Positions 1-64,000 of a DNA stretch of 64,000 bases are shown here, piece by piece; position 1 is the first letter of the stretch; every line of letters begins with the position of its first letter. Source of the stretch: Spiroplasma sp. SV19 (GTDB lineage: Bacteria; Bacillota_I; Bacilli_A; Mycoplasmatales; Mycoplasmataceae); NCBI RefSeq assembly GCF_030060925.1, contig NZ_CP045455.1, positions 1,240,001-1,304,000 of the forward strand. Direction: 5' to 3'. The notes below the pieces were generated by a model. That model did no database searches. It saw only the letters and a program-made list of their open reading frames with translations, and was not told where the DNA came from. A program made the translations under genes and the position numbers.

Positions 1-1
1 T

Positions 2-1900
2 CTATTATCTTTAATAAAAATAAGAAGAATAGGTTTAGATATAGTAATTGATTATATTAAAACCAATGAAAATAATACTTTATTGTATATAGTCCTATTT
101 TCAATTGTTATTTACTTAGTTTTTGTATTTTATAAGATATTTGCAAGTAAAAGCAAAATATATAGTAAAGAAAGTAAGAATAATACATATGGTTCAGCTA
201 AATGATTATCAGATAAAGAAATTGATGAAAAATATGCTAAAGTTGATTTATTTAATCCTAAAAATAATTATGGGATTGTTGTAAAAAGTGAAGAAAACAA
301 AAAAGGAAAAATTCAAGTAAACATCAGAAAAGATGCACATACTATTATTGTTGCTGGTACACGAGCAGGTAAAACACAAGGTTTTGTTAAACCTACTTTA
401 CAAGTTATGGCCCGTTGTAGTGTTAAACCAAGTTTATGCATAACTGATCCAAAAGGGGAATTGTATAGTAAAGATTCACAAATATTTAAAGATAATGGAT
501 ATAACGTTATTAAAATTGACTTACGTAATCCAGAACATTCATATTCATGAAATGTCTTAGCAAGTGCATTTAGTAATTGGGAAGAATATTGTAGATTGGA
601 AAAAGATGAGAAAGAATTAAATCAAAACTTCAAATCATTTTTATATAAGCAAAAAGCTATTGATTATATTAATGATATTTGTGAAACATTATTTTTTTCA
701 ACTAATTCAAAAGATGAGTTTTGAAATTCTGGGGCACGTGATATTACAAAAGGCATCTTATTAGGAATACTATATGAAATGAAAGAAAGCAATTCTCTTG
801 ATCAAAACAAATTTAATTTAGCAGAAATAATCCCTATCGTTAATAATATTGCAGCATTGAAGGACTACTTTCTTAGTTTACCTTCAACACATGTGGCTAG
901 AATCGCAGCAGGATCAATTGATGCTAGTGGTGATGCTTTAAATGACATAGCTTCTACATTAAAAAATAGATTAAATAAATTTAGTGATCCAATTATTAGG
1001 AATTTAATTAGCCAAAATGAAATTGATTTATCAAAAATAATATCTGAACCTACTGTGATATTTTTAGTATCACCTGATGATAAAAAAGATAAAGATATAT
1101 TTGCCAGTTTGTTTATTACGCAATTATATAAATTATTAATAGAACAAGCAGATAATGCTAAAGGTAAATTAACTAGACCATTTTATTTTATGTTAGATGA
1201 GTTTCCAACATTAGTTATTCCAGATATGGATAGAAAAATAACTGTTAGTGGAGGTAGAAATATTTGATTCACTTTAGTAATTCAAAGTAGAACACAATTA
1301 AATACAAATTATAAAGAAGCAGCAGAAACTATTTTAGATAATTGTCATATGCATATAATTATTCAAACTATGAATGCTAAAACTGCTGAATATTATTCAA
1401 AATTTGTAGGTAAAAAAACAATTGAATCATATTCATACTCAAATAAAAATAAACAGAGTCAAGAAAAAGGAATAGAATTAATATCATCAGATCAAGTAAT
1501 GAAATTTGAAAAAAATGAAGGGATTGTAATTTATACAAATGAGAATCCCTTGCGTACTAAATTTATACCAATGTGAGAAGTAGATGATTATCCAATTGGA
1601 GCAGTTCCAGACATTGATAAAATTCCAATGACTGATGATGAATTCGCCAATAATTATTTCTTTGATTTAAGTGATTGTGTTAAAGAAAATAAGATAGAAA
1701 GTAGCAATGAGTTAGTAGAAGAAAAACTTACAGTTAAGGACCTTCAAAAACAAAAGATTGATTTAGTTACATTATTAGAAGATTTACTTGAAGAAGAAAA
1801 ATTTCATTCATCAAGAGAAATTAAAGAGCAAATTAAAGCTGTACGTATTCAAATAGATGAAATAAGTGTACAAATTAAATCATTAGTGATAGCAAAGTAA
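2..1900 (+). CDS. traG: TraG/VirD4-like type IV coupling ATPase, 5' partial
   Basis: The reading frame is open from the window edge to TAA at 1898-1900 (632 residues visible, TGA as Trp); the start lies outside. A membrane segment is visible at residues 23-45. Walker A reads GTRAGKTQ at residues 119-126 (356-379) and Walker B is a hydrophobic strand ending in D399-E400 (about 1196). Between them is the typical TraG/VirD4 region with a GARD-like motif near 735. Coupling proteins of this family are membrane ATPases that bring the relaxase-DNA complex to a type IV secretion channel. The C-terminal tail after about residue 540 is charged and helical. A relaxase gene and a VirB4-like ATPase gene downstream support a conjugation role. 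No frameshift is seen. Confidence 0.9.
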
Positions 1901-1909
1901 TAAACGATT

Positions 1910-1930
1910 AAGGACGAAAGTCCTTTTTTT
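1910..1930 (+). terminator. Rho-independent terminator after traG
   Basis: A 6-bp perfect stem AAGGAC/GTCCTT closes a GAAA tetraloop and runs into a T tract. It starts nine bases after the traG stop codon. Confidence 0.85.
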
Positions 1931-2150
1931 GAAACTTGGTTTTCCAAGTTGTCCAAAGTATGCGCAGAGTTGTCCACACATATATTAAATACCCAATAAA
2001 TATGGGGTTTAATATATGCACAAATCTGCGCATACTTTTAAACGAGTTGGACACACGAAAAACCTATATGGAATATAGTGTTTTTTAAGATGTGTGGACA
2101 ACTCTTTTCCTGCTTTGGGTTAAAGATGTGCAAAACTATGGGTTAAAGAT
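1931..2150. repeat. Nested palindrome array, candidate oriT
   Basis: The non-coding stretch holds several inverted repeats. A 14-bp perfect pair contains TATGCGCAGA (1955-1968 with 2025-2038). A second 14-bp perfect pair is AGTTGTCCACACAT at 1968-1981 with its complement at 2090-2103. Inside lies TTAAATACCC/GGGGTTTAA (about 1985-2012), and a smaller stem CTATAT/ATATAG sits near 2064-2078. An 11-bp direct repeat GGGTTAAAGAT occurs at 2117-2127 and 2140-2150. Palindromes between a coupling-protein gene and a relaxase gene are typical of transfer origins; a replication origin or operator array is the alternative. No nic site can be assigned by eye. Confidence 0.5.
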
Positions 2151-2163
2151 TTTAATAGTTTGA

Positions 2164-2169
2164 TATAAT
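2164..2169 (+). promoter_or_regulatory. -10 box TATAAT after the palindrome array
   Basis: A perfect TATAAT lies 32 bases before the first ATG of the decayed gene at 2201. The -35 region (TTTAAT-like, around 2151) is weak. Confidence 0.5.
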
Positions 2170-2200
2170 GTTAAAGAACTAAAATATAGAAAGAAGGAAT

Positions 2201-3183
2201 ATGTATAGAACTTCAATATGTAATGAAAAATGATAGGATAGCAACAGAAAAAGATTTCTTAGTAAATTTTTATAATTATTTTAAACATAAAATTTGTAAT
2301 TTTAAAAATTGTAAAAGACAATCAATTAAATTAAAAATACCACTTTCTTTTTTTGAAACACTTAAAAATAGTAAATATTATGAAAATCGTTTTTTGAGTG
2401 AATTTGAACTAGATTATGTATTTAATGACTTATATGAATTAGTTAAAAAATCTACAGATAGATTTATTCTCATATATTTTTATTTATGTGAAGATCATGA
2501 AATTAATATATTTAAAAATTTATATTTTCAACATAAATTATCTGAAAAAATGCAATTAGATTTTCATGATAAAAGAATAAATGAACTTTTTATAAAAAAA
2601 TATATACATTATTATGTGTATTTAAATATGAAAACGATTCGCTTCTTAATTCACTTTTATCAAAATATGAGAGTGATAATTATTTTACAGATGCAGAATT
2701 AATTTGATTTCATGATATGAATTATTATCATCAGCTTTCAATTTCTTTAAGAAAAATTTTATTTTAGAGAAATATATTAAAAGTGGTAGTATTGATCAAG
2801 GGAAATATAATGGTCCAGATTTTATTTTTAAAAATACAGTTACTTCATATACAATTGGGTTTGAAATTACAGAATATGCTAAATTATTTTATGATGTTTC
2901 TGATATAAGAAACAAGGATAATTTTATAAAAACTATAGATAAAAAAATTACTAAATTAATGGATTCTGATTTTGATAAAAAAATGCAATATCTTGGAGAA
3001 ATTATTAATAAAAAAGTGATAAAAATAAGTAATTATATAAATACAGATGAAATAAAATTAGGAATAATAATGAATCACCAAATTTTACCACATGAATATT
3101 TTCATTTTGAATTTTGAATTAATTTTGTTGTAAATTCGTATAAAGGTTCGAAAAAAGCGTTTAATGAAATATACATATTATAA
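2201..3183 (+). pseudogene. Frameshifted cargo gene of unknown function
   Basis: A ribosome binding site (AAGAAGGA, 2191-2198) precedes ATG 2201, but that frame stops after 11 codons. Sensible coding continues in another frame from 2223 to about 2660, shifts again to a frame with in-frame TGA codons, shifts a third time near 2760, then runs open to TAA at 3181-3183. The summed product would be about 320 residues, rich in Lys, Asn, Phe and Tyr. One segment contains GPDFIF followed about 15 residues later by GFEIT, which vaguely recalls the PD...E-x-T/K core of restriction-like nucleases; this is weak. No family is recognised with confidence. Its place beside the transfer genes suggests lost accessory cargo. 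Confidence 0.65.
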
Positions 3184-3193
3184 GAAATAGTGT

Positions 3194-3199
3194 TATAAT
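3194..3199 (+). promoter_or_regulatory. -10 box of the relaxase operon
   Basis: TATAAT lies 137 bases before the relaxase start, so the transcript would begin with a leader of about 125 bases that contains the hairpin at 3231-3292. No good -35 box is seen. Confidence 0.5.
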
Positions 3200-3230
3200 T
3201 ATTTTGTAAAAATTAAATAGGCCATCGTGT

Positions 3231-3303
3231 ACTTCGAGTACCGGCAAATAAAGATATACTTTTTAGTATATGTTTGTGCTGGTGCTCGAAGTTTTTTATT
3301 TTT
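3231..3303 (+). terminator. Large hairpin in the relaxase leader (attenuator-like)
   Basis: The arms ACTTCGAGTACCGGCA (3231-3246) and TGCTGGTGCTCGAAGT (3277-3292) pair over 16 bases with two G-U pairs. An inner stem ATATAC/GTATAT (3254-3271) caps the structure. The right arm is followed at once by a T-rich run. It has the shape of an intrinsic terminator but lies between a promoter and the relaxase gene, so it would lower or condition transcription of the transfer operon. Confidence 0.6.
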
Positions 3304-3330
3304 ACATAGATATATTTTTTGGAGGTTGAT

Positions 3331-4677
3331 ATGCAAAACAAATTAAATTCAACACCACCAGTTGTGGGCCGACAAATTCGATATTCAAAATATGGTAGTT
3401 CTACATATAATTATTATTCAGATTCTGGATGAGATAACTATGTTACACGTGAAGAAGCTATTTGCAAAGAAATTGAAACTGATGTAGTAGAAAAATCTCA
3501 TACCCATGAGCAATTATTAAAACTAGAAAATGTAGTTCAAAATTCATGTGAAGAATATGGAACAGTATTTGATTATTATTCTAAACGTCCAGGTTCAACA
3601 GGATTGTTTGATGCAAACGGTAAAATGATGATTGACGGTATTAAAAATACCAAAAAAAGTATGCGAAAAAACAAAGTAACTTACATTGATGGAGTATGAT
3701 CATTAGATAGTAGTTTTGCATCACAATTTGAAATTACGACTGAACGTGCTGCAATGGAAGTTACCCAGAATTGTATTAATACTCTTATTAAAGGTTATGG
3801 AATGGATCCAAGTAATGTTAATTGAAAAGCTGCTTTTCATAAAAATACGGACAATCCACATGTTCATTTCTTATTATGAGAAAAAGAACCTAAAAGAATG
3901 AATTATAAAACGGGTAAATATGAATATACTGATCCAGGTAAAATGAATAAAAAGAATTTAAATAAAGCATGAGATGAATTTAAGTTTAAGGTAAATAGTT
4001 ATATTAAAAACAATTCATTAATGTATCATAATTTGAATATTCTACGTGATTCAATCGTAATGAATAAAAGTGATGATACGTTAACGTGAAAAGAAATTAA
4101 AAAGATTTATGATAATGAAACAAATAATACTTTATCAGTTAAATTTAATAAACTATTAGAACATATTCCTACAAAAGGTCGATTACAATATCAAAGTTCA
4201 AATTTTAATAGAGCAAGAAAACATATGGATAGTTTCTTAAATGAATTTATTAATTCTACAGTTATTAAAAATTCATATGATGAATACGAAAATATTTTAA
4301 CTAATCAACAACAAGAAATGGTTGAAGAATCATTAACGAATAAAGTTAGAACAGATTTAGCTTTAAATTATAAAGATAACAGAATTAATCATTTAAAAAT
4401 TGCAATCGCAAATAATATTTTAAAATTTATTAAAGATGAAGTTCCAGATTATAAAAAGGGTAAAAAATCACCATCATTTGTAAGAACAAGTGAATCTATT
4501 TTTAATGAGCGATTTAATCTTAATAAAAAGAAATCTATTAAATGAAATATTTTTGATAAATTACTAGTCACATTTAATAAGACAATAGCAAAAGAACGTC
4601 ATAGTTCATTATCATCTTTTTATGAAATGCAAAGTAAATCAATTTTTGAAAATTTAATGGTAAGAAAGGGGAAATAA
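3331..4677 (+). CDS. MobL-like (MOB-P type) conjugative relaxase
   Basis: This 448-residue protein starts at ATG 3331 behind a strong GGAGG (3321-3325). An HUH-type metal motif is visible: H170 followed by NPHVHF with H177 and H179. Upstream of it, a segment with GLFDANG, then a stretch ending in VWSLDSSF, matches the layout of Firmicutes MobL relaxases, where a LF(D/T)... segment precedes a WQ-x-V-x-SF segment. A tyrosine-rich N-terminus (Y19, Y22, Y27, Y29, Y30) may supply the nicking tyrosine. Relaxases nick oriT and lead the strand through the coupling protein. The C-terminal 250 residues are helical and charged. The gene heads a run of closely spaced transfer genes. The family assignment is from motifs only. 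Confidence 0.75.
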
Positions 4678-4678
4678 T

Positions 4679-4905
4679 ATGAAATATGTCTTAACTATAT
4701 TTATTTTTATATTTGTTATAACTATGTTTATTATCAGTTATTACATGATTAAAAATATATTAAATCATCTGGAAAGTTTAAATTAAAACTAAAAGAATTA
4801 GAAAGTAAAGAAATTCTAAAATTTAGAATTTTGTTAAGTATTGCTATTGCGTGTTTACTACTTGCAATTACATTTATTGGAATTTATATTGGAGTTTATG
4901 TTTAA
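4679..4905 (+). pseudogene. Small two-helix membrane protein, frameshifted
   Basis: ATG 4679 lies one base after the relaxase stop. The first frame codes for a strong membrane helix (residues 3-25) and stops at 4784-4786. A second frame continues without a start codon: it first gives a Lys/Glu-rich linker, then a second membrane helix ending in IGVYV before TAA 4903-4905. Joined, the product would be about 75 residues with two membrane spans, fitting a small channel-associated transfer protein. The break lies in an A/T-rich run near 4770-4785. A sequencing error is possible. Confidence 0.5.
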
Positions 4906-4919
4906 AGGAGGCGATAATT

Positions 4920-5363
4920 ATGAGTAATAAAACTAATACTGATTGATTAAATTTTCAAATTAAAACGGAATGATTAATAAAGAATAAGAAAGAATCAGAT
5001 TTAAAGGGCAATGTAAAAATTCCATTAAAAGTTCTAGGTTTATTAAATCCCTATGGGGTTATTAAACTTAGTTTAAATTGTATCCATCCAAATAAATATA
5101 ACAAAAATTATGCAACAGTTGGAATTTTAAAAACATATGAATATATGCATTGAGATAAAGAAGGCTTATTATCACCACATAAAATTTTAGGTAGTGATTT
5201 AGTTATTTATTTGAAAAAAATGTCTGATATTGTTGAACGATACAAAGCAAGAAAACAAAAGATTTACTTTCAAAATAAAGAGACATTACAAAAGTTAAAT
5301 GAAAATAATAATGAAGGAAAGGAGGAATTAGATGAAATTTTTATTAGCGATATTAATAACTAG
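4920..5363 (+). CDS. Hypothetical protein of the transfer operon
   Basis: This is a 147-residue protein with start ATG 4920 behind AAAGGAGG. It has no membrane segment or signal peptide. A central part with hydrophobic strands (residues 31-70) precedes a charged helix from about 100 to 135 that looks coiled-coil-like. Three Trp are coded by TGA. The last 32 bases overlap the start of the surface protein gene, and the ribosome binding site of that gene lies inside this one, so the two are translationally coupled. I do not recognise the family. The position between relaxase and TraE genes suggests a transfer or mating-pair role. Confidence 0.7.
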
Positions 5364-8217
5364 TATGTTACCTACAACTCCATTGATGTCGTTAACAACA
5401 ACTCAATTATCTAATATATTTTATGCATATAGTAATTCACCATTTTATCCAAACATAACATTATATTCAAATATAAATCTTAAAGTTTATAAGGGTACAA
5501 ATTCATGGTGAACAACATTAAGCGATAAAGATACAGGTACATACTATAGAAAATATACAGATTTTGTAAAAGATGAAAGTACATTTTATAAATATTATAA
5601 ATCTATTACTTTTGAATTTAGTGCCCTTTCTAGTTCATCTGGATTTGGGCGTAACCAGAGTTATTCTGGTCCAATTACATTGAGTTTAGCTTCATCAAAT
5701 AGGGATTATGATGTATTTAAATGGTCTCAAAATAGAACACAAAATCAAGCATCAAATTTAGCACAAATTTTAATTCAACCTGGAGCTTTAGCTGGTTATT
5801 TATGGTTTACATTTTATGTAGAGTGTTGAATGTATCAAGGTGGAAACTCTTCATGAACTGATACAACTAGTGAATTATCTGTAACAAAAATAACGATTAA
5901 TTCAAATCAGAATTTAGCAACAATTAAAAGCAATTTACAATCCAATTTATCAAGGCAAATAAATTTTGAGTCAGATTATTCAGGTGCTTTAGATGATAAA
6001 AGAAATATAACTGATCCAACCGGTAAAGGAAATGATTTAACGACAAAAATTAATTCAGTAATTAATAGCGTTTTGGGAAATGATTATTATGATTGAAAGC
6101 AGTATATTCAGCCATATTCTTTTAATAATTCAACAAGACAATCCACTATAGTTATCAAATTTATTAATCCAACTTCTAAACAACAAGAAGTCTGAACATT
6201 TTATACACCAATAAATATAACATTGTCATCAGGATATTGAGGAAAATCATTACGAGAAAGGTTACATATTATGCCTGGACAAATTGTTAATCCACAAGAT
6301 TCTACACAGGGAATGATTCCAGATACAGGAATTCAATTGGAACCAAGTAAAGTAACTCCAAATTATGGTGGTAACATTCAGTATCATACAACAGCACATA
6401 TTGAATTTGATGGATCAGATGATTCAACTGAATGAATGACTGTTAATGGTGAAAAAGTAGAAGTATTAAATAATAAATTTATTTATAACATGATAGATGA
6501 AAGAGTTGATAAAGGACCACAAGGAGTTAATGTATTTGATATAATCGTCTATCATGATGATGGAAAATACAAATCGCAATATCAAATTAAATATACAATA
6601 GCAAATTTAGTTCCTACATTAGAACAAAAATGATATGCATGGAATCCAACAAAAAACCCAGAACAAAATGCCTTAATTCAACCAACGATCGATGGAAAGC
6701 CAAACCCAAAATATGACAAAGAAGTTAATAAAACTACAGGAACAAAAACACAAATTATTTGAGTCAAAAAGAAGTCAGAATATCCATTTGCATTAGATCC
6801 ATTAAATCAAAATGGTGAAGTAATTAATCCAAATGTTAATCCTAAAGATTATGATTTAGGTTTTATTACTGAAGGTTCAGTTACCGGAATGGGTGTACAA
6901 CAATTATTTGATAAAACACAAGTTGACTCTGTACGAAGAGAAGGTGTAGATAATAAATTAACTAAATATAATAATCCAAATGACAAACAAAAATTAACTC
7001 AAATTGAATCTGATGCAGATAATAAATATTGATCATGAGAAGGAATTTGGCATTATGTGACTAAAACTAATGATGGATTAGCCTATGAAAAATATGTATT
7101 AATAGGGTGCTGAATATCAAAATAAATATCCTAGATTTTTAGATGTCTTAAATGATAATACAATTGCAGTAGACTTTTGAACAACAGTTCATGGAATTCA
7201 TTTAAAGAATTATTTGGCAACTTATAAAAGTTTAAATTCATTAGATATTAGTAAATTAACATTTGAACAAGTATCAAGTTATTGGAAAGAATATACGTCC
7301 GACGTTATTGCCCAACGAATTCCACCTGATCCAGACCCAGTTAAATATATTGATATTTCTGGAACTCTTCCAGCAATAAAAATGAATAAGGATGATATCA
7401 TTCAAATTAAAGATGTTATTAATATTGAAGTTGATAAATATATTAAATTAAAAAATAATAAGGCAATTATCGGTGTAGATTATTCTATCTATACACCAGA
7501 TGGAAAAGATATTAATGTTGATGTTAGTGGATTAAGCACATTATTAAATAATCAAACAGCACCACAATATTTAAAAATTAATATTAAAGCATTAGCAACA
7601 TCGACCTTATTAATTGGTAATGCTAATGTTCAAGTCCGAAATTCAAGTAGTTATAATCCAGATTTAGTTTCTGATTTAAGTAAAATTAAGTTTAAAGACT
7701 ATGATTTTAATTTTAAAGAATTTACGATTGATGAACTACGCCAATGAATTATTAAAAATGTAACAAATTATTTAGATACATATAGTTTTAATAATTTAGT
7801 TATTAATACGGATTATGGAATAACGGCAACTGAAATTCCAGAAGCAGATCCAGTTACACATGATAATACACCAGGTGATTTATCAGATAAAGTATTAACT
7901 GAATTTTTAGATACGACAACTGGTAAAACTAGTTTGACAATTATTCTTTATGCAAATGATGCATCAGATTTAGCAATCGGAAGTTCATCATTTAATTTAG
8001 TTAATAATCCAGTTTCACCACCAGTTCCTCCCGATCCACCAGAACCGCCAAAACCAAAACCAGATGCTGAACCGGGTGAAAGTTATTTTCAAAAGAATAA
8101 GGCATGAATTGCAGCAGTAATTGCAATAACAAGTGTAGTATCAGGGGGGGAGTAGGTATGTTCTTTTGATATAAAAAACGCAAAGGTATTGGTGGCAAAA
8201 ACCGTAAAAGAAAATAG
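5332..8217 (+). pseudogene. Large anchored surface protein (adhesin-like), two frameshifts
   Basis: ATG 5332 follows GGAGG. An N-terminal signal peptide (MKFLLAILITSMLPTTPLMS) leads into about 850 residues of extracellular-type sequence rich in Ser, Thr, Asn and Tyr. A proline-rich stalk (PPVPPDPPEPPKPKP, near 8020-8065), one membrane helix (8101-8160) and a basic tail (KKRKGIGGKNRKRK) end the protein at TAG 8215-8217. Two frame breaks interrupt it: near GGG 7105-7107, where the first frame stops at 7123-7125, and at the G7 run 8144-8150, where the current frame stops at 8153-8155 inside the membrane helix. One base less at the first and one base more at the second give a product of about 960 residues. 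The layout resembles the adhesion-related proteins carried by S. citri and S. kunkelii plasmids. Loss, phase switching or sequencing error are all possible. Confidence 0.7.
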
Positions 8218-8231
8218 AAGGATGTGAAGTT

Positions 8232-11114
8232 ATGAATGAAAATATAATTCCCAAAAATATTAAAAAGACTAGATTAGAATTTTGACGTGGAATTGGATTA
8301 ATTGAATTATTAATTATTCTAGGATATATTGGAATTTTAGCAGTTATCATTTTTTGTATTCCAACACCATGAACGTTTAAATTAGCATTAGCTATTATTG
8401 GATTAGTTTTTTTAATTCCATTGTTAATTCAAGTTTATCCAGGAGTTAAGGGCTGGTATGCAATAGCATTGATGTTTAAATTCTTAGCTAAGAAAAAAAC
8501 TTTTAAAGAATATACAGATAATGATACAACTTTATTATTTCCATACGATAAACTAATTGATGATAATGTTTTAAAAACTCGTTCAATTAATGGTAAAAGG
8601 AGATATATTTGTGCATTTGATGTAACTGGTTATAATATTTCATTATTAGATCAAAGAATTCAAGAATTAAAAATAATGGAATTTAGAGATGCATTAAAAT
8701 CATTAGAATTTGAAGTAAGTTTTCGTAAAATTGAAGTACCAATGGATTTTAGTGATTCTTTAAATGAAATAAAAACTAATTTAAATAATTGTGATACTTT
8801 ATTTAAAACAAAAGCTATTTCAGAAAAAGGTTATAATGCTAGAAAGTTCCAATTACTATCAACAAATAAAATTTTTAAGAATAGTACAATTGATAGTGAA
8901 AATAAAATTAAAACAAGAAAAATGTTTGTGATGTATTTATATTTTAATAAATTAGATGAAATAAATAGTATTCAATATATTATTAATCAATTTGAAAATG
9001 CTAATGTTAAATTAAAACAATTAAAAGGTTATGAATTAATTAATAGTATTAAGCGATTATTTAATCCATTTTGTGAATTATATAGCGAACAAACAGTAAA
9101 TGAAAATGAAAATATGATAGATTCATTGGTAACATTTAAAAAAGTGAGTTTTCATAAAAATTATTTCAAAGCTGATGGAATGTATTATTCAATAAATGGT
9201 ATTTACTCGTATCCTAATTACCCAACTAATGGATGGGGTGCTATGTTGGCAAATTTAGAACAAACTGTGATTTGAAATATTAAACATGAAAAAACACATA
9301 AAATTAAGAAACAAATTCAAACAGCATTAAATAATTTACAGACAAAACAAGTAATGTCTCGGGGGTTTATTAATAAAACAGATATTAAATATGATGAAGA
9401 AGTATTAACAACATTAATTGAACAAGTATCATCTGGGAATGATGTTGTAAAAACTGTTAATATTCTATTTTTGAATTATGCTGATAATTTAAAAGATTTA
9501 CAGAAAATAGAGAAACAATTAAAAAAACAATTATATGATATGGATATTGTATTAGACCCATTAGCATATCGTCAATTGGAATATTATGGTTCTATTCTGC
9601 CAAAACCTGATGATGCTTTAACTGGTGTGTTAGGACATCCAATGCCATGTTATACATTAGCTAATTCATTTCCATTTGTTAATAGTGGTGTGTTAGATTC
9701 TACTGGATTTTATTTAGGTGATAATTTATTAGGTGATACTATTTTGTTTGATACATTTTATTTAGATGAACATCGAACAAATTATAATGGTGTTATTTGA
9801 GGTAAGTCAGGTTATGGGAAATCATGAACAACTTATAAAGAAGTAATTCATCATTTAACAAAAAATCGTAGAGTAATTATTATTGATCCAGAAGGTGAAT
9901 ATAGAAATATTTGTAGTTTCTTTGATGGGCAATATCTAAATGCATCAAATGGGGCAATAATTAGAATTAATCCTTTTCAAATTTTTGATAATAGTTTAGT
10001 AGCAAAAGATGAAAACATTTTAGATGCAACTGAAATGGATGAAGTTTATAGTGAAGAACCACTATCAACTCATTTACGATTTTTAACACAATTTTTTAGT
10101 ACATTATATAAAGATTTACAAGAGCGAGAACTACGTGTTTTAAGTGCAGAATGCCAAAAAGTTTATCATAGTAAAGGTATAACAAACATAACAAATATAA
10201 GTAAATTGGAACCTGCTGATTTTCCTACTTTTAATGATTTATATGATGTGATATGTGCATCATATAATGAAAAGAAAACTCCAATATTAGCTGATTTAAA
10301 GGATTTATTAGAGTTTGATTTTATTGGTGATGGACAATATGCAAAATTATGGAATGGACATACAACATTAGAATTAAATAATATTTTTACAGTAATTGAT
10401 TTTAAAGATTTATTGGATCAAGATGTTCCTAATGTTACAGCAGCACAATTATATTTAATTCTTAATTATGTTAAAAATGAAATTAAATTAAATCGCCAAA
10501 AAGGTGATTCTGATATTGTAATTATTTTAGATGAAGCACACCGTTGTATTGATCCAGATAATCCGGTTGGATTAAATTTTATTTATCAAATGGCCAAACG
10601 TGGACGAAAATATCGGGCAAGATTATTATTAACTACTCAAAATTTAAAAGATTTTAGTGGTGGAGATAATCAATTAATTCATAAAAAAACCACAGCTATT
10701 TTAAATAATATTCAAACTATGACTATTATGCATCTAGCACCAGATGATTTAGAAGAATTATGTATTTTATTTAGACCATTTGGAGGTATTTCTGCTGCAG
10801 AACGTGAAAATATTGCGCGTGCAAAACGTGGTGATATGTTATTTATTTTATCATCATTTGACCGTCATTTTTTACATCGAAATGTAACATCAGAAGAGTT
10901 AGTAGCATTTAAAAATGAAAATTATATTATGCCAGAGTATGAAACAGAATCAGTTAAAGAAAAATCTATTAAGAATAAGAAAAAACAAAAAGATATTAAA
11001 GATAAAAAAGCCACTAACGTATTATCTGGAAATGAACATATTCCATTTAATGATGAATGACAAATTTCTATTGATAAAGATAAACAACCAACGAGTTTGA
11101 AAGGAAATAAATAG
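8232..11114 (+). CDS. traE: TraE/VirB4-like conjugation ATPase
   Basis: This is a 960-residue protein with start ATG 8232, 14 bases after the tail of the surface protein gene. Two membrane helices lie at residues 19-45 and 49-70. Walker A is GKSGYGKS at residues 524-531 (9801-9824) and Walker B ends in D767-E768 within a LDEAHR motif. The C-terminal Q-rich sensor segment (LLTTQNLKDF) follows. VirB4/TraE ATPases power assembly of type IV secretion channels, and Spiroplasma plasmids carry homologues under the name TraE. The N-terminal membrane helices resemble a VirB3-VirB4 or PrgI-like fusion; that is inference. The tail after residue 910 is lysine-rich. The gene appears intact. Confidence 0.88.
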
Positions 11115-11116
11115 GT

Positions 11117-11594
11117 ATGGCAAATAATGTTGAAATTAGAATTAGATTATACACAAAAGAACAAATTGAGAAATATAATCAGTTTATAAGTAGTTAAAAC
11201 TTCTGCTGGCACAAAAAATAAGGTTTTAGCAGATTTATTAATATCATCAATTGAGCAAAATATGTTAGAAAACTATGTGACACCAATTGCAGAAATTATG
11301 TCTAATGTTTTAAATAACTTATTAAATTATAAAATTGGAGCATTGATAAAATATTTAGATAAAACAAATGCTGAAGAAACTAAACGCCAAATAGTAATGG
11401 ATGAAGGTATCACATTTGTTATTAATCAATTAAGTTTATTAACTAATGATTATGATAGTCATCAGAATCCGTCTGTAATATTACGTAAAAAACCTGAATG
11501 ATTAACTAAGTTTGCAGAAGAAATAGCAGAGAAATTTAATCATTTCATTAATATTAAAAATGAACATAATATTTATAAAAAAGGCAATGAATAA
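11117..11594 (+). pseudogene. Small ribbon-helix-helix-like protein, frameshifted
   Basis: ATG 11117 lies two bases after the traE stop. The first frame codes for 26 residues starting with a beta-like strand (VEIRIRL) and stops near 11195. A second frame picks up at once (VVKTSAGTKNKVLADLLISS) and runs to TAA 11592-11594, giving a joined product of about 158 residues. A basic N-terminal strand followed by two helices recalls ribbon-helix-helix accessory proteins of relaxosomes (MobC-like). The rest is helical. The assignment is tentative. A one-base indel near 11195 accounts for the break. Confidence 0.5.
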
Positions 11595-11606
11595 TTGCTT
11601 TTTTTT
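11581..11606 (+). terminator. Terminator closing the transfer operon
   Basis: A GCAAT/ATTGC stem with a five-base loop is followed by eight T. It overlaps the stop codon of the preceding gene. Confidence 0.7.
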
Positions 11607-11739
11607 GTTGTATAGGTTTATTATTAAAATTATTATAAAGAGCAAGTAATAAATTTTCAAAAATCTAAATTATTTAAAAATAGAATACAAAAAATGATTT
11701 AGTTATTTAATTTATTTTTTATAATGTAGAGGAGAAGAT

Positions 11740-13203
11740 ATGGAAGAATCATTTTTTAATTCTGTTGATCTGAATGTATTAATTTAATTAATAGTTCAGT
11801 TAAAGTTAGTTCAGACAAAATAATAGAAATCAGAAAATTTTTAAAACAAATATATAATATGCAACAAGATATAAATTACGATGATTTTGATTTTTAGAAA
11901 ATATTATGTGGTTATATGCCTTGGTCTCAGGTGTATATATAAAAATTTTTAAAGAAGAAAGTTTTGAATATACAAAAATTAGTGAAAGCAAATGTTTTGA
12001 ATATATACAATTTACATTTTCAAGAGTTTTTATTTTTTTTTTAAATCTAAATTTCCGAGTTATTCTCAAATTCGATGTATAACACAACTGGTTTTTTCAT
12101 ATATGCATATTTTAAAGAAGAAGAATCAATTTTTAGAAATATCATCAATAGCGTTATTTTTAGTAAACAGTTATAGAATTACAAGAGATTCTAATGGAAA
12201 ATATATGTATGAAAACGATTCTATACAATCATGAATAAATGCACTATTATTGATTTCAGTATATTCAAAATTTAAGTTTAATAAGAATTTAAATATTCTA
12301 TTTGATAAAGAAAAAAATCAAGATTTAGTGAAATATGTATCATTTTTAATAATGGAAAATTTAGGATGGTTAGAACATATGAAAAATATTAAAGTAAGAG
12401 ATTTAGAAAGAATTGATACAGCTTTTGTAACAGAGTGTTTATGCGAAATAACTAAATATTTTGAGATAGACTACGAGACTTTATTTAATTTAAACCTAAA
12501 TATAAAGAAGGAATATTCAAGTGATAAACTCTTTGAATTATTTCAATGATATATTTTAGATGATGAATTATATTTATCAAATTATTATATAAATACCTAT
12601 GATGAAAAGTATATTTGAAATTTTGATTTTAAATTTGATGATACTAAAATCAATTTTAAAATAATAGATGAATTAAAGGCTATTTATCAAAATTCAATAT
12701 GATTAAAGGTTCAAACATTACATGATAATAATATTTATAATTTAATTCCAATAGATTATAAAAATATTTATATTCTTAAAAATACATCAAGTTTGATTTA
12801 TATAAATTTTTATCAAATTATAGATAAAATTATTGAATTTTTAGCAATTGAAGCAAAAATAAAAAATCTGGTTTAAAATATAATTTAAATAGTGTTAGTA
12901 AAAATTTAAATGGTAATTTTAATAGCACATTGATGTTATTGAATAATTTAGAAAATAAAATTTTTTTAATGGTTCAATTAAGTGAATTAATCCAGATTTA
13001 GATTTTAAGGGTAATTTATTTGGCATTTTTAAGGATTTAAGAAATACTTTTACACATTCAAAAGATAGTATTTTTTTAAAGATAATGAGTATGGAAATTT
13101 TATAGCAACACAGCATCTCTCAAATTTAGTAATATATTTGATTAGAACAATACTAATTTATTTTGCATATGAATATAGCATATATAAAGATGGCCTGATT
13201 TAG
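11740..13203 (+). pseudogene. Decayed HEPN-domain gene (ApeA-like defence protein)
   Basis: A ribosome binding site (AGAGGAGAAG) precedes ATG 11740, but the frame stops after 15 codons. Coding resumes in other frames with breaks near 11785, 11895, 12030, 12870, 12965 and 13075, mostly at A or T runs. Joined, about 480 residues result. Near the C-terminus lies DLRNTFTHSKDSIF, an R-x4-H motif in the context typical of HEPN ribonuclease domains, followed by a hydrophobic helix. A long N-terminal domain plus a C-terminal HEPN is the plan of ApeA-type anti-phage proteins. Function is inferred from this motif only. The gene lies between the transfer module and a transposase gene and is clearly inactive as read. 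Confidence 0.6.
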
Positions 13204-13214
13204 GCATTTTATGT

Positions 13215-13220
13215 TATAAT
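13215..13220 (+). promoter_or_regulatory. -10 box upstream of the transposase gene
   Basis: TATAAT sits 22 bases before ATG 13242. The -35 region is not convincing. Confidence 0.45.
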
Positions 13221-13241
13221 ATATATAAAGAAAATGTATTA

Positions 13242-14717
13242 ATGTATCAATCAGTATGGTTAAAATGTAGTATTTATAAAGATAGGGTAATAGTAAATAT
13301 GGTTCATGATTTTAATCCTTATGATTTTTTTAAGCACTTTAATCATGAGGCACAACAAACGTACAGAGAAAAATTAGTAAAAACATTAGAACAAATTGAT
13401 GATGAATTATTTCAGTATATTAGAAAAGCTAATCCATTATATAAGCCAAAAGGATATAAAAAGAGATATTTAATATCTATTTTTGGTCAAATTAAATTAA
13501 AATTACATCGATATAAATATTGAGATAATGAATTTTATAATTCAAAAAAAGATACTTATGGAAAGTGAAGATATAAAATATTATTTTATGATCATATTAA
13601 ATTAAAGAAATATCAGAGATTAACACATGATTTAAGATTAACTATTTTGAATATGATAGGCGATGGATTACGACATAAAGATATTTTATTAGCTTTTCCA
13701 AAAGCACATTTAACAACTCAGACTATAAGTAATGTCATTAAACGTGAAAATATTTCAGAGTTTATTAATTATAATTCTGTTAATAAAGTTGATGTATTAG
13801 AAACTGGGAATAGAATTTATATTGCTTTAGATGATACTTTTTTAAAGGCAATTAATGAAAAGAAAAAATGTAATAAATACCGGATACGTTCATTGACTAC
13901 TTATACGGGTCATATAAAATCTGATAGTAGCAAAAAGTTTTTAGAGAACAAAAAAGTATTTTACAAAATGGTGAAATTAGGTCAAGGTATTAATACATCA
14001 GAATTTATGAATGAAATATTAGAACATATTAATAGATTTTATATTATAAATAATGATACTAAATTAATCGTTGGTGGTGATGGCGCTAATTGAATTTATG
14101 AAATCTCTAATTTATTAAATGCAGATTATGTATTAGATAAATTCCATGCATTAAGATTTACAAAAAGTTTGCTTTCAAGTAGAACATTAGCGTATCATAA
14201 ACTACATTATAAAATAATTCGTTATTTATATTCAACTGGTCAGGTAGATAAATTATTAGATTTACTTGTTAGTTATAAGAAAAATGACTTAATAACAAAT
14301 AAAAATAAGATTCCAAAAGTGATAAATTATCTCAAACGAAATAAGGCAGGGATTGAAATATATAAAGAAAAATGATGTTTGGGAGTATGCGCAGAAGGAC
14401 AAATTTCACATAATATTAAACAAGTTTTAGGATATGGGGCAAAAATAGTGAATGTAAAAGTATTACAAAATATGTTAGATTTACGATTTGCCAAAATTAA
14501 TGGATTTGATCCTATAACAGAATTAAAGAATTATGAAATGACAATAGTATCTGAACAAGACCATTTTAATAAGACATCAAGGTGAATTTTACCTGAGTAT
14601 AGTATTAATCCATATGAAGTTGTAGGTAAACCAAATTATGGTAGTATTCCAATAGTTCAAAGTGGTTCTAAAGCCGGATTAACAGGTAAGGCTATTACAG
14701 AGTTAGCATACGCTTAG
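13242..14717 (+). CDS. ISLre2-family (UPF0236) transposase
   Basis: This 491-residue protein matches the UPF0236/ISLre2 family pattern: an N-terminal helical part with a Zn-like turn, a central segment with IYIALDDTFLKA giving the first acidic residues, then VGGDGANWI followed by ADYVLDKFHALRF, which are family landmarks (a GDGAxWI and a D-x-FH motif). The C-terminal part includes CAEGQISH, another family landmark. The start may be ATG 13242 or the in-frame ATG 13299, since neither has a strong ribosome binding site. It is intact with TGA as Trp. Such genes are often multi-copy in Spiroplasma. No clear terminal inverted repeats were found by eye, so the element ends are undefined. Confidence 0.8.
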
Positions 14718-14833
14718 TTTTTATACATAAACAAGCAATTAAAATTGTTATTTTTGTATTGCAAAATTAATCATTTTGTTGTTTAATATTTATAGAATAC
14801 ATTATTCTTAGATTTTATAGACGGTAAATTTAA

Positions 14834-14839
14834 TATAAT
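14834..14839 (+). promoter_or_regulatory. Possible -10 box of the rimP-infB operon
   Basis: TATAAT lies about 210 bases before rimP, giving a long leader that contains the 28-base palindrome at 14972-14999. The rest of the 14718-15047 gap is AT-rich, with no other gene-like frame. Confidence 0.4.
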
Positions 14840-14971
14840 AAAGGTATATTCTATCCCTATGTATAGGTATAGTACTATACTGGTACCCAATTCTTTATCC
14901 TAACCTTTTATTATAAAAATTTGCATTTTTGTTAATAAAGTATTACAATAACTATGTAATTAAAAAAGGAG

Positions 14972-14999
14972 AAGAAAGAGCACAATTGTGCTCTTTCTT
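14972..14999. repeat. Perfect 28-base palindrome before rimP
   Basis: The arms (left arm AAGAAAGAGCACAA) are perfectly complementary with no loop, centred at 14985/14986. A Shine-Dalgarno-like GGAGAAG overlaps the left edge. The right side continues TTTAATGG and is not a strong T tract. It could be a terminator of upstream transcripts, a leader hairpin of the rimP-nusA operon, or a dyad operator. Confidence 0.6.
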
Positions 15000-15047
15000 T
15001 AATGGCAATAATTTTAATTATGATAGTTTAAAAAAGGATGGTGTTGC

Positions 15048-15530
15048 ATGGAAGAATTTATAAAACAGCAAGCACAGTTAAAAACAGCTTTGGAAAGTTA
15101 TTTAGCAAAGCAGAACTTAACATTATTTGCAGTTAATTATTTACAAGATTTTGGAACTAATGTAGTGCAAATTTTAATTGAAGATCAAACAACGGTGCTT
15201 GATTTAGACCGATTAACAATTATTAGTGAAGAAATTAATCATCTGGTTGATGACCTTGATTTGTTTCTGGCAGAATACTTGTTAGAAGTCTCAACACCAG
15301 GTGCTGAGAGACCTTTACGGAATTGAAATGAAGTACAACAACAAGTTAATCATTATGTTTATTTTGAATTTATTGAAAAAGTTAATAATTTAACTGCAGT
15401 TAGTGGTGAATTAACAGCAGTTGATGAAAAACAAACAGTAACGATTACTTATTTTGTGAAAGGTGCTCGCAAAACCTTACAAACAACTTATCAAAACATT
15501 AAATTTGCGCGTTGTGCAGTTAAATTTTAA
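15048..15530 (+). CDS. rimP: Ribosome maturation factor RimP
   Basis: This 160-residue protein starts at ATG 15048, 10 bases after AAGGATGG. It contains the RimP landmark DLDLFLAEYLLEVSTPGAER (about residues 68-88), where E-V-S-(T/S)-P-G is diagnostic. RimP assists late 30S subunit assembly. It is the first gene of the rimP-nusA-rnpM-ylxQ-infB operon found across Firmicutes, with nusA 18 bases downstream. The length is normal. Confidence 0.92.
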
Positions 15531-15548
15531 GAAAGGATATATTATAGC

Positions 15549-16958
15549 ATGATTGATGGTGCAAAATTATTAGTAACAATTGATGAAATTGTTAGTGAAA
15601 AACAGATTAGTCGCGATTTAATTTTAGAATCAATTAAAGAAGGAATTAAAAAAGCTTATGAAAAACATTTTGATCCAGAAGCAACAATTATTGTTGATAT
15701 TGATCAAAAAACAGGACAAATTAAGGTTGAAAAAGAATTAACAGTTGTTAAAAAAGTTGAAGATGATTTGTTAGAAATTGGTTTAAAAGAAGCGAAAGAA
15801 AAATATGGAGAACAAATTACCGTTGATGATAAAGTTTACGAACCAGTTAATTCGGAAGAATTTTCACGGTTAGCAATTTTTCAAGTCGGACAAATTATTA
15901 AGCAACAAATTAAAGAAGCTGAAAAAGATTCAATTTTTGATGAATATATTGTCCAAAAAGGGTATTTAATGACAGGAGTTGTTATTGCGGCGGAAGAAAA
16001 ATATTTGTTAGTGGAAGTTGACCGCACCTTTGCTTACATTCCACGTCGAAACTTAATTTTTTCAGATAATTATGAAGTTGGCCAACAAATTACTTTTTTA
16101 GCAGAAGATATTGTTAAATCAAAAAATGCTGGGCAAATTACAGGTTCGCGAACAAGTAATGATTTTTTATATCGTTTATTAGAACGTGAAATTCCTGAAA
16201 TTTTTGAACAAGTAATTGAAGTAAAAGCAATTGCGCGTGATCCTGGTCGCCGTAGTAAAATTGCTGTTTATAGTACTAATGAAAATATTGACCCAATTGG
16301 AGCTTGTGTTGGAAGCAAAGGAAGTCGAATTAATAAAGTTACAGCAGAATTACAAGATGAAAAAATTGATATTTGTATTTATGATGATAATAGTCAACAA
16401 TTTATTATTAATTCCTTATCACCAGTAAAAGTAATTTCGATTACAACCAATGATGAAGGCAAAGAAGCTGATGTTGTTGTTCCTGATGAACAATTGTCGT
16501 TAGCAATTGGTAAGGGGGGAAGTGCTGCTAAATTAGTGGCCAAGTTAACAAAATGGAAACTAAACATTATGAGTTATAGTGAAGCGTTAACAAAACAAGT
16601 TGAAATTTTATGAAATGGAAATTTAACAAATGAAGAATTGGTGGCTTTACAAGTTAAATTAAAAGATAAAATTAAAGGAAAAGGAACAGCAACCCCACCA
16701 GTTGAAGTTGCTGTAGAATTACCAGTCGAAGAATTTGAAATTATTGAAGAACAAATGGCGGAAGAAACAATGATTATGAATGAAGATGAATATCAAGTTG
16801 ATGATTTATCAGAAGCAGCACCAGAAGTATTAGTCGAAGAAATTCAAGAAATTGAAAAGAATATTTCTTATTTTGAAAATGAACAATTAGAAAGTCAAGA
16901 TGAAGATGAAGAAATTGATTATGATGATTATGATGACTATTATGATCAAAATAAATAA
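15549..16958 (+). CDS. nusA: Transcription termination/antitermination factor NusA
   Basis: This 469-residue protein starts at ATG 15549 behind AAGGAT. An N-terminal RNA-polymerase-binding domain (1-130) is followed by an S1 domain (about 135-200) and two KH domains. The motif DPGRRSKIAVYS, then GACVGSKGSRI, marks the first KH domain, and LSIAIGKGG-type LAIGKGGSAAKLV the second. After residue 370 comes a long acidic tail ending in Asp/Tyr repeats, longer than in Bacillus. NusA modulates pausing, termination and antitermination. No frameshift is seen; Trp at 16611 is TGA. Confidence 0.95.
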
Positions 16959-16977
16959 TTAATAAGGAGGGATCCGC

Positions 16978-17253
16978 GTGGCAAACCACAAACAAACACC
17001 ATTGCGAAAATGTGTTGTTTCACAACAAATGTTACCAAAAAAAGAGTTGGTGCGGATTGTGAAAACTCCCAGTGGGGAAATCATTATTGATCCAACGGGG
17101 AAAGCAAATGGACGGGGGGCCTATTTGCGACCAACATTAGAGACTTATGAAAAAGCAAAAAAAAATCATGCCTTAGAGCGTGCTTTAAAAGTAAAGTTAA
17201 CTGACCAATTTTATGAGATGTTATATCATGAAATTAATGAAGGGTGAGATTAA
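16978..17253 (+). CDS. rnpM: YlxR-family RNase P modulator
   Basis: This 91-residue protein uses GTG 16978 behind AAGGAGGG. It carries the YlxR landmarks PLRKCVVSQQM near the N-terminus and GRGAYLRP in the middle. The family is a small basic RNA-binding fold between nusA and infB; its Bacillus member has been named RnpM for an effect on RNase P. The last codons include a TGA Trp and the true stop is TAA 17251-17253. Confidence 0.9.
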
Positions 17254-17255
17254 AA

Positions 17256-17567
17256 ATGTTAAATCACAAAGGTTATAGTTATCTTGGTTTAGCAAAAAAA
17301 GCGGGAAAAGTAGTAACTGGTGCACTTTTATTAGCAGCAATTAAACAACAAAAAGTTTTTTTAGTGTTGAATAGTGTTGATGGGGGTGCAACCCAAGCAA
17401 AAAAATATGAACAAAAATGTTTTTATTATCATATTCCTTATTTTAAGTGTCTTGAGTCACCATTAACCCAGCAAGCATTAGGAACTGAAAATGTTAAAAC
17501 CCTGGGGATTAGTGATCGTCATCTTGCACAAAGTTTACTTACTTTATTAACAAATCAGAAAGAATAA
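17256..17567 (+). CDS. ylxQ: L7Ae-family ribosomal protein YlxQ
   Basis: This 103-residue protein has the L7Ae/L30e pattern: [16 protein letters not shown] near the N-terminus and the Gly-rich turn of the RNA-binding region. ATG 17256 lies three bases after the rnpM stop; an in-frame GTG at 17244 inside rnpM is an alternative start. It probably binds kink-turn RNA. It is a standard member of the nusA-infB operon. Confidence 0.88.
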
Positions 17568-17584
17568 AAAAGGAGGAGGGACAG

Positions 17585-19441
17585 ATGAATAATCAAAAAA
17601 ATAATAAGCCAAATAAAAAATCATTAGCAAAAAATCAGCGTCATCGCATTCAATCGCAATTAAAAACAGTTGAAGCACATATCAATGAAGGGGTTTTTGT
17701 TTATGCGGAAGCCTTAACAATTGCTGAATTTGCCAATAAAATTAACAAACCAGTTAGTGAAATTATTAAATATTTTTTTACGAAAGGGATTATGTTAAAT
17801 CAAAATACTTATTTAAGTGAAGAACAATTAGGAGAATTATGTTTAGAGTTTGGCTTAGATTTTAAACGTGAAAAATCAGTAACCCACGAAAATTTAATTG
17901 AGAGTTTTGAAGTTAATGATGATGATACATCATTAGAAAAACGCCCCCCAATTGTAACAATTATGGGTCATGTTGATCATGGGAAAACAACCTTATTAGA
18001 TACAATTCGAAATACCAATGTTGTTAGTACTGAACATGGGGGTATTACCCAACACATTGGGGCGTATCAAATTAAAACTAAAAATGATGAGAAAATTACC
18101 TTTGTTGATACACCAGGGCATGAAGCGTTTACTCAAATGCGAGCACGAGGAAGTGCGGTAACTGATATTGTTGTATTAGTTGTTGCTGCTGATGATGGGG
18201 TGATGTTACAAACAAAAGAAGCAATTGACCATGCTAAAGCGGCTGAGGTGCCAATTATTGTCTTTATTAACAAAATTGATAAAGTTGGCGCAAACTTAGA
18301 TAATGTGATGATGCAATTATCACAAGAAGATTTAACTCCCGAAGAATGAGGGGGAACTGTTCCGTATGTCAAAGGAAGTGCAAAACAAAAACAAGGAATT
18401 GATGAGTTATTAGATACAATTTTACTAATGGCTGATTTAATGGAGTTAAAAGCTAATCCTAATCGTTTTGCGTTAGGAACAGTGATTGAATCGCATTTAG
18501 ATCGTGGGTTAGGGCCAGTCGCAACATTATTAGTACAATCAGGAACCTTAAATATTAAAGATGCCTTAGTGGCTGGTTACACCTTTGGATATGTTCGTGA
18601 TTTATCGGATGAAAGCGGCAAAAAAATCAAAACAGCAGGACCATCAACCCCGGTTATTATTCATGGTTTAAGTGAAGTTCCAAATGCGGGAGATCGTTTT
18701 ATGGTCTTTCGTGATGAAAAGTTAGCTCGGGAAATTGCCTTGAAACGAAAAGCAACAGATACTATTAATAAACGTTATAAAAATCAAGTCTTTTCGTTAG
18801 AAAGTTTATCTGCTCAAATTAAAGATGGGCAATTAAAACAAATTAACATTATTTTAAAAGCCGATACCCAAGGAACAGTTGAGGCTGTTAAATCAAGTTT
18901 ACAAAAAATTAATATTCCAGGAGTAAAAATTAATGTCTTACGAGCAACTGTGGGGGGAATTTCTGAAAGTGATGTGACCTTAGGGTTAGCAAGTCAAGCC
19001 TTTATTGTTGGTTTTAATGTTCGTCCAACTGCGCATGTGCGAAAAAAAGCGGAAGATGAAGGGGTTGAAATTCGTTTACATACCATTATTTATAAATTAA
19101 CTGAAGAAATTGTTGCTGCAGCTGAAGGAATGTTAGATCCTGAAATGGTGGAAGAAGTCTTAGGACAAGCTGAAGTTCGCCAAATTTTCCGTCATTCTGA
19201 TATTGGGACAATTGCTGGTTGTCATGTTACTGACGGAGTGATTCCACGGAAATCACGGGTACGAATTTTACGAGATGGAGTAATTGTTTATGATGGTGAA
19301 TTAGCTTCATTAAAACATATTAAAGATGATATTAAAGAAGCAAAAGTTGGGGCTGAATGTGGCCTAACGGTTAAAAATTATAATGACTTAAAAGAACAAG
19401 ATGTGATTGAAGCATATATTGAGAAAGCTGTTACAAAGTAG
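17585..19441 (+). CDS. infB: Translation initiation factor IF-2
   Basis: This 618-residue protein starts at ATG 17585 behind AAGGAGGAGG. The short N-terminal domain has one IF2_N helix region (about residues 40-100). The GTPase domain shows G1 [11 protein letters not shown] (about 129-139), the G3 motif DTPGHEAF and the G4 motif NKID. Domain II, domain III and the C-terminal fMet-tRNA-binding domain ([15 protein letters not shown]) follow. The N-terminal extension of larger bacteria is missing, as is usual for mollicutes. It brings fMet-tRNA to the 30S subunit. It is the last gene of the operon; rbfA and truB do not follow. Confidence 0.96.
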
Positions 19442-19451
19442 CAGTTTTTTT
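19428..19451 (+). terminator. Terminator of the rimP-infB operon
   Basis: CTGTTAC and GTAGCAG pair over seven bases (one G-U) around AAA, with a tail of seven T. The stem overlaps the infB stop codon. Confidence 0.75.
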
Positions 19452-19480
19452 ATTTTTTGGTTTTTTTATGTTATTTTTGG

Positions 19481-19508
19481 TTGTTTTTGGTTAAAAATTA
19501 GTTATAAT
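19481..19508 (+). promoter_or_regulatory. Promoter of the fructose operon
   Basis: -35 TTGTTT (19481-19486), a 16-base spacer and -10 TATAAT (19503-19508) precede fruR by 12 bases. Confidence 0.7.
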
Positions 19509-19520
19509 AAAGACGGTGAG

Positions 19521-20222
19521 ATGATGTTAAAAGAATTACGATGAGAAAAAATTTTAGCTTGTTTAGATGAACAACACTTAGTGCTTGTTAATGACTTGAT
19601 TATAAAGTTACAGTTATCACCGACAACCTTACGCCGTGATTTAACGGAAATGGAGCAACAAGGGTTATTAAAACGCGTCCATGGTGGAGTTAAACTGCAA
19701 AAGAGCCGTGAATTTCGGTTAGAAGAACAATTAAATGAAAAAATTCAGCATCATGCTGAAGAAAAATATTTGATTGCGCAACAAGCAGTTAAAAAAATCA
19801 AACCAAAGATGGGTATTTATTTAGATGCTGGTTCATCAACATTAGCGTTAATTAAGTTAATGCAACCAGCTGATGACTTAGTTATTATTACAAATTCCAT
19901 TTTTCATGTTGAATTACTAGCTTTAGCGGGGTTTAATAATGTTTATGTCTTAGGTGGTAAATATAAACACCAAACGGGGGCTTTAATTGGGTGAGAAGCA
20001 GTTAGTACCTTACAAAAGTATCAACTTGATTGTGCTTTTTTAGGGGTTAATGGGATTAGTGGTGCTGATTTATATACAACTGATCCTGATGAAGCAATGA
20101 TTAAAGCCGAGGTTATTAAACGAGCACGAAAAAGTTATGTTTTAGCTGACAAGTCAAAATTTAACGTCAAATCATTAGTAAAATTTGCTTCACAAGCAGA
20201 AGTTAAAATTATTACAAATTAA
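19521..20222 (+). CDS. fruR: DeoR-family fructose operon regulator FruR
   Basis: This 233-residue protein has an N-terminal DeoR helix-turn-helix (LSPTTLRRDLTEMEQQGLLK, then RVHGG) and a C-terminal sugar-phosphate-binding domain with the family motif DAGSST and a later NGI/GAD turn. ATG 19521 or 19524 can start it; 19521 is given. In S. citri the order fruR-fruA-fruK is established, and FruR there acts as an activator of the operon. The gap to fruA is 25 bases. An effector such as fructose-1-phosphate is likely from the family. Confidence 0.9.
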
Positions 20223-20247
20223 GAGAAAGGAAGCAGTAGAAATAATT

Positions 20248-22314
20248 ATGAGGATAATTGATTATTTTACCGAAACAACAACGTTTTTAAAAACCGCTGC
20301 TAAAGATAAAACCGAAGTTTTTAAAATGTTAGCAACGGCGTTAGGAAATAGTAAAATTGTCACTAACGAAGAACAGTTAATTAAAGCGTTAGAAAAACGC
20401 GAAACAGAAGGTCCAACGGGAGTTGGTGATGGTTTAGCCATTCCCCATTGTTCAAGTAGCAGTGTTACTAAACCAGCAATTGCAATTATGACGCTAAAAA
20501 AAGCAGTTGATTGACAAAGTTTAGATCAAAAGCCAGTCGATGTTATTTTTATGATTACAACCCCAGAAAAAGGGGGCGAACAACATTTACAAGCCTTAGC
20601 GCACCTTGCTAGCTTTTTGGGTAAAAGTGAAGTTGTTGCAAAAATTCGTGCTGCAAAAAGTTTTGTTGATATTATCGCTGCTTTTGCTGAACCAGCATCA
20701 GAACCTAAAGCCCAAACCAGAGCTGATGGTCATTATGATGTGGTTGGAATTACAGCTTGTCCAACGGGAATTGCCCATACTTTTATGGCAAAAGAAAAGA
20801 TGGAAGAAGCGGCAAAAGCAATGGGTTTAACAATTAAAGTTGAAACACAAGGCCGCGGGGGTAATGAAAATGTTTTAACCGTAGCTGATATTGTTAATGC
20901 AAAAGCAGTTATTTTAGGAATTGATAAAAAAATTACTGGAATGGACCGGATGAATGGTGTTTCATACTTAGAAACAAGTACAAAAGATGTTATTTATCAT
21001 GGTCAAGAAGTTATTAATGATGCTCTTGCCGGCAAACGGTTAACCGTTGGAAAAGCCAGCAAAAGCGGGAATGATGAAGTTGGAGAATTAAGTCTAAAAA
21101 ACTTTAAGGATGTTACCAAAAACCTGCTGGGGGGGGTATCACGCATGTTACCCTTTGTTGTTGCAGGAGGAATTATTTTAGGAATTGGATTCTTATTAGA
21201 TTCTGGTAATCGTGGTGGTGATTTTGGAGTAACGCGAGATATTGCCGCTTGATTTTCTGGATTAGGAAAAGTTATTTTTGGAATGATGGTACCAATTTTA
21301 GGGGCTTATGTTTGTTACTCAATTGTTGGACCACAAGGATTATTGCCAGGGATGACAGCGGGGTTAATTGCTAATGCCCCCGGAATGTTATATGATACTT
21401 CTACAAAAACAGGATGAGCTAACACATGGGGACGGTTATTTCCTGACTCAATCTCAAACTTTAACTCTGGGTTTTTTGGAGCCTTAATTGGGGGGTATCT
21501 TGTTGCCTTTGTTGTTTATGGTTGTCAAAAAGGATTTGCTCGTTTCCATCCGTCAGTCCGTGGTGTACGAGACATTGTCTTAATCCCTGTTTTAACAGCG
21601 TTAGCAGCCGGAGTATTAATGTTTGGGCTTAATATTCCATTAGGTTACTTAAACTATGGCCTAGGTTTAGGGTTAAAAGCAATTGCTGATTATAATTTAA
21701 GTGCTTTAATTGGAATTATTATAGGGTTAATGATGGCTGCTGATATGGGGGGACCAATTAATAAAGCGGCTTATGTGTTTGGAACATTAACGATTGATGC
21801 GACCCAAAGTGCTTATGCTGGGATTCGCTCAACTAATGGGGGAACAGTCTTTATGGCAGCCGCAATGTTAACTGGAATGGTACCACCATTAGCATTAGCT
21901 TTATGTACCAGAATGTTTAAAAAATATTGAACAAAAAGAGATGTTGAACAAGGAAATACAAACTGATTTTTAGCAGCGTGTTTTATTACGGAAGGAGCAA
22001 TTCCATTTGCTGCATCAGATCCAAAACGAACAATTCCATCAATTATGGTTGGAAGTGCTGTTTCTGGTGCAATTGTGAGTGGTTTTGGCGTAACGTTAGC
22101 AGCACCGCATGGGGGAATCTTTGTCTTTCCGTTGTTACAAATTCAAGATAATGGCAAAAACTGGTTTACAATTAGCAACCAGGGAGCTTCGATTGGTGTA
22201 GCGATTTTAATTTCCGTTGTTGCTTTAATTATTGGTAGCTTTATTAGTGCTTTAATTCTTGGTTTCTGAAGAATGAATGCCTTAAAAGCGAAAAAAATGA
22301 CTTTAGCAGTTTAA
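20248..22314 (+). CDS. fruA: PTS fructose permease EIIABC
   Basis: This 688-residue protein joins EIIA (1-150), EIIB (about 160-260) and EIIC (about 280-680). The EIIA phospho-histidine is H67 in LAIPHCS. The EIIB phospho-cysteine is C171 in [16 protein letters not shown] has about nine membrane helices with the conserved [10 protein letters not shown]-type segment seen here as [12 protein letters not shown]. It takes up fructose as fructose-1-phosphate. A G8 run (21129-21136) lies in the open frame and does not break it. It belongs to the fruR-fruA-fruK operon, with fruK 68 bases downstream behind a terminator-like hairpin. Confidence 0.95.
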
Positions 22315-22324
22315 ATTAATTAAT

Positions 22325-22350
22325 AAAAACCCAATAATTTGGGTTTTTAT
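22325..22350 (+). terminator. Terminator-like hairpin between fruA and fruK
   Basis: AAAAACCCAA and TTGGGTTTTT form a 10-bp perfect stem around TAAT. It would terminate or reduce transcription into fruK, so fruK may have partial read-through or its own start. Confidence 0.75.
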
Positions 22351-22382
22351 AATGTTAAAATAAGAAATAAAGGAGTAAGAAA

Positions 22383-23315
22383 ATGATTTATACATTAACG
22401 TTAAACCCGGCCATTGACCAAATCATTGAAGTACCTAATTTTCAGATAGGGGAAACAAACAAAGCAGTAGGGGAATATGATGTCATTGGGGGGAAAGGAA
22501 TTAATGTTGCTGTTATGTTACGACACTTAGGTTATCCAACCACCGCCTTAGGGTTTTTGGGCCGTGATAATAAAGAAATGTTTGAACATTATTTAATAGC
22601 GCAACAAGTGCCAGCTTATTTTCATGAAGTCAGTGGGAAAACCCGGACAAATATGAAAATTAAAAGTTTAGCACTAAAACAAGAAACTGAATTAAATGGT
22701 GTTGCGTTTGCCGTAACATCAACTGATATAAGAGCAATTCTAACTTTGATTAAAACAAAAGTAACAAAGAATGATTCTTTAATTATTTCAGGGTCATTGC
22801 CCCGGAATTGTGATCCAAACCTTTATCAAATAATTAGTAGTTATTGTTATGACCATGAGATCTTATTTGTGGTTGATGCTACAAAAGATGCGTTATTGTC
22901 AACGTTAGCCACAAAGCCATTTTTGATTAAACCAAATTTAGCCGAATTAAATGAACTGTTTGGAACAAATTATCATTTTAAACAAGTGCCAGAAATTATT
23001 ACCTTAGGACAGAAACTACGAGCACAAGGCGCTCAAAATGTTTTAATTAGTAGTGGTAAGGATGGTAGTATTTTAATTACTGCGCACGATGTTTACTTAG
23101 CTAATACCGCAACAGGACAATTAGTAAATTCTGTTGGGGCTGGTGATTCGATGGTTGCTGGTTTTGTTGGTACTTATTTAGAAACACAAGATTATCAAAC
23201 AGCATTGCTAATAGCCGTTTGTGCTGGTTCAGCAACAGCTTTTAGTCCAGGGATTGCTTCACGAGACTTAGTTGAAAGTTTAAAACCACAAATTAAAATT
23301 ACTATTTTTAAATAA
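22383..23315 (+). CDS. fruK: 1-phosphofructokinase
   Basis: This 310-residue PfkB-family sugar kinase starts at ATG 22383 behind AAAGGAG. The start LTLNPAIDQ and GGKGINVA motif are typical of 1-phosphofructokinase, and the C-terminal anion-hole motif is NSVGAGDSM with catalytic Asp. It phosphorylates fructose-1-phosphate from FruA to fructose-1,6-bisphosphate. The length and gene order match the S. citri operon. Confidence 0.94.
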   Translation: MIYTLTLNPAIDQIIEVPNFQIGETNKAVGEYDVIGGKGINVAVMLRHLGYPTTALGFLGRDNKEMFEHYLIAQQVPAYFHEVSGKTRTNMKIKSLALKQETELNGVAFAVTSTDIRAILTLIKTKVTKNDSLIISGSLPRNCDPNLYQIISSYCYDHEILFVVDATKDALLSTLATKPFLIKPNLAELNELFGTNYHFKQVPEIITLGQKLRAQGAQNVLISSGKDGSILITAHDVYLANTATGQLVNSVGAGDSMVAGFVGTYLETQDYQTALLIAVCAGSATAFSPGIASRDLVESLKPQIKITIFK

Positions 23316-23321
23316 AAAAAA

Positions 23322-23348
23322 TGATATTTTTTAAAATATCACTTTTTT
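23322..23348 (+). terminator. Terminator after fruK
   Basis: TGATATTTT and AAAATATCA form a 9-bp stem around TT and are followed by C and six T. Confidence 0.75.
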
Positions 23349-23439
23349 ATTTTATGTATATATCGCTATGACTATGTTACGTTACTCATTGTACTTACAA
23401 TTCTATCAATCAGTGTACCAAAAAATTGGCAGACAGTTT

Positions 23440-23458
23440 GGGAAAAACTATTTTTCCC
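23440..23458. repeat. Hairpin GGGAAAAA/TTTTTCCC
   Basis: An 8-bp perfect inverted repeat with loop CTA lies in the 23349-23689 gap, which has no gene. It is followed 18 bases later by the long T run. Confidence 0.6.
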
Positions 23459-23473
23459 ACCTTAATTATAGTG

Positions 23474-23510
<37 letters not shown>

Positions 23511-23689
23511 TGAAAGGCAATAATTTAATTATTTTTTTCAAAAAATGGTAAATTTTGGTAAATTACTATTTTTCCTATTTTTTAGTAAAAAAACTTTTTC
23601 TAATTTAGAATTGATGTAAAAATAAGTTTCGCAATTATTTAATGGTAGAATAAAAAAGAGTTTAATTACTGTTGTTAAAGGAGCAGATT

Positions 23690-24397
23690 ATGACAGAAGT
23701 TATTTTAGAAGTAAAGGCAGTTAGTAAAAAATACCATCAAAAATATGTGTTAAAAGATATTAATTTTACCATTCATCAAAATGAAAAGATCGGGTTAATT
23801 GGGGCAAATGGTAGTGGTAAGACAACATTAAGTGAGATTATTGCTGGGGTTCGTAAAACTAGTAGTGGTGAAATTGTTTATCATCACCAGTTAACAATTG
23901 GGATTCAATTTCAAAATTCACAGTATCCGCCAGGATTAACGCCGTTTGATATGATTAAATATTATTGCGATACTTTTAAATTAAATTTAACACCAGTTGA
24001 AATTAACAAGTTATTAGAAACGTATCAATTAACAACAGTAATGAAAAAAAACATTGCTAAATTATCAGGTGGTCAACAACAACGATTAAATATTTTATTA
24101 TCAGTAATTCATCAGCCTCAATTAGTTATTTTGGATGAAGTTTCAACGGGGTTAGACATTGCTGTTAAAGAGGTTATTTTTCAATTTTTAGAGCAAAATA
24201 TTATTATTAATCACCGCGCAATGGTTTTGGTTTCACATAATATGGAAGAAATCGAACGCTTTTGTGATCGTATCATTTATTTAGCAGATGGAGAAATTAA
24301 AGCTGATTTACCAGTTGCAAATGTTGTTCAACAATATGGTAGTGTGTTTAACTATACTAAAGAAATGTTTGAGATTGAACAAAATAAAAACGTCTAA
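23690..24397 (+). CDS. ABC transporter ATP-binding protein, orphan
   Basis: This 235-residue ATPase starts at ATG 23690 behind AAAGGAG. Walker A is GANGSGKTT, the signature is LSGGQQQR, Walker B is LVILDEVSTGLD, and the switch histidine is in VLVSHNMEE. The class is that of DrrA/CcmA-type exporters judging from the short length and the LDEVSTGLD form. No membrane subunit lies next to it: upstream is the fructose operon and downstream a convergent regulator. The partner must be elsewhere or absent. The substrate is unknown. Confidence 0.85.
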   Translation: MTEVILEVKAVSKKYHQKYVLKDINFTIHQNEKIGLIGANGSGKTTLSEIIAGVRKTSSGEIVYHHQLTIGIQFQNSQYPPGLTPFDMIKYYCDTFKLNLTPVEINKLLETYQLTTVMKKNIAKLSGGQQQRLNILLSVIHQPQLVILDEVSTGLDIAVKEVIFQFLEQNIIINHRAMVLVSHNMEEIERFCDRIIYLADGEIKADLPVANVVQQYGSVFNYTKEMFEIEQNKNV

Positions 24398-24475
24398 TTT
24401 AGCATAGAAAAATCCCATTAGGATTATACAAAGTTTGTATTTACCGTAGGGATTAGTCTAAATTAAACGTTTTTA
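24385..24475. terminator. Structured bidirectional terminator
   Basis: Outer arms AAAAACGT...CTAATTTAG and CTAAATTA..ACGTTTTT enclose inner stems AATCCC/GGGATT and TACAAA/TTTGTA, giving a branched hairpin. It serves the convergent ABC gene and rpiR gene, and overlaps the 3' ends of both. Confidence 0.7.
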
Positions 24476-25315
24476 TTTTTTGATAGCTTTTTTGTTGTAT
24501 TCCTCAGTAATTGCGTTTGCCGCTTTAATATTTTCTTCTAAATTTGGATGAATTTTTAATAAACTACGAAAAATAATATCGGAGATTAAAATTTGCACAA
24601 TTTTCGATGATAAAGCAGGGAAACGTTCATTTTCTTTGGTATGAACTTCAAAAAGGATTTTATGCTTAATTTTGTATAGCTCATCAGCATTGGGATTGTT
24701 AGTAATCAGCGCCACTTCAATCCCAAGTTTATTTGCTAAATTAATAATATTAACAACTTCATTCGTTTTTCCTGATTTACTAAAAATAATAATTAAATCA
24801 TCTTCATCAACATTTGACATTGTAACCATTAGCGAATGGATATTTTCTGTTGTAAAACAGTTATAACCAATCATATTTAAGTTACTATGTAAAACACGAC
24901 AGGCAAGGAATGAATTGCCAATACCAAAAGCGACAATTCGCTTTTTAATGACAATATCATTAATTAAACGATCTAAGGCGTCTAAATCAATATTGTCAAT
25001 TGTTTCATGGATACTATAAGAATAATAGACACGCATATTGTTAGCAATATCTTTTAATTTCATGGTTTCATTAGTTTCATAATTCTGTTTAAAAAAATTT
25101 AATCGTTCATAAATATGCATCTGTAATTCTTTGATATTTTTAAAACCTAAGTGTTTTGCCATCCGAGTAATTGTTGATTCACTAACATAATAAGCTTTCG
25201 CCAATTCAGAGATGGTTTTACTCGTAAATAATAAAGGATTTTGATAAATTTGTTCAATAACTGATAGTTCCGTATCGGTTAAGTTAGTTTTATCATATGT
25301 TAATAAGGATAACAT
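24473..25315 (-). CDS. RpiR/MurR-family sugar-responsive regulator
   Basis: This 280-residue protein has an N-terminal HTH_6 domain (ISELAKAYYVSESTITRMAK) and a C-terminal SIS domain (about 110-240) with GIGNSFLACR and FSKSGKTNEV sugar-phosphate loops. The start is taken at the ATG ending at 25315, five bases after a perfect AAAGGAG; an upstream in-frame ATG lacks such a site. It is divergent from a small membrane protein gene and the glucose-type PTS gene, so control of that PTS is likely. A 17-base palindrome sits by its own -10 box. Confidence 0.88.
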   Translation of the reverse strand: MLSLLTYDKTNLTDTELSVIEQIYQNPLLFTSKTISELAKAYYVSESTITRMAKHLGFKNIKELQMHIYERLNFFKQNYETNETMKLKDIANNMRVYYSYSIHETIDNIDLDALDRLINDIVIKKRIVAFGIGNSFLACRVLHSNLNMIGYNCFTTENIHSLMVTMSNVDEDDLIIIFSKSGKTNEVVNIINLANKLGIEVALITNNPNADELYKIKHKILFEVHTKENERFPALSSKIVQILISDIIFRSLLKIHPNLEENIKAANAITEEYNKKAIKK

Positions 25316-25340
25316 AGAAACTCCTTTCTTTATGATTGCC

Positions 25341-25357
25341 ATGAAAATTATTTTCAT
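25341..25357. promoter_or_regulatory. Palindromic operator ATGAAAATTATTTTCAT
   Basis: A perfect dyad with TGAAA and TTTCA half-sites lies between the -10 box and the start of the rpiR-type gene. TGAAA-N-TTTCA half-sites are common for RpiR-family repressors, so autoregulation is likely. Confidence 0.6.
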
Positions 25358-25361
25358 AATA
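25356..25361 (-). promoter_or_regulatory. -10 box TATTAT of the rpiR-type gene
   Basis: Read on the minus strand as TATTAT, 40 bases before the start codon and touching the palindrome at 25341-25357. Confidence 0.45.
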
Positions 25362-25486
25362 CCAACTATTTTTATTTTACAACATATTAGATAAAATATA
25401 AAATAAAAAATGATTTGCTAATTTTATTAAAAAATGTAAATTATAGATTTTTAAAGAAAAATATTCTAAAATAAAAACATAAAATA

Positions 25487-25783
25487 ATGAAATCTTATAA
25501 AATTATTTTAATAGAAAAGAGTAAAACAGCCAAAATGATTTTAAGTTTATCACCACAAAATGTTACATATTTAGCAATTATGCTTTTTGGTATTATTGTT
25601 GGAACATTGTTATTAATTGTTTACATTATGCAAAAAAGGCGCTTGGCAAATAGTGGCGATTATTATGCAAAAAATAATACAAAATTAGATTTATGAAATT
25701 ATATTAAGCGAAATATTGCTTTATACGGAGCATTTTTTTGCTATGTTATTGGAATATCAGCTCTTTTTCTAATAGTTTTATAA
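25487..25783 (+). CDS. Small two-span membrane protein
   Basis: This 98-residue frame has two hydrophobic helices (about residues 27-50 and 78-97) with a basic loop between. ATG 25487 has no ribosome binding site; in-frame ATG 25535 is a possible start and would still keep both helices. It lies between the divergent regulator and the PTS gene, 80 bases before the latter. The family is not recognised. It may be a PTS-associated membrane peptide, but only position suggests this. Confidence 0.55.
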
Positions 25784-25863
25784 AAGATAACATTATTTTA
25801 AATTTAAAGGATAAAACCTTACCTTATTTATTGACTTATTAATTTTGAAAGGAAATAGTTAAA

Positions 25864-27954
25864 ATGAGTGAGCAAGCAAAACTTAAGCCATTTGTATCAC
25901 GGGCATGATGAAAACGGTCAAACCAACGAACAATGGCAACGCTAAGTAAACTTAGTAAAGCGTTCTTGTTACCAATTGCGTTGTTACCCATTGCCGGAAT
26001 TTTCTTAGGCGTTGGGGCAACAATTTCATCAAAAGTTGACCCTGCTTCAGCAGCGTGATACTTTGGGAATTTTTTAAATAAAATGGGTGATATTGCTTTT
26101 GGTAATCTACCAGTTTTATTCTGTATTTCAGTGGCTATGGCTTATACAGAAGATGCTGGAGTTGCAGCTTTAACATCGGTAGTTGGTTTTTTAGTTTTTA
26201 ATGCTATTCAATTATCATTATTAAACGAAGCATTTGCCCACATTCAATATGTTGTTGATATTGAGGGGATTACTAATCCAATTAAAGGCCTAACTGTTGA
26301 TGGCTTAACATCAGAGAGTCCAACGTTATTAACGGCGGATGGATTATTAGATTATATGCGAACAAGTGAAATTTATTCACGATTAGTTGCTGATCCAAAT
26401 GCAAAAATTGTAATTGTTAGTTCAACACGAGTAACTGACCAATATAATTTATTATTTTATACTGGTCAAAGTTGAGCTGTGCAAAGCAAATTACTAACTG
26501 CTAATTTAGGAGTTAATTCATTAAATACTGGAGTTTTTGGGGGAATTTTTGTCGGAGCGATTGCTGCTTTTGCTTTTAATCGTTTTCATAAAACACAATT
26601 GCCTTCAGCTCTTAGTTTCTTTAGTGGAACTAAATTAGTACCAATTATTATGTTTTTGGCGGTAATTCCGTTAGCATTTATTTTTATGATTATTTGGCCC
26701 TTAATTGGAACAGGATTAGCCTGATTTGGAAATAACTCAGGAAAATTACCAGTTGGGTTGGATTCACTAATTTTTGAGATTTTTGAACGATCATTAGTAC
26801 CATTTGGTTTACATCACGTTTTTTATTCACCATTGTGGTGAACACAAGCGGGGGGGAGTATGGCGGATTTAATTGCCAATGTTCTTAAAGACCCGTTAAG
26901 TTATATTGCATTCTTAAAAGATTTACAAGGTGCTGGATATATTGATGCTAGTGTTGATGTGGCAAAAATGAATGCTGCTGATGCAACAGTGGCTATTAAT
27001 ACTTGAGTATCATCATTAAATGCTTCAACAATTTCCGCAGTTGGAGATCAAACAATTATGTATAAAATTATTGCTGATTCAAAAATTACCTTTACAATGG
27101 TGGAACATATGGGATTAAATCTTGGTCGGTTCCAAGCTGGAAAATTTCCTTTTATGATGTTTGGGTTACCTGCTGCTGCCGCAGCAATGTGATTTAGTGT
27201 TCCAAAACAAAATCGTAAGCAAGTGATGGGGATTTATTTCTCAGCGGCCTTTACTTGTTTCCTAACTGGAATTACTGAACCAATTGAATTTACTTTCTTA
27301 TTTGTTGCACCGTGGTTATTCTATGGTGTTCATATGCCATTATGTGCAATTTCGTTTATGTTAATGGGATTATTACATGTGCATACCTCGATGACAGTCT
27401 CAGGAGGATTTATTGACTTTGTTGTCTTTGGAATTATTCCATTTGTTGGTGGTAAAGGAACAAACTTCTATTGAATTCCAGTTATTGGAGTTCCATATAT
27501 TGCTATTTACTTTGCGGCCTTCTACTTCTGTATTAAATATGGAAAAGTTGCAATTCCTGGTCGTGATGGTGGTGCAAAATTATATACTAAAGCTGATTTT
27601 AAAGCAAAACAAGCAGATAGTGATAAAGATGTACCATTAGCGAAAGGGGATGCTGCTAAACGTGAAAAAGCACGTAGAATTATTGAATTTTTAGGCGGAC
27701 CAGATAATATTACCGCTGTTGATTCATGTGCATCACGTTTACGAGTATCAGTTGTGGATAGTAGCGTTGTCAATAAGGACGGGATTCAGTCCTTAGGAGG
27801 AAGTACTGGTATGATTGTTCGTGGTGAATCGGTGCAAATTGTGTATGGTGGTGAACAAGAAGTTATTAAACCATATATGCGTGAATTATTAGCTGAAATG
27901 CAAAAACAGCAAAAAACACCAATTCAAAATGGACAAAGTCCAAAAACTAAATAA
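25864..27954 (+). CDS. ptsG: PTS glucose-family permease EIICB
   Basis: This 696-residue protein starts at ATG 25864 behind AAAGGAA. EIIC of the glucose/maltose/GlcNAc class occupies residues 25-570 with about ten membrane helices and the substrate motif [16 protein letters not shown] follows, with phospho-cysteine C622 in [11 protein letters not shown] loop of about 75 residues near residues 130-210 is longer than usual. No EIIA domain is present, so it must share one encoded elsewhere, as described for S. citri. Glucose is the best guess because of the IIC-IIB order; maltose or GlcNAc cannot be excluded. A G7 run at 26850-26856 stays in frame. Confidence 0.85.
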
Positions 27955-27969
27955 ATTTAGTAAAGTATT

Positions 27970-27995
27970 AAAGACTGATTTTTATCAGTCTTTTT
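27970..27995 (+). terminator. Terminator after ptsG
   Basis: AAAGACTGAT and ATCAGTCTTT form a 10-bp perfect stem with a TTTT loop and T tail. Confidence 0.85.
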
Positions 27996-28081
27996 ATTCT
28001 AAAATAATAAGAAGACTATTTTTTGTTTATTTAAAATTTTTTTATATTATAATGTTATTAGTACATCAAAAGGAGAATAAA

Positions 28082-29947
28082 ATGAAGTTAAATCACCCAG
28101 AAAAAATAAGTTTAGAAGCTTTATTGCAAAAATATCAACAATTAAAAATACCGCCATATCAAAGACGATATAGTTGGGGAGTAGAACAATGAAAAAAATT
28201 TTCTGATAGTATTGATGAAATGTGAGAATTTGTGAAAAAAGATCCTAATTCAAACGATGATATTCACTATACAGGTACTATTATTTTACATGTAGATAAT
28301 AATAAGAATACTAACATTGTAAATATTGTTGATGGGCAACAACGGATTACAACATATTTATTATTGTTATCAGCATTTTTGGATTATTGTAAAATAAGAA
28401 TAAATAATAAAGAGACAGGATCTGAAGAAGAAATAGATAGTAGAATAATAAGTGATATCCGTAAATGCTTATTTTATTTTATGGGTAATCAAAATTATGG
28501 ATTACATGATTTTTCACTTAATAAAATAGAACTAAATAAGTATGATCAACCATACTATGAAGCAACATTAAGAAATGAGGATAAATTTAAACAAACTAAA
28601 ATTTATAAAGCAAAATTATATTTTACTAATTGATTAGAAAATAAGCATTTAACTTCATCAGAAATTAATGATTTGGCATCAGTTATATTAAAAAAATGAA
28701 TGTTATTTTAATAACTATTAATACTTTAGAAGATGTTTTCCAATTGTTTGAGACAATTAATGACTCTGGTATAAAATTAACAGTTGCTGATTTACTTAAA
28801 AATAAAATTATAAGTGAGTTTGATAAAACCAATGAAAGTAATGGCAAAATGGATATAATATCTGATGAATGAGCAGAAAATTTAGAAGAAAAATTATCTA
28901 ATTTAATTGATAAGTTTCTTTTACATTATTTTATTTCTAAATATGGTAAAAAAAAATGAAAACGGAGAAAATGTAACAGAGAAAAATTTATTTTCTTTAT
29001 ATAAAAATGTTATTTCAGAAAAGGTGACTAATTTAGAAGAATGATTAAAAGAATTATATGATGCTGCAGAAGCATATCTCGCAATTCATGAAGTAGATGA
29101 AAATTATTGAGTTAAAAAAGAGTTTCCTGACTCAGAACGTACTTATAATTTAATTTTTGAAATTTCATTATTATCATTTAAACAAATTTATCCATTAATT
29201 TTATCATTTAAACCATATAAGTTTACTTCAAATGAAAACTATAAAAAAATGAACAATGTTTTATTAAAACTTATAAATTACTTATTCAGAACAATTATTG
29301 TAAAAGATCTTTCTCCATCACATATTGAAGGATATATTTATGAATTAGTTTCTAATAACATAAATGGTATATCATATCATATTTTAGAAGCACCATTGAT
29401 TAAAAAAGAATCTTCTTTGAGAAAGGAGTTTTTATCTGCATTATATAAACCAAGTTTTGAACAAAATAATGTTTTTAAGTTTATTCAACATAGATATTTA
29501 TATTTACAACAAGGTACAGATGGTATCAAAATAGAAAAGAATCTAGAATTAGAACATATTTTCCCCCAAACCCCCTCGAAAGAATGAGAGAATATAAAAG
29601 AATGAAAGGGAATTTTAGATGATAACGACAAAAAAAGGTTATATATATATAATTTGGGGAATGTTACATTAATAACTAAGAGTAAGAACAAAACAGCAAA
29701 AAATGATGTATGATCAAAGAAGAAAGTTGCTTATGCAAAAAACAATAAGCTATTTACTTTAAATCTTGATAATACTTTAGTTGAATTTTATGACAAAGAT
29801 GAAATATTACCTATAGATATTTTGGAAAGAAGCAAAAAATGTATAGAATTTTTAGATCAAAACAAAACATTTAGTTTGGGAGATGATTATTCTAAAAATA
29901 TTATTTTTAATTTTGAAAATAATGATTGAGAGTTTGAAGATAATTAG
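28082..29947 (+). pseudogene. DUF262/DUF1524 (GmrSD-like) nuclease, two frameshifts
   Basis: ATG 28082 lies behind AAAAGGAG. The N-terminal DUF262 domain is clear: IPPYQRRYSWG, then IVDGQQRITTYLLL. The C-terminal DUF1524 HNH-like motif is LELEHIFPQTPS near 29545. In between the frame shifts twice: near 28690 in a run of A, where the first frame ends at 28709-28711, and back again near 28952 in a run of nine A. The two shifts cancel, and the frame then runs to TAG 29945-29947, about 621 codons in all. DUF262/DUF1524 proteins include type IV restriction enzymes that cut modified DNA. As read it is broken; two indels at A runs could also be sequencing errors. It is followed by a methylase gene 36 bases downstream. 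Confidence 0.75.
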
Positions 29948-29983
29948 GCAGTATAAATCAGGATGGGAGTTTTGTGAAATTTG

Positions 29984-30872
<889 letters not shown>

Positions 30873-30880
<8 letters not shown>

Positions 30881-31334
30881 TAATGCTGTTGAAAAAGAAA
30901 ATATAAATATTATTTTTCCTCAAGCTGATGATCTTAATAAAATATATGATTTATTAATTTCAATTGAGATTAGACCTATGTTGTATAGGGATGTGAGTGA
31001 AAATATTGAGTCTTTAGTTTCAGAAAGACAATGAGACTATTATGCTAATGCATTATATTTTTTGGAATTAGCTGAAAAATGAAAATATAATAAAAATAAT
31101 ATGATTTTTTTATCTAATTTAGGACAAAAAATTTTGGATTTAAAAAATAAACAAGAATTTTATAAGATAGTAAAGGAAAAATTAATAAGTTTAAATTTAT
31201 TTACTTTAGATGACCTAATTTTAGAAAAAAATATTAAAAAGTATAATATTAGAAGTAATAATACTATAAAACGTCGGATCCAAACAATCAAAGCTTGAAT
31301 TAAGACTATAAATGAAAATTTAGGAGAAGAATAA
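30873..31334 (+). CDS. Small helical protein linked to the methylase (winged-helix-like)
   Basis: This 153-residue protein starts at ATG 30873 inside the end of the methylase gene. It begins with a pattern like FPQADDLNKIYDLL, then helices and a segment with a LSNLGQKILDL turn that recalls winged-helix domains, and ends in a basic helix with RRIQTIKAW. Similar N-terminal domains occur next to catalytic domains in some type II restriction enzymes. Here no nuclease domain follows, as the next element is an insertion sequence 60 bases downstream, so the gene may be complete as a regulator or may be a truncated endonuclease. The assignment is tentative. Confidence 0.55.
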
Positions 31335-31393
31335 AGAATAAATTAAATATATATTAAGTTATTAAATTTAATTTTTTTTGTAATACATCATAT

Positions 31394-32522
31394 ACATTTT
31401 AGACCAGTTAGTCTTTTGAAAATTTTAACACAGCTTGGGCAGGTGTTAAAAGATTTATGCTCTTATGGCGCCGAATGTTGTTATAATAATTAAGAAAGAT
31501 CTTAATCAGTTTTCTGATATCATTGATATCTTTCGGATATCGGGGTAGATATTCAAAAAACTTATTTCAGTTACGATGAAATCTTTCAATCTTCCCATTA
31601 CTTTGGGGAGAACGAATTGGAGTTGTCTGATGAGCAACTTCTTTTTCATTTAGAGCTTTTGTAAATTCGCTTTTATGATATTTATATTCGGGTTTGTAAC
31701 TGTAAACATATTCAGGACCATTATCTGTTCTAATTCGTTTAATTTCTATACTATTTTGTTTAAAATCTTGGTGAGTTTTATTAAATATGCTACTGGCTGT
31801 TAATTGTGACTTATTTTCAGAGACATATGCTAAACCAAAACGAGATTTTTCATCAATAAAATCATAAATATATAAATCTCTAGATAAACCAGACATATTG
31901 GGAGTTAAAATTTTAATATTATGTTGAATATGCCCCAATTCTTGCATTTCATAGCGATGATATATCTTTTACTCTTTCTTTTTCGTAACATAATTGTTGA
32001 ATATTTGGTTTCATTTCATTAGAGTCTTAATATTATGACGAAAAGGTTTTCCTCTATATGTAAAATGGTTTGCTAAAGTTAAATTATAGAATTCATAGAT
32101 TTCAGTTCCGTAATTTGTTCGATAATGTTTCATCATTTGTGCTACTTTTTTCTTATAAATTTTAGGATAATGATTTCTTATTTTCATGGGTTTGGTAGAT
32201 TTTTTGTATAAAAGATTAAAATCAAAATTATTGGCTATAAAATTTTTTATCTTTTTAGCTTAATTATAAAAGGTCTGTTTTGATTGATAAAACATTTTAA
32301 TTAATAAATTTTGTGAGTTTTCTCTCATATGATATTTATGACATAAATTAAAATATGTATTTAAATTTGTATAAACATAATTTGCTTTCTGATCATTTTT
32401 AATAGTTTTGTATCAAATTTTTGTTCTTCTTTGTAATGAATATAATTCTTCTTTTTTTAAGTATGTTATTACTCATTTTTACCTCCTAATATATTGTACT
32501 AACTTTAAGTGGTCTAAAATGT
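31394..32522. mobile_element. Degenerate insertion sequence with 13-bp inverted repeats
   Basis: ACATTTTAGACCA at 31394-31406 is matched by its exact complement TGGTCTAAAATGT at 32510-32522, a distance of about 1.13 kb, enclosing one broken DDE transposase on the minus strand. No target duplication is obvious at the edges. It lies between the defence island and rlmN. Confidence 0.75.
31408..32476 (-). pseudogene. DDE (IS3/IS481-type) transposase, broken
   Basis: The gene starts at ATG ending 32476, behind AGGAGGT, with MSNNILKKEELYSLQRR. A stop TAA interrupts it near 32262. The frame is broken again near 31950, between KDI and YHRYEMQELGHIQ. The remaining catalytic core is readable: DFIDEKSRFGLAY gives the first aspartates, RTDNGPEY the second D and SPQSNGKIERFHR the final E, an rve integrase pattern. 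It ends with RRHKSINLLTPAQAVLKF. It cannot be active as read. Which IS family it belongs to needs a database. Confidence 0.75.
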
Positions 32523-32612
32523 GTATGGTTTTTACAAATTAATGTTTTTTGTCTATTTTATCAAATCTTATTTTATGATAAAATTATATTACGTAAAATG
32601 GAGTGGAAAATA

Positions 32613-33650
32613 ATGACATCAATTTTTGAATATCCAAAGCAGGAACTACAATTAGATTTAGTGGCCCATGGTTTTAAAAAATATTTAGCAGAGCAAATCT
32701 TTGATTGAATATATGTTAAAAACATATATTCTTTTGATGAGATGACAAATATTTCAAAGTCAGATCGGATTAAGTTACAAGAATATTATACAATTGAACC
32801 GTTAAAAATTGCTGTGCAACAACAGTCAAAAGATGGGACGGTTAAATTCTTATTTGAGCTAAGTGATGGTTATAAAATTGAAACAGTTTTAATGCCGCAA
32901 AATTATGGAAATTCTGTTTGTGTTACAACGCAAGTTGGATGTAATATGGCATGTACTTTTTGTGCCTCAGGATTATTAAAAAAAACGCGGAATCTATCAA
33001 CTGCTGAAATAGTCCAACAAGTAATGATGGTTAATCGTTATTTAGCAGCAAGTGGTGAACGTGTTAGTCATATTGTAGTCATGGGGATTGGTGAACCATT
33101 AGACAATTTTGAAAATGTTATTAATTTCGTGAACATTATTAATGATCCAAAAGGTTATCAAATTGGTGCTCGACATATTACCATTTCAACTTGTGGGTTA
33201 ATTCCAAAAATTAGACAATTTGCTGATTTAAAAACCCAAGTTAATTTAGCAATATCATTACATGCTCCAAACAATACAATTCGAAACCAATTAATGCCAA
33301 TTAATAAAGCCTATCCGGTTGAAAAACTGATGGATGTGGTACGTTATTATATTGAACAAACTAACCGTCGGGTTACTTTTGAATATATTTTAATTGAAGA
33401 TGTGAATGATGGTCGTGAAACAGCCTTAGAATTAGCAAAATTAATTCGGGGGATGAACGCTTATGTTAATTTAATTCCGTATAATACTGTTGCTGAAAAT
33501 GGTTATCAACGAAGCACTAAAATTAATCAATTTTTTGAAACATTACAACAGCAAAAAATTAACTGTATTGTTCGTCGTGAATTTGGGCACGATATCGATG
33601 CTGCTTGTGGTCAATTACGTGCCAAAAATGAAGGGATTATTAGAAAATAA
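32613..33650 (+). CDS. rlmN: 23S rRNA (adenine2503-C2)-methyltransferase RlmN
   Basis: This 345-residue radical-SAM enzyme starts at ATG 32613. The iron-sulfur motif is CNMACTFC, the methyl-carrier cysteine is in the C-terminal DIDAACGQL segment, and MGIGEPLDN is the family landmark. It methylates A2503 of 23S rRNA and A37 of some tRNAs. It heads the rlmN-prpC-prkC-rsgA-rpe-thiN cluster known from Firmicutes, with prpC two bases downstream. The promoter region abuts the insertion sequence. Confidence 0.94.
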
Positions 33651-33652
33651 TT

Positions 33653-34414
33653 ATGCAAATACGCTTTGGATACAAAACAGATATTGGGGCTTACCGTGGC
33701 AGTAATCAAGATTACTTTGATTTTGCGAACAATAGTTTTAATAATTATATTGCTATTGTTTGTGACGGGATGGGGGGTCATCAACATGGAGAAGTTGCTA
33801 GTAAAATGGCCGTTGACAGTTTAGTAGCCCATTTTAAACGGACAAATTTTAACAATTTAACAGATGAAGAAATTAACAAATGATTTCGTCAAACTATTTT
33901 ATCAATTCAAGAAGAAATGGTGGCATATGCACAAATTTATCCGGACACAAGTGATATGGGAACAACTGTTGTAGCAGCTTTAATTGCGAATGAAAAAGTA
34001 TATGTGATTAATATTGGTGATTCTCGTTTATATAAATTACATTATGATAAAATTTATCAAATTACAACCGATCAAAATATGGAGAATTCAACGGAATATC
34101 GTGAAAAACAAGAATTAGAGTTTCAAGGCCAGTATAAAAAACAGTATAATATGCATACCTTTTGAAAAGTCTTGACAAGTGCCTTAGGACCAACTAAAAC
34201 CTTAAAAATTGATACTTATGTTATTGAAGATATTAAAGGACAGTATTTATTGTCAACGGATGGCATTCATGATTATGTTGATGAAGGTGATATTATTGAA
34301 AGTTTAAAGTCAGCTAATAAACTAAATGATAAAGTTAAAATTTTAATTGATCGAGCATTAGAAAATTTATCAACCGATAATTTAACAGGACTAATATTTG
34401 AAATAACAGATTAA
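33653..34414 (+). CDS. prpC: PP2C-type protein phosphatase PrpC/Stp
   Basis: This 253-residue PPM phosphatase has the metal motifs GSNQDYF (first Asp), CDGMGGH, GDSRLYK and STDGIHDYV. It removes phosphate from Ser/Thr-proteins and opposes PrkC. It starts at ATG 33653, two bases after rlmN, so the genes are probably translated together. The usual SDGL of the fourth motif is STDGIHD here, a small deviation. Confidence 0.9.
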
Positions 34415-34430
34415 CAACTGTTATTTTTTA
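34402..34430 (+). terminator. Terminator after prpC
   Basis: AATAACAG and CTGTTATT form an 8-bp stem with an 8-base loop, followed by T-rich sequence. It separates prpC from prkC, 106 bases downstream, which therefore probably has its own promoter. Confidence 0.6.
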
Positions 34431-34519
34431 TTATCTTTTTAACTCTTGTTCTTTCTTCTGTTTATTTTTATGTTATTATGTTTACAAGTTGAAGATAATT
34501 TAAAATAAGGATACAGAAG

Positions 34520-35533
34520 ATGGAACAAATTACAGTTGGAACTATGTTATATAACCGGTATCAGATTTTAGCTAAAATTGCTGATGGTGGGATGGCTGAA
34601 GTTTTTGAAGGATATGATACGTTATTAAAACGATATGTCGCGATTAAAATTATGGCTTTATCATTATCAAAAAATAAAGAAGCAGTTGATCGTTTTAATA
34701 AGGAATATAATTCGATTGCGCAATTTTCTCACAAAAATGTTGTTAAGGTCTATGGGTCTTTTGAAGCTTATGATCGTCATTGCTTGGTTCTAGAATTAGT
34801 AAAAGGTTATACTTTAAAAGATCGGTTATTAACATTAGGACCTTGCACTGTGAAAGAATTATTATATTTTTTTGATGAAATTAATTTAGCCATTACTGAG
34901 GCGCACCAAAACGATATTATTCATCGTGATATTAAACCAGAAAATATCTTAATTTCCTATGATGGTAAAATTAAAGTTGCTGATTTTGGCGTGGCAATTT
35001 TAGAAAACAGTGAAGACTTAGAATCAGGAAAAATTATTGGAACATCAAAGTATATGGCTCCTGAAATTGTACAATCAAGACCAGCTAGTCGGCGCAGTGA
35101 TATTTATGCTTTAGGAATTATGCTGTATGAATTAGCTGTTGGAATGGCACCATTTGTTGGAAAAAATCCAACTTTTGTTGCCGTTAAACATGTCAAAGAA
35201 TTACCATTGCGACCACGATTAATAAATCCGACATTGCCCCAAAGTTTAGAAAATGTTATTTTAAAAGCGATTGCAAAAGAACCAGCAGAACGGTTTCAGA
35301 CAGTTGCTGAATTTAATGCCAGTTTACAAGCTGTTGAAAAACCTGAGCATCAGTATGATAAACCATTAAAATTGCGTAATTACCTGGAAGTTAAAGGCAA
35401 ACGAGGTAAGGTTCAGGATCGTTATTATTCTTATCCATGGTTTTTACGAATTAAAGTTGTTTTTTGATTAATTTTTCTCATTGTTGCTTTTTTAACAACA
35501 ATGATATGCCTTTGCTTGTTGTTACCGAGGTAA
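34520..35533 (+). CDS. prkC: Membrane Ser/Thr protein kinase PrkC-like, without PASTA domains
   Basis: This 337-residue Hanks-type kinase has the ATP loop GGMAEVF, the lysine in YVAIKIM, HRDIKPENIL, DFGVAIL and a MAPEI segment. One membrane helix lies at the very C-terminus (about residues 308-335), with almost nothing after it outside the cell. The PASTA repeats that sense cell wall fragments in Bacillus and Staphylococcus are missing, as expected for a wall-less bacterium. It probably phosphorylates cytosolic targets opposed by PrpC. The next gene starts six bases downstream. Confidence 0.9.
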
Positions 35534-35539
35534 AAAGAT

Positions 35540-36409
35540 ATGCAACAAACAGGAATGATTGTACAAATTATTAGTGAGTTTTGTTATGTGAAAAACAATA
35601 CAGACCATCAAATTTATGTATGCAAGGCAAAAGGGATTTTTCGTCACCAAGAAATCAAACCAGTTGTTGGTGATTATGTGCAGTTTGAAAAGCAAAATAA
35701 CAAGCAAGGCATTATTTATCAAATTGCGCCACGGAAAAATGAGTTATATCGCCCGCGAATTGCCAATGTTGATCAAGTTATTATTATTACCGCAATGGCA
35801 GAACCAACCTTCAATTCATATTTATTAAATAAATATTTAGCCTTTATTGAATATAAAGATTTAAAACCAGTAATTGTTTTTACGAAAAAAGATTTAATTA
35901 CATCTGATGATCTTTATCAAAAATACTTTAATTGGTATCCGCAGTTAGGTTATGAAGTTTATTTTATTAGTAATAAAATTGATGATAAAAAAACATGACA
36001 ACAATTTGAACAGATTTTTCAAAACAAAATTTCTGTGTTTACTGGTCAAACTGGTAGTGGCAAATCATCAACATTAAATACTTTATTACAAGATGATATT
36101 ATTAAAACACAAGAAATTTCCAAAGCATTAGGACGAGGCAAACATACGACAACAACAAGTGCCTTATATGAATTATTAGATGGAATGATTGCTGATACCC
36201 CTGGTTTTTCAACTTTTGATTTCAAAAATTATCAGAAAGCATCATTAGCACGAGCTTATCATTTTTTTGCTCAGTATGCGAATGAATGTAAGTTTCGAAC
36301 TTGTTTGCACTTACATGAACCACAATGTAAAATAAAAGCATTAGTCCAAGCAAATGTGATTCCGCTCTTTTTTTATAATGATTATGTTCGAATGATGCAA
36401 GAACAATAG
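35540..36409 (+). CDS. rsgA: Small ribosomal subunit GTPase RsgA
   Basis: This 289-residue circularly permuted GTPase has an N-terminal OB fold, G4 TKKD (in VFTKKDL), G1 TGQTGSGKSS, G3 DTPGFST and a C-terminal Zn knuckle C-x4-C-x-H-x-H...C (CKFRTCLHLHEPQC). It acts in late 30S maturation. It starts at ATG 35540, six bases after prkC. Trp at 35996 is TGA. Confidence 0.94.
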
Positions 36410-36421
36410 AAAGAGGTTATG

Positions 36422-37102
36422 ATGAAAAAGTATTTTGTGGCGCCAAGTGTTTTAAGCGCTAATTATTTAATTTTAAAAGATGAGTTAACAGCGATTACAA
36501 CCGCTGGAGCAGAATGAATCCATTTTGATGTTATGGATGGTGATTTTGTGCCAAATCTAACGTTTGGTCCAAAAATTTTAGCTGATATTAGCAGTTATAG
36601 TGATTTACATCTTGATTGTCATTTAATGGTTAAAATTAAAAATAATAGTGTTGAAAGTTACTTAAAGCCGTTTATTGCAGCTGGTGCTTCATCAGTTACC
36701 TTACATTATGAGGCCTTAACTCCCGCACAACTAACGGAATTTTTAGCTTTACGAACAAAATTAAAGATAAAAATAGGACTTGCAATTAAGCCAGCAACAC
36801 CATTAACAGTAATTTTACCGTATTTTGAACAATTAGATTTAGTGTTAATTATGACTGTTGAACCTGGTTTTGGTGGCCAAAAGTTTCTTCCTGAAGCAGC
36901 AAAAAAAATTAAGGAATTGCGAACATATCTTGATCAACATCAGTATTCAACCTTAATTGAAGTTGATGGGGGAATTAATGAACAAACAGGATTAATTTGT
37001 AAAAAATATGGGGTCGATGTGTTAGTGGCTGGTAGTTATTTATTTGGCCATCCTGATTTACAAGCACGTTTACAAGGATTATTAGCTGATGAAACCAACT
37101 AA
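36422..37102 (+). CDS. rpe: Ribulose-phosphate 3-epimerase
   Basis: This 226-residue TIM-barrel enzyme has the metal-binding residues in HFDVMDGDFVPN and DCHLMV, and the phosphate loop in VDGGINEQT. It interconverts ribulose-5-P and xylulose-5-P in the pentose phosphate pathway. Two adjacent ATG (36419 and 36422) could start it; 36422 fits the AGAGG spacing better. It overlaps thiN by 14 bases. Confidence 0.94.
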
Positions 37103-37697
37103 AGTGTTAATTGTTTGTTCAAAAACAAAAGTAGATTTAAAACCATATCATGATTATTACAAAATTGGAGTTGAACGTGGTTGTTTAGATTTAATTAAGG
37201 CTTTTAATCAAATTGATTTAGTATGTTGTGATCAAGATAGTTTACAAGATGATGAATTAGCTTTTATTACGAGTAAGGCGAAGACCGTGTTGGAAATTTC
37301 GCAAGTTAAAGATTATATTGATGGTGAAATTGCCATTCAAGAGGCATTAAAATTAAAACCAACTGAAATTGTTTTAATTGCACAAGGACATCGGTTTGAT
37401 ATGCAATTAAGTTGTCTTAACTTTATTTATCGTTATAATGTTATTTTTGTTAATGATCATACATATGCTTATTTATTACAACCCGGAATGAATGAGGTAG
37501 TCAAAAAACCAGATTATCGTTATTTTTCATTATTTGCTTTACAACCAGCAACAATAACAATTACTAATTTAAAATATAATGTTGAAAATTTAACATTAGT
37601 TGGATTATCTGCGAATGCTATTAGTAATGAATTTGTTAGTGCAACAGGAAATGTTAATGTTTTATCCGGACAAGTTGTGGCAGTTTATAGTAAATAA
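37089..37697 (+). CDS. thiN: Thiamine pyrophosphokinase
   Basis: This 202-residue protein matches ThiN, with an N-terminal nucleotide-binding domain (C-C-D-Q-D-S segment where Asp residues bind Mg-ATP) and a C-terminal beta-rich thiamine domain with FSLFAL and NLKYNV-like motifs (LTNLKYNVENLTLVG). It converts thiamine to thiamine diphosphate for transketolase and pyruvate dehydrogenase. It overlaps rpe by 14 bases, the usual order in Firmicutes. Confidence 0.88.
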   Translation: MKPTKVLIVCSKTKVDLKPYHDYYKIGVERGCLDLIKAFNQIDLVCCDQDSLQDDELAFITSKAKTVLEISQVKDYIDGEIAIQEALKLKPTEIVLIAQGHRFDMQLSCLNFIYRYNVIFVNDHTYAYLLQPGMNEVVKKPDYRYFSLFALQPATITITNLKYNVENLTLVGLSANAISNEFVSATGNVNVLSGQVVAVYSK

Positions 37698-37700
37698 AAA

Positions 37701-37729
37701 AATCGGTTAATATTACCGATTATTTTTTT
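37701..37729 (+). terminator. Terminator after thiN
   Basis: AATCGGT and ACCGATT pair around TAATATT, followed by A and seven T. Confidence 0.8.
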
Positions 37730-37739
37730 GCTTTAAAAT

Positions 37740-37824
37740 TGGTACCCATGATCGGGCTCGAACCGATACGAATTTCTTCGGTAGATTTTGAGTCTACTGC
37801 GTCTGCCAATTCCGCCACATGGGC
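37740..37824 (-). tRNA. tRNA-Leu(CAA)
   Basis: On the minus strand the acceptor GCCCATG pairs with CATGGGT, CCA is encoded, the anticodon loop is CTCAAAA and a class-II variable arm is present. It decodes UUG. Confidence 0.93.
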
Positions 37825-37859
37825 ATTTACATACCATTTTTATTTTATCTTATTTTATA

Positions 37860-37901
37860 AAAAAAGTAAGGATAAATTTTAAAATTTATCCTTACTTTTT
37901 T
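37860..37901. terminator. Bidirectional terminator, 42-base palindrome
   Basis: The arms are perfectly complementary (left arm starts AAAAAAGTAAGGATAAATTT) with flanking T on both strands. It ends rpmB and lies between rpmB and the leucine tRNA. Confidence 0.85.
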
Positions 37902-37932
37902 CATTATTTTTCAAGTATTTACTGGCTCGTTA

Positions 37933-38130
37933 TTATTGAGCAATTTGTCCTTTACGTTTTAATGTTTTTAAAGTTCTTGTTGTTACACGCAATGTTTTAA
38001 CTTCACCATCAACAACAATACGAACTTTTTGCAAATTAACATTTCATTTACGACGGGTTGCATTTAACGCATGTGAACGTTTGTTTCCTGATAAAGCACC
38101 TTTGCCAGTAATTGCACATTTTCTTGCCAT
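37933..38130 (-). CDS. rpmB: 50S ribosomal protein L28
   Basis: This is a 65-residue basic protein starting [20 protein letters not shown], with the L28 landmark [16 protein letters not shown]. It is preceded on the minus strand by TAAAGGAGTG. rpmB near the rsgA-rpe-thiN cluster in opposite orientation is the Firmicutes arrangement. The length is normal. Confidence 0.95.
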
Positions 38131-38284
38131 GATTTCACTCCTTTATATCTACATACTATAAAATAATAGCGAATTTTAACTTTAAAAGCAAGAAAAAATT
38201 TAATTTTTTAGCAATTTTATTAATTTTTATTCTTCCTAGCAGGATATTTAAATTAAGTCCAAAATTATTTGAGAATTTTATTGT

Positions 38285-38290
38285 TATAAT
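38285..38290 (+). promoter_or_regulatory. -10 box TATAAT, with TTGAGA near 38268
   Basis: A good -10 box and a plausible -35 (TTGAGA) precede the small membrane protein gene by 78 bases. Confidence 0.5.
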
Positions 38291-38367
38291 GTTAATAGAA
38301 AATAAAAGTAACTATGAATTATTAAAACTAAAATGATAAATAAAAATTAAGGCCCGAGGTGATATAG

Positions 38368-38547
38368 ATGAAAAAAACTAGTATTTTCTTAGTACTTGGT
38401 AGTATTTTAATAATTATTATTGGAATTAGTATGTTTGTTACAATAAAAGAATTGTTTACCAGGGCAGTCTTTTTTATTATTGCTGGTGGGATTGGTATTA
38501 ATGGGATTATTCAAGATGATAAGGTGGTAATTGACTTCATTTTGTAG
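38368..38547 (+). CDS. Small hydrophobic protein
   Basis: This is a 59-residue protein with two hydrophobic stretches (residues 5-24 and 31-49) and a short acidic end. ATG 38368 is preceded by GAGGTGAT. The next gene follows 32 bases later. The family is not recognised. The role may be linked with the Asp23/FakA genes nearby, but only position suggests it. Confidence 0.6.
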   Translation: MKKTSIFLVLGSILIIIIGISMFVTIKELFTRAVFFIIAGGIGINGIIQDDKVVIDFIL

Positions 38548-38579
38548 TAAAATTATATTATATTCAGGAGGAAATTATT

Positions 38580-38925
38580 ATGATTGAGATAACAGTAAAA
38601 AAATCAAGTGAACAAGGTAACAATCGTTATTCATTTACGCAAACTTTATCATTTGAAAATACAATTGGGGGGGGAAAAACGTGATCAAAAAGCGTTGAAC
38701 CATAGTATTGCTCATTCAATAGCTTCTTTAAGGGTCCAAAATGGTTTTTCTTGAGAAGATATTAATGAATGTATCAAAATTAAAGATCTTGCAACAAAGC
38801 AGGAAATTGATACAAAAGACTTTGTATTAAAAAACAAAGAATTAATATTAGCAGAAGAAAAGACATTGGACGGGCTTGTTAGTGCTAGTCATATGTTGAC
38901 TAATTTAGATGATTTTTTTAAATAA
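38580..38925 (+). pseudogene. Unknown small protein, frameshifted at a G8 run
   Basis: ATG 38580 is preceded by AGGAGGAAA. The frame codes for 29 residues, then reaches G8 (38667-38674). With eight G it goes into a TAG soon after; with seven G it would continue for about 84 residues (RDQKALNHSIAHSIASLRVQ and on) to TAA 38923-38925. The restored protein of about 114 residues is helical and charged. The function is not known. The run may be a phase-variable switch or a sequencing error. Confidence 0.6.
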
Positions 38926-38960
38926 TAGAGGAGAAAAAAACGATAATTAATATTTTAATT

Positions 38961-39008
38961 GAGAAAATAGAATAAATTTATTGCTTTATTATATTTTCTC
39001 GCTATAAT
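38961..39008 (+). promoter_or_regulatory. Promoter of asp23-fakA with flanking dyad
   Basis: -35 TTGCTT (38981-38986), 16-base spacer, -10 TATAAT (39003-39008). An inverted repeat GAGAAAATA (38961-38969) and TATTTTCTC (38992-39000) brackets the -35 box and may be an operator. Confidence 0.55.
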
Positions 39009-39041
39009 TATTAATGTTAATTTAGTTTAGTGGTGATTTTT

Positions 39042-39380
39042 ATGATTGAAAAAGTTAATGTAACTGAAATAGCAGATTTAGTTCATGCCGCAGTAACTAC
39101 CGTTCCTGGAGTTGCTGGTTTTGCTAAGGCTGATGAAGCAGAAAATAGTGAAGAAAATGTTACAATGCTACTTAAAGATTATTCACAGTCAATTAAATTG
39201 AGACAAGATGGTCGTAATTTTTATATTGATATTTTTCTTATCTTACTTGAAGGGGTAAATATTAAAGATATTGCTCGCGAAATACAGATTCGAATCAAAT
39301 ATGAATTAGAAAAATTGGATGTTTACTCAAAAGATATTATGATTTACGTTAATGTAAATATTCAAGACTTATTAATTTAA
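39042..39380 (+). CDS. Asp23/YloU-family protein
   Basis: This 112-residue protein has the Asp23 pattern of beta strands around VHAAVTTVPGVAGFA and a later IDIFLILLEGVNIKDIAREIQ helix. ATG 39042 behind AGTGGTGA is preferred over in-frame GTG 39030. In Firmicutes yloU lies just before the DAK kinase gene fakA, as here, so it is probably co-transcribed with it. The role of YloU is unclear. Confidence 0.82.
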   Translation: MIEKVNVTEIADLVHAAVTTVPGVAGFAKADEAENSEENVTMLLKDYSQSIKLRQDGRNFYIDIFLILLEGVNIKDIAREIQIRIKYELEKLDVYSKDIMIYVNVNIQDLLI

Positions 39381-39490
39381 CAAATTTATTAACAACGAGA
39401 TATTAGAACAATGCAAGATTTACAATTATATCACTTAAGAGAATTAAAAAAGGAAAAAGTAATTAAATGAAAAATGTAAAGGTGATAGAA

Positions 39491-41110
39491 ATGGAATTTA
39501 ATGCAAAATCTTTTAAAGATTCACTAATTAGCGGCTATAACAATTTATATAACTTTTATCCAGAAATTGATAAATTAAATGTTTTTCCAGTCCCCGATGG
39601 TGATACAGGAACAAATATGAATTTAACAATGACGAATGCTGTTAAGGAGATTAATGATCTTAATTCAGAGTCAATTAGTAAAATTGCTGATGTTTTCGCC
39701 CGTGGATTAATTATGGGAGCACGGGGAAATTCTGGTGTTATTTTGTCCCAGATTTTTCGTGGCTTTGCCAACGGTTTAAAAGAATTTGATGAATTAAATT
39801 TTGATTCAGTTAAAGCAGGAATTTCAGAAGCAAAAGAAGTTGCTTATAAAGCGGTAATGAAACCCGTTGAAGGGACAATTTTAACCGTTATTCGTGAAAC
39901 AGCTGAGAATGTTTCAACATTAGAGCAAGAAATTCCACTTCCTGATTTATTTCAGAAAATTGTTGATTTTGCAACAGAATCGTTAAATAATACACCAGAG
40001 TTATTACCAGTTTTAAAAGAAGTTGGTGTTGTTGATTCAGGTGGTTTTGGGTTAGTAAAAATTCTTGAAGGAATTACAACATATTGAAAAACAGGTAAAA
40101 TTGTTCCTCAACGTAAAAAACAAGTTGAAAATACTGGCGATAATGTTGTGATGGATTTACAAAACGAAGAATTTGGTTATTGTACCGAAGCAATTGTTAT
40201 TTTAGATAGTAAACATATTGATAAAATTAATGTTACTCAAGTTCGACAAACGTTAGAAGATCAAGGTGGCCGTTCAATTGTTGCTGTTGTTGACAATGAT
40301 ATTTTAAAAGTGCATGTGCATACTTTAATGCCAGGAAATGTTTTAACATTTTTACAACAACATGGTGAATTTAAAAATATTAAAGTTGAAAACATGAATT
40401 TACAAGCAGCAAAACATGTTAAAACAATTAAAGCTGAAAGAGAATTAAAAAATTCAGCGGCAATAATTGCCGTAACACCATCAAATGGGATTGCACAATT
40501 TTTTAAAAATGATCTAAATATTCAATATACTGTTAATGGGGGATCATCAATGAATCCTTCAACTGATGACTATTTAAGTGCAATTGAAGCGGTTGATGCA
40601 GTTGATGTCTTTATTTTACCTAACAATAGTAATGCCATTTTAGCAGCACAACAAGCAGCTAAAGTTGAACGAAAATCAAATGTTTATGTTGTTCCAACAA
40701 CTTCAATTCAAGAAGGAATGGTTGCAGCGTTATCTTTTGAACCTGGTGAAATTGCAAAGAAAAATTTTTCAACTTTAAAATCAAGTTTGAAAAATGTGAC
40801 AAGTTTAGGGATTACTGTTTCAGCAAAGACAACATCAATTGATGGGGTTAAAATTAATAAGGGTGAATATATGGGAATTATGAATAAAAAAATTATTTGT
40901 TCATATCCAACTTTGTCAAAGACAATGAAGTATTTATTTGATCGTGCGATTAGTAAATCAACAGAAATTGTGACAATTTTCACTGGTGAAGATGCTGAAA
41001 GACGCGATATTAATGCAATTCGAAAATATCTTGATGAAAGTTTTGATGTTGAATATGAATTTATTGATGGTGAGCAACCATTATATTCATTTTTAATTGC
41101 TGTTGAGTAA
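39491..41110 (+). CDS. fakA: Fatty acid kinase FakA (DAK2 domain)
   Basis: This 539-residue protein has an N-terminal DhaL-type ATP domain with FPVPDGDTGTNMNLTM (Mg-binding D36 and D38, at codons from 39491) and ARGNSGVILSQIFRG, and a C-terminal DegV-like half. FakA phosphorylates fatty acids bound to FakB, feeding exogenous lipid into membranes, which fits a parasite that cannot make fatty acids. ATG 39491 has a better ribosome binding site (AGGTGA) than in-frame ATG 39467. It appears intact. No FakB gene is in the window. Confidence 0.9.
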
Positions 41111-41155
41111 AAAATTTTATTAAGCAAATGATTTTAAGTTTTTTCCTTATTTTTG

Positions 41156-41183
41156 TTGAAATGTATTGTCAATATGATAATAT
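41156..41183 (+). promoter_or_regulatory. Promoter of the tRNA cluster
   Basis: TTGAAA (41156-41161), a 16-base spacer and TAATAT (41178-41183) precede the first tRNA by 20 bases. Confidence 0.6.
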
Positions 41184-41203
41184 AGGAGGGGTTTAGATTT
41201 TAT

Positions 41204-41279
41204 GGCACTATAGCCAAGGTGGCTAAGGCATGGGACTGCAACTCCCCGATCGTCGGTTCGAGTCCGACTAGTGCCTCCA
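41204..41279 (+). tRNA. tRNA-Cys(GCA)
   Basis: The loop CTGCAAC gives anticodon GCA, the acceptor GGCACTA pairs with TAGTGCC, and CCA is encoded. First gene of the ten-tRNA cluster. Confidence 0.95.
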
Positions 41280-41317
41280 TTTAAATCGGATTAACATTTA
41301 AATACTTTTATTTCCAT

Positions 41318-41394
41318 GCGCCCATAGATCAATTGGATAGATCGTTTGACTACGGATCAAAAGGTTGAGGGTTCGAATCCTTCTGGGCGCGCCA
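41318..41394 (+). tRNA. tRNA-Arg(ACG)
   Basis: The loop CTACGGA gives ACG, so A34 is probably inosine to read CGN. Acceptor GCGCCCA/TGGGCGC with encoded CCA. Confidence 0.95.
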
Positions 41395-41417
41395 TTTATT
41401 TAAATGTTATTTTTTTT

Positions 41418-41494
41418 CGGAAAGTAGCTTAGTTTGGTAGAGCACTCGGTTTGGGACCGAGGGGTCGCAGGTTCGAATCCTGTCTTTCCGACCA
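41418..41494 (+). tRNA. tRNA-Pro(TGG)
   Basis: The stem CTCGG/CCGAG holds the loop TTTGGGA, anticodon TGG. Acceptor CGGAAAG/CTTTCCG, CCA encoded. Confidence 0.94.
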
Positions 41495-41510
41495 TTTTTT
41501 ATCTAATTTT

Positions 41511-41586
41511 GGGCCCGTAGCTCAGCTGGGAGAGCACCTGCCTTGCACGCAGGGGGTCGACGGTTCGATCCCGTTCGGGTCCACCA
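41511..41586 (+). tRNA. tRNA-Ala(TGC)
   Basis: The loop CTTGCAC gives TGC. Acceptor GGGCCCG/CGGGTCC (one G-U), CCA encoded. Confidence 0.94.
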
Positions 41587-41621
41587 TTACTTACATTAAA
41601 AAGCAATTAAAATTCTTATAT

Positions 41622-41698
41622 GGCGGGATAGCTCAGCTGGTTAGAGCGCTCGGCTCATACCCGGGAGGTCAAGAGTTCAAGTCTCTTTCTCGCTACCA
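41622..41698 (+). tRNA. tRNA-Met(CAT), elongator
   Basis: The anticodon loop CTCATAC gives CAT. The acceptor GGCGGGA/TCTCGCT and body resemble the Bacillus elongator tRNA-Met rather than the initiator (no GGG/CCC anticodon stem). Ile2 cannot be fully excluded. Confidence 0.75.
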
Positions 41699-41699
41699 T

Positions 41700-41776
41700 G
41701 GACCCTTAGCTCAGTTGGTTAGAGCATCCGGCTCATAACCGGATGGTCACTGGTTCAAGTCCAGTAGGGTCCACCA
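41700..41776 (+). tRNA. tRNA-Ile2(CAT), lysidine type
   Basis: The loop CTCATAA, acceptor GGACCCT/AGGGTCC and the CTTAGCTCAG...GTTCAAGTCCAG body are like known tRNA-Ile2, in which C34 is changed to lysidine to read AUA. It starts one base after the previous tRNA. Confidence 0.75.
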
Positions 41777-41807
41777 TTAATATATTTAATTGCTTTTAGA
41801 GCATCAT

Positions 41808-41900
41808 GGAAGATTACCCAAGCCTGGTTGAAGGGATCGGTCTTGAAAACCGACAGGCGGTGAAAGCCGCGCGGGGGTTCGAATCCCTCATCTTCCGCCA
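41808..41900 (+). tRNA. tRNA-Ser(TGA)
   Basis: The loop CTTGAAA gives TGA. A long variable arm makes it class II. Acceptor GGAAGAT/ATCTTCC, CCA encoded, 93 bases. Confidence 0.95.
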
Positions 41901-41956
41901 TTTTTTTTGCAAGAAAAAACTTGCAATTAAAAGTTAAAATATGATAGTATTAAAAT

Positions 41957-42031
<75 letters not shown>

Positions 42032-42033
42032 AT

Positions 42034-42109
42034 GGTCTTGTAGTGAAGTGGTTATCATGCCTCTCTGTCACAGAGGAGATCGCGGGTTCGAGTCCCGTCA
42101 AGACCGCCA
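42034..42109 (+). tRNA. tRNA-Asp(GTC)
   Basis: Stem CCTCT/AGAGG with loop CTGTCAC gives GTC. Acceptor GGTCTTG/CAAGACC, CCA encoded. Confidence 0.95.
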
Positions 42110-42114
42110 ATCGT

Positions 42115-42190
42115 GGTTCAGTAGCTCAGTCGGTAGAGCATTTGATTGAAGCTCAAAGTGTCGGCGGTTCAATTCCGTCCTGAACCACCA
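42115..42190 (+). tRNA. tRNA-Phe(GAA)
   Basis: Stem TTTGA/TCAAA with loop TTGAAGC gives GAA. Acceptor GGTTCAG/CTGAACC, CCA encoded. Last gene of the cluster. Confidence 0.95.
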
Positions 42191-42216
42191 TTGAATTTAG
42201 TTAAAAATAACCCTAG

Positions 42217-42253
42217 ACTCTAAATTAATCATTGATTAGTTTAGAGTTTTTTT
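42217..42253 (+). terminator. Terminator of the tRNA cluster
   Basis: ACTCTAAA and TTTAGAGT pair around an AT-rich loop (with further pairing TTAATCA/GATTAG) and are followed by seven T. Confidence 0.8.
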
Positions 42254-42285
42254 ATTTTGTTATATAATTAACAAAGGTGATGGGA

Positions 42286-42978
42286 ATGTTTTCAAGAATG
42301 ACAAGAGATATAACTTTTTATTTAAAACGAGAAGAATGAAAGTTTGCTTTAAATGAAGATAATTTTAAATATAAACCACGGTTTGTATTAGACCGTTATC
42401 AGAAAAAAATGGGTGATGAAAACTTTCGTAATTTTAAGTATTGGATTTTTAAACGATGAATTTTAAAAAATTTTGCTTATACACAAGATTTTATTCATCG
42501 CTTTTATAAGTATCAACGGAAATTAGATTTAGTCTTAAATGGTCGGGAACAAGAATTTATATATAATGTTGAAGAAGTTAATTTTACCTTATGACGACCG
42601 TTAAAAGTGCTGCCAGTTGCTTTTGATTTAGAACCAAAAGAAAAATGTCACTTTAAAAATAATGCCGTTAATATTCATTTTTTTACCGCGCAAAATAATA
42701 TTAAGTTTTTTTGCAAAGGGATGTTGTTAATTACGAACAAACGGTTCATTATTGATGGTTTGGATAAAAACAATAATCAAAAGGTTGTCCAGTTTAATTT
42801 AAACACAATTCAACATGTTGAATATATTGATATTGGTGTTAAAATTACTGTTGGTAAACAAACTTACTTACTGCGAGAAAATAATCCGATGTTAATTTTA
42901 GCGCTCTTGTATCGTTCTTTGGGACGGAAGAAAGTAACATTTGATTTAAAAAAATTACCATTAAATTTTATTTTTTAA
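42286..42978 (+). CDS. Conserved protein of unknown function (PH-like C-terminal part)
   Basis: This 230-residue protein has start ATG 42286, seven bases after AAAGGTGA; an in-frame ATG at 42280 also exists. No signal peptide or membrane helix is visible. The N-terminal half is helical, basic and aromatic. The C-terminal 90 residues have an alternating strand pattern (KGMLLITNKRFIID, then QHVEYIDIGVKI) like the lipid- or peptide-binding bacterial PH/GRAM fold, which often has the 'LLITNKRLI' motif. The function is unknown. The nagA gene starts 25 bases downstream. Confidence 0.7.
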
Positions 42979-43003
42979 AAAATAGAAAGATGAGATAAAA
43001 AAG

Positions 43004-44164
43004 ATGATTTTAAAAAATGCAAAAATAGTTTGTGAAGATCAAGTTATTGCTAATGGTTGGTTAGAAATTAAGGATAATAAAATTATTAGTATCAACAGTG
43101 GAAGTACGCTTGAACCAGGCTATGATTTACAACAAGCAATTATTATGCCAGGATTTATTGATTGTCATGTCCATGGTGGTTATGGCGAAGATACGGAGAA
43201 AGGGACAATTACTAGTTTTCAGAAATTTGCCCAAGAAGTAGCCCAAGAAGGAATTACTAAGTATTGTCAAACAATTATTACTGGTAGTGATGAAACGATA
43301 ACATCAATTTTAACTGTTTATCAAGATTATATGGCAAATTATAATAAAGGTCCACAAGCTCGTCAAATTGGAGCACATTTAGAAGGACCCTTCATTTCTA
43401 AAGTCTTTAAGGGTGCTCACGATGAATCACTGTTACAAAAACCAAATATTGACCTTTTAAAAAAATGAATAACAGCATCAAATGATAATATTCGTATTGT
43501 GACATATGCTCCAGAAGAAGAAGATGGTAGTTTTACAAAGTTCTTATTAGAACATAATATTTTACCATCAATTGGTCATTCAAATGCAACCTTTGATTTA
43601 GTTGCTGAGCGTGTAAAAATGGGAGTTAACCATGTTACACATTTATATAATGCGATGAGTAAGTATGATCATCGTCAACCAGGAGTAGTTCCGGCGGTTT
43701 TAAATTTTAATGAAGTTGTTGGTGAATTAATTAGTGATGGCATTCATGTTAATGCAAATATTATTAATTTAACATACAAAATTAAAAAAGCCACCGGAAT
43801 TGCCTTAGTTACTGATGCAATGCTGGCAAAAGGACTCCCTGATGGTGAATATCAATTTGGACCCCTACCCGTGGTTAAAACAGGACAAAAAGTTGTTATT
43901 AAAGGTACTGATACGATTGCTGGCTCAGTTGCAACATACGATTATTGTGTTCGTAATTTTTATCATTTTACTAATTGTTCATTACAAGAATTAGCATTAG
44001 TAGCTAGCACTAATATTGCTAAACAGTTAGGAATTTTTGATAAAACTGGTTCTGTTGCTGTTGGGAAGTTAGCTGATTTAGTTGTGTTGGATTCTGAATT
44101 AAAGGTTTTAATGACTTTGTGTGAAGGTGAAATTGCTTATTCACAACTGGAAGGAAAACAATAA
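43004..44164 (+). CDS. nagA: N-acetylglucosamine-6-phosphate deacetylase
   Basis: This 386-residue amidohydrolase has all landmarks: DCHVHGGYG (metal His pair), AHLEGPFI (metal Glu), SIGHSNA (His), NHVTHLYNAM (His) and VTDAM (catalytic Asp). It turns GlcNAc-6-P to glucosamine-6-P and acetate. It lies 57 bases before nagB. No GlcNAc PTS lies next to it, so the substrate may come through the ptsG-like permease or from another locus. Confidence 0.95.
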
Positions 44165-44221
44165 AAAGAACTGTTAAGTTTATAGTATAATAATATAATA
44201 GTAAGAAATGAGGTTAAAAAG

Positions 44222-44968
44222 ATGAAATTAATTGTTGTTGAAGATAAAAAAGCAATTGGAAAGGTTGTTGGACAAATTTTTGTGAATAGCGTGCAACAAA
44301 ATCCTAAAGTTGTCTTTGGATTAGCAACAGGTTCTTCACCAGAACCAGTTTACGAATATCTGATTGAAGATTATCAAAAAAACAATACGGATTGAAGTAA
44401 AGTGACAACTTTTAACTTAGATGAATATGTTGGGTTAGAACCAACTCATCCTCAAAGTTATCGTTATTTTATGAATGAAAAGTTATTTGATCATCTTAAT
44501 ATTGATAAAGAACACACTTATGTTCCATTAGGAATTGGTGATTATGTTGCTAGTGCAAAACAATATGATGCGTTAATTGCTCAGGTGGGGGGAATTGACC
44601 TGCAATTATTAGGAGTTGGAACAAATGGTCATGTTGGGTTTAATGAACCACCCGCTGATTTCAACTCATTAACGGGGGTTGTTGATTTGGTAGAAACAAC
44701 AATTCAAGCAAATGCCCGCTTTTTTGCTTCAGTAAATGAAGTACCAAAGCAAGCAGTATCAATGGGAATTAAATCAATTTTAAATGCTAAAAAAATTATT
44801 TTAATTGCGAATGGTTCAAACAAGGCACAAGCAATTAAACAATTAGTTGAAGGAGAAACTGATAATTTATGACCATGTACTGCTTTACAAATGCATGAGG
44901 ATATTACTGTTGTGGTTGATAAAACAGCCGCAGCTTTATTACAATCACATGGGGTTAATATTAGTTAA
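44222..44968 (+). CDS. nagB: Glucosamine-6-phosphate deaminase
   Basis: This 248-residue enzyme has the landmarks GLATGSSPEPVY, NLDEYVGL and GVGTNGHVGFNEP, where the catalytic Asp and His lie. It converts glucosamine-6-P to fructose-6-P and ammonia. An A/T-rich TATAAT-like region (about 44187-44200) lies in the 57-base gap after nagA, so a second start is possible. ATG 44222 follows GAGGTTAAA. Confidence 0.94.
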
Positions 44969-45033
44969 TGTTTCAGAGTGAACTTTTAATAACTATTGAA
45001 ATTATCATTAAATTTTAAATTAGTTATTTCCTA

Positions 45034-45057
45034 AACCGTTTAGTTAACGGTTTTTTA
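45034..45057 (+). terminator. Terminator after nagB
   Basis: AACCGTT and AACGGTT pair around TAGTT, followed by T-rich sequence. Confidence 0.75.
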
Positions 45058-45226
45058 TTTGCAATTATTACTTTAATAACATCTATTTTATGCAATAAAA
45101 ATTAAGGGGTTAAATTTATTTAAAAAAATGTTTAATAATTAACTTAAAAATACCAACAACATTATAAAATTAAATTAAGAAAATTTTGTGAATTAATTAA
45201 CAATACCGAAAAGGAGAAAAAGACAA

Positions 45227-46032
45227 TGAAAGGGTATATATTAAAAACAGGAGAACATGACGAGGAAAGATTAGATTCTTTATTTGATGTTTATAATCAA
45301 GGAAGTCAAGAATTTATAAAAGAAAATGTCAAAAAGAAAAATATTAAAATAATCTTTGATATTGGATGTGGACAAGGTTCAATGTCAATGTGATTTGCAA
45401 ATTATTTTCCTAATTGTCAAGTGTATGGAATTGATAATTCTAATGAACAAATCGTTATTTTTAATGATAAATTAAAAGCATACCAGAATGTTCATTCATT
45501 TTTAGGTGATATTACCAATAAAGAAGCTAATTTTAAAGCAATAGGTAAAGCAGATTTAATATACTCAAGATATTTATTATTACATTTAAAAGATTGAGAG
45601 TCATTTTTTGATAATCTATATCACCTCTTAAATAATCATGGAACTTTAATAATTGAAGAACCAGGTTTTCCTTGGACATCATATCCAGAATTAAAAAATA
45701 CTTAATGAGGCACAAGAAGTGTCAAAAAATTTCTAGCAAGTTTAGGGTTTAAATTTAATTGTATTCCTCATTCTTGAAAATATGTCAATGAAACTAATAA
45801 ATTTAAAATAATAAATGTTGAATTTTCACAGCCAATTTTAAAAACAATTAAACAAAAAAACTTAATGTGACTATCATTTGTTCAACTTAAAGAACCGATG
45901 ATAAAAGCAAATATTTATACTAGCGAAGCATTTGACAATGTTTTAGATGAACTAAAAAGAATCGCAAATGATCTACAATATATTGCGATATCATTACGTT
46001 TAATTCAATTAAAATTGGAAAAGAATGTTTAA
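45227..46032 (+). pseudogene. SAM-dependent methyltransferase, frameshifted
   Basis: ATG 45227 is behind AAAAGGAG. The first 159 codons code for a class-I methyltransferase with motif I FDIGCGQGSMSMWFA, DNSNEQ and LIYSRYLLLHL (UbiE/Bud23-like order). TAA interrupts it near 45705, where the coding moves to a second frame (NEAQEVSKNF) and a third from about 45728 that runs to TAA 46030-46032 with TGA Trp codons. The restored length is about 268 residues. The substrate is unknown. Both breaks are near short homopolymers. It sits alone, with no operon partner. Confidence 0.7.
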
Positions 46033-46237
46033 AAAAATTATCGTGTTTTTTTATTAGAAAATTTAGAAAGAAACAAAAAATTACTTGCAAATTTCAAAAG
46101 ATTAATTAACTATATAATTAATAGGAAAGATTTTAATGATTTTAGGTAATAATTTTTGTGTTGAAATTTCAACAATAACATATTTATATTGTTAAATTGG
46201 TATCTAAGATAATATTTGAACTTAAAATGGGTAAAAC

Positions 46238-46268
46238 TTTTTTTTTTTTTTTTTTTTGATGTTATAAT
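46238..46268 (+). promoter_or_regulatory. T20 tract directly upstream of a TATAAT box
   Basis: Twenty T (46238-46257) are followed by GATGT and TATAAT (46263-46268), 113 bases before the lipoprotein ATG. The tract fills the spacer or -35 position, as in phase-variable lipoprotein promoters of Mycoplasma hyorhinis. The rest of the 46033-46381 gap shows no gene. Confidence 0.6.
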
Positions 46269-46381
46269 GATTTTACTATTTACTAACAAACAGGATGATA
46301 ATAATTTATTAACTTAATAATAATATTAAAAATTTTGTAATAAAAATTGTATTTTTTTGGTTAAAAGAAAGAGGTGTAAAG

Positions 46382-48061
46382 ATGAAGAAGCTTTTAACGC
46401 TTTTAAGTGGTTTAACACTTATTAGTACAACAAGTATAGGGGTAATTGCTTGTAAACAAAATCAAATCAAATCAATAAGTCCAACAACAGAAGATGAGGA
46501 TGAAAAAGAAGATAAGGAACAAAAGGAAAAAGACGAAAAAGAGGCGAAAGAACAAGAGAAAAATTTTAATGCAAAAATTAATTCTTATTCTGAAACAAAG
46601 CCAATGTTTTTAGAGGATGAAAATTATAACGATATTAGAGCTGAAGATGTCATTAAAAAACTATATGATGATTAATTTGATGATATTAAAAATGAATTAG
46701 TAATAACGCCTTTTAATTTTAAAGAAATTGTTGTTGATGACGCAGGACAATGAAAGGAACTTGGTTGTTTGCAATTAACGGCAAAATTTAAAAATTATGA
46801 TTTAAAAAATAATAAAAACAATGAACAAAAAAATACGATTTTTTTAGTTTACTTTATAACTACTCCGTTACTTCGTAAAGAAGGAGAAATAATCAAAGAA
46901 AATGTTAAGAATTTAGATGGTAATAGTGAAAAATTAGATATCTCATTACTTAAAAAAGATTTTTTTCTTACTAAAATATTGAAATTATTAACTAATGTTA
47001 ATTCTGTAGGAAGTTTACCAACAGTCATTCCAACAGAATTTAATGAGAGTGATCCAAATTGAAAACAATGAAATGAATTTGTTAACAATTTAAAATTAAA
47101 TTCGGATTTTAAAGACTTATTACAAGAAGACAGTAAAGAAAGTACTTTTTCGGATTCTAAAGTAATATTGAGTCTTACAATAACATATAAAGGGAAATAT
47201 ATTGATATTTTAAATGCACTATTACCAAATATTATTAATTTTAATAATTTTATGCAACAAGAAAAAAATATTAATGATTTGGATAATAAATTACTATTAT
47301 TAGGAAAATATTTATTTGCTAAACCACAAAACATTAATAATGATGGTTTTTTAGATGTGAATAGTAAAATTAAAAATAAAGCAATTAAAGACATTTCTAA
47401 TAACCAAGATGGTGGTTTTTTAAAGTTTAATACCAATATTGAATTAATTTTCCATAATATTTTGGAGGGCTGACAAAATAAAAGCGGTGGATGATCTTTA
47501 GTTACTGATCCGCTATTATTAGAAACATCAGGAAAAGGTGAAACTATTGAAAAGGGGAAAATTAAATACAATAAACCCTGAGAACAAAGTGAAAATACAA
47601 CTAAAATTAGTTATGCAATTACAGAATTATTTTCAATTGAAAAAATTAAAGATTCGTTTAGTAATTTATTTGTAAAGAGTTTAAATGAAGATTGGTGGAT
47701 TACTGTGACAATACCTAAGGCTCTTTTGGGCGAATACCCCTTTGATCATAAACTTGTAATTTTATCTAATGCAACAGTTAAGGATTTATTGTCCGAAGCT
47801 ATTTTTAAGAAACTTGCTTTAATTAGTAATAAAAATATTTCAATATCAGCAACATTTAATGAAAAAATGGTATTTGAATATTTAGATAAAACAACTAACC
47901 AATGAAAAAAAATTAATAATTTCGCTGATTTAGAACAAGCGAGTGGTTTTCGTTGTAAAGTAACAAATATTGAATTTGAAATAACATCACAATTAAATCC
48001 AAACATTGGTGAAACAATTGAAAAAACAGAAGGGTTAATCTTTAATATTGATATTGTTTAA
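46382..48061 (+). pseudogene. Large lipoprotein gene with an in-frame stop
   Basis: ATG 46382 is preceded by AGAGGTG. It has a lipoprotein signal (MKKLLTLLSGLTLISTTS) ending in the lipobox VIAC. A highly charged Lys/Glu linker follows. A TAA at 46673-46675 cuts the frame after 97 residues, but the same frame stays open beyond it, with TGA Trp codons, to TAA 48059-48061 (559 codons). The extension looks like normal Spiroplasma lipoprotein sequence. The stop may be a real nonsense change from CAA or GAA. It would be a surface lipoprotein of unknown function, controlled by the poly-T promoter. Confidence 0.7.
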
Positions 48062-48079
48062 TTTAATCATTTGAAAACA

Positions 48080-48107
48080 AAAAAACATCTCTTAAGAGAT
48101 GTTTTTT
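48080..48107. terminator. Bidirectional terminator between lipoprotein gene and rpsD
   Basis: A loopless 28-base palindrome (AAAAAACATCTCTT and complement) has T runs on both sides. It overlaps the rpsD stop codon region. Confidence 0.8.
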
Positions 48108-48720
48108 ATACTAAACGGTTGTATCATTCAACGATTAATGCATCATTAATATTACTATTTAATTCTTCACGGACAGGGAAACGAACATATGTTCCTGTCA
48201 TCTTAGTCTTATCAAATTTGACAAATTCTAGAGTGCTAACTTGGCTTTGCAAGCTTTCTAAGATCTTAACATTTTTTTGTGAACTTTCTTTAACACTAAT
48301 AACATCACCTGGTTTACAATTGTATGATGGAATATCAACCTTTTTTCCATTTACTAAAATATGGGCATGGTTTACTAATTGACGAGCTCCTGCTCTTGTT
48401 TGTGATAATCCCATACGGTGAACAATGTTATCTAGTCGTGATTCTAACATGATTAAGAAGTTAGTTCCGGTAATTCCTTTCATTTTTTTTGATTTACTGT
48501 AAGTATTACGGAATTGACGTTCTGTTAAACCATACATGTAACGAACTTTTTGTTTTTCATGTAATTGTAACCCATAGTTTGATAATTTTGTTCGACGTTG
48601 GCCATGCTGTCCTGGCGCTGTTGTTCTTTTTTTCCCTTTTGAAAATTCTTTATCGTTTTCTAGAATACTAAATCCGTATCGTCTTGCTTTTTTAAATGTA
48701 CTTCCACGATAACGTGCCAT
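48106..48720 (-). CDS. rpsD: 30S ribosomal protein S4
   Basis: This 204-residue protein starts [20 protein letters not shown] and has the S4 domain ([13 protein letters not shown], then [20 protein letters not shown]). The last six residues follow a TGA Trp codon (EWYNRLV), so the true stop is at 48106-48108. It starts 30S assembly and in Firmicutes represses its own mRNA through a structured leader. It is divergent from ezrA, as in Bacillus. Confidence 0.95.
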
Positions 48721-48906
48721 TAAAAAAACCTCCTATATATCATTGTGACATACAAAAAGATTCATTGAATTGCTCTAACAATGGAAGTTTTTTGATTCGC
48801 CCTAACAGCTAGGGTTACTTTTAATCGTTAAATCATAAGTGTTTAAAAACTAAGAACATTACTATGCAATACTGCTGCTTCTCTGTGTTGTCTAGGAGTT
48901 ATTGTA
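48721..48906 (-). promoter_or_regulatory. Long rpsD leader, candidate S4-binding RNA
   Basis: The promoter on the minus strand is TTGAAT (48924-48929), 17-base spacer, TACAAT (48901-48906), leaving a leader of about 180 bases. It holds a CCCTA/TAGGG hairpin at 48800-48814 and ends with AGGAGG before ATG. A leader of this length fits autoregulation by S4. Confidence 0.5.
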
Positions 48907-48968
48907 TAATAAAATTAAGGATAATTCAATATTTTTCTAATTTTTAATGTAATATTTTTCGCAAGTGC

Positions 48969-48974
48969 TATAAT
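48969..48974 (+). promoter_or_regulatory. -10 box of ezrA
   Basis: TATAAT lies 36 bases before ATG 49011. The -35 is weak. Confidence 0.5.
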
Positions 48975-49010
48975 TCAATTGATATGTAGTTTGATAGGGG
49001 GCAAGACAAA

Positions 49011-50741
49011 ATGGGTAATGTTATTAATAATATTATTAATAATCCAATTAAATTAACATTATTTATTTTGTTTTTTGCTTGCTTGCTATTATTGAGTATT
49101 ACGCTTTTCTTTTGGGGACGAAAACGTCATTTAAAAACAGTTGAAATTAAAATTTTACAGAAATTTGATATTTTAAAGCGATTACCACTAAAACACAAAG
49201 TTTTTCGGATTTCAGAAATTGCACGTCATAATAATCGTTATGCAAAAGATCTCGTGATTTGGCGGACAAAGTATGAAATTATTTATGAAAAAAAGTTAAT
49301 AAGTTGTTTAGAAGTATTTCGAAAATTATATCAAATTAATAAAGCAACCCCAAAGAAAATACCAAAGTTATCTGCCCAAAAAATAATCCCTTTATTAAAA
49401 GAGTTAACTTTATTAGAAGAAGAAGCACGTCGTTTATTAGACGAAATTAACAGTCAATTACAAATTGAATTGCTACAACGAGATTACATTTTAGCTCATA
49501 AAAAAATGTTTAATTCATTATTAGAAGATGCCGTTAAATTACAAATGAATGTTTCGTTAGATACAAAAAAAATTAATGATTTTGAACGAAATATTGAGGG
49601 AATGTTTGATGAATTTGAAGATTATTTAACAGCTGGGAACTTTCTAAAAACAGAACAAATTTTATCAAACATCACTACTTCGTTAACAATCTTTGTTGAG
49701 ATTTTAGATAATATTCCACAAATTAAAACATTGTTAACAAAAGTGGTACCAAATAAATTATCTTTATTAAAAGATAAATATGTTTTATTTAATAAGGATG
49801 AAAATAGCCGTGATTTATTAAAATATAGTTTTGATGAGTTAACAAAAAGTATTGATGAAACTAAAATTTTAATTTCAAAGTATATTGATAATTTGCAATA
49901 TAAAAAAGCAACAAAAAAGACAATTGAGATTATTAATCAAATTAGTGATTTTGATCAAACAATTGAGCATCAAAAAGCAATTATTTTATGTTTTAAAAAA
50001 TATTATAAAATTGTAATGGAATATATTAATAAAATTGAACGTAGTTTTAATGTGATTTCTCGCCAAATTGAAGCCTTACGTAGTTCATCAATTTTAACAG
50101 AGCATGAAGAAAGTATTTATCGTGAGGCAATGGGTAAAACAAAGGAATTAACACATGATACAAATCGATTAGTTTTAGAAATCAATCGTAATGGCCGTGA
50201 TTATGTTGGATTTAACAAAGAATTAGTTCGTTTATTAGAAAATGCGGTTGTTACGCAAGAAACATTAGAAAATGTTGTAAAAATTATTGAAAAACGTAAT
50301 TTTGCTGAAACTGAAATTCGTAAAACAATTCATTTGTTAGAAGTTGTTTTGTTACAAGCTGAAGTACGATTAAATCAATTACAATATAAAAAATTATTAA
50401 CAAAATATGAAAAAGCAATTAATGATTATCGAATAGCCCTTGAGAAAGTTAAGCAACTTTCTTTTGATGTTAATAATCGTTATGAAGTTGATGAAGTAAC
50501 GGGGAAACTAAACCGCTTAAAAACCGAAGTGTTAAAATTATTTGAAAAAATTAAAAATAATATTTTATTAGACCTTTTAGCTCAAGAAACATTAGTCTAT
50601 GCGCAAAAGTATATTTTAACAAATGATGATGTTGATGATCAGTTACGAAATGCTCAGATTGCGTATCGCGATGGAGATTATGATGGATCATTATTTTTAA
50701 CATTAAAAATTATTAATGAAGAACGCGGAAAAAAGAAATAA
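49011..50741 (+). CDS. ezrA: EzrA-like septation ring regulator
   Basis: This 576-residue protein has one N-terminal membrane helix (residues 14-36) followed by about 530 residues of helical, coiled-coil-type sequence. The membrane topology, length and position between rpsD and thiI match EzrA of Firmicutes, which controls FtsZ ring formation. The similarity is mostly structural, and no short catalytic motif exists. ATG 49011 is preceded by GGGGGC. It is followed by thiI 15 bases later. It appears intact. Confidence 0.78.
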   Translation: MGNVINNIINNPIKLTLFILFFACLLLLSITLFFWGRKRHLKTVEIKILQKFDILKRLPLKHKVFRISEIARHNNRYAKDLVIWRTKYEIIYEKKLISCLEVFRKLYQINKATPKKIPKLSAQKIIPLLKELTLLEEEARRLLDEINSQLQIELLQRDYILAHKKMFNSLLEDAVKLQMNVSLDTKKINDFERNIEGMFDEFEDYLTAGNFLKTEQILSNITTSLTIFVEILDNIPQIKTLLTKVVPNKLSLLKDKYVLFNKDENSRDLLKYSFDELTKSIDETKILISKYIDNLQYKKATKKTIEIINQISDFDQTIEHQKAIILCFKKYYKIVMEYINKIERSFNVISRQIEALRSSSILTEHEESIYREAMGKTKELTHDTNRLVLEINRNGRDYVGFNKELVRLLENAVVTQETLENVVKIIEKRNFAETEIRKTIHLLEVVLLQAEVRLNQLQYKKLLTKYEKAINDYRIALEKVKQLSFDVNNRYEVDEVTGKLNRLKTEVLKLFEKIKNNILLDLLAQETLVYAQKYILTNDDVDDQLRNAQIAYRDGDYDGSLFLTLKIINEERGKKK

Positions 50742-50756
50742 GAAATGGAGTATAAA

Positions 50757-51953
50757 ATGAATTTTGATGTAATACTAGTTCGTTATGGAGAGTTGACAAC
50801 GAAAGGGAAAAATCGTAATGATTTTACTAGGGTACTAATTAATAATATTAAAAGTAAGCTCGAAGGATATGAAGCGCAATATAAATTAAAGAAAGAATTT
50901 GACCGTTTATTTATTGAATTATTAGATCCAACTGTTAGTCAAACAATTATCAATATTGTTAAAAATATTTTTGGCTCATCATCACTATCATTAGCAAAGC
51001 GCGTTGATCGTGAGTTAGAAACAATTGCCAATTGTGCAATTGCATTAGTACAATACTATCAACCCACAACTTTTAAATTAGAAGTTCGTCGGAATGATAA
51101 AACTTTCTCTCTCACTTCAACTGAAATTAAACAACAATTAGCACCAATGATTTTGCAACAAACAAATGTTAAAGTTGATGTTCATCAACCAAAGTTACAA
51201 ATTGATGTTGAAATTCGTCGTGAATTTACTTATGTTTTTATTAATAAAATTAAAACAATTGGTGGTTTACCCGTTGGAATTTCAGGACAGGGGTTAGTAA
51301 TGTTATCGGGCGGGATTGATTCCCCAGTGGCTGCTTTTTTGACAATGAAACGGGGAATGAATGTTGAATATTTACATTTTGCAACGCCTCCACACACAAG
51401 TGAAGAAGCACTTGAAAAAGTTAAAACTTTAGTTCAAAAATTATACCATTATACTGGGCAAAACCAGCAACGTTTACATGTTGTTAATTTTTCAATGTTG
51501 CAACATGAGTTAATGCACATTTCTGATGCAAGCTATCGCATTACGATTATGCGCCGAATGTTTTATCGGATTGCAAACATCTTAGCGGTAGAATGAAAAT
51601 GTCAGGCAATTATTACGGGTGAATCATTAGGACAAGTTGCATCACAAACAATTGAAAGTATTAATGTTATTAATAGTGTTTCATCATTACCCGTATTACG
51701 ACCTGTCTTATGTTTTGATAAAAATGAAATTATTGCGATTGCAAAAGAAATTGATACTTATCAAACATCAATTTTACCATTTGAGGATTGTTGTAGTCTT
51801 TTTGTACCAAAAAACCCAGTTACAAAACCACGTTTAGCTCAAGCAGAATTTCAAGAACAAAATTTAATGTGACAAGAAATAATTGATGTTATAATTAAAA
51901 AGAATATAAAAACATATGTAATTGGTAGGGATGATATTCATGAAGAAAGTTAA
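50757..51953 (+). CDS. thiI: tRNA 4-thiouridine synthase ThiI
   Basis: This 398-residue protein starts at ATG 50757, six bases after GGAG; in-frame ATG 50745 is upstream of that site. [12 protein letters not shown] starts the ferredoxin-like region, THUMP follows, and the PP-loop motif is [10 protein letters not shown]. The C-terminal segment has C-C and [10 protein letters not shown]-like features. The rhodanese domain of the E. coli protein is missing, as in Firmicutes. It makes s4U8 in tRNA with sulfur from a cysteine desulfurase. It overlaps the next gene by 14 bases. Confidence 0.93.
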
Positions 51954-52287
51954 TCTTTTTCAAAAAAAGAAAGAAACAACAAAGCCATTAGTTAATGAAC
52001 GTGAATTACGAACAGCTGAACGGTCACGAACTAATTTGTTAGAAGAAACAATTTTAATTGATGAAGAGTTTTCAATTATTCGTGATTTTAAAGATGATGA
52101 TATTAAAGTTATAAATATGAATAAAGAGAGAAATAATTTTTATAATGACAATGCGATTGATTTAGAAAAAGAATTATTACAAGAAATGGCACCAAAGAAG
52201 AAACCTCGGATATGACGTTTTTTAGTTTTTGGAATTTTAGCAATTTTAATTGTGATAATGATTATTGTTATTGTCATTAAACTATAA
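51940..52287 (+). CDS. Tail-anchored small protein of unknown function
   Basis: This 115-residue protein starts at ATG 51940 within the end of thiI. About 85 charged residues are followed by a basic patch (PKKKPRIWRF) and one membrane helix at the C-terminus (ILAILIVIMIIVIVI). No signal peptide is present, so the N-terminus stays in the cytosol. I do not recognise the family. Overlap with thiI implies co-expression. Confidence 0.7.
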
Positions 52288-52293
52288 AATTAG

Positions 52294-52315
52294 ACCACAA
52301 TTGTGGTTTTTATTT
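52294..52315 (+). terminator. Terminator after the thiI operon
   Basis: ACCACAATTGTGGT is a loopless 14-base palindrome followed by T-rich sequence. Confidence 0.75.
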
Positions 52316-52354
52316 TCTTTTTCGTTAAAATGAAAGTAGAAAGAGGTAACCAGT

Positions 52355-55300
52355 ATGATGATTCCCCATTTAAATGTTCGAACAAGTTATAGTTTATTAT
52401 CATCCTTAATTACGTTTGATAAATATTTTAATTATGCAACGAAGAATGGATTATCAACTTTAGCAATTTGTGATAGTAATATGTTTGGGGTTTATGAATT
52501 TCATCAACTTGCTCAGAAAAATAACATCAAACCGATCATTGGCTTAAATGTTACAATTTTGTTTAATAATGAACCGTATAATTTAAATTTATTTGCGCGT
52601 AATCAAAAAGGATATTTTAATTTAGTTGAAATTTCATCATTAATAATGATTAATGCTGAACATAAAACAACATTAACTTTTGATGATCTTAGTAAGTTTT
52701 TAACAACAGGGTTAAAAATTATTATTAATTATAGTGCTGAAAATTATCAATCAACTGTATTTCAAACGTTAAAAGATAATTTAGTTAACCCAAAAGATTT
52801 GTTTTTAGGAATTAATAATGGGAATGTTACATTACTAGATTCGTTTCTTGGCTTAGGACCAGAAGAGCAAATCATTTGAAATAATAAAGTACAATATTTT
52901 ACGAGTGATGATTTTACTGCTTATAAAGTTGTTGATACAATTAAAACACAAACTTTGTTTAAAGAAAGTAAATTGTATGATTTATATGCCTGAGTTGCAC
53001 CACCAAGTCGTTATGACCAGTACTTTGAAAATATTAAACAGTTTATTACTGATATTGAAATTTTCCCCTTAAACAAAGGAACAATTTTTGATAACTTACT
53101 GCAGTATCCAATTCCTGATGGTGAAACAGCCCAGCAGTTTTTAGCAGAAATTTGTCAGACAGCGTTAAAAGCAAAAAAGTTAAATGGGTTGCAAGGAAAA
53201 TATGAAGCACGGTTAAGTTATGAATTAGATGTCATTAATAAAATGGGTTTTAATGATTATTTTTTAATTGTTTGAGACTATGTTCGTTATGCAAAACAAC
53301 AAAATGTTTTTGTTGGCCCAGGGCGAGGAAGTGCTGCTGGAAGCTTAGTTAGTTATTTGTTAGATATTACAACAATTGATCCAATTGCTTATAATCTTCT
53401 ATTTGAACGTTTTTTAAATCCAGAACGAAAAAGTTTACCTGATATTGATATTGATTTTCAAGATGATAAACGTGAAATGATCGTTGAGTATTTGTTTGAA
53501 AAGTATGGAAGCGATCATGTCGCTCACATTGTTACTTTTCAAACAATTGGCATGAAAATGGCAATTCGTGATATTTGCCGTATTTTTGATATTGCAATTG
53601 ACGAAGCTGATAAAATGAGTAAAGCAGTACCATTGGAATACAATTATCATTATGAACAAGCAATTAGTTCTAATCCTGTTTTTGAAATTTACCAAAAAAA
53701 ATACCCGCAAGTATTTTTACACTTAAAAAAAATTATTGGTTTACCCCGCCAAACAGGAACGCATGCCGCAGGAGTCGTTTTAACCCAGCAACGTTTACAA
53801 GAAATTATTCCTGTGAAAGAAGGATATAATGGTATTTATCAAACGCAATATTCAATGAACTATTTAGAAGAACTTGGAATTTTGAAAATGGATTTATTAG
53901 GGTTACGAAATTTAACAATTTTACATGATGTTGTTGATAATATTTATCAAGAAACAAAAATAAAACTAGATGTTAATAAATTACCATTAAATGATCAAAA
54001 AACTTATCACTTGTTAGCACAAGGAGATACGAAAGGGATTTTTCAGTTAGAATCACCAGGAATGACCAAAGTATTAGTTGATATGGTTCCTGATCAATTA
54101 GAAGACATCGTTGCAACTTCATCGTTATATCGGCCAGGGCCACAAGATAATATTCCCCTTTTTATTCAACGGAAAAAACATTTAACAAAAGTTACTTACA
54201 TTGATGATCGCTTAACAGAAATCTTAGCACCAACATATGGAATTATTGTTTATCAAGAACAAGTTATGTTAATTGCTCAAAAAGTTGCTAATTTCACTTT
54301 GGCAAAAGCTGATGTTTTGCGTCGAGCAATGGGGAAAAAAGATGCAAGTATTATGGGGCAAATGAAAACTGAATTCATTAAAGAGGCCATTAAAAATCAT
54401 TATGTTGAAAAAACAGCCCATGAAATTTGAGAATTAATTTATAAATTTGCCGCCTATGGTTTTAACCGTAGTCATGCTGTTGCTTATTCGTTATTGGGTT
54501 ATCAAATGGCATATTTAAAAGCAAATTATCCATCACAGTTTTTAGCTAGTTTATTAACAAATGTGATCGGCGATGAACATAAAACAAATGATTATATTGC
54601 TTTAGCAAAAAAGAATCATTTAACAATTGTTCCACCCAATATTAATGCTCCATATCGTCAATATCATACTATTGATAATCAAATTTGTGTTCCCTTATTA
54701 ATTATTAAGCAAATTGGTTTTGCTTTCTTTAAAAAAATTGCTAGTGAATATCAAGAAAATGGGCCTTTTGTTGATTTATATGATTTATTTATTCGTTTAT
54801 ATAAAAAGGGTTTAAATCGAAAAACTTATGAGGCATTATGTTTTTCGGGCGCATTAGATTTGTTTAAAATGAACCGGATTACTTTATTTAATAACTATCA
54901 GCGAATTATTACTTACATTGAATTAATTAAAACCCAAGAAGAAAATGAAAACTTAGTTGTTGATTTTTCTTTAGCAGAAAAACCAGAGTTAGTAATTGAA
55001 CCAGATGATGAGGTTCTTGCTTTAGAAAAAGAATATGAGTTTTTAGGTTTTTATTTATCAAATCATCCGTTAAAGTATATTCGTGAAAAAGAAGGATATC
55101 AGCTTAAAACAACATTAATTAGTAATTTACGATTAAATTTAGGATCAACAAATGTTTTAGTACTAGTAAAACGCCTTAAAGTAATTATCGATAAAAACAA
55201 TAATAAAATGGCTTTTTTAGATTGTTATGATGAAAGTGGTGAAATTAGCATTACAGCTTTCGCTGGTATTTATAAAGATTATGCTAATTTATTAAAGGTT

Positions 55301-55399
55301 AATAATATTCTTTTATTAAATATTAAATTAGGTACATATAATAATAAGATTAATGGTATCATTAATCGGATTAAATTTATTAGTGGGGAGCAAGAATAA
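52355..55399 (+). CDS. dnaE: DNA polymerase III alpha subunit DnaE
   Basis: This 1014-residue protein starts at ATG 52355 (or 52358) behind AGAGGTAA. The PHP domain (1-250) opens with the LNVRTSYSLL pattern. The polymerase core has GPGRGSAAGSL followed by the catalytic PDIDIDFQD (residues 362-370), and later the third carboxylate region. HTH-like repeats and an OB fold end it. Low-GC Firmicutes use DnaE for lagging-strand or primer extension next to PolC; this shorter DnaE type fits that role. It is intact, with several TGA Trp codons. The stop overlaps the cutC start region without a gap. Confidence 0.95.
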
Positions 55400-56053
55400 G
55401 TGTTTATTGAAATTATTGCAACGAGTTATCAAGAATGTCAAATTATTGAACAAGCAGGAAATATTAGTCGAATTGAATTATGTACGGCTTTAGAACAAGG
55501 TGGTTTAACACCACCATATGATGTAATTAAAGAAAGTACTGAAAAAATTAACATTCCAATTCGTGTGATGGTGCGTCATCGTGATAATGACTTTTATTGT
55601 CCAGATGATGAATATTTACAAATTAAAAAGGATATTGCATATATTAAGACAACTAAAGCAGAAGGGATTGTGGTTGGGATTTTAACACCCGATCATCACA
55701 TTGATCTAGTTCGCATGCAAGAATTAGTTACTTTAGCGCATCCATTGGCAGTTACTTTTCACCGGGCATTTGATTTAGTGATTGATAAAATAACGGCAGT
55801 TCAACAACTAGCACAATTAGGGGTTAAAACAATTTTAACGCAAGGAGGAACAGCACCAATTATCGAGAATTTAGCGGTTTTGCAAGCATTACGAAATTAT
55901 GGTATTCAAATTCAAGGTGGTAGTGGGATTAACTTAACTAATTATCAAACAATTAGCCAATATTGTGATGCCATTCACTTGGGGAGTGCTGTGCATGAAG
56001 ATGGGACATGAGCGACGAAACTTGCTTTGTCAAAATTGCAACAATTATCATAA
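55400..56053 (+). CDS. cutC: CutC-family TIM-barrel protein
   Basis: This 217-residue protein uses GTG 55400, directly after the dnaE stop. It has the family landmarks RIELCTALEQGGLTP, RVMVRHRDNDFYC and TFHRAFD. CutC was linked to copper homeostasis, but its reaction is uncertain. The true stop is TAA 56051-56053, after a TGA Trp codon. Translational coupling with dnaE is likely. Confidence 0.88.
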
Positions 56054-56140
56054 GAGGTAAAAATTTGATTAAAATACCAAAAATTATTTAATAATTACCA
56101 ATTAATCTCACACTTTCTCTAAAATTTTTAAAAAAAGTAA

Positions 56141-56146
56141 TATAAT
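56141..56146 (+). promoter_or_regulatory. -10 box of pta-ackA
   Basis: TATAAT lies 36 bases before pta. The -35 is AT-rich and not distinct. Confidence 0.45.
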
Positions 56147-56182
56147 TATTTGGTAAAGATTTAATGAGAAAGAGGGTTAAAG

Positions 56183-57151
56183 ATGAATGTATTAGAGAAT
56201 ACACTTAAAAAAATTAATGAGTTTTCAAAGAAGATTAAAATTATTTTTCCAGAAGGAAATTCAGAACGAATTCAAGAAGTTGCAAAACGGTTAGTGGGGA
56301 CAAATATTACCCCAGTTCTTGTTTTTAAAACGCGTGCAGAAATTCCAGCATCAATTGCTGAATGCCAGGCTGAACTTTTAGTTGCTGACGAACAAAATAT
56401 GGCAGAATTAGCTGAATATTTAGTTGACTTACGAAAAGGGAAAGTTTCTATTGCCGAAGCAACACATCTAGTTGGTGAATGTAATTATTTAGCATTATTA
56501 TGAGTTAAAAAAGGTTTAGCTGATGGAATGGTCGGTGGAATTACTTATGACACAAAAGACATTATTGGTCCAGCTTTGCGAATTATTAAAGCAAGAGCGG
56601 GAGTTAAATTAGTTTCATCATTCTTTTTAATGGTTCGTAATGATGAACGTTATATTTTTACTGACTGTGCATTAAACATTGAACCAACAGCTGAAGAACT
56701 AGCGGATATTGCTTATTTAGGATATGAAGCAAGCCAAGTTTTTGAATTTAAAAAACCACAAATGGCTTTATTATCATTTTCAACAAAAGGATCAGGGCGG
56801 GGAACTTCGGTCGATAAAGTTCGTGAAGCATATGAAATTTTAAAATCAAAAGAGTTAAAAGATTGCCGTGTTGATGGAGAGTTTCAATTTGATGCTGCTT
56901 GAGATGATGAAATTCGTCATAAAAAAGCGCCAACATCAGCTTTAACAGCACCAGCCGATATTTTTGTTTTTCCAAATTTAGATGCTGGAAATATTGGTTA
57001 TAAAATTGCGCAACGTCTTGGTGGGTTTGAAGCGGTTGGCCCAATTGTCATTGGGTTAGATCGTCCTGTTAATGATTTATCACGAGGAGCAACAATCAAT
57101 GATATTTATAATACCGTTCTTGTTACAGCATATTTATGTGTATATAAATAA
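56183..57151 (+). CDS. pta: Phosphate acetyltransferase
   Basis: This 322-residue protein matches the short Pta class: KIIFPEGNSERIQEVAK at the start, the DGMVGGITYDT segment and FSTKGSGRG plus PNLDAGNIGYKIAQR near the end. It converts acetyl-CoA to acetyl phosphate. Together with ackA 33 bases downstream it makes ATP by substrate-level phosphorylation. It is intact. Confidence 0.95.
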
Positions 57152-57184
57152 TCATAAGATAATTAAATGAAGGAGAAAAATAAT

Positions 57185-58372
57185 ATGATTTTAGTAATAA
57201 ATGCTGGAAGTAGTTCAATGAAATTCCAATTATATAAAGTAACTAATAATAATTATGAAGTAATTTGTAAAGGTTTAGCAGAACGAATTAATATTGATGG
57301 AATTTTTACTATTAAATTTAATGGTCAAGAATTTCAAACAAATGAAAACCTCCCAGACCATAGTGCAACAGCAAAGGTTTTAATTGCGAAGTTAAAAGAA
57401 CAAAATATTATTCAAGATTTTGCTGATATTCAAGGTATTGGTCATCGCATTGTGCATGGAGGCGAAAAGTTCACGCAGTCAACAATTATTACCGATGAAG
57501 TTTTTGTTGAAATCAAGCGAATGGTAACTTTAGCACCATTACATAATCCACCTTCAATTGCGGCAATTGAAGCATTCCGCAATATTGTTTCCGTGCCAAA
57601 TGTGGCTGTTTTTGATACATCATTTCATACCACAATTCCAGAAGAAAACTACTTATATTCAGTACCATACGAATGGTATACTGACCTGCAAGTTCGTCGT
57701 TATGGTTTCCATGGGATTTCATACCGTTACATTACAAAACGCTTAGGAGAGGTTTTACAAAAACCTGTTGCTAACCTTAATGCAATTATTTGTCATTTAG
57801 GAAATGGGGCTTCGGTTTGTGCGGTTAAAAATGGTAAAAGTTTTAATACTTCAATGGGATTAACACCGTTAGAAGGAATAATTATGGGAACACGTAGTGG
57901 CGATATTGATCCATCAATTCATCAGTTTGTTGCTAATCAAACTGGAGTAACATTAGATGAGATTACAAATACGTTAAATAAAAAATCTGGTTTATTAGGA
58001 ATTTCGGGAGTATCTTCAGATTTACGTGATGTTTTTAAAAGTAGTAAAGAAAACAAACGTAGTCAGTTAGCTTTAACAATGAGTGCAAAACGAATTGCAA
58101 AGTATATTGTTGCTTATGCTAATGATTTAGGTGCCAAGCTTGATGCGGTTGTGTTTACTGCTGGGATTGGTGAAAACTCAAGTGAAATGCGCCAATTAGT
58201 AATTAATGAAGTTAAACTATTAAACTTAACATTATCAGCTCAAGCAAACCAAAGTTCATATGAAAATGAAAATTTAATTTCAACTCCCCAAGCAATTTGC
58301 CCTGTATATGCAATGCGCACAAATGAGGAAGTAATGATTTGTGAAGACACATATCATTTAATTAACAAATAA
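57185..58372 (+). CDS. ackA: Acetate kinase
   Basis: This 395-residue protein starts at ATG 57185, behind AAGGAG. It has VINAGSSSMKFQLY, FDTSFHTTIP, RRYGFHGISY, the phosphate loop HLGNGASVCAV and GIGENSSEMR, the full ASKHA set. It makes acetate and ATP from acetyl phosphate. It ends the pta-ackA unit. Confidence 0.96.
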   Translation: MILVINAGSSSMKFQLYKVTNNNYEVICKGLAERINIDGIFTIKFNGQEFQTNENLPDHSATAKVLIAKLKEQNIIQDFADIQGIGHRIVHGGEKFTQSTIITDEVFVEIKRMVTLAPLHNPPSIAAIEAFRNIVSVPNVAVFDTSFHTTIPEENYLYSVPYEWYTDLQVRRYGFHGISYRYITKRLGEVLQKPVANLNAIICHLGNGASVCAVKNGKSFNTSMGLTPLEGIIMGTRSGDIDPSIHQFVANQTGVTLDEITNTLNKKSGLLGISGVSSDLRDVFKSSKENKRSQLALTMSAKRIAKYIVAYANDLGAKLDAVVFTAGIGENSSEMRQLVINEVKLLNLTLSAQANQSSYENENLISTPQAICPVYAMRTNEEVMICEDTYHLINK

Positions 58373-58380
58373 AAAAACAA

Positions 58381-58433
58381 AATAAGAAAAAGGGTTGAAA
58401 ATTCTGATAGAATTTTCAACCCTTTTTCTTATT
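58381..58433. terminator. 25-bp stem bidirectional terminator
   Basis: A perfect 25-bp stem (58381-58405 with 58409-58433, left arm AATAAGAAAAAGGGTTGAAA) with loop GAT. It ends ackA and, on the other strand, the PAP2 gene. Confidence 0.88.
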
Positions 58434-59565
58434 ACAAAGTAAGATGTTTTGCAAAAATTTTATTAATACTAAAATGAATAATGATAATCATTATCGTTGA
58501 AAAAATAAAGGTAAAAGCAGTGTCTGAAATTCAGTGAAACCTTTCAACAATAAGTGCAAAATTCATTGATAAAACATGCCCTAATCATAATATGAAGCAG
58601 AGTTTTACTTTTCAATTAATTTTATCGTTGTTCTTATTTTTTAAAAACAAAAGAATTGCTGAACCACTACAATATGTTGCATTAATATGACCACTAGGAA
58701 AAGCATATTCTCACGGTGATTTAAATGTTGGCATATTAGGGTTATTAAATAAGGGGATTGCTGGTTTTCACCAGGGGTATTGTCATTCTTCGGGAATATT
58801 GTTGATATAGCCTTGGCCAAGATTATAACCATAATGAAAGGGTGATTGCAAATAATGGTCTAAAAAGACAGGGTGCTGTTGTATTAAATCACCAAAAATT
58901 GCATTATAATAATAAATTCGATGCGTTGTTCCTTTCATAATAACAATAATAAAATAAGATCCAATGATAAAAGTTAACCCTTTTGTTGCTTTTAATCAAT
59001 ATTGTTCACTTAATAATCGTTGTTTTTTAACTAACCAATAGCGAATATAATATAGCCCAAGACTTAAGAGAATTGTTTGATAAAAGAAAACTAAGATTGC
59101 ACTTGTTAACTTATAATGATAATTATCAAATAAAACAAAGTCAATTCCTGGTCCAAATCCCTCATCAGTACTAGGAATTAAGGCTAAATTAATAGTATTA
59201 CCAATTATTCAGGCGCTGAAACCTAAAAAATAATAAGTGGTTGTGATTCAATAGTGTTTTTTAAATTTTGTGTTTTTTTTGTTAATTTTTAACAAAAACC
59301 ATGTTTCAAGTAAAATTGCAAAATAAATAATTACAATGACAACTAATTCTGTATTTCCTAATTGATCATAAAAACGAACTCAGTATTTTCCAAATTCATT
59401 TGTTAATCCTTTTGCAAATTCAACGGCAATTTGATAATCAATCGTATATCATCCTGTTGCAATTAAAACCCCAATACTAACAGCAACAATAATTAATAAT
59501 GGAAGGGCAAAAAATCAAAAACCACCATTTTTCTTTGTAAAAAAATTCATTTGTTTTTGGTGCAT
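58432..59565 (-). CDS. PAP2-family membrane phosphatase
   Basis: This 377-residue protein starts at the ATG ending 59565, behind GGAGT. It has at least six membrane helices. The three PAP2 motifs are visible in changed form: KGTTHRIYY, then FPSGHINATY, then VERFHWISDTAF with His and Asp. The family removes phosphate from lipid phosphates such as phosphatidic acid or undecaprenyl diphosphate. The latter is unlikely to matter in a wall-less cell, so phosphatidate is more likely. The gene faces ackA convergently and has its own promoter, upstream of 59566. Confidence 0.82.
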
Positions 59566-59789
59566 ATATTAACTCCATTCTTTTTTGTTGTTATAAATAA
59601 ATTACCAAAAAGTTATAATTGCTATCTTTTTTATTATATGTTAAAAAATCACTAATAAAAAATAAAATTTTATGTTTATTTTAAAAACTTTCACGGTATA
59701 ATTATTTTGAACATTATTAATTGTTAAAATAATTGTTAGTTGATTTTGACTATTAGTTCGTAAAGGGTTTTTAATTAAATAAAATTAGA

Positions 59790-59795
59790 TATAAT
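59790..59795 (+). promoter_or_regulatory. -10 box TATAAT of the membrane protein gene
   Basis: TATAAT lies 41 bases before ATG 59836. The gap 59566-59835 shows no other feature. Confidence 0.5.
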
Positions 59796-59835
59796 AAATC
59801 TTATTAAGTCTGCAATGTTATATAGGTGATTTAAA

Positions 59836-60573
59836 ATGAAAACAAATTTTAAAAAGTATTTTCAAACATTTTTTAATATATATTCGATATTGTTTATTTT
59901 ATACTTTGCAATTTCATTTTTGCTAACTTATTTTATTCGCCACTATGCTAATTGAGCTTTTATTACTGTGTCCTTAAATTTAACTTATATTATTTTAATA
60001 ACTGGTTATTTCTTATTTTTCTTAGCAATTTTAATTCAAGTTTTACAAAATTTTAAACATCATAAACGGATTATTTTACAATGAGATAATATTTTGAGAA
60101 TTAATGTTATTGTAATATTATTATGAATAGCTAATATTTTATTGTTATCATATAAGGTTTATATTAATACTTCTGCCACTGTTTTGATTAATCGGTTTGC
60201 AAAATTTTATTATCAGTTTTATCAAGCAATTTTAATTTCCTTTTATTTTTTCTATGCTTTATTTGTTCTTAGTTTTTTTATTACCTTAATTACTTTTCAA
60301 GTTTATTTAGTTTATTGATATAAAATTAATGATTTAATTTATTTTAATCCGTTGATTGATTTAACATCGTTCTTTTTTGTTTTAGGGTCATATACTTTTG
60401 TTAAATATCGCATTAATAATTTAATTATTTTTTTGTTAAAAAAACTAATTATCATATCTTTTCTTATTGCCAATATCATTAAAAGTTATCGGTTACTTAT
60501 TTTTAAAAAGGAAACAACCCCACCACAAATGCTAACTATTAAAATGATTTTATCAAGGGAAACTTTTTATTAA
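59836..60573 (+). CDS. Multi-spanning membrane protein of unknown function
   Basis: This 245-residue protein is hydrophobic and aromatic, with about six predicted spans and short basic loops (FKHHKR). ATG 59836 lies behind AGGTGATT. No conserved motif is recognised. It is followed by a lipoprotein gene 77 bases downstream. The function is unknown. Confidence 0.65.
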
Positions 60574-60589
60574 AACTTGATTTACTTTT

Positions 60590-60595
60590 TATAAT
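60590..60595 (+). promoter_or_regulatory. -10 box TATAAT before the lipoprotein gene
   Basis: TATAAT lies 55 bases before ATG 60651. An imperfect TCAAG/CTTGA dyad at 60552-60580 lies just upstream. Confidence 0.45.
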
Positions 60596-60650
60596 ACTTA
60601 AGTAGTTATAATTAAATTTACTAACATTAAAACAAAGGAGAAATAGAAAA

Positions 60651-61781
60651 ATGAAAAAAATAATGATGATTTTAACTTCGTTAGCATTAACAACCCCAAT
60701 TGCAGGAGCGGTAATTGCTTGTAAAGATGTTAACAAAGGGGGACAAACCGAAGAGGGATTTCCAACAGTTGCTAATATTAAAACAGAATTAAAAAAAGAA
60801 GGCTACAATGTTGATAATTTGGATATTGATTTGGCACCAGGAATGAAAACAGCAACAATTCGTTTTATGCCAGATGCACCAAACCGTCCATTTTTAACTA
60901 AAAAAATCGATTTAACATGACCAACAACTGATATTAATAAAATTATTACCATTACATCAATGCCATATGAATCTTCAATGAATGTTTTAACACCACAAAT
61001 CGTACTAGATGCGGTTAATGGTTTAAATGGAACAAAATTTACTGTTGATGATGTTGATGTGGATATTGACCAAAGTAGTCATAATTCAACTATTACACCG
61101 AAAGCGGGCGGAAATTTTACTGGGAAACCAATAGCAATTGTTAATGAACCAGTTACTTTTCAACAAGTATTCCCGCTAACAAATATTGGTGATATTTATA
61201 TTGATGAAGGATTATGAGATGATTATAAAAAAGATAAAGAATATATGATGAATATAGTAGCGGCGATTATGGAATTTGTTGGAGATCGTAACCGTTTTGC
61301 TGCTTTATATAAACAAACATTACAAACCGCAATGATTGCTGGAATTGCCAATATTAAATTAATGGTGGATGAAAATACAGGGAAAGGAAGTTTAGAAATT
61401 CCTTCAGAAGTACCCGGAGTTATTAATAAATCAACATTAACAGCTAACTTTACTATTCATACAACTCCACGGAAATTTTTAAATGCTAATAATGAAAAAC
61501 CAACATCAAAGAAAATTGCTGTGACATTAGACAAAAAATATACTGAAGCAACAGTTGATGACTTACGTTATGATCTTGTAACAAAGTTATTAGGGCAACA
61601 ATTTGCAGATGAATATAAAGACATTTGATATGATGAAATTTGAGTTACATTTAACAATGATGATTCAGGTGCAACGGTTCAGGCTAAACCAGGGTCAAAA
61701 ATTTTAGCAGTATCTGATGATTTAGCGTCAATTTTTACAAAAATTCCATTTTATCAGTTGGATGTAACATTTTCAAAATAA
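60651..61781 (+). CDS. Surface lipoprotein (spiralin-like repeats)
   Basis: This 376-residue protein starts at ATG 60651 behind AAAGGAG. Signal peptide MKKIMMILTSLALTTPIAGA ends in lipobox VIAC. It has two tandem sections with the pattern 'V-x-I-x-T-E/D...V-D-x-D-x' (about residues 40-95 and 105-165) like the repeated unit of spiralin-type lipoproteins. The function is unknown; it is probably exposed on the cell surface. It is intact, with three TGA Trp codons. Confidence 0.78.
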
Positions 61782-61818
61782 AAAAAGAAACTCATTAGTT
61801 AATGAGTTTCTTTTTTTA
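61781..61818 (+). terminator. Terminator after the lipoprotein gene
   Basis: GAAACTCATTA and TAATGAGTTTC pair around GT, flanked by A and T runs, so it can act on both strands. Confidence 0.82.
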
Positions 61819-61881
61819 TTATGACAGTTTATAATTAAAAAGACATCTTAATCATTGTTTGTAAATAAAAGGGGGATTAGA

Positions 61882-63051
61882 ATGACAACAATTTCGTATG
61901 TTTTATTGGGCATTATTTTAGCTATTCTAGTTATTTTTTTAGGAATTTATTTATTCAAATCAAATAAAAAAGCAATGGCCAATAATGATTCCACATTATT
62001 ACAAAAAGATATTCAAGCATCAAAAGACATTTTGGAAAAACAAGTAACAATGTTACAAACACAACTTACAGAGCAAAAACGAGAATTATCAACTTTAATT
62101 ACTGAATTTCAGCGTACTGCTACTAGTAGTGATAATGAGTTTAACCGTAATATTACCGCTTTAAATGAGGGTTTAAATAGTTTTAAAAGTAATTTATCAA
62201 AGCAAGACAGTGATTTAAAAAATAACTTAGAGCATCAGGGACAATTTATTTCAAAATCATTTAGTGATGTTTTATCAAATTTAACTGTTTTAAAAGAATC
62301 AACTGGAACCTTAAAAGAAGTGCAAGATAAAGTTAAGTCACTAAATGATATTTTTTTAAATAATAAAAAACGTGGTAATCTTGGCGAATATTTATTAGAA
62401 AAAGTATTGAGTGATATGTATGGTGAAAGTCACCAAGGATGAGAACGCCAGTATCGTTTGCCAACAGGCACAATGGTTGATGCATTAGTTAAAACTGGTG
62501 GGGCAAAGGAAAACATTGCGATTGATGCAAAGTTTCCGTTAACAAATTATAATAAATATTTAGAAGCCAGTGAAAAAACAATTAAAGATAAATTTTTAAC
62601 TTTATTTAAACAAGACTTAAAAGAACGTATTAATGAAGTTGCAAAATATATTACCTTAGAAAATGAAATTTCAAGTGCTATTATGTTTGTCCCTTCAGAA
62701 GATTTATTTGCTTTTATTTATGGACAATTCCCCGAAGAAGTTATTACCTTTGCTTTTCAAAAAAAAGTATGAATTACTTCACCAACAACTTTATCTGCTA
62801 TTTTATTTGTGTTAGAAAAACATATGCGAGAAGTTGCTTTTAATAAAAACTTAGAAATTATTAAAAAAAATTTATTACAAATAAAAAGTGAATTTGATCG
62901 TTGAGTTGAACGATGAGAAGAATTTACCAAAAACTTTACGAAATTAAATAGTAATGTTAAGGACTTAAATACTACTCACGATAAAATTCACAATAAATAT
63001 GAGAAAATTTTAAATGATCAACAATTAGAACAGTCTCTTGATGAGACTTAA
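61882..63051 (+). CDS. rmuC: DNA recombination protein RmuC
   Basis: This 389-residue protein starts at ATG 61882 behind GGGGGAT. One N-terminal membrane helix is followed by a coiled coil (residues 35-150) and the RmuC domain with NKKRGNLGEYLLEKVLSDM, a PTGTMVDALVK strand and AIDAKFPLTNYNKY, where the PD-(D/E)xK-like Asp and Lys residues lie. RmuC is thought to limit inverted-repeat rearrangements. It is intact. The racemase gene follows 23 bases later. Confidence 0.88.
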
Positions 63052-63074
63052 AATATAAAGAGAAAGAAGAAACT

Positions 63075-64000
63075 ATGTATCCAAAACTAATATGAAATTT
63101 AGCCCGGATTAAAACAAATTGTCAAATAATGGTGCAAGAATGTGCCACCAGAAATTTGGACCTTGTTGGTGTTGTTAAATTAGGAGCGGGCCAAGAAAAA
63201 ATTGTATCAACATTAATAGCAAGTGGAATTACAACAATTGCTGATTTACGAATTTTAAATTTGCAACAATTTGCGCATTTGCCAGGTAAAAAAATGTTGC
63301 TCCGATTACCAATGTTAAGTGAAGTTCCAACAGTGGTGCAATATGCTGATTGTGCTTTGATTTCTGAACTTGCAACAATTAAAGCCTTGAATCAGGCAGC
63401 ACAAATTATTAATAAGAAATTTGAAATAATTTTGATGATTGAAACTGGTGATATTCGCGAAGGGTTATGAGATGAAACATTAATTTTTCAAACCGTGGCA
63501 GATGTTTTATCCTTATCACATCTTAAAATAATGGGTTTAGGAACTAATTTTGCTTGCTTTGGAGCAACAGTTCCCACTGTGGCAAAACTAAACCAATTAG
63601 CACTTTTAAAACGACAATTAGAACAACATTTTAATATAACATTACCAATTATTAGTTGTGGTAACTCAAGTCATATTACAATTTGAGATAGTCCACAATT
63701 AGATCCAGCAATTAATCAAATTCGAAGTGGGACTGCTTTATTAATGGGTTTAGGTTTAAATGATGAACCAATTCCTTTTTTGATGCAAGATAATCTTTGA
63801 TTAGAAGCAGAAATCATTGAGTTGCAAACAAAACCAAGTGCATCAATTGGCGAACGGGGATTAGATGCTTTTGGGCGGATAAAAGAATTTGATGATATTG
63901 GGAACCGAATGAAGGCAATAATTGCGGTAGGACGCCAAGATTGTCCTTATGAAGAATTAACGCCGTTTGAAAAAGGAATTACGATTTTAGGGCAATCAAG
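63075..64000 (+). CDS. Alanine/ornithine racemase-family PLP enzyme, 3' partial
   Basis: Starting at ATG 63075, 308 codons are visible before the window edge. The N-terminal pattern YPKLIWNLARIKTNCQIM matches the alanine-racemase fold I-III enzymes, and the PLP-binding Lys lies in LVGVVKLGAG. Later GLGTNFACFGATVP and the RSGTALLMG phosphate-binding segment fit the YhfX/ornithine racemase subgroup rather than classical alanine racemase. The substrate is not proven. A D-amino acid enzyme in a wall-less bacterium is unexpected. It may use ornithine or lysine. Confidence 0.78.

Follow-up and report, generated by a model that had tools for sequence, protein, structure and literature searches.

A decayed integrative conjugative element of the mycoplasma type next to the rimP operon of Spiroplasma sp. 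SV19

Introduction

Is the block of conjugation genes at this locus of the Spiroplasma sp. SV19 chromosome an integrated plasmid or an integrative conjugative element (ICE), and is it still complete? A preliminary description of the sequence had offered both readings and had likened the genes to the plasmid gene sets of S. citri and S. kunkelii. We followed up this question for a window of 64,000 nucleotides, the whole stretch of DNA analysed (G000:C1:1240001-1304000 of a single 1,456,516-bp contig), reading its open reading frames (ORFs) with genetic code 4.

Results

Element A and its gene content

With this code the genes for TraG, the relaxase, the surface protein and VirB4 were found where they had first been placed, all on the forward strand, and their chromosomal surroundings were confirmed as well: a maltose/glucosidase operon forms the left flank, and rimP (15048..15530, +; orthologues in 14/14 genomes of the genus), nusA, ylxR and infB form the right flank from position 15048 onwards. 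The interval originally delimited, 2-11594, holds these conjugation genes but is too short, since it omits a transposase gene at 13242-14717, which the preliminary description did not contain, the right end at about 14905 and some 4.9 kb that precede the window edge. The whole element, here called element A, extends from G000:C1:1235064 to approximately 1254905 (window position ~14905), that is ~19.8 kb. Its part in the window is 1..14905 (+), with the left junction defined by homology and the right end placed where homology to transposase tails yields to chromosomal homology.

Four genes have open frames, three of which had been described as intact from the start. The traG/virD4 gene for a coupling ATPase of the CD1115 family (2..1900, +, cut by the window edge; PF02534 178.5 bits) scored 270.7 bits with NF045973 (VirD4 CD1115; cut-off 250), and its full ORF of 664 amino acids starts at G000:1239906, 95 nucleotides upstream of the window. 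A MOBL-type relaxase of 452 amino acids is encoded at 3319..4677 (+; PF18555 82.8 bits, cut-off 28.5) and VirB4 (TraE; Mbov_0397 family), with 960 amino acids, at 8232..11114 (+; NF045975 751.6 bits, cut-off 590). The fourth is the transposase gene (13242..14717, +), which encodes a Mutator-like DDE enzyme of the Mbov_0401 family with 491 amino acids (NF046004 266.3 bits, cut-off 162) and lies ~190 nucleotides before the right end. Membership of this transposase in the TnGBS/ISLre2 family was considered and rejected (83.5 bits, below the cut-off of 200).

The remaining genes are small or broken, and the frameshifts reported for several small genes were indeed present: in a hypothetical gene at 2223..3183 (+; ORFs 2223-2702 and 2704-3183), which a three-frame reading distributes over two or more frames, in the small gene after virB4 (11117..11594, +) and in a hypothetical gene at 11741..12876 (+), the latter two according to the ORF list and frame reading. 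Upstream of the window, PRTase and DprA genes match ShosTA proteins; ShosT is weak (28.4 bits), and the DprA-like gene is split, with ShosA scoring 46.7 and 102.3 bits on its two broken halves. A small conserved protein (4851..5363, +) has tblastn matches at three loci (L170, L171, L013), and a relative sits immediately before 0399 in a further Spiroplasma genome, G008.

The surface protein gene (5332..8217, +) is of the Mbov_0399 family and frame-broken. Its ORFs 5332-7125 and 7214-8155 match consecutive parts of this one family (NF045892, 334.6 and 41.8 bits, cut-off 170), and an intact homologue of 955 amino acids in a second element of the same chromosome, element B, shares 64% identity with the first part and 53% with the second. 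The N-terminus is signal-like and the S. platyhelix homologue has a C-terminal helix; an AlphaFold model of the protein was poor (pLDDT 51.6), and its fold comparison yielded no meaningful match. A surface gene is present as first proposed, though a broken one. The label adhesin is not supported: the intact protein of element B shows no detectable homology to the adhesion-related protein of pSci3 (S. citri ScARP; E 0.48).

Four families specific to mycoplasma-type integrative conjugative elements (MICE) are above their NCBIfam cut-offs in element A, namely Mbov_0396, 0397, 0399 and 0401, and so is VirD4 CD1115. In a VirB4 tree, element A falls into a clade (100/99) with the ICEs of S. platyhelix, of the genomes G003 and G006 and of other Spiroplasma, together with plasmids of S. 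citri BLH-MB. Judged by its genes, element A is a MICE with a MOBL relaxase. Between the two readings first offered, the ICE is supported by these families and by two relatives bounded by inverted and 8-bp direct repeats (see below), and the plasmid is not.

The MOBL relaxase

The relaxase matched MobL above the Pfam cut-off (E 3e-23) and stayed under the NCBIfam cut-offs for MobP2 and MobP3. Members of the MOBL family are described as having a three-histidine HUH motif and an N-terminal catalytic tyrosine (PMC5313138). In element A the histidines H174/H181/H183 are invariant in six relatives (alignment A2) and align with the solved relaxase 9qq7, which a profile built from six relatives matched with E 6e-14. 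The candidate catalytic tyrosine is Y41, which does not vary in alignment A5 and has tyrosines opposite it in three further relatives. The mobL gene lies directly before 0399 in element B and in a third element, C, and MobL matches were found in 15/60 genomes of the taxonomic family. For mycoplasma ICEs the only evidence for a relaxase that we found is a weak structural hint, the similarity of CDS3 to MobM (PMC6813540). The MOBL relaxase encoded beside the 0399 gene is a candidate nicking enzyme for mollicute ICEs.

Ends and decay of element A

The right terminal region (14718..14905, +) ends at 14903-14905. This placement follows from two homologous tails, one after a transposase of G005 that is 62% identical and one standing alone in G008. 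These two tails are homologous to each other (222 versus a null maximum of 46) and end at CTTTATYCTA, the same motif as in element A; homology to the chromosomal backbone of G009 and G010 begins at 14894 and 14907, respectively. Since the G008 sequence, which also lies upstream of rimP, matches an A-type transposase tail with this score, its interpretation as ancestral backbone was rejected. The empty site cannot be read from relatives because the sequence preceding rimP varies between the genomes compared.

On the left side the element is not complete. A 1.95-kb segment, L004:13112-15063, is a 91% copy of another chromosomal region (G000:412374-414326) and stops within a 933-amino-acid ORF of its source locus. 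At the base directly following it (junction G000:1235063/1235064) virB6 of element A sets in mid-gene, at a point that corresponds to roughly codon 139 in S. platyhelix, so that about the first 138 codons are gone; accordingly, the Mbov_0396 transmembrane (VirB6-like) protein scores 108.5 bits (cut-off 70) over profile positions 180-305 only. As virB6 is joined mid-gene to the duplicated segment, the left end of the ICE, the pilin gene and the start of virB6 are missing. A lipoprotein gene at L004:13332 was considered as the ICE lipoprotein and rejected, as it is part of the duplicated segment. The search for inverted repeats combined with 8-bp direct repeats around element A, up to 35 kb leftward, gave a best pair (L004:12932/window 14772) that was no better than shuffled sequence, as explained by truncation of the left end. 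With this end gone, element A most likely cannot excise itself.

Could element A nevertheless be an active, self-transmissible ICE, with frame breaks that stem from sequencing errors or can be switched and with a left end lying unrecognised elsewhere? TraG, MobL, VirB4 and the transposase are uninterrupted, and 0399 changes frame near 7107 and, just before the membrane anchor, in a run of seven Gs (8144-8150), which is a candidate for such switching; some of the frame breaks could be sequencing errors. We consider an active element highly improbable, however, in view of the truncated virB6 fused to a chromosomal duplicate, the additional breaks in the DprA gene and the small genes and a leftward search without an end pair beating shuffles. 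Element A is very probably what is left of a Spiroplasma MICE that has lost its left end and is decaying. It is slightly surprising that a dead element should still have four open core genes; it may have been inactivated recently, or its genes may be used in trans.

Two co-resident relatives

The same chromosome contains two further elements. Element B (58655-89364, 30.7 kb) is bounded by the perfect 8-bp direct repeat TTTTACAA and element C (850881-896347, 45.5 kb) by the perfect 8-bp direct repeat TTTTTTAA. To determine their ends, the transposase tails of the two loci were compared, which showed an end shared by both, and a scan for the inverse of this end gave the left ends. The resulting imperfect inverted repeats, GATAGGATGAAATAATTGGAAC / GATGGTAAGAAATAATTGGAAC, are identical at 19/22 positions; each end pair was the best of its own search, the next candidate reaching 14/22. 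In both elements 0399 is intact. The virB4 gene of B consists of an N-terminal piece only, and the transposase of C is broken.

The open core genes of element A could complement these defects, and in M. agalactiae ICEs of the same cell are known to complement each other in trans (PMC6030558). Element A might thus be a conjugation remnant retained for another job, for instance helping B and C in trans or serving as a secretion system. But elements A and C share only ~27-32% identity in TraG and VirB4, so that mixed machines may not work, and the ICEA transposase of M. agalactiae has been described as cis-acting (PMC6030558). We would give such a retained function hardly any weight compared with simple decay.

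Comparison with Spiroplasma plasmids

The likeness to plasmid gene sets holds in kind, since pSci3 of S. citri carries Mbov_0395, 0396, 0397 and a TraG-like module adjoining a surface protein; in lineage it does not, pSci3 lying away from the clade of element A in the VirB4 tree. In searches against plasmid DNA there was no match to element A in near mode; distant mode gave only an alignment with a single S. citri BLH-MB plasmid, which covered 25% of the query and corresponded to the 0399 region (65%), plus a short stretch of TraG. The BLH-MB VirB4 is ~38% identical to that of A. One of these plasmids, pSciBLHMB-2, is annotated as a plasmid, yet it holds a MICE gene set with a transposase; like pSci3, it shares MICE-type type IV secretion (T4SS) genes with element A. 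That a pSci/pSKU146-type plasmid of S. citri or S. kunkelii integrated here by recombination or an insertion sequence is, despite the shared module type, very improbable, given a VirB4 only ~26% identical to that of pSci over 61%, no rep or par gene recognised among the element ORFs scanned (pSci3 carries ParA), a ScARP adhesin unrelated to 0399 and an ICE transposase at the right end.

Insertion next to promoters

The right end of element A (known to about 2 nucleotides) is followed after 15 nucleotides by the -35 box of the rimP promoter (14921..14949, +; TTGCAT, 17 nucleotides, TACAAT). Element B ends 25 nucleotides before the infC promoter (TTGACT-17-TATAAT) and element C 26 nucleotides before the rpsL promoter (TTGACT and a -10-like box). 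Compared with random intergenic sites, the promoter score of the three ends has P = 3.5e-5. For eight ends (A, B, C and those in G001, G013, G005, G008 and G009a), a set that was picked after looking and is not united as one clade by the tree, the score was reached in 0/200,000 random draws; for seven ends from other lineages P was 0.09. Some ends are placed with a precision of only a few bases, and part of the pattern could stem from selection against insertions that hit genes.

Discussion

Our analysis replaces the story of an integrated plasmid with a more precise one, in which a single Spiroplasma chromosome holds three elements of the MICE type. Two of them have exact ends, and this makes their excision testable by simple PCR. 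Element A itself is a new, decayed member of a known family, and Spiroplasma ICEs with relaxase genes have already been noted, in S. atrichopogonis (PMC4607517). In the literature consulted we found no account of the promoter-proximal placement, of a MOBL assignment or of ends as defined here for B and C.

From the protein families we infer how an intact element of this type would move. The DDE transposase (Mbov_0401) would cut out and circularise the element, and the MOBL relaxase would nick the circular form at oriT. TraG would then couple the nicked DNA to a reduced T4SS consisting of VirB4, the VirB6-like Mbov_0396, the pilin-like Mbov_0395 and the surface protein Mbov_0399, and the element would pass to the recipient as single-stranded DNA and re-insert in the chromosome. 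Circularisation and transfer are predictions, and so are the functions given to each protein.

Among the closest known systems are the chromosomal ICE of S. platyhelix PALS-1 (NZ_CP051215) and its relatives JKS002669 and A83_bin3_2. They contain the same gene families as element A apart from MobL, which was not found in this group, they share its VirB4 clade (100/99), and their 0399 is 53% identical over the first part. They differ in that TraG follows VirB4 and in right ends that are not beside a promoter. The chromosomal ICE of S. atrichopogonis, with trsE, traG and mob, combines relaxase and T4SS genes as element A does, a likeness taken from the published description alone (PMC4607517).

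The mycoplasma ICEs (ICEA of M. agalactiae, ICEHo of M. hominis and the M. hyopneumoniae ICE) resemble the Spiroplasma elements in VirB4 (Mbov_0397), the transmembrane protein 0396, the large surface protein 0399 and the DDE transposase 0401 at the right end. A further likeness, seen in elements B and C, lies in the imperfect inverted repeats and 8-bp direct repeats, and terminal inverted repeats with 8-bp direct repeats have been reported for mycoplasma ICEs (PMC6813540, PMC7648426). In contrast to these, the Spiroplasma elements have a recognisable MOBL relaxase, an altered gene order and right ends before promoters, and copy A is truncated.

The placement before promoters is also a possible likeness to TnGBS of Streptococcus, which inserts right end first, 15-17 nucleotides upstream of the -35 box (PMC3942029), and encodes a Mutator-like DDE transposase as well; element A lies at 15 nucleotides. 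The differences are an Mbov_0401-family transposase that is not of the ISLre2/TnGBS type, other conjugation genes and a distance of 25-26 nucleotides from the -35 box in B and C. The placement of A, B and C is TnGBS-like, which we regard as a lead and not as a result; it is the most interesting lead because MICE insertion has been described as random (PMC6030558). Tentatively, and with slightly less than even confidence, we propose that some Spiroplasma MICEs with an Mbov_0401-type transposase combine a recognisable MOBL relaxase with a preference for sigma-A promoters of housekeeping operons, inserting with the right end leading and keeping a nearly constant distance in front of the promoter. 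If this is real, random insertion would hold for only part of the MICE family, and another part would place itself as TnGBS does.

Element A and its insertion site

On its left side, the truncated element A directly abuts a segment of 1.95 kb (L004:13112-15063, in the SV19 locus upstream of the window) that is a duplicate of G000:412374-414326 on the same chromosome, with 91% identity, and that contains a lipoprotein gene and the start of a 933-aa ORF. Further along, a PRTase gene and a split DprA-like gene (L004:17355-19022, corresponding to G000:1237355-1239022) match the ShosTA toxin-antitoxin/defence pair. This ShosTA-like PRTase/DprA pair appears to be decayed cargo of element A.

The frame-broken 0399 surface protein gene contains seven consecutive G at window positions 8144-8150, immediately 5´ of the part encoding the membrane anchor. 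Only three other G runs of seven or more are found in the window. Either a sequencing error or a tract that can be switched may account for the run.

A strong hairpin of 12 pairs (window 14972-14999) lies between rimP and its promoter and has, on the minus strand, a T-rich tail behind it. Conservation of the hairpin sequence extends to other Spiroplasma genomes. In G008, a diverged Spiroplasma, the right end of an A-type ICE stands alone upstream of rimP (L068:1160-1360), at the site that element A also occupies. Either insertion took place there more than once, or the insertion is old and shared.

Related elements

Element C, a MICE-type ICE of 45.5 kb with proper ends (G000:C1:850881-896347; loci L167, L012, L008 and L010), is located upstream of rpsL; its transposase is broken and its main conjugation genes are open frames. 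Element B, also of the MICE type, is located upstream of infC and was delimited by inverted repeats and a perfect 8-bp direct repeat (G000:C1:58655-89364; L011:8655 to L007:9364). Of its virB4, an N-terminal piece remains and the rest is gone. It also encodes a 518-aa protein (L006:10956-12512) with repeated '..GLLYVGTxNSNVWRVA..' blades, which by eye look like the repeats of S. citri adhesion-related proteins.

The S. citri BLH-MB record pSciBLHMB-2 (CP047439.1, our locus L013), annotated as a plasmid, contains a whole MICE gene set together with its transposase, and is perhaps a circular ICE or a plasmid with an ICE inside.
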